A DNA stretch of 38,872 nucleotides from an uncultured bacterium (GTDB lineage Bacteria; Verrucomicrobiota; Kiritimatiellia; RFP12; UBA1067). The stretch spans positions 1 through 38,872 of the forward strand of contig CACWJS010000055.1 of assembly GCA_902761275.1 (NCBI GenBank), read 5' to 3'. The position numbers and the translations under genes are program-made. Within the stretch, counting starts at the first letter, position 1. Every line of letters begins with the position of its first letter. The notes beneath the pieces are model-generated. The model searched no databases and had not been told where the DNA came from. It worked only from the letters and a program-made list of their open reading frames with translations. Below are positions 1 to 38,872 of the stretch, piece by piece.

Positions 1-16
1 AACCATAATTGACAAA

Positions 17-2029
17 CTACCTCGTGAAGCGAACAACAAAGCCGCCGCCGGGGGCCATGTGGAAGGAAAGCTCCTCACCCGTCTTGACAGTCTTCGTCTC
101 GTGGATGTACTTCGTCGGGTTCTCGTCGGCATCGCCCGCGTCGCGGAAGATCTCGGCCTTCCATTCGCCGCCGCCAAGGAAGTCGGTCTTGAACGCGAAG
201 TCGCGCGCTTCCCTGTTGCTGATTGCAGCCGCGTACCACGAGCCGTCTTTGGCCTTCCTTGCAGCCGCAGCGAAAGACTCGGGGCAGCCGCCCAAGCCAA
301 TGGTATCGTCCCAGACAACTGGCGTCTTCGCCATGAACGCGAAGCACTCCATGTTCTTCTCATACTTCGTGGGCGAGTCGCTCAACATCTGGAGCGGTGC
401 CTCGTAGAGTGCCATAAGCGCCATCTGGTGGCAGCGCGTGCCGACAGAACCAGGGTTCGTAGTGTTGCCCCTGTAGTCGCCTATCTTGTAGTTGTCCATC
501 GCGGCAGGCGTGTAGTCCATGGGACCCGCCGTCATGCGAAGGAAGAAGCAGGCGACGTCATTGTAGCACATATCCTTGTCCTTCTTGCCCCACTTCAGCT
601 GCTCAAGCCCGTGGATGCCCTCGAAGTTGAGGACGTTCGGATAAGTGCGCTGGGGACCGACGGGGCGATACGCGCCATGGTAGTCGACGAGCATCTTGTG
701 CTTCGCGCAAGCAACCGCGAACTTCTCAAGGAAATTGGCAACCTCCGCGTCGCCACGGTCCATGAAGTCGACCTTGAAGCCCTTTGCGCCGAGCTTCGAG
801 AAGTGCTCCGCGACCTTCTCCTCCTCGCCGTAGACCTGAGCCCACGCCATCCACAGGATGATGCCGACGCCCTTCTTGTTGGCGTAGTCGATGAGGTAGG
901 GAACGTCGACCTTCGGGCTGTACTCCCAGATGTTGAGCTTCGCGCTCCAGCCCTCGTCGAAGATGACGTATTCGACGCCAGTCTTCGCGGCGAAGTCGAT
1001 GAAGCGGACATAAGTCTCGGTCGTGCAGCCCTGGGGATCGCCCTTGTTGTCAAAGGCGTTCCACCAGTCCCACGCGACCTTGCCGGGCTTCACCCAGGAG
1101 AAGTCGGCGTCCTTCGCGGCAGGCGTCGCAAGCGCGTAGAAGATGTCGGCAGCACAAAGCTTCGACGGGCAGTCGGCGAGCGCAAAGGCACGCCAAGGGA
1201 ACGCGCGCGGAGCTTCCGCCTTGGCAATGAATCCCTCCGTCTCCTTGACCCTCACCCAACGGCCGCCCTTCTTAAGCCCTGTTTCCTTGCCCCAGCCGCC
1301 GACATGCTCTGTCGTCTTGGGATACTTGGCGAAGAGCGACTTGAGCTTCGTGCCGCCCTCGGTCTGCTCGACGTCGCCAAAGTTCCAGATCGGATAGCTA
1401 TGAAGGCCTGCATCGACGACTGCGACGGTCTTGCCATTGACCCCGGTCGAGTAGACAAACGGGAGGTAGATCGCCTTTTTGTCGTCGGTCGCGAGAGCAG
1501 ACGCATCCGCAAACTCGGGAACCGTCTCCTCGCAGCCGAGCGAGCCGCGCCACGTGCGGTTGAACCAGCAGCGAACGCCCTTGGGAAGAGTTATGTCGGC
1601 CTTCTCGCAATCGACAATGCCTGGCTTCTTCGTCTCGAAGCGATAGGCGACGCCGTCGTTGCGCGCGGCGAGACGAACAGCCCAATCTCCAAAGTCGACA
1701 AAAGTTTCATTCCCCGCGAGATCGAGCTTGCCCTTCTTGTAGACCGACGTCGGAGCGAAACCGCTGAGCTTCGCAGATCGCACGGCGCACGGCTTCGTGA
1801 CACCTTCCTTGACGCACTTGCCATTCATCTTAAGCCCGATCTCGGTCTTGGCGACTACAACAACGCCGTCGCGCATTACCTCGTAGGCGAGAGGGCTGGA
1901 ATAGAGGCGTATCTCGTTCTTGCCGTCAGGCGAGACCGCTGAATTCATATCGGGATTGAACGCAGAACTGCCCAGGCATCCAGCCAGGGCCAAAGCCGCC
2001 GCAGACGCGGCAAGGGTAGACATCTTCAT
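17..2029 (-). CDS. GH97 glycoside hydrolase, retaining type, lipoprotein
   Basis: 670 aa. The N-terminus is a lipoprotein signal with the lipobox cysteine at residue 18 (LAGC), so the enzyme should be anchored in the outer membrane or periplasm. The N-terminal beta-sandwich opens with SPDGKNEIRLY, as usual in GH97, and is followed by a TIM barrel. The strand KVDFMDRGD places Asp421 where retaining GH97 enzymes have their nucleophile. Glu476 in GLEQLKW lies exactly 55 residues later, the spacing I recall for the nucleophile (D415) and acid/base (E470) of the Bacteroides retaining alpha-galactosidase. The SusB-type inverting enzymes use different residues. Likely activity is alpha-galactosidase or a related exo-alpha-glycosidase on oligosaccharides; the substrate is inferred. 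Length is normal for the family. The ATG at 2029 follows an AAAGGAA ribosome site and the gene has its own promoter, so it is probably not part of the DUF4159 operon upstream. Confidence 0.9.
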   Translation of the reverse strand: MKMSTLAASAAALALAGCLGSSAFNPDMNSAVSPDGKNEIRLYSSPLAYEVMRDGVVVVAKTEIGLKMNGKCVKEGVTKPCAVRSAKLSGFAPTSVYKKGKLDLAGNETFVDFGDWAVRLAARNDGVAYRFETKKPGIVDCEKADITLPKGVRCWFNRTWRGSLGCEETVPEFADASALATDDKKAIYLPFVYSTGVNGKTVAVVDAGLHSYPIWNFGDVEQTEGGTKLKSLFAKYPKTTEHVGGWGKETGLKKGGRWVRVKETEGFIAKAEAPRAFPWRAFALADCPSKLCAADIFYALATPAAKDADFSWVKPGKVAWDWWNAFDNKGDPQGCTTETYVRFIDFAAKTGVEYVIFDEGWSAKLNIWEYSPKVDVPYLIDYANKKGVGIILWMAWAQVYGEEEKVAEHFSKLGAKGFKVDFMDRGDAEVANFLEKFAVACAKHKMLVDYHGAYRPVGPQRTYPNVLNFEGIHGLEQLKWGKKDKDMCYNDVACFFLRMTAGPMDYTPAAMDNYKIGDYRGNTTNPGSVGTRCHQMALMALYEAPLQMLSDSPTKYEKNMECFAFMAKTPVVWDDTIGLGGCPESFAAAARKAKDGSWYAAAISNREARDFAFKTDFLGGGEWKAEIFRDAGDADENPTKYIHETKTVKTGEELSFHMAPGGGFVVRFTR

Positions 2030-2053
2030 CAGGATTTTCCTTTCGTGGGTGCT

Positions 2054-2062
2054 ATTATACCA
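2054..2062 (-). promoter_or_regulatory. Extended -10 promoter of the GH97 gene
   Basis: On the minus strand this reads TGGTATAAT, a perfect extended -10 box, about 25 bases before the GH97 start. There is no good -35; TTAGCC lies 19 bases upstream. A T9 run abuts the box on its upstream side. The same TGGTATAAT occurs before exbB at 5792-5800. Confidence 0.65.
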
Positions 2063-2111
2063 AAAAAAAAGACGCCGTGGCTAAGCAACACGAATCCGTG
2101 CTGGAGTCTTC
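2062..2111 (-). terminator. Probable terminator of the exbB-DUF4159 operon
   Basis: In the minus-strand transcript, GAAGAC (2106-2111) can pair with GTCTTT (2068-2073). This encloses a hairpin, CAGCACG/CGTGTTG with a GATT loop (2086-2103), and ends in a run of nine U (2062-2070). It lies about 65 bases after the DUF4159 stop codon. The outer stem uses the start of the U tract, so its strength is uncertain. Confidence 0.45.
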
Positions 2112-2173
2112 GGCCACCGCCGAGCGAACGGTGTCGCGCCTTTCGCGGCCTGCGGCCAGCCCAGCCTCAGACG

Positions 2174-3799
2174 TCAGTCGTCGCCATAGTGGCGGCGGTA
2201 GTACTGGTTGAACGCGTAGAACATGACGTTCACGCCGAGCTTGTACGCCTGGTCCGCCACCTCCGGCGACGCGCCAGAGTGGCCGTCCTTCCATGCGTCG
2301 TTGACGTCGCCTGGATGGTAGTACACCATCAGCCGCCCGTCGTCGTCGCGGATGCCCATCGCCCGGTAGCCGGCATGGTGCCAGAACGGAGGCGCACCGT
2401 CGGGGAACATGTACGGGCGCTGGTGGATGGGATCGTCGTTCGGCACGTCCCTGAGCGACTTCCCCGGGAAAACCTTGCGGAGCATGTTCCTAACCGCGCC
2501 GTCGAAGCTGCCGCCGCCGTTGTCGATGAAGAGCATGCCGCCCTCGCGCTGGCAGTATTCGCGCAGCGCCTTCGCCTCGGCGTCGGAGATGGAGATGCCC
2601 TTCATGCCGGTCATGAAGACGAACGGAGGCGCCTTCTTCTTCGGAAACAGCTTAAGACGCATGATCTCGCGCGACTCGGTGTCCTTGGCGATCTTCATGC
2701 CGGTCCACTCGTGGAACCTTATCAGGAGATTGTAGTCCGCGCCCTTCCCCATGTCCTGATCCCAGTCGCCGCCGCGGTACTGGAGACGGATGAACCTGAT
2801 CGCGGAGTTCTCGACGCCTTCCGGCCAGCCGCCGGTGCCCTTGCCCTTCCCGCCCTTGTTGACGGCCTTCTGCTGGGCTACGTATGTGTCCCTCGTCTCC
2901 TGTTCAAGCTCCTGGAGCGTCACCACCTCGTCGATGTTCATGCGCTCGAGGATGTAGGGGCTCCACGGATTGACCGTGAGCTTCTTCGGCTTTTTCTTTT
3001 TCTGGACCTTCTTGACGACGACTTCCTGAAATACCTGTTCACCGCCGCCCTTCGGGAGCGAATACGGCTCCTCCCATCCCCACAGGAACACAAGATACGG
3101 CCCGAAGAGGAGAACAAAGAAGATCGTGAGCGCGTAGTAGATCGAAGAGCGCCAGCGGCGGTCTGCGCCGCCGGTCCTGATGGAATTGAGGATGCCCTCT
3201 CCCCATGCGGACGGGGACTTGAAGCCGTAACGGACGCGGATCGAGCGCTGGACAAGCGCGAGAAGGAGAAGCCCGGCCCACGGAAGCGTCATCAGCGACC
3301 AGAAGATGACGCCGACCCAGAGCCCGTTGCGCTCGTCCGTCGAAAACGCCTTGCTGTCCGCCGCGTTCAGCAACGGACCGCACTTCATGATCCAGACGAA
3401 GGTAAGGAACGACAGCGCCGCGTACGCGGCCATCGCCGCCTCCATCACGCGGAAGGCGAACCTGCGGCGGATGAACGCGAAGACCGATGCGACGACGCAG
3501 AGCGCGGCGCCAGCAAGGCAGGCCCAGTGCAGGCGGTCGCCGCCGGCGATATGCCCGGCGTTCTCGAGATAGCGGACGAACGCCTCGTCCCATTCGCGCT
3601 GCGCGACGTATCCGCCAGAGACGAGGTGCGCCGCCCAGAGAAGCACAAGAGCGAGACCCGTGAAGCCGACGGCGAACCTGAGCGCCGTCGGAATGCGCGA
3701 CTGGAGACGCCAGAGCACGGAAAAGAGCCGCACCAGCCGACCCGCAAGCCAGCCATGGGCGCGTTCAACCGCACAGAGGAATGTCTCGAGAAGCTTCAT
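2174..3799 (-). CDS. Membrane-anchored DUF4159 protein
   Basis: 541 aa. The N-terminal half carries about five hydrophobic segments (roughly residues 40-62, 93-113, 118-138, 155-183 and 217-240). A basic linker rich in KKKKPKK follows, and the C-terminal part (about 330-541) is a DUF4159 domain. Typical DUF4159 features are RFIRLQYRGGDWD, a FVFMTG strand, GGMLFIDNGGG and a C-terminal YKLGVNVMFYAFNQYYRRHY. DUF4159 has a class I glutamine-amidotransferase-like fold by family description; its biochemical role is unknown. It is the last gene of the ExbB/ExbD operon and starts 19 bases after the TonB-like gene, with a weak ribosome site (GGAA). The motif RYGFKSPS after the fourth membrane segment is nearly repeated as RYGFHSPS in the neighbouring TonB-like protein, which hints at a common membrane interface. 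Confidence 0.85.
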   Translation of the reverse strand: MKLLETFLCAVERAHGWLAGRLVRLFSVLWRLQSRIPTALRFAVGFTGLALVLLWAAHLVSGGYVAQREWDEAFVRYLENAGHIAGGDRLHWACLAGAALCVVASVFAFIRRRFAFRVMEAAMAAYAALSFLTFVWIMKCGPLLNAADSKAFSTDERNGLWVGVIFWSLMTLPWAGLLLLALVQRSIRVRYGFKSPSAWGEGILNSIRTGGADRRWRSSIYYALTIFFVLLFGPYLVFLWGWEEPYSLPKGGGEQVFQEVVVKKVQKKKKPKKLTVNPWSPYILERMNIDEVVTLQELEQETRDTYVAQQKAVNKGGKGKGTGGWPEGVENSAIRFIRLQYRGGDWDQDMGKGADYNLLIRFHEWTGMKIAKDTESREIMRLKLFPKKKAPPFVFMTGMKGISISDAEAKALREYCQREGGMLFIDNGGGSFDGAVRNMLRKVFPGKSLRDVPNDDPIHQRPYMFPDGAPPFWHHAGYRAMGIRDDDGRLMVYYHPGDVNDAWKDGHSGASPEVADQAYKLGVNVMFYAFNQYYRRHYGDD

Positions 3800-3818
3800 C
3801 GGTTCCGTGGACGCGAAA

Positions 3819-4256
3819 TCAGTCGAGCGTCAGGTCGTCGCCGTACTGGAACTCCTTCTTCGGCGGAAGCGGCTCCACCTCCGGAGGCGTCTTCTTCTCA
3901 TTCTCCTCGGCTGCGGCCGCCTCCTCGACGGCAACCGTCTGCTTCGCCGGCTCAGCGGCGGGGGCGGCTTGGTCCGTCTGGCCTGGGGCGGCCTTCTTCG
4001 CCTCCGCCTCCGCGGCCTCGCTCTTCGCCTTCTCCGCGGTGGCCTCACGCCGGCGGGTCTCCTCGGCCTCCCGGCGCTCGCGCGTCTTCTCCGCGTTGAT
4101 GTAGGAAGGCGAATGGAAGCCGTACCGCATCCAGTCCTGGAAGAGCGAAACGGACGTCGCTCCCATCAGGGCGGCATGGGCTATGACCGACATCACCAGC
4201 GCCTTCGCGAAGATGGAGCGGTCGATGTTTGCGATGAGCTCGTCAGGTTTCTTCAT
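3819..4256 (-). CDS. TonB-like N-terminal anchor protein without TonB C-terminal domain
   Basis: 145 aa. There is one membrane segment at about residues 15-37, preceded by a short cytoplasmic tail. Inside the segment Ser23 and His27 form SxxxH, the pattern of the TonB membrane helix that contacts ExbB/ExbD. The rest is an Ala/Glu/Lys/Pro-rich extended region (RREAEETRRREA, then repeated PA, PP and EE runs), like the TonB periplasmic linker. It stops at residue 145 without the beta-rich TonB C-terminal domain. It sits 4 bases after the second exbD and 19 bases before the DUF4159 gene. I infer that it transmits ExbB/ExbD force to a periplasmic partner other than a TonB box, perhaps the TPR proteins or DUF4159. 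The TonB relationship rests on the SxxxH helix, composition and context only. Confidence 0.6.
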   Translation of the reverse strand: MKKPDELIANIDRSIFAKALVMSVIAHAALMGATSVSLFQDWMRYGFHSPSYINAEKTRERREAEETRRREATAEKAKSEAAEAEAKKAAPGQTDQAAPAAEPAKQTVAVEEAAAAEENEKKTPPEVEPLPPKKEFQYGDDLTLD

Positions 4257-4260
4257 GGTG

Positions 4261-4659
4261 TCAGTTCTCCTTCTCGCCTGTCAGTATCAGCTTTGCGCCG
4301 CTCTCGCTGATCGCCTCGATGAGCGGCATGAAATCCCTGCGCTTGAGCGCCTTGTCTATCGCGACGTGCACCGCAAGGTCGCGGTTCTTCTCGGCAAGGG
4401 TCTTCAGAGCCTCGGTCACCTCGCGCGGCTGGACCTGCGCGCCCTCGTACCATATCCTGCCGTCCTTGTCCATCACGACCGACGACTTCGGCGGCTCCTG
4501 CTGCTCGAGGTCGGGAGAGGCGGGTTTTTCCAGCTCGACCTTGTTCGTCTTCATGAAGTTCGAGGCCAGCATGAAGAAGATGATGAGCAGAAACGCGATG
4601 TCGCCCATCGACGATAGCGGCAGCACGAGGCTCGGTTTCTTTCTTCTCCTGATCGCCAT
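4261..4659 (-). CDS. exbD: ExbD/TolR family protein (second copy)
   Basis: 132 aa. A short basic N-terminus (MAIRRRKKPS) leads into one membrane helix with Asp20 in SSMGDIAFLLIIFF, matching the proton-binding Asp of ExbD/TolR (D25 in E. coli ExbD). A small periplasmic domain follows (RIWYEGAQVQ; LAVHVAIDKALK; the C-terminal strand AKLILTGE). The start at 4659 was chosen because GGAG lies at a good distance before it and five bases separate it from the previous stop. A longer in-frame reading would overlap the first exbD. It works with ExbB to use the proton gradient. Having two different ExbDs in one operon is common in PVC and Bacteroidota clusters. Confidence 0.88.
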   Translation of the reverse strand: MAIRRRKKPSLVLPLSSMGDIAFLLIIFFMLASNFMKTNKVELEKPASPDLEQQEPPKSSVVMDKDGRIWYEGAQVQPREVTEALKTLAEKNRDLAVHVAIDKALKRRDFMPLIEAISESGAKLILTGEKEN

Positions 4660-4664
4660 TTTCG

Positions 4665-5084
4665 TCACTCCGTCATTACGGCCACGACGCCGCCCGCGGC
4701 GGCGATCGCCGTCGCCACCTGGTAGTAGCGCTCGTACGTCACGTCGTCGGCCGTCTCCACGACGACCGAGCGCTTCTCGGCCGGCTGCTGCGGGAAGTTG
4801 CGCCCCCACAGCTCCTTGCGAAGCTCGTTCATCGTGACCTCCCGCTCCTTTTTCTCGCCTTCCGAGAACACGATGCGGTCGGCGGTGAGCCGCACCGTCG
4901 GCGTGTCGCTCTTCTGCTGCTGTTCCGGCGGCTTCGCGCTGGACGGCATGTCCATCGGACGGCCGAACGGCCGCACAAGGGAAGTCGTGAGGATGAAGAA
5001 GATTATCAGTAGGTTCGCGATGTCCGAAAAGGACGTCAGATCCGGGCTGATGTCACCCTCTATCTTCTTGCCGCTGCGCTTCAT
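4665..5084 (-). CDS. exbD: ExbD/TolR family protein (first copy)
   Basis: 139 aa. One membrane helix carries Asp21 in SFSDIANLLIIFFILTTS, the conserved proton-binding position. A periplasmic domain follows, with RIVFSEGEKK, the ELRKELWGR helix and a final strand VVAVMTE. It is clearly diverged from the second copy. The ATG is preceded by GGAAAG with almost no spacer, which is poor for ordinary initiation. The gap to exbB is filled by five heptanucleotide repeats, so translation may depend on coupling to exbB. It acts as stator/energiser with ExbB in the inner membrane. Confidence 0.88.
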   Translation of the reverse strand: MKRSGKKIEGDISPDLTSFSDIANLLIIFFILTTSLVRPFGRPMDMPSSAKPPEQQQKSDTPTVRLTADRIVFSEGEKKEREVTMNELRKELWGRNFPQQPAEKRSVVVETADDVTYERYYQVATAIAAAGGVVAVMTE

Positions 5085-5090
5085 CTTTCC

Positions 5091-5125
5091 TAACGACTAA
5101 CGACCAACGACTAACGACCAACGAC
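5091..5125 (-). repeat. Tandem heptanucleotide repeat between exbB and exbD
   Basis: On the plus strand there are five 7-base units: TAACGAC, TAACGAC, CAACGAC, TAACGAC, CAACGAC. On the minus strand these read GTCGTTG or GTCGTTA. The tract fills almost the whole 43-base exbB-exbD gap. Unit length and one variable position resemble short tandemly repeated repetitive sequences known from other phyla. Confidence 0.85.
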
Positions 5126-5127
5126 CA

Positions 5128-5757
5128 TCACGCGAACGACTCTATGAAGTCGGTGATCGCGCCTTCGAGCTGGAGGTTCCACTCCTCGACGCGTTTCTGG
5201 AACATGTTGTACGCGACGACGCCGGGTATCGCGATGATAAGGCCGGCGGCAGTCGTTATGAGGGCCTCCGAAATGCCGCCTGCAACCGCGCCCGGATCGA
5301 GACCCGCGGCCTCGGCCATGACGCTGAAGGAGTTGATCATGCCCGTCACCGTGCCGCACATGCCGATCAGCGGCGAGACGGACGCTATCAGCACCATGAG
5401 CCCGAGCCGCTTCTCGAGGCCGTTCAGCGACTTCGGCGCGTAGTCCTCCATCGCCTTGGTGACGCCGGCCTCGATCTCCTGCGCGCCCTTGCCGAGCTCC
5501 ACAAGGCGCCTAAGGCGGTTGATGCCCGTGAGCATCACGGCCGCGACCGGCCCCTCGTTGTCCTCGCACGCCTTCGCGGCGCGGTCGAGGTCGTTCGCCT
5601 CCAGCGCCTCGCGCACCTCGCGCCGCGTCTTCACGGGGTCGCACTTCGCAGCCGCGCGGAACGCGCGCACGCGGTCTATGATCACGGCGACGAGCGTGAT
5701 CGAGCAGACAAGCAGCGGAAGCATCATCCATCCGCCATCCATAAGGTATCCGGTCAT
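5128..5757 (-). CDS. exbB: MotA/TolQ/ExbB proton channel family protein
   Basis: 209 aa. Three membrane segments: about residues 10-27 (WMMLPLLVCSITLVAVII), 118-142 (LGLMVLIASVSPLIGMCGTVTGM) and 160-185 (SEALITTAAGLIIAIPGVVAYN). The GTVTGM and TTAAGLIIAIP motifs are the ExbB/TolQ channel signature, with Thr/Ser lining the proton path. It should form the pentameric inner-membrane motor around the ExbD dimer. A strong GGAGG ribosome site lies before ATG 5757, and a TGGTATAAT promoter lies between it and the upstream TPR gene, so the motor genes can be transcribed separately. Downstream are two exbD genes, a TonB-like gene and DUF4159. Confidence 0.92.
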   Translation of the reverse strand: MTGYLMDGGWMMLPLLVCSITLVAVIIDRVRAFRAAAKCDPVKTRREVREALEANDLDRAAKACEDNEGPVAAVMLTGINRLRRLVELGKGAQEIEAGVTKAMEDYAPKSLNGLEKRLGLMVLIASVSPLIGMCGTVTGMINSFSVMAEAAGLDPGAVAGGISEALITTAAGLIIAIPGVVAYNMFQKRVEEWNLQLEGAITDFIESFA

Positions 5758-5791
5758 TTAGTTCCTCCGTATTCTTTTGAAGCTTTTGCAG

Positions 5792-5800
5792 ATTATACCA
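5792..5800 (-). promoter_or_regulatory. Extended -10 promoter upstream of exbB
   Basis: Minus strand TGGTATAAT, identical to the GH97 promoter box. The -35 is weak (AATGAC, 16 bases upstream). It lies in the 57-base gap between the 738-aa TPR gene and exbB, giving an internal promoter within the large gene train. Confidence 0.65.
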
Positions 5801-5814
5801 TAATTCCGGCGGCG

Positions 5815-8031
5815 TCATTCGTCGTCGTCCGCGCCGAGGCGGTCGAGGAAGCTCTTCGCTGTCTTCGCGGACTTGCCGCCGGGATACTCCTCGATCACGC
5901 GCTGGAACTTCTGCCGCGCCCCCTGCCTGTTGCCGAGGCGGTACATGACGACGCCCCACTTGAGGAGCATCTCGTCCAGCCACGGCGCGTCAGGGTAGTC
6001 CTCGAACACCCGCTCGAGGATCTCCGTCGCGGCGGTGTAGTTCTTGATCGAAAGGTCGTAGTCGACGATGCGCTTGTAGGATTCGCCGGCGTAGGAGCTC
6101 GACGGATACATCTCGGCGCAGCGCTTGTAGGCCATGATCGCGGCCGAGAAGTCGGCCTTGCCAGGAGGAAGGCCGTCGTTGAGCCTCTCGCGCGCCTCGC
6201 CGATGCGGAACTGCGCCTCGGCCTTCAGCTGCGAGTTCGGCAGCGAGATTATCGCGTTGAGGACGTCGATCGCCGCATGTAGAGACTCCTTCGTCTTCGT
6301 CTGCATGTGCGCGTTCGCGATCTGCATGAACGCGCGGTCGGCGATGAGCGTGTCTGGATAGAGCTTTACGAGCGCGCGGCAAGTCGCGATCGCGCCCCTC
6401 AGGTCGCCGTTGACGAGAAGGAGGTTCCAGCGGGCCTCGTACGTCTCCTCGATGATGCTGCGCTCGAGGGTGTGGCGGCGCGAAAGCTCGAGGATGTCGG
6501 CGATGCGGCGAAGCCCCTCGTCGGCCTTCGACTTCGCGTTTTCCTGAAGGCCGACGTCCTTGAAGATCGTGCCCCACTTGCACAGGAGCTGCGCTTCGAG
6601 GAGGAGCTTCTTCGCCTGGACGTTCGCCTCGTTCGAGTGCGAGACGATCGACTGGGGTTCGGTCGAGCCGCCGACGAGCGCAACGGCGGAAACGCTGCGC
6701 ATGACGGGCTTCGCGCCTTCAAGGTGCTTCATGTCCTCGTATTCCGCGACGACGCGGTCTTCCGGAAGGATGTATATCTCGCCGGCGGGCAGCTTCGCGG
6801 GCGGCTCGTTCGTGCCTTCCGGCATGAGACGCGCCACGAGGCGCCCCTTGAAGAGCCCCGAACGGCCATCGGTCTCGACGAGCGTCATCGTGGCTTCGGA
6901 GCGCGTGAGCCACGGCGCGTCGGGTGCGGGCGGAGGCGCCTCGGTCTCGCCCGGCGCGGGCTCGGGGCGTTCGCGGTACTGTGCCTTGACGACGATCGTC
7001 GCCTTGTCCGGCCCCGGCGTCACGTCGAGGTCGCAGTCGCGCAGATGGACGAACGTCGGCTGGTCGACGAACAGGCCGCGGATGCGCTGGCGTTCCGCGC
7101 CGTCGAGGAAGGACAGCACGGCGGACGACACCACCTCTGCGTCGGCATTGACCTGGGAGTCGGCATCGCCCTTCTCGTTGTTGGCGTCGACATAGACGAC
7201 TTCAACGGCATCCGAGCCCTGGACGGTCAGCACGCCGTCGTCCGGCTTCGAGGCCTCCTCGCTCGTGCGCACCGAGGCGATGAAGTCGCCGTCACCGCGT
7301 CCGAATGCGACGAGCTCGGCCTTCTCCGAGTCGCCGGAGCGGCTCTTGAACCGGACAAAGCTCTTTTCGCCGAGCGAGGCGAGCACGGCGAGGTCCTTGT
7401 CCCGGACGTGCGCGAAGACGCGCTGCCCGGCCTCGACGAGAACCGTCTGGTTGCTGCTCGCCGACTCGGGCACGGCGGTTCCCACCATCTGGAAGGCCTC
7501 GGCCGCGCGGGCCCAGCGCCCGGCTTCGAAGTGTATCTGCCCGATCATGAAATAGGCGTCGTTCGCGAACGCACTCGTAGGGTAGTCGTGCGTGAGGCGT
7601 CGGAGAACCATGACTGACTCCCCGCTCTCGCCCTTCGCGAGGTGCAGCTGGCCCTGCAGCAGCATCGACTCGGCGCGGAGCTCGGAGCTCTCGGCCTTCT
7701 CTGCCTTCCTGAGCTCGGCAAGCGCCTTGTCGAAGACGCGCTTTTCGATGTAGCGGCGACCGAGCTCCAAGGACGCGCTGAAACGGGCCTGCGACGTCGG
7801 ATACATGCGCTGCACGGCCTCGAGCATGCCGATCGCGCGCTCGTCCTCCTTCTGCTCGAAGAGATTCACCGCGCCCTTGACCATTCGCTGCGCCCTGGTC
7901 TCGGCCAGCTTCGCGGCCTCGGCGCCGGCCTTGGATTCCTTGGCGGCGTCTGCGGCGGCGTCTGCGGCCGCCAGGGGGTGGCAGAGCGCGGCGCACAGCG
8001 CCGCAACTGTCAGCATCAATGTTCTTTTCAT
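5815..8031 (-). CDS. Periplasmic TPR protein with one beta-repeat domain
   Basis: 738 aa. A Sec signal peptide (MKRTLMLTVAALCAALCHPLAAA) is followed by Ala/Lys/Glu helices and then TPR-like repeats: AIGMLEAVQRMYPTSQARFSASLELGRRY, ALAELRKAEKAES and further units to about residue 190. A central beta region (about 210-440) contains DCDLDVTPGPDKATIVV and RSGLFKGRLVARL. This is the same D-x-DLD / SG-x-F-x-G repeat that occurs several times in the giant protein of this operon, and it is followed by DRVVAEYED. The C-terminal part (about 480-738) is again TPR, ending in a YbgF-like unit (RQKFQRVIEEYPGGKSAKTAKSFLDRL). It has a good GGAGG site before ATG 8031 and lies 19 bases after the preceding TPR gene. 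I infer a periplasmic scaffold for the ExbB/ExbD machine; no enzymatic motif is visible. Confidence 0.8.
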   Translation of the reverse strand: MKRTLMLTVAALCAALCHPLAAADAAADAAKESKAGAEAAKLAETRAQRMVKGAVNLFEQKEDERAIGMLEAVQRMYPTSQARFSASLELGRRYIEKRVFDKALAELRKAEKAESSELRAESMLLQGQLHLAKGESGESVMVLRRLTHDYPTSAFANDAYFMIGQIHFEAGRWARAAEAFQMVGTAVPESASSNQTVLVEAGQRVFAHVRDKDLAVLASLGEKSFVRFKSRSGDSEKAELVAFGRGDGDFIASVRTSEEASKPDDGVLTVQGSDAVEVVYVDANNEKGDADSQVNADAEVVSSAVLSFLDGAERQRIRGLFVDQPTFVHLRDCDLDVTPGPDKATIVVKAQYRERPEPAPGETEAPPPAPDAPWLTRSEATMTLVETDGRSGLFKGRLVARLMPEGTNEPPAKLPAGEIYILPEDRVVAEYEDMKHLEGAKPVMRSVSAVALVGGSTEPQSIVSHSNEANVQAKKLLLEAQLLCKWGTIFKDVGLQENAKSKADEGLRRIADILELSRRHTLERSIIEETYEARWNLLLVNGDLRGAIATCRALVKLYPDTLIADRAFMQIANAHMQTKTKESLHAAIDVLNAIISLPNSQLKAEAQFRIGEARERLNDGLPPGKADFSAAIMAYKRCAEMYPSSSYAGESYKRIVDYDLSIKNYTAATEILERVFEDYPDAPWLDEMLLKWGVVMYRLGNRQGARQKFQRVIEEYPGGKSAKTAKSFLDRLGADDDE

Positions 8032-8050
8032 CGTCTTGTCCTCCAGATAC

Positions 8051-9703
8051 TTACCTTACTTCGTTCGTCATTGCGCCGCCAGTCGCCACTCCGAGACGCT
8101 CAAGCGCCTGATGGGCCTGGGACGATTCGCCCGACTTCTTCCATTCGGGATGCGACAGGAGACGGCGGTAGAGGGCTATCGCCTTGTCCTTCTCGCCGTC
8201 CTGTTCGCGGTACTGGGCCTGCCTTATGACGGCGCGCGGCGCCTCCTTCTCGAAGATGGAGGCGATCTCGTCAAGTACCGTATAGGCCTCCTTCTTCTTC
8301 CCGAGGCGGCGGTAGCAGTCGGCGAGCGCCCACAGCGTCCCAGGAGGATCGTCGATCTCCCGATACAGCTTGACGGCCTTCTCGACTTCGCCCGTGCGTT
8401 CGCGGCAGATGTCGGCGAGCGCCCATTTCGCGCGCTTGAGCGCGGCCGGGTCGGGCTTGCGGGCGATGTATTCCTCAAGATGCTGCGCGGCGCCCTTCCA
8501 GTTGCCGACGCGGCTTTCGATCGTGTAGCGGGCCCAGCCCTGCGTGAGAGCGCCCTTCATCAGGTCTGGAACGGTCCGCGCCATGTCGGCCTTTCCCCGC
8601 TCGAGGAGAATGCCTATCGCCTCGTTCGCGCGCGCGTTGACCGCGCCATCGTTCTTCTCGGAGCGGAGATATCCCCTGACACCGTCGAGAGTCCTCGCCG
8701 TCTGCTCGTCCGTCCCGAGGTAGAGATTGGTGCGCAGCGCGGCGAAAAGGTAGTCCGTTCCGTGGCCCGCCTTCTCGTAAGTCTCGCGGCAGCCGTCGAA
8801 CCAGCGCAGAAACCACTTCCTCGCCTCCGCCGTCTTCTGGCCGCGCTCCTTCTCGTTCGGATACCTTTCGGCGCAGCGCTCCCTGTAGCCCCACTGCCCG
8901 TGGACGATGCTGCGGAAGGCGCAGTCGAGCGCCCAGCGGCAGCGCTCGTAGCGCCCCTTGACGTCGTTCTCCTTCACGCCGGCGAACACCATCTCGTCGA
9001 AGCGGTCGAAGTCGCACGTGACGAGGCTGATGACGACGAGAAGGTCGTGCGTGGCGTTCCACAGGTCGCGGTTGTTCGCGGCGTATCGGTCGTCGAGGAT
9101 GCGCAGCCAGTCTTCCATCGCCTCGTCGTACCGGCGCGCGCCCCAGAAGTTCCACGCCTGCGTATTGAGCGCGTTCGCCATGAGGACATGCCCCTCGTTC
9201 GACTTGTCGGCCACGAATTCGTCTATCGCGCGGCTGCCCTTCTTCTTCTCCCCGAGCGCGAGGTGGCAGGCGGCGATGCGGTACTTGGCCGGGATCACGA
9301 TCCACCCAACGTCGGGGTGCAGTTCGACGAGCTCGCCGTAGAGCTTGAGCGCCTCGTTGGTGTCGTGCGCGCGCTCGCGGGCATAGGCCTGCATGAAGAG
9401 CGAGTACGAGATCAGCGTCTCGTCGAAGTTCTCCGCCTCCGCCTGTATCTGCACCTTGCGCCATTCCGCGGCGGCGGCGCGGTAGCGCGGAACGAGGTCC
9501 GTGACGCGCATTCCCTGCCGCTCCGCGTTGTACGCCTGCGCGAATATCTTGGCGGCGCGGTCGACGCCCGCGCGGCTTGAGAAGTCGAGCTCCCTGTAGA
9601 CTTCCGCCGGCATCTCCCAGCTCCATCCGTTCGCCGCCGCCGCGCCCGCGGGCGCGAGCGCCAGCAGGAGGAGGGCTGCAAAAATCCTCGTTGTCGCGTT
9701 CAT
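8051..9703 (-). CDS. Periplasmic TPR protein
   Basis: 550 aa. The start at ATG 9703 was chosen because GGAGGG lies 7-8 bases before it and the product then opens with a clean signal peptide (MNATTRIFAALLLLALAPAG). A longer in-frame reading would overlap the giant upstream gene. After a Trp-rich start (NGWSWEMPAEVYRELDF) the protein is helical with TPR-type units, such as EALKLYGELVELHPDVGW, AVKLYREIDDPPGTLWALADCYRRLGKKKEAY and AIALYRRLLSHPEW. It begins 23 bases after the giant gene and ends 19 bases before the 738-aa TPR gene, so the three are co-transcribed. No catalytic motif is recognised; a structural or adaptor role in the envelope is inferred. Confidence 0.8.
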   Translation of the reverse strand: MNATTRIFAALLLLALAPAGAAAANGWSWEMPAEVYRELDFSSRAGVDRAAKIFAQAYNAERQGMRVTDLVPRYRAAAAEWRKVQIQAEAENFDETLISYSLFMQAYARERAHDTNEALKLYGELVELHPDVGWIVIPAKYRIAACHLALGEKKKGSRAIDEFVADKSNEGHVLMANALNTQAWNFWGARRYDEAMEDWLRILDDRYAANNRDLWNATHDLLVVISLVTCDFDRFDEMVFAGVKENDVKGRYERCRWALDCAFRSIVHGQWGYRERCAERYPNEKERGQKTAEARKWFLRWFDGCRETYEKAGHGTDYLFAALRTNLYLGTDEQTARTLDGVRGYLRSEKNDGAVNARANEAIGILLERGKADMARTVPDLMKGALTQGWARYTIESRVGNWKGAAQHLEEYIARKPDPAALKRAKWALADICRERTGEVEKAVKLYREIDDPPGTLWALADCYRRLGKKKEAYTVLDEIASIFEKEAPRAVIRQAQYREQDGEKDKAIALYRRLLSHPEWKKSGESSQAHQALERLGVATGGAMTNEVR

Positions 9704-9726
9704 CGTCGTCTGCCCTCCAATGAAAG

Positions 9727-12700
9727 TCAGGTGTCCATGTCCCTGAAGGCGTCGGACTCCTGCAGCAGCAGTCCGCGCGCGCGGCGCGCCCACTCGGTTT
9801 CCGGGTATTCCAGCACGCAGCGCTTGAGAGTGCGGTAGGCACCCTTGGCGTTGCCGGCGCGGAGCTGCACGTCGCCAGACCAGTACATGGCCTGCGCGCG
9901 GAGCTCGGGCGTCGTGGTCTCGCGGTAGGCCTCGCCCAGGCGGTCGAACGCCTCGGCGGCCTTCTCGTACATCTCGCACGCGCCCTTGACCGTCCCCCTC
10001 AGGGCGACGTTCTTCTCCTCGGCTTCGGCCTCGGCCTTCTTCTGGATCTCCTCCGCCTGCTTCACATAGCAGCTGCCGCACATGAAGAGGGCCCGCGCGG
10101 CCTTCTCGTGCTGCGGGAAGCGGCGCTGGAAGTTCTCGTATATCCGGGCAGAAACGTCATAGCGCCTCTCGCGGGTGTAGTAGTGCGTCGCGAGGCGTAT
10201 CGTCGCGTCGCCGACAAGCTCGCTCTCGGGATAGAGGTACGTCATCTTCACGTACTCCTCGGCCGCACGGCGGTAGTCCTCGAGCATCTCGAGGCACAGC
10301 GCCTTGTGGTACTGTGCCCGCGCGGCGTATTCGCCCTCGGGCCAGACCGCGACGATCGTCGAGAAGCGCGAGAGAGCGTCGGTGAAGAGCTGCCGCGCCC
10401 GCTCCGTGTCCTTCGCGTCGCGCGCCTCGGTCGCGAGCTCCTGGAAGAGGTTCGCCAGAAGGAACTCGCCCTGCACCACGTGCGACGAGTCGGGATAGTT
10501 CTTCAGGGCCTCCTCGAGTATGAAGCGGCCCTTCGCGATCGCGTCGGCGCTCTTCTCGGGCTGCTTGAGCTTGCGGTGCTCCTTGGCCTGCTCGAACAGG
10601 CACTCCGCGAGGCGGAACTGCACGAGCACCGCCTGGTCGCTGTCGCGGAAGCGCTTCGAGAAGAGGCGCACCGTGCCGTCGCTTCCCCGGTGCACAAGGC
10701 CCGTCGTGCAGAGCGTGCGCGGCTCCGATCCCGGCAGCACGCGCTCATCGCAGTAGGAGAAGACGAGCCGGTCGCCGAAATCCGCCGCAAAGCGGTCTTC
10801 CGCGACGAGTTCGTCGACGCTCGCGACAGCGCCCGTGACGGAACCGGGTATCTCCTCCGACTTCGGGAAGAGTATCGGGCGCAGCGTGCCGTTGAAGACG
10901 CCGGAATGCGGGATCGTCTCGGTCAGCACCACCTTGCGCCCGCGGCCGGTGACAAGGCTCTTCACGTCGACCGTGATCCTGTCGGCGTCGTCCGTGGCGT
11001 CTCTGTCGGCGTCGTTGACCTGCACGAAGAACCGCTCGCCCGCATGCACGGCGTCGCGCTCTGCGGACCACGTGGAGTCGAGCAGCGCAAGCGAGCCGTT
11101 CGAGACGAACGAGACGGTGCGCTCCGCGAGGACTTCATCGCCGTCCTTCACCCTGAGGCGCACGATGTCGCTGCCGTTCACGGCGAGGACGGCCGGCTCG
11201 CGGTCGCTCTGGCCGCCGGCGGAATTCAGCGCCTTGAGGACGCTCTCGTCGGCGTTGTCGATAGAGCCGATGGCGAGGTAGACGACGCCGTTGAAGCTTC
11301 CTGCGCGGCGGGCCTCGCGCGCCGTCTCGTCGCCGGCCTTCAGCTTCACGCCGCCGAAGTCGCCGCCGAGCCTGAGCGCGGCGTGCGCGGCCACGGGCTT
11401 CCCTCCCTCGGCTTCGGCGCGTTCGAGCTCCCGCTCCGTCACGGCCTCGAGCGTAAGGCGCGAGGCCGCATGGCGCGCGCGCGACACGTCGTTAACGCGC
11501 ACGAGCAGCGGGGCGGAGATGTTGACGGGGATCGCGTTTGTGTCGTCCGACGCCTTGCGCGTCATCGGCACGGCGTAGACAGCGTCGCGGAAGACCTTCT
11601 CCACGTTCTCGTTTCCGGCGCGCTTTCTGATCGACATCAGCTTTAGCTTCGCGTCGTCAGACGTGTCTACGACGCGCACCTTGCGCGTATGGAAGAGCGT
11701 AAGGCGCGGAACCGCCTGCTTCGTGGCGTGGACGCTCGCCCTGCGTTCGCAGGGGACGCCGGGAAGCGTGTTCTCGCGGTCATCGTAGCTCACGGTGACG
11801 GCGTCGTCCTCCGCCGCACGGATCGTGAGCTTCGACGAGACCCTTCCCGCGGCGTTCGTCGGGAGCGCCGCGTCTGCACGCACCGTGGAAAGAAGCCCGA
11901 AGAAGCGCCCGGTGTGGATGCCGTCCTCAGGCTTCCATCCACTGACATCGGGCTTCTGCTCGACGAGGCGGAGCTTCTGCTCGCCGCCGAGCTTCGACTT
12001 GACCGTCACGTCAACGGAATCGGCCCCGTCGGTCACGTCGAGATCCGAATCGCTCACGATCACCACCATCGAGTCGCCGGGGATGAAGCGGTACGCCTCG
12101 TGGTAGGCGAGCTGCGGCACGCCGTTGACGGGCGGAGCCGCCTGCTCGAAGTTGAGGCTGATCCTGCCGTCCGTGAAACGCGAGCCGAGGCTGCGCTCGA
12201 GAACCCGCTTCGAGCCGGAGGCCGTCACCTCGTCGGAGTACTGGACGATGATCTGGTCGCCTGGCGCGACCTCGAGCGTCTCGTTCGACTGCGCGTCCGA
12301 GAAGTCGCTCTCGACGGGGACTATCTGCCTCCCGTCGACATCGACGGCCGTCACCTCCGAAACGGCGACGTCCGGGCTTCTGCGGCCGGTGAATGTCCAG
12401 CGAAGCGTCCTCAGGCGCACAGGTTTCGAGAAAACCGCCTCGAAGCCGTCGGCAGTGCGCGTGATGACCGCCTTGTCCGCAACCATGTCCCAGACCTCTT
12501 TGTGCTTTTCGGCGTCGAACCAGTCCATCGGCAGATCGCGCGGCTCCTCGTCGATCGGCTCCCAGAGCAGCTTGAACGCATCGTTCTTCTGCGAGCTCGC
12601 CGTGGCGAAGACCTCGAGGAAATGGGCGCCGGGGGCGACATCGGCGACAATCGCGGCGTTCTGCAGGTCCGGCCCCTTTCCGGTGAAGACTGTCTTGCCG

Positions 12701-15700
12701 TCGAGCGCAACGGCCACGAAGAGATTGCGCAGGGCGTCGGTCGCCTCGGAAACCGGGACAAGGCGGAACCGGAGATAGTCGTACCCGCTCGGCTGGAGGA
12801 ACGCGCCGCTGTAGCGGGCCACGTTCGAACGGTCGTTCCATGCCGGGACATAGACGATGTTCGTCACGGCCGTCGCCTTCGGCGCGTCGGCGCGCGACAT
12901 GTACTCGCGTATCGCCGCCTCGCCGCGGAAACCGCCTGCATTTGCCGTCTGGTACCTAAGGCCGACCTTCGTCTTGGGATCGACAGCCGGCAGCGTCGCG
13001 ACGGGGATACTCTCTCCGCCGAGCTCGCCGTCGAGCGAGAGGGCCGTTATCTCCTCGGGCGCGACGACGCGCACCGTGGCGGCGGACACGACGTGCGAGC
13101 CCATCGTGTCGACCGCGAACCACTTGATCGCCTGCCCGTCGGAGAGCGAACGCCAGAGCCCGTCGCGCGTCGAGTTGATGACGTCGCCGGGGTTGAAGCC
13201 CGCGGCCGTGTCGCTCGCGAAGGCGCGCGGCTGCGGAAGCGTCGTAGGCACGACGCCGCGGAAGACGCCCGAGTAGGGCCTGACCTCCGTAAGGACGACA
13301 TCGTCGAGACGGTCGCCGGAAGTGGTGCGCACAGACACCGACACAGTGTCGGAATCGCCGCCGAGCGAACGGTCCTTGTCGGAGACGGCTATGTAGAGGG
13401 GATTGCCGGGCCTGAGGATCGCCGCTATCGCGTTCGCCCCAGAGGTCTGCCCCTCGCCTACCATCGCCTCGATCTGCGCCTCGGCATCGCTCTCCTCGGT
13501 GCGGGGCGCACCCGCGCCGATCGCGAGCCGCGCGTCGTCGACGACGCGGAGCCTCTTCGGCTCGTTGAGCGGCAGTCCCCGCGCCTTCAGGAACTCGGGA
13601 TCTATCGCGTACGAGGCGGTGTCTCCGCCGCAGACCTCGAGCACCGTGTTCGACGGCGCGGCCTTGCCGAGCCGGACGTCGACGAGCCCCTTGAAGATGT
13701 TGGGGTCGCGGGCGGAGGGATAGAGGTATATGCGCTCGAGGTCTCCGCCGCGGTCGGTAGTCACGACTACCGGAATCGAGCTTCCGCCGCCTGCGACCGA
13801 AAGGTTGCGGTCCTGGACAGTGATGGAAAGCTGCTGCCCAGGGCATATCGCCGTGCGGTCGGCGAGCTTGCCGATCCAGACGTCCGTCTCGTCGACCTCG
13901 CTGTTCGTGGCGAGCTTCCACCTGCCCTGGAGGAACCGTGCGTCGGTGTGCGTCAGGTTGATCGCGAACACCTCCTTGAGCTGTTTGATGCACTCGTCGT
14001 AGTCCTTGCGATCGAAGGCGATGCGGGCGAGGAAGTAGTGCGCCTCGGCCTGGATCTCGGGGTCGGGCTGGCTGAGCCAGTATTCGAGCGTCTGCTCGGC
14101 CTGCGAACCCGCGCCGGACTCGATCTGGAGGTCGATCGCCCGGAACATGGCCTTGCGCCCGGACGGCGTCTTGTGGTATACGGGGTTGTCGCGTATCGAC
14201 TGGTATTCGAGCTTCGCCGCCTCGAAGTTGCGCTGGTCGCGGAACGACTCGGCCCTGACGAGAAGCATCGCGGCGACGAGCTCGGGCGTCACCTTGGACT
14301 CGGCCGATATGATCGCCGTCGCGAGCTTACGGGCCTTCAGGAGAAGCTCGTCGTTCTTCCCCCGCTGCAGGCGCAGCTGATCGACGCCCCATGCCACGAA
14401 ATCCGGCGGAAGATTGAGTATCTCGCGCTCGAACACGGGCACGTTCGCCTTGAAAAGCTTGAGCGCGCCCTCGGCGTTCTTGCGAGAAAGCTCGTCTGCC
14501 GCCACGTAGAGCGGATAGGCGGGGTCCTTCTCGCCGACTGGATAGACGCCGGGAAGCTTCGTCGCCGCCTCGGCGCGGCAGCGGGTCGCAAGCGTCACGA
14601 CGTCGGCATGGACGTTGCCGGGGATCGCGTTCACGAGAAGGTAGAGCGGCTGCCAGGCCTCCGCCTTCCGCGTTTCGTTGATCAGGTTGATGAGGCCCTG
14701 CGGCCAGCTGTACTGCGCGTCGCGCCCGATCATGTCGGCGACCTTCACCATCTCGACCTCGTTCGTGGAGCGCAGTGCGCGCCTGTAGGCGTTCTGGTTG
14801 AACGTCGGCCGCACCCCGTTGTCGACATCGGTGCAGCGCATGCCGTGGCGCATCAGCCGCGAGAATTCGCAGCTCAGATCGCCGCTGAGCTTCTGGACCG
14901 CCTCGTCGCCCTTGCGGAAGTCGGCGTTGAAGTAGTTGCAGTAGCGATTCCACTCCGGAGTGACGCAGGTAAACCTGGCAAGCGGAGCCTTCGAGTCGGG
15001 AACGGCCTTCAGCGTCGGCAGAAGATGCTGCTCGAGCACGTCGCCAAACCAGTTGATGGTCGTGTCCTCCTTCTTCCCGGGATACGGCGCGGCGGACGGG
15101 TTCCAGGCAAGACGCGCAAGCAGAAAGACGCGTTCGCTCGGCTCGACCTTGCCGAGGGAGGCGAGATACTTCCTCAGATACGCGTCGCGACGGCCGGACT
15201 GCGCGGCAAAGGCGATGAAACGCGGCGCGAAGTCGGGGTTCCAGCCCTTCTCGCGGTCAAGAACGTCGCCCGCGACCTTGTCGAACGGAAACTGCGCCAT
15301 CAGAGCGCCGTTCGTAGCGGCCCCTCCAAGCCAGCTGAGCATCTCGGCCGACTTGTCGACAGACCACTTGGGCATGTCGAAGCGCCTAAAGGCCGTCGAG
15401 ACCACCTTGGCCTTCAGTGCGTCGGTGAAACGCGCCTTGTCGTGCGGAGTCGACTGGGGAATGCCGACATTCGCGCGCATAAGCGAGTAAAGCACGTCCA
15501 CACGCATCTCCTCGAGGTTGGCTGATTTCGGCAGACTGCCGGTGTCGGCCGGGAACTGGTAACCGTCCCATATATTGGCGAAGCCAAGCACCTCCGCGCG
15601 GCGGTCGCGGACGGCAAAGTGCAGCTCCGGCTTCTCGCGAAGGTTGCCCTGGATGTCCCGCAGATAGTCCCAGTTGGCCTTCTTCTGCTTCCCGAAGCCC

Positions 15701-15897
15701 TTGAGAAGAACTTCCGCGAACTTCTCGCATGAACGCAGGTTGTCGCGGCAAAGGCCAAAGTACTTTTCCACCATGCGGTTGACGATGCCGTTCTCCTTGC
15801 GGCCGTCCTGCGGAAACGCGGTTCCGTAGTCGGCGAACGTCTCGGCCATAATTGCGTGCGCACGGTCGGGGCAGAGGTTGCCCGCCTGTCGCTGCAT
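9727..15897 (-). CDS. Giant secreted TPR/beta-repeat protein, C-terminal 2056 aa
   Basis: This frame holds about 2056 aa but starts abruptly without a signal peptide. The missing N-terminus lies in the next gene entry in another frame. From N to C: helical TPR-like repeats to about residue 670; then at least four beta-repeats of the pattern D-x-DxD...D-x-VxVxV..SG...LxE....SGxFxG (at ISVQ/ITVQDRNLS, YIAVSDKDRS, VVIVSDSDLDVTDGAD, FVQVNDADRDATDDAD), several followed by a GDxIxxxYxDE unit; a PA14-like stretch ending KLLWEPIDEEPRDLPMDWFD; and a C-terminal TPR array that includes a YfiO/BamD-like part (FRDSDQAVLVQFRLAEC; ENFQRRFPQHEKAARALFMCGSCY). The beta-repeat is a type I recall from long adhesin-like proteins of Verrucomicrobiota and Planctomycetota. 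ATG 15897 has GGAG nine bases upstream, so separate initiation is possible, but the joined reading of about 2545 aa is more likely. Confidence 0.75.
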   Translation of the reverse strand: MQRQAGNLCPDRAHAIMAETFADYGTAFPQDGRKENGIVNRMVEKYFGLCRDNLRSCEKFAEVLLKGFGKQKKANWDYLRDIQGNLREKPELHFAVRDRRAEVLGFANIWDGYQFPADTGSLPKSANLEEMRVDVLYSLMRANVGIPQSTPHDKARFTDALKAKVVSTAFRRFDMPKWSVDKSAEMLSWLGGAATNGALMAQFPFDKVAGDVLDREKGWNPDFAPRFIAFAAQSGRRDAYLRKYLASLGKVEPSERVFLLARLAWNPSAAPYPGKKEDTTINWFGDVLEQHLLPTLKAVPDSKAPLARFTCVTPEWNRYCNYFNADFRKGDEAVQKLSGDLSCEFSRLMRHGMRCTDVDNGVRPTFNQNAYRRALRSTNEVEMVKVADMIGRDAQYSWPQGLINLINETRKAEAWQPLYLLVNAIPGNVHADVVTLATRCRAEAATKLPGVYPVGEKDPAYPLYVAADELSRKNAEGALKLFKANVPVFEREILNLPPDFVAWGVDQLRLQRGKNDELLLKARKLATAIISAESKVTPELVAAMLLVRAESFRDQRNFEAAKLEYQSIRDNPVYHKTPSGRKAMFRAIDLQIESGAGSQAEQTLEYWLSQPDPEIQAEAHYFLARIAFDRKDYDECIKQLKEVFAINLTHTDARFLQGRWKLATNSEVDETDVWIGKLADRTAICPGQQLSITVQDRNLSVAGGGSSIPVVVTTDRGGDLERIYLYPSARDPNIFKGLVDVRLGKAAPSNTVLEVCGGDTASYAIDPEFLKARGLPLNEPKRLRVVDDARLAIGAGAPRTEESDAEAQIEAMVGEGQTSGANAIAAILRPGNPLYIAVSDKDRSLGGDSDTVSVSVRTTSGDRLDDVVLTEVRPYSGVFRGVVPTTLPQPRAFASDTAAGFNPGDVINSTRDGLWRSLSDGQAIKWFAVDTMGSHVVSAATVRVVAPEEITALSLDGELGGESIPVATLPAVDPKTKVGLRYQTANAGGFRGEAAIREYMSRADAPKATAVTNIVYVPAWNDRSNVARYSGAFLQPSGYDYLRFRLVPVSEATDALRNLFVAVALDGKTVFTGKGPDLQNAAIVADVAPGAHFLEVFATASSQKNDAFKLLWEPIDEEPRDLPMDWFDAEKHKEVWDMVADKAVITRTADGFEAVFSKPVRLRTLRWTFTGRRSPDVAVSEVTAVDVDGRQIVPVESDFSDAQSNETLEVAPGDQIIVQYSDEVTASGSKRVLERSLGSRFTDGRISLNFEQAAPPVNGVPQLAYHEAYRFIPGDSMVVIVSDSDLDVTDGADSVDVTVKSKLGGEQKLRLVEQKPDVSGWKPEDGIHTGRFFGLLSTVRADAALPTNAAGRVSSKLTIRAAEDDAVTVSYDDRENTLPGVPCERRASVHATKQAVPRLTLFHTRKVRVVDTSDDAKLKLMSIRKRAGNENVEKVFRDAVYAVPMTRKASDDTNAIPVNISAPLLVRVNDVSRARHAASRLTLEAVTERELERAEAEGGKPVAAHAALRLGGDFGGVKLKAGDETAREARRAGSFNGVVYLAIGSIDNADESVLKALNSAGGQSDREPAVLAVNGSDIVRLRVKDGDEVLAERTVSFVSNGSLALLDSTWSAERDAVHAGERFFVQVNDADRDATDDADRITVDVKSLVTGRGRKVVLTETIPHSGVFNGTLRPILFPKSEEIPGSVTGAVASVDELVAEDRFAADFGDRLVFSYCDERVLPGSEPRTLCTTGLVHRGSDGTVRLFSKRFRDSDQAVLVQFRLAECLFEQAKEHRKLKQPEKSADAIAKGRFILEEALKNYPDSSHVVQGEFLLANLFQELATEARDAKDTERARQLFTDALSRFSTIVAVWPEGEYAARAQYHKALCLEMLEDYRRAAEEYVKMTYLYPESELVGDATIRLATHYYTRERRYDVSARIYENFQRRFPQHEKAARALFMCGSCYVKQAEEIQKKAEAEAEEKNVALRGTVKGACEMYEKAAEAFDRLGEAYRETTTPELRAQAMYWSGDVQLRAGNAKGAYRTLKRCVLEYPETEWARRARGLLLQESDAFRDMDT

Positions 15898-17365
15898 CGG
15901 GAAAAGCTCCTTTCTTGAACATCGCGAACCTGTCGCGGACGCTCTTGTTCGTTTTGATCGTGTTGAAGAACGCGTGCGCGCCGATACGGATGTAGACGCG
16001 TTTGAGGAACGCGATCTTCTCGGCGTCCTTGATCTTGCATGCGCTGACCGTCGAGAGGGTGTTCATGATGGCGTTCCCGTCCATGCCGGAGGCCGCGTTC
16101 CAGACGAGCTCAGACTCGACGTCCTCAAGCACCTGCTTCGTCTCGCCGCATTCGATCCACAGATCGCGCGTGCGGCGGCAGGCCTCCCATGCACGATCGG
16201 GGTTCTTCGCGATGAACGCCTTTATGCCGGCGACGCTCTTCGCCTTCGCCGCCTCCGCGCGCATGATCCCGCTGGGGCCGAAGAGCACGTCGTCGTCGAG
16301 TATCTCCGGACGCTCGACGCAGAGCTTCTGCCAATAGTTGACCTTGCCGTTGGAGAGAAGCCCCTTCTGCCACATCTCGCGGGTGCGCGCCATCATCTCG
16401 CGCTTGTTGACCTTGTCGGCTTCATAGCAGCCGACGGTCTTCATGAGGAGGTTGTAGTAGGCCGCGGCCTGCTCGTTCGTCTGGGACGGCTTGAAATACA
16501 GGCCTGAGAGCCTTATCTTGTTGCAGAGGAGCGAATTGGCCTGGTCGCCGCAGCCGGGTCTGAGGACGATCGGCTCGACCTCCTTGAAGAGCTTGGCGAG
16601 GCGACGGCAGTATTCAGCGTCGTGCTCGTTCCTCAAGTCGGCGTTGAACTGGCCGATCTGGCCGAATACGGCAGGCGGCAGCGCAACGCCGCACTTGATG
16701 CACCATTCAAGGATGAAATCCGCGGGGAAGTCGCCGCGGCGGTTCAGGATCATCCACTGGATAGACCAGTTTTCGCCGCCGCCGATGTCCTTGAGGGGGT
16801 ATTTGAGAAGCATCTCCCGCACCTGCGCCGGTCCGATGCCCTGGATGTTGTTGAACAGCTGCCCCATGACGAACGAGAGCAGCGCGCGGCGCCTGTTGTT
16901 TTCCGGGAACTTCTCGAGCATCACCTCGGCGACCTTGAGTATCTCGGCGCCGCGCTTCGCTTCGCGCGCGCGGTCCATCAGCGTCCGCCCGGCCGAGTAG
17001 AGCTGGTCCGACGCGGGGACAGACTTCGCAAGACGCCCGAAATGCTCGGCCGCGCCGCCGTTGAGGCAGAGATACCAGGCCGCCTCCTCCACCGATGCGT
17101 TCCACGTCTTCTCCGTGCGCAGGTAGTGCGCGAGCCGGTCCCGGCGCAGCGTCTCGCGGCCCATCTGCCGCGCTATCTCCGCCGCCTGGAAGTAGCGTAT
17201 CGGAGCAATGTCTCGACGTTCCTCGGAAAGCCGCTTGAACGCGGCCTCGGCGGCAAGGGGCCGACCAGACTTGATGGCCTCGACGAACTCCTTCTCCAGA
17301 TCTGTGTCTGCAAAGGCAAAGGCCGCGGTTCCCGCAAATGCGACAAGAAGAATCTGTCTTTTCAT
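15386..17365 (-). CDS. Giant secreted TPR protein, N-terminal part (out of frame with the rest)
   Basis: ATG 17365 gives a Sec signal peptide (MKRQILLVAFAGTAAFAFA); an ATG nine bases further upstream is also possible, and neither has a clear ribosome site. Residues 20 to 488 are a helical TPR-like region (LAAEAAFKRLSEERRDIAPIRYFQAAEIARQMG and similar units) that reads as real protein down to FKKGAFP. Beyond about position 15,900 this frame turns into an Arg/Pro/Gly-rich shadow of the giant downstream gene until its stop at 15386. A +1 shift at 15899-15904 joins it to the 2056-aa part as one protein of about 2545 aa. Explanations are a programmed shift, an indel in the sequence, or a recent mutation. 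It is the first gene of the train and has a good promoter at 17430-17458. Confidence 0.7.
   Translation of the reverse strand: MKRQILLVAFAGTAAFAFADTDLEKEFVEAIKSGRPLAAEAAFKRLSEERRDIAPIRYFQAAEIARQMGRETLRRDRLAHYLRTEKTWNASVEEAAWYLCLNGGAAEHFGRLAKSVPASDQLYSAGRTLMDRAREAKRGAEILKVAEVMLEKFPENNRRRALLSFVMGQLFNNIQGIGPAQVREMLLKYPLKDIGGGENWSIQWMILNRRGDFPADFILEWCIKCGVALPPAVFGQIGQFNADLRNEHDAEYCRRLAKLFKEVEPIVLRPGCGDQANSLLCNKIRLSGLYFKPSQTNEQAAAYYNLLMKTVGCYEADKVNKREMMARTREMWQKGLLSNGKVNYWQKLCVERPEILDDDVLFGPSGIMRAEAAKAKSVAGIKAFIAKNPDRAWEACRRTRDLWIECGETKQVLEDVESELVWNAASGMDGNAIMNTLSTVSACKIKDAEKIAFLKRVYIRIGAHAFFNTIKTNKSVRDRFAMFKKGAFPDAATGGQPLPRPCARNYGRDVRRLRNRVSAGRPQGERHRQPHGGKVLWPLPRQPAFMREVRGSSSQGLREAEEGQLGLSAGHPGQPSREAGAALCRPRPPRGGAWLRQYMGRLPVPGRHRQSAEISQPRGDACGRALLAYARECRHSPVDSARQGAFHRRTEGQGGLDGL
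15899..15913 (-). other. Candidate +1 ribosomal frameshift site
   Basis: The minus-strand reading is AAAGGAG, then CT, then TTT CCC GAT. An SD-like AAAGGAG ends two bases before the TTT codon (15902-15904). A +1 slip moves tRNA-Phe from TTT to TTC, or tRNA-Pro from CCC to CCG, and enters the long downstream frame. The layout resembles the prfB (RF2) site, with an SD-like stimulator just 5' of the slippery codon, but it lacks the stop codon that prfB has at the shift. Confidence 0.35.
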
Positions 17366-17429
17366 ATTGTGCATAGTTTACAAAATTCTATTTCGACTGA
17401 CAAGTGTCCTAATAAGTCCATTTCACAAG

Positions 17430-17458
17430 ATTATACATCTTTCGCGGACGGATGCCAA
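17430..17458 (-). promoter_or_regulatory. Sigma-70 promoter of the giant TPR operon
   Basis: Minus strand TTGGCA (17453-17458), 17-base spacer, TATAAT (17430-17435). Predicted transcription start is near 17423, giving a leader of about 55 bases. The -35 box is directly flanked by a 20-bp perfect palindrome. Confidence 0.75.
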
Positions 17459-17477
17459 CCCCTACCATGGTAGGGGT
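17458..17477. repeat. 20-bp perfect palindrome at the -35 box
   Basis: The plus strand reads ACCCCTACCATGGTAGGGGT, its own reverse complement over all 20 bases with no loop. This makes it a better candidate for a protein-binding operator than for an RNA hairpin. It overlaps the last base of the TTGGCA -35 box of the giant operon. Its core TACCATGGTA also covers the start codon of the LamG surface-protein gene at 32183-32192, which may be chance. Confidence 0.7.
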
Positions 17478-17584
17478 CGGCGGAAAGGAGCGCCGCGACC
17501 TCCATCTCCTAAAAGGGGGAATGCATGCAAGAGGACTTGTGTTCAAAGAAATCTAAACTGACCAAACCCTTCTCGGAGGGGAAA

Positions 17585-17665
17585 GTGATGCGGCGGCCGA
17601 AGGCTCATGGACCCTCGGCGAATACGCCGTATCCATTCGCTCGGACCTTCGCTCCACCGCATCAC
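17585..17665 (-). terminator. Long structured hairpin after the beta-helix gene
   Basis: The 318 bases between the beta-helix gene and the giant TPR gene hold the promoter and palindrome noted above and this structure; I see no gene there. On the minus strand GTGATGCGGTGG pairs with CCGCCGCATCAC (12 bp, one G-U). Inside it CGAAGG pairs with CCTTCG, and inside that GCGAAT pairs with ATTCGC. It begins 19 bases after the stop of the beta-helix gene, the right place for a terminator or 3' stabiliser, but only a short U run follows. Confidence 0.4.
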
Positions 17666-17683
17666 GAACTGCGGTGCGACAAT

Positions 17684-19987
17684 TTAGGGGATGGTCGTCC
17701 GGTACTCGTCCTTGTAAAGCCCGATTTCGGCGAACGGTATCGGCTTGAAATTCGGCATCTCCTTCAAGAGCCTCGCGCCCGCAGCGAGCGAGTAGTCGCC
17801 GACGTCGAACGGCGTCTGCTCGTAGCCCTTCTCGCGCTTTGCGCGGAGCTTGTCCTCGTCGACCCAGCCCTGCTGCTCCCAGTAGTAGTCCGACACGTCG
17901 AACGAGGGTTTCGCAACGCGGACGAAGCCGAGATCCACCGGTTCCTGCGCCGTTCCGTCGAGGACTTTCACGTTCCTGTCGAGCGAACGGACGTAGTACG
18001 ACTTCCCGGTATGCTTGTTGTCGGGGATCTTGGACGAATCGCCCGTCGCGAAATCGTTCGCGCCTGGCGCGAGCCCTTTCGTGCGCACATACATGTTGCC
18101 TTCCGCAGTGATGCGGCTGTCAGGGATGTCGCGGCCGAGGCAGACGAGGAACGATGTCGAATACCCCGGAATGTCGAGGTAGAGATTGTTCCTGTATTCG
18201 TTGTCGACTGGCCCTGTGATTATGTTCGTGCCGTCCTTGTTCATCCAGTCCGCAAGGCGCGGATGCGCCTTGGCGAAGGCCGTGCCTTCCGCGAGGCCGA
18301 AGTGTCTGCTCACATCATTCCAGAACTTCTCGCGATCCTTCCACGCGTCCCAGAAAAGTCCGCGGTTGTCGAGGCGGATACCGCCCCAGCAGCCGGTGAA
18401 GATGTTGTTTTCAACTGTGATGTCGCGGCCGCCGCTGATGAACACGCCGAAGTGTCCGACATTGCGCAGTATGTTGCCATAGACCGTGGTGCCGCAGCAG
18501 AAGTCGTCGAGATAGATTCCGCTCGAAAGACCGACGGACGTGCCGATGTCGTTGTAGCGGATGATCGTCCCGTACGACCAGACGCCGTTCGCGTACAGCG
18601 CGCCAGAGTCGTCGTGGTCGCGGCACACATCGTATATGCGGCAGTACTCGACAAGATTCTCTGGGCCGCGGATGTCCATCGCGTGGCCGATCGCTCCGTG
18701 CATTTCGCAGTGGCGCACGGCATTGCCGCAGCCGTTCACGATGACGGCGTCGGCATATCCTCCGCTCAGAATGCCGAACTCGCTGAAGAGGCAGTTCTCT
18801 ACGACATTCCCGCCGCGTGTCATCGACTTCACCTCGCCGCCGGCAAGCGTCACGCCGTTGTCGAGAAGATTCTCGAAGTCGCACGACACGACCTTGTTGC
18901 GCAGACCGGAGACGCTCACGCCCTGGCGGACGCCGGAGAAGCGGCATCCCGCGACGACATTGCCGCTGCCGTTTTCAATGACGATGCAGTGCTCGCCGCA
19001 CTTCGCCGTAAAGACGATTCCTTCAATCCGCACATCTGACGCGCCCTTCAGCGAAATGAACGGACTATCGAAGGTGCCGACGGCGCATGTGGAACCGTCC
19101 GTGAAGCCCGCGTCCGGATAAAGGACGAGCTTTTTTGTCTTCGCGTCGAACGCCCATTCGCCGGGCTCGTCGATCTCTTCGAGAAGATTGAAGAAGACGA
19201 ACCGCGTATAGGTGTTGACGCTCTGCGGCGAAAGGCGGTTTACCTCGACGACATCCGCGCCGTTCGTAGACGCGAAGACGCCGGCCGAGCCGGCCTCGTA
19301 TCCCCATCCCGAGAGACACCCGAACAGAAACGCCTCGGAATCGGCGAGATCCCACCCCTTCGCGCGCTCGACCTTGAAATACGGGTTCTGCACCTTGCGT
19401 GGTTTTTCGTATATCACCACCTCGCGTTCGACTGTGCCGCAGAGAGCCTCCTTAGTCAGCCACCAGCGCTCGCGTCCGTTCGGCCAGTGCGAAATCGGCT
19501 GGTACTCGCCGTCGACGGTAAGTATCGGAATCCGCTTCTGAATCCCGCCGTGGAAAAGCCGAGAAAGGCCGGCAAAGCGGTTCGTGTAGATGTCTTCCGG
19601 AATGTCGATCGCGAGACACTTGCCGCGCACCTCCTTCTGGATGCGGCGCTCGAGATCGGTCTCGGAGAAAAGCGAGCCGACCCACGACGAGGCGGCGGGC
19701 TTCATATCCGAACCTTTGAAAATCCATCCTCCGGCGACAGTCGCCTTGCCGGGGTTCTTCGAGCGGATGACGATGCCGCCGTCATCCTTGCCAAGCTTAA
19801 TCGTCTTCATCACGCGATGCACGCCGTCGGCAAGCACAAGCTCGCAGCGCTCGCCCGGCTTGCGCCCCTCACGCAGTTTCGCAAGCGCCGCGCCGATGTC
19901 GTCGCCCGGCTTGACCACCACCTCGGCCGCGCATAGAGCGGTCGCGAAAAGCGCCGTTGCGGCGCAGACGCCAATGTTCTTAGTCAT
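17684..19987 (-). CDS. Secreted right-handed beta-helix protein, GH141-like
   Basis: 767 aa from ATG 19987, chosen because GGAGG precedes it; the signal peptide is MTKNIGVCAATALFATALCA. The N-terminal part matches the pattern I recall for GH141-like proteins: PGDDIGAALAKL, then a LADGVHRV strand, then IVIRSKNPGKATVAGG, a VDGEYQPISHWPN segment, and FFNLLEEIDEPGEWAFDAKTKKLVLYP. From about residue 340 to 620 short strands of a parallel beta-helix repeat (RIEGIVFTAKCG, NVVAGCRFSGV, NKVVSCDFENL, NLVEYCRIYDV, TVYGNILRNVG, ITVENNIFTGC). GH141 includes fucosidase and xylanase activities; the substrate here is unknown. It is the last gene of the SGNH/GH-A/phosphatase operon, 51 bases after the phosphatase, and is followed by the long hairpin at 17585-17665. 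Confidence 0.75.
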   Translation of the reverse strand: MTKNIGVCAATALFATALCAAEVVVKPGDDIGAALAKLREGRKPGERCELVLADGVHRVMKTIKLGKDDGGIVIRSKNPGKATVAGGWIFKGSDMKPAASSWVGSLFSETDLERRIQKEVRGKCLAIDIPEDIYTNRFAGLSRLFHGGIQKRIPILTVDGEYQPISHWPNGRERWWLTKEALCGTVEREVVIYEKPRKVQNPYFKVERAKGWDLADSEAFLFGCLSGWGYEAGSAGVFASTNGADVVEVNRLSPQSVNTYTRFVFFNLLEEIDEPGEWAFDAKTKKLVLYPDAGFTDGSTCAVGTFDSPFISLKGASDVRIEGIVFTAKCGEHCIVIENGSGNVVAGCRFSGVRQGVSVSGLRNKVVSCDFENLLDNGVTLAGGEVKSMTRGGNVVENCLFSEFGILSGGYADAVIVNGCGNAVRHCEMHGAIGHAMDIRGPENLVEYCRIYDVCRDHDDSGALYANGVWSYGTIIRYNDIGTSVGLSSGIYLDDFCCGTTVYGNILRNVGHFGVFISGGRDITVENNIFTGCWGGIRLDNRGLFWDAWKDREKFWNDVSRHFGLAEGTAFAKAHPRLADWMNKDGTNIITGPVDNEYRNNLYLDIPGYSTSFLVCLGRDIPDSRITAEGNMYVRTKGLAPGANDFATGDSSKIPDNKHTGKSYYVRSLDRNVKVLDGTAQEPVDLGFVRVAKPSFDVSDYYWEQQGWVDEDKLRAKREKGYEQTPFDVGDYSLAAGARLLKEMPNFKPIPFAEIGLYKDEYRTTIP

Positions 19988-20012
19988 ATCAACCTCCAAT
20001 GCTTTTCATTAA

Positions 20013-20030
20013 ACAGGATTTACAGGATTA
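20013..20030. repeat. Two 9-base tandem repeats in the phosphatase/beta-helix gap
   Basis: The plus strand reads ACAGGATTT then ACAGGATTA; on the minus strand this is AATCCTGTAAATCCTGT. The motif lies between the phosphatase stop and the ribosome site of the beta-helix gene. I have the impression that this nonamer recurs between genes in many environmental genomes; a genome-wide count would confirm this. Confidence 0.6.
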
Positions 20031-20038
20031 GCAGAACT

Positions 20039-21334
20039 TTACGGTGTCGTGGCCGGTTCGAGCAGGATTGCACGGACGGTCTCGATTTCCTTCTCGGTTA
20101 TGCCAAGGGACTTCAAGTACAAGACTATGCGCTCGTTCCAGGGCGTGTCGGCATCGCCGTACTTTCCAAAGCCCTCGTCGAAATGATGCTCGCCGCGCCA
20201 GTCGCCGGGATTGGCGTCTGGCATGTCGGGGTAGAAAGTCACCTCCCAGTCAGTCTCCGTCTCGTGGCGGCTCACGCCGAGGACGGCGTTGAGAACCCAT
20301 GCAAGGGAGCCGGTGCGATCGGCGCCACCGCTGCAATGGAAGTATATCGGGTAGTTGGCCTTGTCGCAGAACACGCGGAAATTGTCAGCCATCGCCTTGC
20401 CGCCGTCCTTGTCGGTAAAGAGCCACTTGTAGCTCTGCGACGAACGGTGGATGTAATTGACGCCCTTCCCGAGCGGCGAGACGACGAGCCCACCTGTTTC
20501 GCCTGTCGTGCGCAAGTCGAGATCGGTCTTGATGCCAAGGACGTCCGTCATGTAGACGATGTCGTCGGGCATGAGGCGTATCTTGCCGGGGATGTCGCCG
20601 GTCTGGCTGTCGCCGTTGAGCGTGCAGCCGCGATAGACCATGCCCTGCCGAACCCTCCTGCCGCCGAGCCCCACGCGGCCGCCGAAGTCGCGAACGTTGA
20701 AGATCTTCGGCCCGTCAAGCTTGATCCACCGCGGCGCCATATCCTCGGTCCTGAACTCCGACACCGGCGTTTCGGCGATGTCCTTCGAGCGCTCGCAGCC
20801 ATGGCTTGGGCAGCACTGCATGGAGCACCTGCGGCGACAGGAAATCTTCCAGTAATATCTCGCGCCGACTTCGAGGTTTGCGCCCTCGACCTCTATGCGA
20901 TACTCGTGGACGGCCTTGGGGTCGAAAGCGTCGCCGTCGTTCGGCCCCGGGCTCGGGTCCTGCCACACGACAAACACGCGGGCATCGGAAAGGTCGCTCT
21001 TCTTGCCGATAAAGACCTTCCACGGGCCGTTCCACGACGGGCCCTTCTTGTTACCGGGATCGCGGAAGCGAAACACGAGCGGGCGTGACGAGCGGTGCAA
21101 GGTTCCGCAGTGCAGGTCTTTGTCGTCCTTGTTCGCCTTGAAGTAGGCAATGCGTTCCTCAAGCGAAGGAATCGAAAGCACAGTCTTCTGGACGTCGGGC
21201 AGGAGCGGAACGATTTCGCCGCCGACAGGCGAGACTGGCTCGAGCGGGCGTGCAGCGCCCTGCATAGGCGCGGCAAGAGCCGATGCCGCGACGAGCGCCG
21301 CGAACGTAAAAAACGCAGTCTTCAGAAAACCCAT
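20039..21334 (-). CDS. Secreted tyrosine-protein phosphatase with N-terminal Ig-like domain
   Basis: 431 aa. ATG 21334 lies one base after the stop of the upstream hydrolase (TGA C ATG), so the two are translationally coupled. Signal peptide MGFLKTAFFTFAALVAASALAA. Residues about 30-200 form an Ig/FN3-like beta domain (LVFRFRDPGNKKG, YRIEVEGANLEVGARYYWKIS) with a Cys-rich patch RRRCSMQCC. The C-terminal half is a Y_phosphatase3-type domain: FNVRDFGG, TDLDLRTTGETGG, and the P-loop HCSGGADRTGS with Cys334 and Arg340 in the C-x5-R signature. The likely reaction is dephosphorylation of phosphotyrosine or another phospho-ester such as a sugar phosphate or inositol phosphate. Its export and its place between glycan enzymes suggest an extracytoplasmic, perhaps carbohydrate-linked, substrate. 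Kinase counter-signalling in the periplasm seems less likely. Confidence 0.82.
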   Translation of the reverse strand: MGFLKTAFFTFAALVAASALAAPMQGAARPLEPVSPVGGEIVPLLPDVQKTVLSIPSLEERIAYFKANKDDKDLHCGTLHRSSRPLVFRFRDPGNKKGPSWNGPWKVFIGKKSDLSDARVFVVWQDPSPGPNDGDAFDPKAVHEYRIEVEGANLEVGARYYWKISCRRRCSMQCCPSHGCERSKDIAETPVSEFRTEDMAPRWIKLDGPKIFNVRDFGGRVGLGGRRVRQGMVYRGCTLNGDSQTGDIPGKIRLMPDDIVYMTDVLGIKTDLDLRTTGETGGLVVSPLGKGVNYIHRSSQSYKWLFTDKDGGKAMADNFRVFCDKANYPIYFHCSGGADRTGSLAWVLNAVLGVSRHETETDWEVTFYPDMPDANPGDWRGEHHFDEGFGKYGDADTPWNERIVLYLKSLGITEKEIETVRAILLEPATTP

Positions 21335-21335
21335 G

Positions 21336-24164
21336 TCATTCCACCTTCCCCACGTCCGCCGCCGGAGGCAAGACAGCCGCCGCGATCGCATCGCCGAGCG
21401 CCGCGGGCTCGACACCCTCGGCAGATACAAAGAACGGCACAGGCGACAGTGCGCGTTTCCCGCCCGGCTCCTTCCTCAGATCGTTGCCCATCGCATCCGT
21501 CGCAATCCAACCGGACGGAAGTTTCGTAGCGTCGAAGACGGGCCGGCCCATCTCAAGGCAGTCGTCGAAGATGACGGCGCTCGCGCGCGAGCCGTCCGAA
21601 AACACCCGGAGCTTCGCGCCTTTCGGCGCTTTGACCTCGCGGTGCGGCGTCATCGCGTCGATAAAGTATGCGGTAGTCGCCGTCGCGGCGCCCCAGCCTG
21701 TCAGCGAACGGTCGTAGTCGATCGTGTTGAGGAGTCCTCCGTTGCGGCAGCCGTCGGTGTTGAACATGCCGAAGATGAACACGCGGTCGATGCCGTCGAA
21801 GAAGGAGTCGCACCAGCCGCGCACGCCGAAGGCTGTGTGCGACTCGCATCCGTCGCGGTCGTAGCGCCACGAATAGAAGCTCGATCCGCCGAAGATGTTG
21901 CCTTCCGTGTTCCAGAGCTCCGAACCCGCGTGCTCCTTGAACTCCTTCTTGTACGACGCGACGATCTTCTCGACGCCGAACTCGCCCGTCCCAGGAATCC
22001 CCATGTAGTAGTAGTGCATCGAATTATAGTCGACCTTCTCCTCTATCGGGCGCTTCCTCGCGGCCGCGGCGTACTGCCCTGCGTTGTTGAACTCGTTGCA
22101 GTAGCCGAGCACCTTGGCGTCGGGATTTCCCTCGCGGATCCCCTTCGCGCCGGCGTGGAACACGTCCATGAACTGCCACTTTTCGCCCTTGAAAAACGTA
22201 TCCCAGTAGGGCTCGTTCCACATCTCGAAGTGGTCGATACGGCCTTTGAAGTGGGCTGCGAGCTCCCGGCAGTATGTCCTGAACGCCTCGATGTCGCAGA
22301 GAACGACTTTGTAGCTGCGGGCCTTCTTGTCGACATCCCTGCGCCGCTTGTCGATGTCCGCAAGTATCTCGTCTTCGTCGGAATCGAGATTCATCTCGCC
22401 GGAATCGGGCAGCTTTATGGCGTTCTCTTTCGCCTCGGCGCGTTTCTTCGCGTTTTCGTCCTCGATCCATTTCTCGGTGTAGAACCACTTCGGCGGGTAG
22501 TCCGGCATGCCGAGGATGCTGAACCCGTACGAACGCAGCGCGTCGACCTCGGCGTCCGCCCAGCGGTATTCACCTCTCTTCGGATTGGCATAGCCCATCT
22601 TCGTGATCTGCGAACAATCGTGTATGCGTTCCCACGTGAGGCCGATCGCCCTCGCGTGCGCAAGTATCTGCGGAGATATGCGCGCATGGATGCCGAAACG
22701 TCCCTTCGCGCCGGTCGCGCGCGGCTTCGGGAGCCTCCCCATAATCGTTTCGAGTTTTTGCGCGTCGTTTGCGTCGTCCGGCACGAGCTCTACGCGCAGG
22801 ATGCCGTTCAGCCCCGGATCGAAGTCTATCGACTTTTCTTCCCCGGCTACGAGGTCGAGATGCAGCTCGGCCCCTTTTTTGTCCGGGAATCCCGTCACCT
22901 TCAGCGTCGCTCCGACCGTGCGCCCCTTCCCCGTTCCGTCGACAGGCCACGCGCCGACAGTCAGCGGAAGGTTCTCGCCCCATTCGACGATGTGCGGATC
23001 GATGCCCGGCGTCCCCCATTCCGACGTCCCGAAAAACGCGGAATCGACGAGAACTCCCTTTGCGCCGCAGTGCGGCGTTATCGACAGGCGGACGGTCCGC
23101 ACGCCCTTCGGCATCGGCTTTGTCGTCAGCGAGACGAGCTGCCAGCCGCTTCCGGGGACAAGGGGAACCGTTGTGCCCCTTATCTCGAACGACTTCTGGC
23201 TGGACTTTCCCCCTATCGTGACGCTCGCCCCCGGATCTTCGGACTTCGCCCACAGCGCAAAGGTGTACTTCCGTCCCTGGGCTACGGGAATCTCTATCGA
23301 CTCGATGTTGCCGTGGCAGGAGAATTTTCCGTCTGGCTTCTTCCGTCCGGCGAAGCGCATGCTGTGAGTCCCGGTATGCCCCTCGTCCGCGCGGGAGAGC
23401 GAAGGCTCGCATAGGACTTCGTCCGGGTCGAAGTTCGACGGATCATAGCACCAGAATGGATCTGTCCCGCTCTCGAACGAGCCGCGCGGGATGAGGTTCC
23501 CTTCGACAACTGGTTGCGGCGGAGGAGGTTTCGGCGACGGGAAGGGATTTTCGAGATACTCCTCTACCTTCACGTCGTCTATCGCGAATATGCCGGCGGA
23601 GCCCTGCCCGATCATGATGCCGAACTGTCCCCTGTCCATGCTGCACGAACTCCTGCCGCCGAAAGAATACTCCTTCCACTCGTCTGTCAGCCGCACCCAC
23701 GTACCCCCACACGGCGTCCGCCAGGAGCCCGCGATTTCGCGGACCGTCACGGTCACGCCGGAAGGGTGGTCGAAACCCCTCGCCTTGAATGTGATCTTGT
23801 ACCAGTAGCCCTTCTTGAGGTTCCATCCGGGCGAGAACACCTGCAGTTCGCCGCCGGCGATGCTGCGCACGTCCATGAGAAACGCGCGGCCCTTGCCGTC
23901 CGCGCCGACCGTGCTGCCGTAGTTAACCTTGCGGTCGCCCCAGATGCCAGACCACCATCCGCGCGGATGGCCCTTCTTTCCCGGCACCATGTCGTCGAAG
24001 TTCCACGACCCCATCACCTTGGGCGGCGTCGCCTTGCGCTTTTCGTATTCCGCCTTGGCCTTCTCGCCGACGTCAAGCTCGATGTCGAGTTCGTCCAGCG
24101 ACCCGATGTCGGCGGTCGGCGACGCCGCTGCGAGAACCGCCGCAAAAGCAAGACACGCCGTCAT
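21336..24164 (-). CDS. Secreted clan GH-A glycoside hydrolase with carbohydrate-binding modules
   Basis: 942 aa. ATG 24164 was chosen because AGGAGG lies seven bases before it; a GTG six bases upstream is too close. Signal peptide MTACLAFAAVLAAAS. Two jelly-roll CBM-like domains follow: about residues 45-205 (WNFDDMVPG...FAIDDVKVEEYLENPFP) and about 220-400 (GNLIPRGSFESGTDPF...), separated by a proline linker PKPPPPQP. The C-terminal half (about 480-900) is a TIM barrel with Glu651 in FEMWNEP, the acid/base signature of clan GH-A, and Glu754 in LWNTEG as the probable nucleophile. The family could be GH39-like, GH30-like or unclassified. Substrate is unknown. The gene lies 33 bases after the SGNH gene and its stop nearly touches the phosphatase start. 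Confidence 0.8.
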   Translation of the reverse strand: MTACLAFAAVLAAASPTADIGSLDELDIELDVGEKAKAEYEKRKATPPKVMGSWNFDDMVPGKKGHPRGWWSGIWGDRKVNYGSTVGADGKGRAFLMDVRSIAGGELQVFSPGWNLKKGYWYKITFKARGFDHPSGVTVTVREIAGSWRTPCGGTWVRLTDEWKEYSFGGRSSCSMDRGQFGIMIGQGSAGIFAIDDVKVEEYLENPFPSPKPPPPQPVVEGNLIPRGSFESGTDPFWCYDPSNFDPDEVLCEPSLSRADEGHTGTHSMRFAGRKKPDGKFSCHGNIESIEIPVAQGRKYTFALWAKSEDPGASVTIGGKSSQKSFEIRGTTVPLVPGSGWQLVSLTTKPMPKGVRTVRLSITPHCGAKGVLVDSAFFGTSEWGTPGIDPHIVEWGENLPLTVGAWPVDGTGKGRTVGATLKVTGFPDKKGAELHLDLVAGEEKSIDFDPGLNGILRVELVPDDANDAQKLETIMGRLPKPRATGAKGRFGIHARISPQILAHARAIGLTWERIHDCSQITKMGYANPKRGEYRWADAEVDALRSYGFSILGMPDYPPKWFYTEKWIEDENAKKRAEAKENAIKLPDSGEMNLDSDEDEILADIDKRRRDVDKKARSYKVVLCDIEAFRTYCRELAAHFKGRIDHFEMWNEPYWDTFFKGEKWQFMDVFHAGAKGIREGNPDAKVLGYCNEFNNAGQYAAAARKRPIEEKVDYNSMHYYYMGIPGTGEFGVEKIVASYKKEFKEHAGSELWNTEGNIFGGSSFYSWRYDRDGCESHTAFGVRGWCDSFFDGIDRVFIFGMFNTDGCRNGGLLNTIDYDRSLTGWGAATATTAYFIDAMTPHREVKAPKGAKLRVFSDGSRASAVIFDDCLEMGRPVFDATKLPSGWIATDAMGNDLRKEPGGKRALSPVPFFVSAEGVEPAALGDAIAAAVLPPAADVGKVE

Positions 24165-24197
24165 GACCACTCCTCCTTATGTATTTGTGCCGAGAAA

Positions 24198-26207
24198 TCA
24201 CTGCTTTGCCGGCGTCCACACCTTGAAGCCGGCTATTCCGCTCTTCGCGCCCTTCGGCAGTTTTATAGTCAGTTCGTGCCGTCCTTTCGAGCAACCCTGG
24301 ACGAGCAACTTCTCCTCGCCCGCTTCCATCGGCTTCAGGCGGTCGGTGAACATAGGATGGACGGACCAGAACGTCTTTGCCCCCGGCGCTGGACGGTTGC
24401 CCTTCCAATGCGGCCAGAGAGCCCATGCGCGGACGGGTATCGAAAGTCGGCCGGACTTCGAGACAAACGGATCGGACGTAATGCCCTCGCCGTCCTCGCC
24501 AGTGACGGAACCTGTCACCTTGAAACGCGCCGGCACGAGCTGGCACGAGCGCGGTATCTCGCCAATCGCGTGGAAGACGTTTGTCGTCGGATCGCCGCCT
24601 CTCGGGGGCAGTATCTCAAGCGTCCAATCCTCCTCCACCGGCGCAGCAGGGCCGAGGGAGAAGTCCTGAAGGCCGGGGAACCACATGATGAGCGGCGTCG
24701 GGCGCGTAGCGGCCCAGAGCTCGGGCATACCCGCAAGGGGCTTGCCGTCGAGGAGAACCTCGGCGTCGAGCCCGGCGTCCGCCGTGCCGTCGGAAACTGC
24801 CACAACCCTGTTGCCGTCGAACGAGAACGTAAGAGTGCCGTCAGAGCCCGTCTTTACGCACTTCCCGTCGCCGACAGGGAAGAACCTCTCGCAGCCAGTC
24901 GCCGCCTCGTCGCCGCAGGAGCCGGGGATGCGAATCAACTCCTCCTCGATGTAGTCCTTGTACTGCATCTGCCCTGCGCCGTTGAGATGGATGCCGTCGG
25001 CGAGATAGAAGCCCTTCTTGAGCCCCTTCCCGACGAGATGGCGGCACCACTTGTCGTTGAGGTCGATGATGTGGCAGTGGTACTTCTCCGCCGCCTCGAG
25101 TATGCCGAGCGAGCGGGCGTCGCGCTTCTCAAGAAGCTCGGCGGGCTCCTTGTCGTAGCTTGCGAGATGGCTCGTCCAAAGGACGATCTCGGCGGCGGTG
25201 TTCTCGCGCGCCCACTTCACCATCTCCGTGTAAAGCCGGACGTCGCCGTAGTCGTGGAAGAAGAGAAGATCGGGATAGAAACCGCCGACGTCGCGCTTGA
25301 ACTGGTCGCGAAGCTTGTCGGCCTCGAAGCCTCCAATCGCAAGGTTCTTCCAGGTGAATTCCGCAGTCGGATAGCGGGCCATCAGGTCGCGCATCAAAAG
25401 ACGGCTCCAGAACTGCCAGACGATGGACTGCCCGTAGAAAAGGACGCGCACCTTCGCGGGCTTTTCGGCAGTCGACTCCTCGAGCTTTTTCAGCGTGCGC
25501 TGGATGTACTTGAGCGAAGGCGCGTTCGCGTTCCCCTTCATCGGCTCGCGCTTCGGGAATGTGGACTCGTCAAACTGCCAGATGACGTCCCGCTTCTTCG
25601 GGAGGAACCCCGGCTGCTCGGCGGCGAGCAATCTCTTTGCGTCCTCGGGAGACTTCCGCGAAAACGCCGTCTTGAGCTGTATGTCGTCGCCATCAACGCC
25701 ATAGAAGCACTCGTGCGAATAGCCAACGGGAGCGCTGCCGACGAGTTCGCTGCAGTTGCCGGTCCATGTGCGGATCTCGCCGTCCGCGAAGAAGCTTGGG
25801 CGCGAATAAGGCGTAGACATCTCGGTCAAGAAATACCACTTGCCGTCCGGCGCGTCGACCTCGGCGCCGATTATGCCGTCCGTCGGGCTGTACATCCTCA
25901 CCTTTGTTCCCTTGGGGAATCCATAGCCGAAGTCGATCTGCACGCGCAGCTCTATCGCTTTCGGGAAAATCCACTTGACGAGCGCCGAGTTCGCGCCTGC
26001 GCGGGTCTCGTACTTTACCCCGTCCTCCACCGGACAGTTCTCGAGAATGTATTTCGCGCTGCCGGAGATGTTCCCGTTGACGAGCACCTTGCCGTCAAAG
26101 AGCGACAGACCCACGAGCTGGCCGCCGCTATGCACTTCATTCAACTCGCCCGCGAACGACGCCGCGAGAACGGCGAACGACGCCAGAGCAACTGTCTTTT
26201 TTCCCAT
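24198..26207 (-). CDS. Secreted SGNH/GDSL hydrolase (carbohydrate esterase-like)
   Basis: 669 aa. ATG 26207 was chosen for its AAGGAG site six bases upstream and the clean signal peptide MGKKTVALASFAVLAASFAGE. After about 220 residues of beta-rich sequence the SGNH domain (about 255-420) shows block I VRVLFYGQSIVW with nucleophile Ser261, block II IGGFEAD, block III DLLFFHDYGD (Asp rather than the usual Asn), and block V DGIHLNGAG with Asp404 and His407. A further beta domain with small-ligand-binding look closes the protein (VAVSDGTADAGLDAEVLLDG and after). It probably removes acetyl or similar esters from a polysaccharide, preparing it for the GH-A enzyme encoded next. It is the first gene of a four-gene operon reading away from the XylR-type regulator. 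Confidence 0.8.
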   Translation of the reverse strand: MGKKTVALASFAVLAASFAGELNEVHSGGQLVGLSLFDGKVLVNGNISGSAKYILENCPVEDGVKYETRAGANSALVKWIFPKAIELRVQIDFGYGFPKGTKVRMYSPTDGIIGAEVDAPDGKWYFLTEMSTPYSRPSFFADGEIRTWTGNCSELVGSAPVGYSHECFYGVDGDDIQLKTAFSRKSPEDAKRLLAAEQPGFLPKKRDVIWQFDESTFPKREPMKGNANAPSLKYIQRTLKKLEESTAEKPAKVRVLFYGQSIVWQFWSRLLMRDLMARYPTAEFTWKNLAIGGFEADKLRDQFKRDVGGFYPDLLFFHDYGDVRLYTEMVKWARENTAAEIVLWTSHLASYDKEPAELLEKRDARSLGILEAAEKYHCHIIDLNDKWCRHLVGKGLKKGFYLADGIHLNGAGQMQYKDYIEEELIRIPGSCGDEAATGCERFFPVGDGKCVKTGSDGTLTFSFDGNRVVAVSDGTADAGLDAEVLLDGKPLAGMPELWAATRPTPLIMWFPGLQDFSLGPAAPVEEDWTLEILPPRGGDPTTNVFHAIGEIPRSCQLVPARFKVTGSVTGEDGEGITSDPFVSKSGRLSIPVRAWALWPHWKGNRPAPGAKTFWSVHPMFTDRLKPMEAGEEKLLVQGCSKGRHELTIKLPKGAKSGIAGFKVWTPAKQ

Positions 26208-26261
26208 CGAAAGCTCCTTTCGTGTTCGGCAAAAGGCATGGACTGCCAAATGTCATCGGGA

Positions 26262-26291
26262 ATATTATCATTCCGTCTTGCCCCATGTCAA
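26262..26291 (-). promoter_or_regulatory. Promoter of the SGNH/GH-A/phosphatase/beta-helix operon
   Basis: Minus strand TTGACA (26286-26291), 18-base spacer, TGATAATAT as an extended -10 (TAATAT at 26262-26267). The 18-base spacing and TG-n element match the promoters at 32237-32266 and 35475-35504. Confidence 0.75.
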
Positions 26292-26349
26292 CAGCAAGCA
26301 GTCTGCTATCCGGCAAAACTTATATCATCTATCTGCCAACGGCGAAAAG
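26292..26349 (-). promoter_or_regulatory. Conserved upstream element, copy at the SGNH operon
   Basis: These 58 bases directly upstream of the -35 box align without gaps to the same position upstream of two surface-protein promoters (32267-32324 and 35505-35562). The plus-strand core is ATCCnGCAA, then TTATRTCATYTATCYGCY, then AAYGGCGAAAAG. On the minus strand this copy holds an imperfect direct repeat of TTTT(C)GCCG...GCAGA about 30 bases apart. It lies between the operon and the divergent XylR-type regulator, so it is a likely binding site of that regulator. Confidence 0.55.
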
Positions 26350-26374
26350 ACCCTGGCCTTGCCGGCCTCGCCGC

Positions 26375-26403
26375 TTGCGCCGCAGACGGAGGTATGATAA
26401 CAT
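26375..26403 (+). promoter_or_regulatory. Promoter of the XylR-type regulator, probably leaderless transcript
   Basis: TTGCGC (26375-26380), 17-base spacer, TGATAACAT as an extended -10 (TAACAT at 26398-26403). The expected transcription start falls at about 26410, at or next to the ATG at 26411. The GGAGG at 26388-26392 is 18 bases from the ATG and lies within the promoter spacer, so it cannot serve as ribosome site. Confidence 0.5.
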
Positions 26404-26410
26404 ATCCGCC

Positions 26411-27619
26411 ATGAGAAGACAGCATGCGGCGATTCCACGAAACATTCTGGTGTCCTTCGACATTTCGTCAATAGCCGGGCGCGACCAGCTTTCCGGCGTT
26501 TTGCGCTATCTGCGCAGCAGACCGCAATGGACGCCGCGACTCGTCGCGAACCCGGTGGATTTCACACCCGCGCTTGTGAGAGGGGCACGATCGGCGCATG
26601 TCGACGGAATCATAGTCAACCACGCGGGGTCTCCGGAGGCGGAACACGCGCTTGCAGAATCTGACGTGCCTCTCGCAGTTGTCGGCATCCGAAGCCAAGT
26701 CCTCCTGTCGCGGAAGTCCGCCATCGCGTTTATCCGCAACGACAACATCGAGACGGGCCGCATCGCGGCGCGGTACTTCCGCTCGCTCGGCAACTTCAGA
26801 TCGTTCGGCTACATACCGGCGGCGCATTCCGGCGAAGAATGGTCCACCGGCAGGGAATACGGCTTCCGTACGGAACTCAACCGCTATGGGCGCAGGCTTT
26901 CGGTCTTCCAGGGTGCGGCCGATGCGGGGGCGTCGCCGCTCGCGCTCGCAGAGTGGCTCGTCTCCCTCCAGAAGCCGGCCGCCGTGTTTGCGGCATGGGA
27001 CTATCCGGCGATGCAGGCGCTTGAGGCGTGCCGTTCCGAAAGGCTCAAAGTGCCCCACGACGTAGCGGTTCTCGGAGTGGACAACGACAGTCTCGTCTGC
27101 GACGCGACGGTTCCGCCCCTTTCGAGCATACCGTTCGACTACGAACGGCAGGGGTACGAATCGGCGGCGGCGCTCGCCGTGCTTTTCGAAAAGCCCGCGG
27201 CACACCTGCAAAAGCCCCTGACCGTCATGTGCCGCCCGCTTCCAGTGTTCGTGCGCGAGTCCGCTACGGCTACATCCCCCGCGTCTGACCTGCTGAAGCG
27301 CGCGATGCGGTACATCGCGAAGAACGCCGCGAAGGGAATATCGATGCGCGACGTAGCGCGCGAACTCGGCGTGTCGCAGAGTCTGCTGTCGCTCCGCTTC
27401 CGCGAATTCTCCGGCGGGACGGTCATGGACGCCGTCATCGCCGCAAGGATCCAAAAGGCGAAGCATCTGCTCGCGACGACGAACAGATCGATCAAGGACA
27501 TAACCGCGGCATCTGGCTTCCGAAACGCCAACTACATGAAGTCGGCCTTCAAGCGGATCATCGGCATGACAATGCGCGACTACCGCACCAAGATGCAGAA
27601 AACGACAAAACAGGTTTGA
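26411..27619 (+). CDS. XylR-type transcriptional regulator (LacI-like sensor, AraC HTH)
   Basis: 402 aa, the only clear plus-strand gene. ATG 26411 was chosen because the protein then starts MRRQHAAIPRNILVSFD, directly before the sensor domain. Residues about 10-275 form a LacI/GalR-type periplasmic-binding sensor (RDQLSGVLRYLR; VDGIIVNHAG; FIRNDNIETGRIAARYF; KPAAVFAAWDY; VAVLGVDNDSLVCDATVPPL; FDYERQGYESAAAL). Residues about 290-395 carry an AraC/XylS double helix-turn-helix (ISMRDVARELGVSQSLLSLRF; SIKDITAASGFRNANYMKSAFKR). This is the layout of E. coli XylR, an activator that binds a sugar in the sensor. It reads divergently from the SGNH operon and the conserved 58-bp element lies between them, so it probably activates that operon, and perhaps the two surface-protein genes with the same element. 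A small hairpin ACCGT/ACGGT (27629-27644) follows the stop codon. Confidence 0.88.
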   Translation: MRRQHAAIPRNILVSFDISSIAGRDQLSGVLRYLRSRPQWTPRLVANPVDFTPALVRGARSAHVDGIIVNHAGSPEAEHALAESDVPLAVVGIRSQVLLSRKSAIAFIRNDNIETGRIAARYFRSLGNFRSFGYIPAAHSGEEWSTGREYGFRTELNRYGRRLSVFQGAADAGASPLALAEWLVSLQKPAAVFAAWDYPAMQALEACRSERLKVPHDVAVLGVDNDSLVCDATVPPLSSIPFDYERQGYESAAALAVLFEKPAAHLQKPLTVMCRPLPVFVRESATATSPASDLLKRAMRYIAKNAAKGISMRDVARELGVSQSLLSLRFREFSGGTVMDAVIAARIQKAKHLLATTNRSIKDITAASGFRNANYMKSAFKRIIGMTMRDYRTKMQKTTKQV

Positions 27620-27729
27620 CTCACAGCTACCGTGCGATTACGGTGCGGACGAAATCTGCCGCCGAAAGAACTGCTGCACAACCAATTCCACTTGCCTCCA
27701 TTGCAGTTTCAACACAAATGTGCAAAGGG

Positions 27730-27963
27730 TCAGCGAACAATTTCATAATAGCAAGTCGCCTCGGTGGGGTCGCGGGCGGTGTTCGCCGCAAATGAAACCT
27801 TCCCGCCCTTCTGAACGGCCGGCACTTCGCCACGACGCGTACCGTCCGCATCGAGAGCATATACCTTGCATGGCTTCCCGTCAGCAAACGCGAGCGTCAC
27901 TTCCGCCACGCTCCGACGCATGAGGTGCGGCAGCCGTCCCCACTTGAGCAGTACCTTCTTCGA
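27730..27963 (-). pseudogene. Out-of-frame C-terminal tail of the GH-A hydrolase
   Basis: About 77 codons in another frame than the main gene read as the expected end of that protein: KVLLKWGRLPHLMRRSVAEV, then a beta strand VTLAFADGKPCKVYALDADG, then FAANTARDPTEATCYYEIVR and stop. The main frame instead ends in a Ser/Arg/Cys-rich tail. The joint lies near 27,963. From memory of this family about 20 residues seem absent at the joint, which would mean a small deletion and not a one-base error. Confidence 0.6.
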
Positions 27964-30425
27964 ATAAGCAGAAGACGCCCGGAACTTGCGATCGGCGAAT
28001 CGTCGAGCGCACTCACCCATACTGCGGCAGGCGATTTTCCGTCGAGCTTCACCGTCAGCGGGCCGACCATACGCTCGCCACATTCCGCGAAGAAACCGGC
28101 TGTGCGCGGCGTGTCCACGCCGAAGAGTCGCCTCTCGCGGTCGATGATCACCTGCCCGTCGCCTGGAAGCGTGCCCTCGGCCAGGCGTTGGTAGTCGTCT
28201 GCCGTGCGCGAAAATATTTCAGGGAAAAGCCCTCCGGAGTCCGCATCCGCCGGAAGCGCGTCGGCGACGAGAGTGCCGATGCGGGCGTGCCAGCCGAACC
28301 ACATGTCCGCGATATTCAAATGGGGACCGCGGCCGAAGTCGTGGCGGAGCGCCTTCTCCGGCAAGACGACCGAATGTCTCTTGGCGAGTGGCTTCATGTC
28401 CCCGCGCAGGTAGAGCATCGTGACGGCGCGCTCGGTCGCCCTCTGTAGCGGATCCCTGGCAACGTCGAAGTAGTGGATCGGCTGCGGCTTGAGAAGCCCC
28501 TCGGCATTGTGGCTCCAGGCGAAGCGCCAGATGCCGTCGTATTCCTGAAGCGCGGCCTGTGCGCCCAGCATCATGCCGCCGACGCCGCGGAACTGGCCGG
28601 GGCCCGAGTAGTTGAACTCTGTAAGCGTGAACGGACGGTCGAGGAGACGGTGCGCGGCAACCGCCTCGAAACCGGCGTTCGGGCCGCAGACGGGATTGGT
28701 GTTCGGGCACTTGCTGGGCAGCTGCCAGCTCTTTTCAAGGAATTGGGGGTGATCGACGTAGAAATGGTCATCCACATAATCGTAATGCGTGCGGACAAGC
28801 TGGTAGTGGATTGGGTTCTTCCAGCAGGAGAGATCGGTCAGCAGCACCTGCGACTTGATTTCATCGCGGACGAAAGCGGTCATTCGCCGGGCAAAGTCTG
28901 TTTCGACGTCGGCGAAGAAGAGCGAACAGGCGCAATTCTGCGGCGAGTTCTCCCAGCAGTTTTCCGGCACCTTGTCAGTGATTTTGGCATACGTCTCGGG
29001 CTCTTTCGCCTTGTGGTCGGCGAGCCACTTCTCCCACGCCGCCTTCGCCTCCGGCAGGTTCTTCATGAAGCCGTAGCCGCAGTTGCCCAGATTGCCCTCG
29101 TTGACAAGCGCAAGGAACGCGAAGGCCGGCTCGTCGGCCCAGCGGCGCCCTGTCTCCGGATTGACGTGCGTGAGGAGCTGACGCGCGAAGTCGAGATAGT
29201 TTTTGAAGGCGCCGTCGTGGAAAAGCACGAGTTCCTTGAAGTCTTTCATCGGAACACAGTCATCCCGGTCGATGCCGCAGGAACGCCAGGGGATGTTCCG
29301 CGAAATAAAAAGGTCCGTAGTCAGGTAGATGCCATGGCGGATGCACGCGTTCAGGAGGTTGTCGAGTTCGGCCATCTTCTCGGGGCGGATCGTCGTGCCG
29401 TCCTTCGGATCGCATAGATCGCGTTCATAATGGTGTATGCGCAGCGCATTGTAGCCAAGACGCGCGAGGCGCGTGCACAGATCCTCGGCATCGGCCGCAC
29501 TCATGTAGTTGGCGGAGAAACAGAGGTTGACGCCATAGAAGCGCTGCTTGACGCCAGGTCTGCCGGCGAACTCGAAATGGTCGCCTTTGCGCACGACGCG
29601 GCCGTGCTTCCCGGCAGGCGCGTCGATCCAGCCGGCGGCGGAGAAGTCGAGAGCGGTGCCGGCCTTGACGTCCGTCGTATCCTTGACAGGCACCCACGTG
29701 TCGTCTGCCCGCACAATGTATTTCGTGTCGCGGAACAAGGCCGTGACACCGCGCATCGCCATCGAGATTGTCCGCTTTTCGCCGGCGCAAAGCTTTCCAT
29801 CCCCGATCATCAGGCGAAGCAAGAAGACAGGATTGCTCCAATGACGGTCGTCCTGCACCATGCACCACGTCGGCTTGCCGAGCTTCATGCAAACCGGCGT
29901 GCAATCAGGGGCGGCGACCTCCAGCGTGTCGCAGGTTGCATCGCCCAGACGCGTAACGCCGTAGTTCTGCGGCAGCGCTACTCTCTTGTCGCCCAGGACG
30001 ACATACCCCGCCGAGGTGTGGCCGGCGAACTGTTCGCAGGGAAGCGTCCACGACAGGCAAAAGCACTTGCCCTCGAAGTCCTTCGCCGCAGTGAAATCCC
30101 AGACGAATTGCGCTACAGTCTCGTCGTTCGTCGCATCGCGGCGAAAATCATACGTCACTTTTCCACGCACAACCGGCGCATCGTCCTTGCCGACAATCAG
30201 GAAGGTGCGCGTCCAAGGTCCGTCATCGCCGGCATTTTCGTCGTCCCATCCGCCAAAGACGCGGCAGGGCCACCAGCTTGCGTCAAACAGCTTTGGCTCA
30301 AAATGGCTGCCGCGACCGGACGCGAGGGAAAATCCTCCGCCATTCGAGACGACGATATCCTCTGCGATTGCACAGTTCATGCAAGACGCGAATACGATAA
30401 GGAATGCGAGAAAGCGTTGTTTCAT
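27897..30425 (-). CDS. Secreted clan GH-A glycoside hydrolase, 3' end frameshifted
   Basis: 842 aa in this frame from ATG 30425; a TTG twelve bases upstream is less likely. Signal peptide MKQRFLAFLIVFASCMNCAIA. After an N-terminal beta-sandwich region (to about 290) comes a TIM barrel: FYGVNLCFSANYM, LGYNALRIHHYERDL, GIYLTTDLFISRNIPW, Glu443 in ALVNEGNLG as acid/base, and Glu603 in FTLTEFNYSGPGQ as nucleophile. These NE and TE positions fit a GH5/GH-A type enzyme; I cannot assign the family. It has several Cys residues. The last sensible residues are SGRLLLI; the natural C-terminus continues in another frame to 27730, so the protein is probably truncated or altered in its final beta domain. 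It reads convergently toward the XylR-type regulator and no clear promoter is visible within 140 bases upstream. Confidence 0.72.
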   Translation of the reverse strand: MKQRFLAFLIVFASCMNCAIAEDIVVSNGGGFSLASGRGSHFEPKLFDASWWPCRVFGGWDDENAGDDGPWTRTFLIVGKDDAPVVRGKVTYDFRRDATNDETVAQFVWDFTAAKDFEGKCFCLSWTLPCEQFAGHTSAGYVVLGDKRVALPQNYGVTRLGDATCDTLEVAAPDCTPVCMKLGKPTWCMVQDDRHWSNPVFLLRLMIGDGKLCAGEKRTISMAMRGVTALFRDTKYIVRADDTWVPVKDTTDVKAGTALDFSAAGWIDAPAGKHGRVVRKGDHFEFAGRPGVKQRFYGVNLCFSANYMSAADAEDLCTRLARLGYNALRIHHYERDLCDPKDGTTIRPEKMAELDNLLNACIRHGIYLTTDLFISRNIPWRSCGIDRDDCVPMKDFKELVLFHDGAFKNYLDFARQLLTHVNPETGRRWADEPAFAFLALVNEGNLGNCGYGFMKNLPEAKAAWEKWLADHKAKEPETYAKITDKVPENCWENSPQNCACSLFFADVETDFARRMTAFVRDEIKSQVLLTDLSCWKNPIHYQLVRTHYDYVDDHFYVDHPQFLEKSWQLPSKCPNTNPVCGPNAGFEAVAAHRLLDRPFTLTEFNYSGPGQFRGVGGMMLGAQAALQEYDGIWRFAWSHNAEGLLKPQPIHYFDVARDPLQRATERAVTMLYLRGDMKPLAKRHSVVLPEKALRHDFGRGPHLNIADMWFGWHARIGTLVADALPADADSGGLFPEIFSRTADDYQRLAEGTLPGDGQVIIDRERRLFGVDTPRTAGFFAECGERMVGPLTVKLDGKSPAAVWVSALDDSPIASSGRLLLIRRRYCSSGDGCRTSCVGAWRK

Positions 30426-30567
30426 ATTGCGCGGCAAGTTGCGAGAACGAAAGCGCGGAAAGCGTGTCGATCAGGAAGACATGGTAATTGCCAATACAGG
30501 AAATGCTGAAGTTCCGCGGACCACTTGCCCTTGCGCATCAGGTCGGGGTACTGGCCGTTCCCGATTG
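30426..30567 (-). pseudogene. Possible coding remnant upstream of the GH-A gene
   Basis: Between the LamG gene stop and the GH-A start, two minus-strand frames look protein-like in turn: first GQYPDLMRKGKWSAELQHF, then, after a shift near 30,497, YHVFLIDTLSALSFSQLAA. No start codon or ribosome site belongs to it. It may be the remains of a deleted gene; I do not recognise the family. Confidence 0.25.
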
Positions 30568-31773
30568 TCACCTGACGAATATGATAAAGCCGCTTTCCGC
30601 CGGCTCCGGGACGAGCAGCGCGGGGCCGGCAATGAAGTTGGCGGAGCTGGCATTGGCGTTGCCATAGAAGACGCTGTTCACAGTGTCGTAAAGCCCGACC
30701 GCGCCAGTCGCCGTGTTCGAAACGGCAATGTAGTTGCGGACAAGCTCCCCGTTGTCCCATATCTTCATCCAGTCGAGGTCCATCGGCGTTGGATAAACTG
30801 CTTCATCGCCATGATGCTCCGCGAAAACATAGGCCGTGATGCTATCCTTGACAAAATCCGACTCCTCATCGTATGTGGCGGTGTAGCCGTCAAGCGTGAA
30901 GACGTTTTTGTCGAGCGAAAAGAGATGCCGCCCCGGGCCGTATGGCGCCCCTGCCGCGAGGTTTTTCCTGTCGCCCTTCCCATAGTCCGTTTCCCATGTA
31001 TCCCTCGCGTTTGAGCCGTAGAGTCCGATGACCTGGAACTTGTTCTTGTGGTCTGAAGTGCTTTTGCCGAACGGCGCAAAGGCCTGCGAAACGTGCGGAT
31101 GGGCCGTGAAGGAGAAGTCAACGCGCGTGTTGCGGTCTGGCACGAAGCCGGTGTCGATGTAAGGCATGACATTCGCCTGGACGAGCGACGAACGCAGGTA
31201 TTCCAGCTCCACATAGCCGCTCGCCGGATTGACCACAACCTGGAAATTCGCCTCGGCCGTCTCGCCCGCGTATGTGCCTATGCCCGTGACGGACATTGTG
31301 GCCGTTCCCGCGTCGTTGGTCGTGACGGCGAAGGTGTAGTCCTGCCCCGCCTTCAGTTTTGCGCCGCCACACCTGACGACAGGGGAATAGACCGGCTCGC
31401 TCCTGCTGCCGCTTTTCTGCACCGAAACGACCGCCATTCCCTCCTGTTCGTCGGCCTTGGCGGGGCCCGCCGTGAAGGAGCCGCCCGAGCCGGCGTTCTC
31501 GAGGAATCGCCCGGCCACGGTGTCGTAAGCGCCGACGACGCCGTCGGAGTCGCGTCGTGCGGGAACCAGGTTCATCACCTCGGAGAACGAGCCGTTCAGC
31601 AATCTGGCGTAGTAGAACTTGCCGTCGTAGCCGCGGCTCGTCGGCACGGTGTCGCTGCGGTTGTAGTAGGAGCCGAAGAGCACAGGATTGCTCCCGAAGC
31701 TGCCCGTTGCCCGATCAACCTTCCAAAGAGACCCGTCGATATAGAGAACTCCGTTGGACAAATTTGAAGACAT
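30568..31773 (-). CDS. Tandem LamG-type surface protein, C-terminal part
   Basis: Reads as protein from about 31758 (NGVLYIDGSLWKVDRATG) to the stop. The ATG at 31773 has GGGGAG just before it but lies inside the upstream frame. Content: the end of a first concanavalin/LamG-like domain (GKFYYARLLNGSFSEVMNLVPARR), then a short Ig-like repeat (GGAKLKAGQDYTFAVTTND, TATMSVTGIGTYAGE), then a second LamG-like domain opening GYVELEYLRSS and YIDTGFVPDRNTRVDFSF. The end is VPEPAESGFIIFVR. VPEP recalls PEP-CTERM, but no membrane helix or Arg cluster follows, so it is not a standard one. The last residues match the tails of two other surface proteins in this window. Joined to the N-terminal part by a +1 shift, the protein would be about 539 aa. 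Probably a cell-surface glycan-binding or adhesion protein. Confidence 0.65.
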   Translation of the reverse strand: MSSNLSNGVLYIDGSLWKVDRATGSFGSNPVLFGSYYNRSDTVPTSRGYDGKFYYARLLNGSFSEVMNLVPARRDSDGVVGAYDTVAGRFLENAGSGGSFTAGPAKADEQEGMAVVSVQKSGSRSEPVYSPVVRCGGAKLKAGQDYTFAVTTNDAGTATMSVTGIGTYAGETAEANFQVVVNPASGYVELEYLRSSLVQANVMPYIDTGFVPDRNTRVDFSFTAHPHVSQAFAPFGKSTSDHKNKFQVIGLYGSNARDTWETDYGKGDRKNLAAGAPYGPGRHLFSLDKNVFTLDGYTATYDEESDFVKDSITAYVFAEHHGDEAVYPTPMDLDWMKIWDNGELVRNYIAVSNTATGAVGLYDTVNSVFYGNANASSANFIAGPALLVPEPAESGFIIFVR

Positions 31774-32188
31774 GCTTCTCCCCTTCCGCAAGGACGTAGG
31801 AAAGTTCGTAGTATGTGTTTTTGACATCGGCGAGAGCGTGGTAGCTCCTCGAAGGCGTGTAAACCCAGAAGGCCGTCTCCATGCCATCCCCCATCTTAGA
31901 CCAAAAGATGCACGACTGCAAGTTTGCATCCGCATGCTTGTCGTAGGCGAAGGCGATTTCGAGCGTCGAATCGTGATCAATGGAAGCCCCGGTGTCGAGC
32001 CAGAATTTGAGCGGCGTCGTGGAGTTGTTGGCCGCGCCGTTGCCGGACATCGAGAAATACTGGAGCTCGGTGTAGCCGGAAGGCAGGGCCGCCTGCGCGG
32101 CGTATGCGCCGCACAGAATAGCGGCCGCGACCAGGAGTCTGCGGCAATTGCACCCCTTGGAAAACCTGTTGTTTCGCGATGTTACCAT
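31715..32188 (-). CDS. Tandem LamG-type surface protein, N-terminal part
   Basis: ATG 32188 is chosen over an ATG 15 bases upstream, because AAGGA lies seven bases before it and the start then aligns with that of the leucine-rich-repeat gene at 35426. Signal region MVTSRNNRFSKGCNCRRLLVA closely matches the other gene's MITLQNTMFSRGGGNYRNLL, although the mature proteins are unrelated. The mature part opens LPSGYTELQYFSMSG, the usual entry to this LamG-like domain, and continues as good protein to HVFKF at residue 143. There the frame breaks; the continuation is in the +1 frame (skip one base near 31759) and this frame ends 14 codons later. Transcribed from the promoter at 32237-32266. Confidence 0.65.
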   Translation of the reverse strand: MVTSRNNRFSKGCNCRRLLVAAAILCGAYAAQAALPSGYTELQYFSMSGNGAANNSTTPLKFWLDTGASIDHDSTLEIAFAYDKHADANLQSCIFWSKMGDGMETAFWVYTPSRSYHALADVKNTYYELSYVLAEGEKHVFKFVQRSSLYRRVSLEG

Positions 32189-32236
32189 GGTACATTCCTT
32201 CATTGACGGAAGACTTTTGCCGAACAGTTTGTTGCA

Positions 32237-32266
32237 ATTTTACCATATTACGCTTCCCTCCGTCAA
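32237..32266 (-). promoter_or_regulatory. Promoter of the LamG-type surface-protein gene
   Basis: Minus strand TTGACG (32261-32266), 18-base spacer, TGGTAAAAT as an extended -10 (TAAAAT at 32237-32242). The leader is about 43 bases. Confidence 0.75.
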
Positions 32267-32324
32267 ATATCTGCCGCACGCAATCCTGCAACGATTATGT
32301 CATTTATCTGCTAATGGCGAAAAG
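32267..32324 (-). promoter_or_regulatory. Conserved upstream element, copy at the LamG gene
   Basis: 58 bases directly upstream of the -35 box, at the same spacing as the copies at 26292-26349 and 35505-35562. The plus strand contains GCAATCCTGCAA, then TTATGTCATTTATCTGC, then TAATGGCGAAAAG. Confidence 0.55.
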
Positions 32325-32386
32325 AGTAGTGCGTCCGCGTCAATTGCGCGGCAATCGGTCACCGCACGGCGCGAAAAGTGAGTGTC

Positions 32387-32473
32387 TCACATCCAGCGGG
32401 CCTTGTAGAAGCGTGCGCCAGGGAAAGGTCCGACGACCCTGGAACCGTCTGCAACAAGGTCATGTCCGTACTG
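32387..32473 (-). pseudogene. Fragment of a DUF6528 gene with internal deletion
   Basis: The minus strand reads YGHDLVADGS followed at once by RVVGPFPGARFYKARWM and stop. Both pieces are near-identical to the complete DUF6528 gene (35625-36530), but about 192 bases between them are missing, an in-frame loss of 64 codons. The 5' end of the fragment is cut where the AAA/PD-(D/E)XK gene's 3' end begins. A remnant of a tandem duplication. Confidence 0.85.
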
Positions 32474-32484
32474 TGCAAAGTTAT

Positions 32485-34044
32485 CTAAATCTCCTCCACG
32501 AGCTCCTCGACTATGGTGCGCTTTTCGGCGGAGAAGGAAATGCCGATCAGTGTGATGCGCTTCTTCGAGAGCGCATACTTGCCCGCGTAGTCCTTGCCCT
32601 TGATCTGCTCCATCGCCTCGGCGGCCGAGCGGTCGAGCTTGAACTCCACGATGTATATGTAGCCGGGGACATCGATCTCCATGTCGATGCGCCCGTCGTT
32701 CGTCTGAACCTCGCAACAGACTCCAACGCCTATCGCCTTCAGCACAACATACACAATCGTCTGCCACATCTGCTCGTTCTGCCGGTCGGTGAGGCTGTAT
32801 GGTATATTGGCGAAAAACACCTTCAGGGCCTTCATGAACTTCGGCACGTCATGCTCGTAAAGAGCTTCCGCCGCCGCAATCTGCGCGGATTCCGCGCGCA
32901 TCGGCTCCAATCCGGCATACGCCGGCGCGAGCTTAGTCACAAAGGAGTTCTGGACTTCAAAATTCGGGAAACCGAGGCTGTATTTGCGGATCCCCCCCAT
33001 CTGCCGGAATCCCTTGATGGTGAGGTAGCCGGTCTGGTAGAGGAGCGTGACAATTTTCGGGTTGTCGGGCTCGTATGCGTTCAGCACGTCCTCGCCGATG
33101 TCGATGGTCGAGAAGTCGAGAGGATGCTCCTTCAAGATGTTTATCAGAAACGTAGGGACCGCCGTCGCCGACCAGTAGTCGTTGAACTTCCCTGCCTCAA
33201 AGCAGCATCCCAGTGACACCGGGTTGATGACGGGCTTGGCGTTTTCCTCGAACTTGTACCCATCGTACCACTCGACGATTTTCGCAAACGCCCCTTCGTC
33301 CGTCAACCCGTTGGTCTCGGCAAGCTCGTGGATACGCCCTGGGAAATACTGCAGAACCTCGTCGTGCGTGTAGCCGAAGAGCGTGGCGGCCTGAGGGAGC
33401 ATCGTCCAGTCCTTCAGGTTGTTGAGATCGGAAAAGATCGACACCTTGGAAAACTTCGAGACGCCGGTGATGAACGTGAAGCGCTGCTTCGACTCCTCGT
33501 ATTTAACAACACCGTAGAAAGGCTTGAGAAAGTCCCTGAACTTGACAACATCCGGCGTATTGAGGGCCTTGAGGAGAGGCTTGTCGTATTCGTCAATCAA
33601 GAGGACCATGCGACCATCCGGCGACTGCGCCGCCACGCCATGAATGAGGTCGCGGAAAATGTCGGGCATCAACTTGCCGCAATCCAATGTCAAGCCATGG
33701 GCGTTCGCCTGCAGGGCGAAATAATCCTTTAACGATTTCTCCAGATCCTCGACCGTATCATACTGCATCGTCCCCATGTCGAGGTGCAGGACAGGCCACT
33801 TCTTCGACCAGTCCCACTTCGACTCGATCGCAAGCCCCTTGAACAGCTCCCGCTGGCCGAGGAAAAGCGACTTCAGGGTGGAGACGGCGAGCGACTTTCC
33901 GAACCTGCGCGGACGGGCGATGAAGAACTGCGCACCGGCTTCTCCGGAGGCCATGGCATAGAGGGCTTCCGTCTTGTCAACGTATGTGAAGCCGTCTTCG
34001 CGCAGCCGGGAGAACGTGTATATGTCTGTAGCAACCTTTTCCAC
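32485..34044 (-). CDS. AAA-ATPase-like protein with PD-(D/E)XK nuclease domain
   Basis: 519 aa, PF09820-type AAA domain followed by a PDDEXK_9-type domain. N-terminus IYTFSRLREDGFTYVDKTEALY is the family signature. The Walker A is the usual variant RPRRFGKS (about residues 44-51), Walker B is VLLIDEYDKPL, and a sensor-like ITGVSKFSKVSIFSDLNNL follows. The C-terminal nuclease core shows GRIDMEIDVPGYIYIVEFKLD, that is, D...ExK. Families of this kind are often present in many copies per genome; their role is not settled (proposed links to mobile elements or conflict systems). The start is GTG 34044 with no ribosome site and a promoter immediately upstream, so the mRNA is probably leaderless. The gene sits between the copies of a duplicated segment, as if inserted into it. 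Confidence 0.88.
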   Translation of the reverse strand: MEKVATDIYTFSRLREDGFTYVDKTEALYAMASGEAGAQFFIARPRRFGKSLAVSTLKSLFLGQRELFKGLAIESKWDWSKKWPVLHLDMGTMQYDTVEDLEKSLKDYFALQANAHGLTLDCGKLMPDIFRDLIHGVAAQSPDGRMVLLIDEYDKPLLKALNTPDVVKFRDFLKPFYGVVKYEESKQRFTFITGVSKFSKVSIFSDLNNLKDWTMLPQAATLFGYTHDEVLQYFPGRIHELAETNGLTDEGAFAKIVEWYDGYKFEENAKPVINPVSLGCCFEAGKFNDYWSATAVPTFLINILKEHPLDFSTIDIGEDVLNAYEPDNPKIVTLLYQTGYLTIKGFRQMGGIRKYSLGFPNFEVQNSFVTKLAPAYAGLEPMRAESAQIAAAEALYEHDVPKFMKALKVFFANIPYSLTDRQNEQMWQTIVYVVLKAIGVGVCCEVQTNDGRIDMEIDVPGYIYIVEFKLDRSAAEAMEQIKGKDYAGKYALSKKRITLIGISFSAEKRTIVEELVEEI

Positions 34045-34053
34045 AATGCGCCT

Positions 34054-34082
34054 ATTATCTCACAAATAAACGGCGCGGTCAA
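34054..34082 (-). promoter_or_regulatory. Promoter of the AAA-ATPase gene, probably leaderless transcript
   Basis: Minus strand TTGACC (34077-34082), 17-base spacer, GATAAT (34054-34059), with TG before the -10. The expected start of transcription, about 34047, is only about three bases from GTG 34044. Confidence 0.7.
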
Positions 34083-34113
34083 GCATGGTCTTGCGGGGCC
34101 GTCCCCAACTGAA

Positions 34114-34199
34114 CTACCTGACGATCAGGAAGAATCCGCCGCCGCTCTTCACCTCGCCATAGGTGAGGAACGCGGCGTCTGCGAAAAGCGCCGCGACAA
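34114..34199 (-). pseudogene. Out-of-frame second C-terminal tail after the LRR gene
   Basis: Directly after the LRR gene stop, a different frame encodes VVVAALFADAAFLTYGEVK and then SGGGFFLIVR with a TAG stop at 34114-34116. This is another example of the Gly-hydrophobic-V-R tail found on the surface proteins here. It could be the original end of the LRR protein reached by a -1 shift, or the relic of a second surface-protein gene. Confidence 0.5.
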
Positions 34200-35426
34200 C
34201 TACCGGACGATTATCTGCAATCCGGGGACTCCACCGAGCGCAACCATGTATGCCTTGCGCGAACCGGCCTTGTAAACTCCAAAGGTGTTTTTCGGCGCAT
34301 GTGCGCTTTCATATCCAGCGAGCGCGTCGGCGTATCCAGCCCACGCCCGTCTGTTTGCCGCCGGAACATAAACCGTGCAGTTTTTCGCCGCGTCGGTCGC
34401 CGAATCAACAGCCGTCACGCCGGTAAGAATGCGATCCATGACGGTTGTCGTATAGTCTGTCCCGCTTTGATTGAAAGGCCCATGGAGGATTGTGACCTCC
34501 TTCAGACTCGTCGATGAAAAGGCAGTGCCGTTGACATTGCCGTTGAGCAAAGGCGCCGACAGTGTAAGCGTCTTGAGACCAGTGTTCTTAAAAGCATCCT
34601 GCCCGATAGTCGTCAGCTTGGGGCAGTCGATTGAAACAGTCTTGAGCGCCGAGTCGTTAATCGCAAAGTCCTTGCTGATTGAGGTTAGATTCTCGCACGA
34701 TACCGTTATGTTGGTTATCGACGTGCAGTTGGGGAAGAAGCCGCCAACGGCCGTCAAGAACGGGCTTGTTATCTCCGCATCACGCAATCCACACTTGTAA
34801 AACTGCTGTCCGGTGCCGCCCTGTAAAGTTGAAAAAGAGGCCAGCGCCGGCAGCGATAATTTTCCTGTAACCTTGCCGCACTTGCGGAAAGGCGCGCTTC
34901 CAATGTATTTGACCGTCGGAGGGCAGAGAGAATCAACGGCTGCGGACAAGTTTTGGTCTTCCCAGAAAGCCTCGTCGCCAATTCGTTCGATCGGCGTTCC
35001 CGATGGGAACTCGCAGGTAGCGAGAGCCGTGCAACTCTTGAAAGCATAGTTGGCTATGTTCGTGACCGTTGACGGGAAATAGACCGACTTTATCGATGTA
35101 TCGCTGCTCATAAAGGAAGCCCCTATGGTCTCGATTCCATAACCTTCGGGCAAGGGAATCGTGCGAAAGTTAAGCGCTGTCGAAGCCCCCTTGGTCGTCT
35201 TGCCAAAGACGCCACTTGAAGTAAGCGAGAACACCCAAGCCGTGCCGCTCGCGGGCTGCTCGGTAATCACAAGCGTGTCGCTTGAATCATCGACTGTCCA
35301 TACTGTTTCAGGCGCGGCGGCGCTGGCCGCTAGCGGCGCGAATGCAACCGCGGACAGCGCGGCAATCAGGAGGTTTCGATAATTACCCCCCCCCCTGGAA
35401 AACATGGTGTTTTGCAAAGTTATCAT
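34200..35426 (-). CDS. BspA-like leucine-rich-repeat surface protein
   Basis: 408 aa. ATG 35426 follows AAAGGA by six bases. The signal region MITLQNTMFSRGGGNYRNLL plus a hydrophobic stretch to about residue 38 is homologous to that of the LamG-type protein. Residues about 95-330 are LRR_5/TpLRR-like repeats: SIKSVYFPSTVTNIANYAF, RIGDEAFWEDQ, SITNITVSCENLTSISKDF, ALKTVSIDCPKLTTIGQDAF, GLKTLTLSAPLL. After a VYVPAANRRAW segment the protein ends GGVPGLQIIVR, sharing the hydrophobic-V-R tail. BspA-like repeats typically mediate adhesion or protein and glycan binding at the cell surface. It has its own promoter with the conserved 58-bp element. A second possible tail lies out of frame after the stop. 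Confidence 0.82.
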   Translation of the reverse strand: MITLQNTMFSRGGGNYRNLLIAALSAVAFAPLAASAAAPETVWTVDDSSDTLVITEQPASGTAWVFSLTSSGVFGKTTKGASTALNFRTIPLPEGYGIETIGASFMSSDTSIKSVYFPSTVTNIANYAFKSCTALATCEFPSGTPIERIGDEAFWEDQNLSAAVDSLCPPTVKYIGSAPFRKCGKVTGKLSLPALASFSTLQGGTGQQFYKCGLRDAEITSPFLTAVGGFFPNCTSITNITVSCENLTSISKDFAINDSALKTVSIDCPKLTTIGQDAFKNTGLKTLTLSAPLLNGNVNGTAFSSTSLKEVTILHGPFNQSGTDYTTTVMDRILTGVTAVDSATDAAKNCTVYVPAANRRAWAGYADALAGYESAHAPKNTFGVYKAGSRKAYMVALGGVPGLQIIVR

Positions 35427-35474
35427 GGCATATCCTTTCTTCGGTTGTACGCTTTTGCCGAACAGTTGATTATG

Positions 35475-35504
35475 ATTTTACCATATTCCGCTTCCCTCCG
35501 TCAA
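35475..35504 (-). promoter_or_regulatory. Promoter of the LRR surface-protein gene
   Basis: Minus strand TTGACG (35499-35504), 18-base spacer, TGGTAAAAT as an extended -10 (TAAAAT at 35475-35480). The same boxes and spacing occur at 32237-32266. Confidence 0.75.
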
Positions 35505-35562
35505 ATTTCTGCCATACGCAATCCTGCAACGATTATGTCATTTATCCGCCAATGGCGAAAAG
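35505..35562 (-). promoter_or_regulatory. Conserved upstream element, copy at the LRR gene
   Basis: 58 bases next to the -35 box, same spacing as the other two copies. The plus strand contains GCAATCCTGCAA, then TTATGTCATTTATCCGC, then CAATGGCGAAAAG. The GGCGAAAAG end coincides with the U tract of the terminator at 35557-35608, so part of the conservation may reflect termination. Confidence 0.55.
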
Positions 35563-35608
35563 AGCCGTGCGTCCGCGTCAATTGCGCGGCAATCGGTCAC
35601 CGCACGGC
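35557..35608 (-). terminator. Intrinsic terminator of the surface-protein/GH109/DUF6528 operon
   Basis: On the minus strand GCCGTGCG (35601-35608) pairs perfectly with CGCACGGC (35564-35571). Inside, CCGCG pairs with CGCGG, and TCTTTT follows. It starts 17 bases after the DUF6528 stop. In copy 1 (near 32,326-32,370) the outer stem has decayed to five pairs. Confidence 0.65.
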
Positions 35609-35624
35609 GCGAAAGGTGAGTGTC

Positions 35625-36530
35625 TCACATCCAGCGGGCCTTGTAGAAGCGTGCGCCGGGGAAAGGTCCGACGACCCTGGTGGTTCCGTCCGGTTCTATG
35701 ATCTTCAACTCGTCCGTCCACCATTTTTCCTTTGCGATCGTAATAAGGTCGCCCTTCTTGGCGTCGCGCGAAAAGCTCTTGACATTTGCCATGTCACGCA
35801 CTTTTGTCCAGCGATCCGCATCGGGGTCGAGATGCCAGACGGCGGTGTGGTTCGTCAGGAAGTAGCCGCCGGAGCCGTCTGCAACAAGGTCATGTCCGTA
35901 CTGGTCGCAGAGCTTCGCGGAATAGTCCCAGCTACGCTTGACTGAGACAGACATGTCGGCGGACGAATATGCGAGTTCGTAGAGATTCGTGTAGCCGAGC
36001 GCAAAGAGCGAACCGCGCCGCGCGTCCCACACGACGCCGTGCGCCCCCGGGAGCGACATCGCCTTCACGACCTTCTGGCGGGCGGGGTCGAGCGGCGCGG
36101 CGGAGACGTCGATTATCTGAAGTGCGTCGACGCCGGTCGAATTCGCGACCGCGACCTTTCCGTCGGGAAGTGCGCAGAGCGAATGGGGCCCTGCGTTCCA
36201 CTCTGGCAGGTATGCGTACCACTTCACGCTCGCCGTGGCGACATCCACCGCGGCGACACCTCCGCAGGAGGCGTTGGCGAGTATCTCACTACCGTCGGCG
36301 GACGGCTTGCATTCGTCTATGTTTCGAAAAGAATTGCGGTAGGTCGGCAGTATCTTCGAATCCTTGCGCGAATCCCAGCGCCACAGGATCTCCGCCTGTG
36401 CGCCGGGAGCGCCCGACACCATCACAAGCGAACTCGTCGACTGGTCTGCGGCGACAATGCGGTAATCCGCACCGGCTGCGCCAAACGCAGCGGCAATAGC
36501 CGTTACGACAATATTCGATTTGTGCATCAT
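35625..36530 (-). CDS. DUF6528 family protein, secreted beta-propeller-like
   Basis: 301 aa. ATG 36530 has AGGAG six bases before it. Signal peptide MMHKSNIVVTAIAAAFGAAGA. The sequence follows the DUF6528 pattern as I recall it: ILWRWDSRKDSKILP, NIDECKPSADGSEILANASCGGVAAVD, YAYLPEWNAGPHSLCALPDGKVAVANS, GAHGVVWDARRGSLFALGYTNLYEL, YGHDLVADGSGGYFLTNHTAVW and the end FPGARFYKARWM. The repeated short strands suggest a YVTN/propeller fold. Function is unknown; such proteins accompany glycan-degrading genes. It is 31 bases downstream of GH109, with which it is co-transcribed. A decayed partial copy lies at 32387-32473. Confidence 0.75.
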   Translation of the reverse strand: MMHKSNIVVTAIAAAFGAAGADYRIVAADQSTSSLVMVSGAPGAQAEILWRWDSRKDSKILPTYRNSFRNIDECKPSADGSEILANASCGGVAAVDVATASVKWYAYLPEWNAGPHSLCALPDGKVAVANSTGVDALQIIDVSAAPLDPARQKVVKAMSLPGAHGVVWDARRGSLFALGYTNLYELAYSSADMSVSVKRSWDYSAKLCDQYGHDLVADGSGGYFLTNHTAVWHLDPDADRWTKVRDMANVKSFSRDAKKGDLITIAKEKWWTDELKIIEPDGTTRVVGPFPGARFYKARWM

Positions 36531-36561
36531 ATATAACTCCTGATTTCAAATTCTGCAATCA

Positions 36562-38052
36562 TCAGATAAATCCTTCCTGCCGCGCGTTCGCATCGGAGTT
36601 GTCGTCGTGCTTGACGCCGCCGAAGTCCCCGGGCAGTTTGGAAAGGTCTATTTCGTCGATGGTGAAGCCCTTGCCGCCCTTCCACGCGCCACGCGTGAAG
36701 TCGGGACATTCCACCGGTTTGGAGCCAGACTCAACCGACCGCCGCGTAAGTTCCACCATCGAACTCCACGCCGCGAGGTCGTACACGTCGGTGTCCAAGG
36801 GGATTCCGTTCTGAAGGCAGTAGCTCCAACGAAGATCCATGATAAAGTCCATGCCACCATGTCCGCCGACCTTCTTCGCCACCTCGCCAGCCGCCTTCCA
36901 TATCGGGTGGGCGTACTTCTTGCGCAATTCCGCCGTCGCGGCCTCGTCCATGAACTTGTGCGCCTTGCCGTCTCCCGTCTTGTCCTCAAGCGCGACGCGG
37001 AACTCGGGATAGCCCATCGCCATGCCACGCGTGCCGGAGACGAGATTGATGCGCGAGTATGGACGCGGCGTACAGGCGTCGAGCTGGAGCAGGATGCTGC
37101 GCCCGAGCTTGGTGCGGATTAGAGTCTGGCTCATGTCGCCAATCTTGACACCGAAATCCCTGCGCCAATCGTCGAAAAGCTCCTGCGCGTAATGGCGATA
37201 GCTCGCCTGCTTCGACTCTATCGACACGAGGAAGTCGAAGCTGTCGCCACGGTTGATGTCCATGTACTTCGCGACAGGACCAAGCCCGTGAGTCGGATAC
37301 TGGTTGCCGCCCTGCTTTGCGTAGAAGTGAAGCGTCCAGCCGGGCTTGCCGGCCTTGGCCGCGTCGCGCTCGCCGTCCATCGTGTGATAGCGGTCCGACT
37401 TGAACTGGAGGTCGCGCTGGTCGTGGATATACGCGGCTTCGCCGTGGGTGATCTCGCCGAAGAGCCCGAGCTTGGCCATGTTGAGCATCAAGAGCTCTTC
37501 CTCGCCGTAGCAGCAGTTCTCGAGCATCATGCACGGCATCTTCGTGCGCTCGCTCGTCTCGACGAGGTTCCAGCATCCGTCGACCGTCTGGGTGCCGGGC
37601 ACCTCGTTAAGCGCAACCTTGCCATGCTCCATCGCACATACCGCAATCGGCTCGTGCATGTGCCACGGCGTCACGTTGTAGACTACGTCCACCGCGTCAG
37701 ACTCACAGATGCGCTTGTATTCCTCGGGACCGGCCTTGGCGAATTTTGGCGTCGGCTTCCCGCTCTCCTTCAGCCACTTGAGCTCGCCGTCAATGCGGTC
37801 TTGGAAGAGGTCGGCGATGGCGGAAACTTCAGTCCCCGGAATCATCGAGATGCGCCTAAGCGCCGAGACGCCGCGTCTCCCAACGCCGATTACCGCGACG
37901 CGCACCTTCTTCATCGGCTTGAGCGCAAAGCCCTGCATCGGCGCGCCAGTCGTGCCAAAAAGTTTCAGAGGATTGTTCGCACAGCCAGCGGCCATCGCCA
38001 CTGCGCTCATCCATGCCGCAGACTTGAGGAACTCTCTTCTATCCTGTACCAT
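36562..38052 (-). CDS. GH109 family protein (NAD-dependent alpha-N-acetylgalactosaminidase-like), Tat substrate
   Basis: 496 aa. ATG 38052 has AGGAGG seven bases before it. The twin-arginine signal QDRREFLKSAAW shows folded export, consistent with a bound NAD cofactor. The Rossmann start is VRVAVIGVGRRGVSAL (about residues 50-65). The family motifs TPWHMHEPIAVCAM, NEVPGTQTVDGCWNLVE, and NQYPTHGLGPVAKYMDINRGD follow; His255 in PTHGLGP matches the catalytic His of GH109. GH109 enzymes remove terminal alpha-GalNAc, as in blood-group A or mucin glycans, by transient oxidation with NAD; other Gfo/Idh/MocA activities cannot be excluded. It lies between the partial surface-protein gene and DUF6528 in one operon. 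Length is slightly above the typical 440-480. Confidence 0.83.
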   Translation of the reverse strand: MVQDRREFLKSAAWMSAVAMAAGCANNPLKLFGTTGAPMQGFALKPMKKVRVAVIGVGRRGVSALRRISMIPGTEVSAIADLFQDRIDGELKWLKESGKPTPKFAKAGPEEYKRICESDAVDVVYNVTPWHMHEPIAVCAMEHGKVALNEVPGTQTVDGCWNLVETSERTKMPCMMLENCCYGEEELLMLNMAKLGLFGEITHGEAAYIHDQRDLQFKSDRYHTMDGERDAAKAGKPGWTLHFYAKQGGNQYPTHGLGPVAKYMDINRGDSFDFLVSIESKQASYRHYAQELFDDWRRDFGVKIGDMSQTLIRTKLGRSILLQLDACTPRPYSRINLVSGTRGMAMGYPEFRVALEDKTGDGKAHKFMDEAATAELRKKYAHPIWKAAGEVAKKVGGHGGMDFIMDLRWSYCLQNGIPLDTDVYDLAAWSSMVELTRRSVESGSKPVECPDFTRGAWKGGKGFTIDEIDLSKLPGDFGGVKHDDNSDANARQEGFI

Positions 38053-38088
38053 TGTCGAACCTCCTTTAGCCCGCCCTTTTCTCTCGTG

Positions 38089-38872
38089 CTATTTGACGAT
38101 GATCATGAAGCCGCCCTTGCGCGACACTGCGTAGAGGCCGTCGGAGCGCGATTCCAGCTCCCAGGTCTTGCTCTTGAATGTCGCTTCTGGCTGGGTCGTC
38201 CAAGAAATCACCTTTTCGCCCTTCGCTATGGCGCGGTTGCCAAGTTCGACAGTGACTTTAGCACCAGAGGCGAACGTCGTCGTCGTGCTGCCGTATGAAA
38301 GTGATGTTGTGACGTTCCACGTGCCCGTCTTCCCCGAAAGGTCAATCGTAGAGCCGTCCTGCATCGTCGGGCCGTAGAAGTAGCTGCTGTTCGGCGTGAA
38401 GGTCCCATAGACATTCAGCGCGGCGTTGCCCTCGCTGTAGTTGTTGGGATAGTTTGCGGCATAGTCCCGGAAAGGCAACGACGCCTTGTCCTGAAGAGCC
38501 AGCGCGGCATTGCACAGCAAATCGACGTTTTGGAATTGAGTGGGCCGGTTCTGACCCGGCGTGAAAGTGGTGAGGTAGCCGCCACGCACGACGTTCAGGC
38601 AGCCGGACGTCGGCGGCTCCGAGGGGTGGCTCTGGATGAAGAGCGTGGCGCCGACGATGGAAACGGTGGCGGTGTGGCCATTGAGTTCACCGATCGCCCA
38701 TCCGTAGTTCTGCATCGTGGCGAAGATGAAGTCGGCGTTGACGGTAAGGCTTGGGTTGAAGACGCCGTAGGTAGAGGTAGTCCACGCAACGGTGTTCGAG
38801 ACCATGCCGCCGTTGAAGGTGACATGGTGATTTCCCCAACCCTCCGATCCGGCTGGGTCAAGAACGCCGCCC
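38089..38872 (-). CDS. Beta-strand-rich surface protein, 3' part (runs off the window)
   Basis: 260 codons are visible and the frame is open to the window edge, so the N-terminus is missing. The content is rich in Thr, Ser, Asn and Gly with alternating strands (ATVSIVGATLFIQSH, STIDLSGKTGTWNVTTSLSYG, ASGAKVTVELGNRAIAKGE), like autotransporter-type passenger or extracellular beta-helix repeats. It ends with TWELESRSDGLYAVSRKGG followed by FMIIVK and stop, again the Gly-hydrophobic-V-K/R tail. It is followed 36 bases later by GH109, so the surface protein, GH109 and DUF6528 are probably one transcription unit. I do not recognise a specific family. Confidence 0.75.
   Translation of the reverse strand, partial: GGVLDPAGSEGWGNHHVTFNGGMVSNTVAWTTSTYGVFNPSLTVNADFIFATMQNYGWAIGELNGHTATVSIVGATLFIQSHPSEPPTSGCLNVVRGGYLTTFTPGQNRPTQFQNVDLLCNAALALQDKASLPFRDYAANYPNNYSEGNAALNVYGTFTPNSSYFYGPTMQDGSTIDLSGKTGTWNVTTSLSYGSTTTTFASGAKVTVELGNRAIAKGEKVISWTTQPEATFKSKTWELESRSDGLYAVSRKGGFMIIVK

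Follow-up and report, generated by a model that had tools for sequence, protein, structure and literature searches.

Organization of the LRR and LamG-like gene pair

The window, i.e., the whole stretch of DNA analyzed here, is the complete contig C55 (38,872 bases) of a draft genome (G000; 3.43 Mb, 88.8% complete). Its minus strand carries, in order, a DUF6528 gene (36530-35625), an LRR gene (35426-34200), a short C-terminal remnant of another protein, an AAA-ATPase/PDDEXK gene (34044-32485), a second copy of the DUF6528 3' end and a LamG-like gene (32188-30568), with the ATGs of the LRR and LamG-like genes at 35426 and 32188, respectively. An Rfam search of positions 30000-38872 returned no match. 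Two glycoside hydrolase genes, GH97 and GH109, are found on the same contig (20-2029 and 36565-38052), in keeping with a glycan-degrading lifestyle.

The DNA shared upstream of the LRR gene (35427-35680, minus strand) comprises the 3' end of the DUF6528 gene (35625-35680), the intergenic region and a ribosome site, and aligns with the DNA upstream of the LamG-like ATG (32189-32442) at 227 of 254 nucleotides. The sharing described in an earlier note on this DNA is real, although the identity is 89% rather than the roughly 93% given there. Predicted extended -10-like sites (TGGTAAAAT) are located at 35475-35483 for the LRR gene and at 32237-32245 for the LamG-like gene. The first 25 codons of the LRR gene (35352-35426, minus strand) encode a leader with a signal peptide (MITLQNTMFSRGGGNYRNLLIAALS; leader profile E=3.7e-14) and contain a G10 tract (35386-35395; FSRGGG) that leaves the gene in frame, i.e., ON. 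The corresponding leader of the LamG-like gene (32114-32188, minus strand; MVTSRNNRFSKGCNCRRLLVAAAIL; E=4.5e-20) contains a G4 run and no long tract. The two leaders align (MITLQNTMFSRGGGNYRNLLIAA and MVTSRNNRFSKGC-NCRRLLVAA) and are homologous, as the note had proposed from the first codons; the mature parts are, again as proposed, unrelated. The first mature part, or passenger, is a BspA-type LRR protein (34200-35351, minus strand) that ends in GLQIIVR and matched LRR_5 in Pfam (PF13306, E=4e-24), whereas the second (30568-32113, minus strand), ending in GFIIFVR, gave no match in a Pfam scan and reads, judged by its sequence, as a LamG/concanavalin-like repeat protein. The frame of the LamG-like gene breaks after codon 157, near 31755, and goes on in the +1 frame, indicating either a pseudogene or an assembly error. 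This frameshift is of a single base, at AAATTTG, and lies away from any G tract.

The remnant directly 3' of the LRR gene (34114-34199, minus strand), which ends in ...EVKSGGGFFLIVR, carries the C-terminal motif of this genome described below. No full-length close relative of it was found among the genes read, and it is perhaps the leftover of an earlier passenger. Between both cassettes lies the AAA-ATPase_like and PDDEXK_9 gene (32485-34044, minus strand; PF09820, E=2e-50; PF08011, E=9e-19), a member of a family that is multicopy in the genus, with matches in congeners at 67-77% DNA identity. A search of the genus, dominated by this ATPase gene, provided no close DNA match for the LRR or LamG-like passengers of the window.

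Part of the likeness between the two genes has a local origin. A direct repeat of 290 nt (32153-32442 and 35391-35680 on the LamG-like and LRR sides, respectively) is 88% identical, and a second block of 33 nt (32441-32473 and 35871-35903) is 97% identical. The distal part of the shared DNA consists of the 3' end of the DUF6528 gene and its intergenic region. The source of this sequence is the beta-propeller-like DUF6528 gene itself (35625-36530, minus strand; PF20138, E=3.5e-19), and repeats and alignment place an internally deleted second copy before the LamG-like cassette (32392-32473, minus strand), followed by the intergenic region and ribosome site of that gene (32189-32391, minus strand). 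Because the shared DNA reaches into the DUF6528 3' end, a local segmental duplication underlies the pair; it is specific to these two genes and accounts for some of their likeness, a share that the earlier note had overlooked. Such a duplication would have placed a second cassette and passenger beside the first. DUF6528 orthologues in congeners (~50% identity) stand in other contexts, and the pre-duplication state of the window locus was not found among them.

The leader cassette in the genome and its relatives

When the upstream DNA of the window was used as a query, six further sites were identified in the genome, matching only around the ribosome site and signal peptide, and a consensus query recovered 12 strong copies with E-values down to 6.6e-35. 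Another copy was found on C12 in a fuzzy reading of the contig, a diverged copy on C70 was the 14th, and its weak C70 neighbor (E=3.2e-5) the 15th. In total, the cassette with this leader (leader A) occurs in 15 copies (14 clear, one weak) on eight contigs, with five on C12, two each on C55, C59 and C70, and one each on C118, C156, C39 and C8. Since 13 more copies exist in the genome, the likeness of the LRR and LamG-like leaders is far above chance; the earlier note had asked whether it was confined to the pair, and other genes, here and in congeners, do carry the cassette.

The copies share a common core, TGTGGTAGAATATTCCCAAACTCG.AAAAGGAG.....CATGATAACTTCGCGAAACAACAGGTTTTCT(A)(G)n..., which corresponds to the extended -10, the ribosome site and ~25 codons, and a -10-like site and ribosome site are predicted from sequence before every aligned copy. 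Among the 14 clear copies, pairwise identity was 0.70 at -50 to -1 and 0.72 at nt 1 to 75 (0.50 when shuffled), decreased to 0.62 at nt 76-100, approached the shuffled value at nt 100-250 (0.54 vs 0.52) and was at shuffled level upstream of -110. A palindrome of the form C(4-14)TAATTT(A/GA)G(4-10), whose arms vary in length, precedes the promoter in many copies of this genome and of congeners. According to Pfam, the passengers include LRR_5, Alpha_L_fucos, Laminin_G_3/DUF2341, Gly_rich_2, Beta_helix and PKD proteins, and others are LamG-like proteins without a Pfam match.

Across the contigs of this genome, the motif G-x-x-[hydrophobic]3-[R/K] (e.g., SGLTIFVR, GLQIIVR and GFMIIVK) closes 27 of the 383 full-length genes that were read, with examples in the window at 34200, 30568 and 38089. 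Of 28 such ends, 27 had R or K as the last residue. Families of C-terminal sorting signals gave no match in ten proteins searched against NCBIfam or in the Pfam scans, and no NCBIfam family was found for either the leader or the C-terminus. The motif may be a sorting or folding signal.

Models of leader A were searched against 61 genomes of the genus, to which the related rumen MAGs RUG10963 and RUG14528 also belong. Clear matches were obtained in G010, G012, G030 and G064 and weaker ones in G039 and G066; a few congeners thus have one or two copies, most have none, and the expansion to 15 copies is found in one species. None of the genomes sampled from other genera of the order gave a match. 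Searching around a G9 tract on C40 identified a second leader family, leader B (AGGAGAAGCAATATGAACGGGGTGAGAAAACTCGC, MNGVRKLACG...), in G000, G012, G065 (7 matches), G059, G064, G016 and G052. Its passengers are LamG-like, LRR, beta-helix, glycine-rich and glycoside hydrolase proteins, and the family behaves like leader A. On G010:C48 (L194), two copies of a different leader, 1.76 kb apart (15101 and 16865), are accompanied by the same type of palindrome, consisting of C-run, TAATTTGA and G-run, and this promoter and leader pair is probably a third family.

Exchange of passengers between leaders

One LamG-like passenger (Q) was found behind leader A on C12 of G000 (C12e), behind leader B1 on G012:C55 and behind leader B2 on G059:C8. 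In the available matches over 1.3 kb, Q of G000 is 94.7% identical to that of G012 and 96.1% identical to that of G059, with 100% identity for ~200 nt from just past the cleavage site; counted over the initial 700 nt of each gene, 541/553 and 549/553 positions of the mature parts match, respectively. The leaders preceding Q in the three genomes cannot be aligned, and the join falls at the signal-peptidase site in all three species, which are also the only ones in which the genus search found Q nearly whole. As Q is carried by leaders of both families, passengers are not bound to any particular leader. This observation also bears on a rival reading of the leader as a conserved export signal that purifying selection maintains for a dedicated secretion or anchoring pathway, as with YSIRK or extended signal peptides, and that ordinary duplication of genes has multiplied, exchange and switching playing no part. 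The unusual polar N-terminal stretch of the leader (MI-x-SRNNRF) and the C-terminal G-x-x-[hydrophobic]3-R motif common to many passengers would suit such a signal; however, the conservation is at the DNA level and includes the promoter, and the same passenger follows two different leaders, and we regard this account as unlikely. A special export role can nevertheless hold together with exchange and switching.

The reverse arrangement, in which different passengers follow one leader at one locus, was observed as well. Between G012:C55 and G065:C22, the 4.2 kb upstream and the leader are 96.6% identical (99.4% in the last 1.56 kb), after which the passengers differ. G059:C8 carries a tandem array, LB1-X-LB2-Q, in which X is related to the G065 passenger, and leaders LB1 and LB2 overlap by 47 nt at the likely crossover. 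LB1-Q of G012 looks like the product of a deletion between leaders LB1 and LB2 of a G059-type array, with that array as the presumed ancestral state. Similarly, the flanks of G039:C22 and G066:C19 are 98-99% identical up to the leader, the LRR passengers only 50-65%, the C-termini similar again and the downstream DNA 94-100% identical. The modular organization put forward in the earlier note is therefore supported by both the 15 copies and the exchanged passengers: many copies precede unrelated passengers, and leaders and passengers have been re-paired, with junctions within the leader or at the signal-peptidase site, the latter being where the note had suggested looking for breakpoints.

Misassembly, in which short repeats joined the wrong flanks to the wrong passengers, has to be considered, since the genomes are all fragmented MAGs, in which some cassette genes (e.g., C12e) end at contig edges. 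However, the homology at junctions is short and imperfect (as in the 47-nt overlap of LB1 and LB2), a single passenger is fused in frame and intact to three leaders in three genomes, and contiguous DNA of 93-99% identity borders the G039/G066 passenger on either side, making chimeras a very unlikely source of these arrangements.

Genes for ATPases adjoin several leaders: the PF09820/PF08011 gene in the window, and an ATPase-like gene of ~1.58 kb in G012 and G065 at a position where G059 has 13 bp. An ATPase-like ORF also follows the LRR gene in G039 and is absent in G066. These leader-adjacent genes (window; L185, 7674-9065; L217, 1-1311) look mobile.

In G064:C113 (L193, 1550-1730), a leader-A cassette extends up to a G11 tract and is continued by a complete leader-B 5' UTR, and the tract itself is thus the junction. 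Such a cassette placed directly before a complete 5' UTR, together with the dispersal of the copies and their expansion in one species, would be expected if the cassette were itself a small mobile element, inserting ahead of genes. Against this, neither target duplications nor fixed ends were seen, the joins fuse sequences in frame, in or after the signal peptide, instead of inserting the cassette before intact start codons, and identity fades between nt 75 and 100; we find a mobile cassette highly improbable, and it was set aside for its lack of fixed ends. A single local duplication that copied the DUF6528 end, promoter and leader, with the two genes diverging later, would account for the pair-specific DUF6528 3' end, yet it is hardly credible as the whole story and is refuted by the other cassette copies, as 13 further leaders in the genome precede other folds and LRR and LamG-like folds do not arise from each other by divergence.

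Poly-G tracts, related systems and interpretation

Runs of at least six G are present in six of the 15 leaders of this genome. Four are in frame (G10 in the LRR gene of C55, G9 in C118, G6 in C39 and G6 in C8), and two are out of frame (G7 in C59b and G9 in C70) before sequences that are otherwise open for 754 and 1,319 codons. One extra G in C70, as in the LRR gene of the window, would restore the frame. The other nine leaders have runs of 3-4 G and cannot switch by slippage. Tracts in congener leaders were all in frame (G10 in G012, G6 in G010 and G6 in G030). These leaders share several features with contingency genes, namely poly-G/C of at least seven in a frame-setting position (C55 G10, C118 G9, C70 G9 and C59 G7), poly-G in a promoter position (G9 in C12a and C156), and ON (C55 LRR, C118, C39 and C8) and OFF (C59b and C70) states with intact downstream genes.

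Run lengths were counted in 816 kb of stretches enriched for cassette contigs, and searches of the whole genome were added. In this cassette-enriched sample, G runs of 5, 6, 7, 8, 9 and 10 occurred 446, 65, 8, 1, 8 and 1 times, respectively, so that the spectrum drops about sevenfold per base to a single G8 and then rises to eight G9. Free of that enrichment, the whole genome (3.43 Mb) contains 12 separate runs of at least nine G, three of which are in leaders, two in cassette promoter palindromes and one in the leader-B 5' UTR on C40, although tracts in related leaders are not independent observations. Only two of 404 Gly-Gly-Gly triplets are written with at least eight G, both in leaders. 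Taken from sequence, the leader tracts probably switch genes on and off by slipped-strand changes, and they are the likeliest fast switch in this system, which the earlier note had not noticed. Homopolymer errors could mimic OFF frames in MAGs. Other G9 tracts occur just 5' of signal-peptide-like starts at C9:30826 (L151) and C113:4303 (L161) of G000, and the genes there are candidates for phase variation outside leader families A and B.

Several known systems resemble parts of this arrangement. In the vsp genes of Mycoplasma bovis and the vpma genes of M. agalactiae, the 5' UTR and signal peptide are conserved within the family and between species, whereas the coding sequences beyond the signal peptide have no significant homology between both species (PMC2268961). 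The cassettes described here likewise combine a conserved 5' region and signal peptide with coding sequences that are not homologous. However, the vsp/vpma genes all belong to one locus, where the Xer1 recombinase switches a single active promoter, whereas the copies here are spread over eight contigs, each with its own promoter; instead of one active promoter and silent copies, promoter sites are predicted before all aligned copies. Tyrosine recombinase matches (PF00589) were obtained only on C183, C41, C161, C81 and C109 and on no cassette contig, which argues against a vpma-like site-specific switch, with linkage across gaps possible in this draft genome. In Campylobacter fetus, homologous sap S-layer genes can be exchanged downstream of a constant promoter region, from which they are expressed (PMC3887049). 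There, one type of S-layer protein is encoded at one locus, in contrast to the unrelated folds and many loci found here. Among Campylobacter phase-variable tracts, G9 (52%) and G10 (30%) are the commonest lengths (PMC6321876). Tracts of 9-10 G dominate both in the contingency loci with poly-G in Campylobacter and similar species and in the genome studied here, at positions where slippage would shift the frame or the promoter spacing. The difference is that the tract sits in a leader common to non-homologous genes, so that the switch moves along with the cassette. Neisseria opa and Helicobacter hop genes have slippage repeats within the signal-peptide coding region of a surface-protein family, whose members are homologous throughout. 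A slippage tract in the signal-peptide region is thus common to these genes and the leaders described here, whereas the passengers here are non-homologous. We rate vsp/vpma and C. fetus sap as the closest known designs; the arrangement here differs in the dispersed copies with their own promoters, the unrelated folds that include enzymes, the exchange across species and the slippage tract as part of the shared leader. Among the papers in the library searched, none combined phase variation with the name Kiritimatiellota, the phylum to which the organism probably belongs, judging by its gene content and its rumen MAG relatives.

Overall, we are fairly confident in a system of dispersed cassettes of promoter, ribosome site and signal peptide with exchangeable passengers, presumably exchanged through recombination and switched through G runs. 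Each copy would drive and export whichever passenger stands behind it. Leader copies may exchange passengers through homologous recombination, both inside tandem arrays and with DNA from related species, and any in-frame join from such recombination would leave a complete secreted protein. Slippage of the G run at replication would move the passenger in or out of frame and turn expression reversibly on or off, while the variable C and G arms of the promoter-side palindrome may add transcriptional variation. More tentatively, and as a joint proposal that we hold to be possible but would not yet favor, the leader may serve as both exchange platform and export tag, i.e., a portable promoter, signal-peptide and poly-G module behind which unrelated extracellular domains are spliced across the species of one genus. 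The N-terminal leader and the C-terminal motif on either side of these domains would both stay constant, and the G tract would act as an on/off switch and also, as seen in G064, as the place where leader families recombine.

The signal peptides and domain types suggest that the proteins are located on the cell surface, where exchange or phase switching would generate variation within a population. One lineage could then present different extracellular proteins (sugar-binding, adhesive or glycan-cleaving) cell by cell, and acquire new ones. In uncultured rumen bacteria, the loci described here come close to showing the shuffling of domains in secreted proteins as it happens, and with a leader-borne switch, if real, any secreted enzyme or adhesin would become phase-variable as soon as it was acquired.
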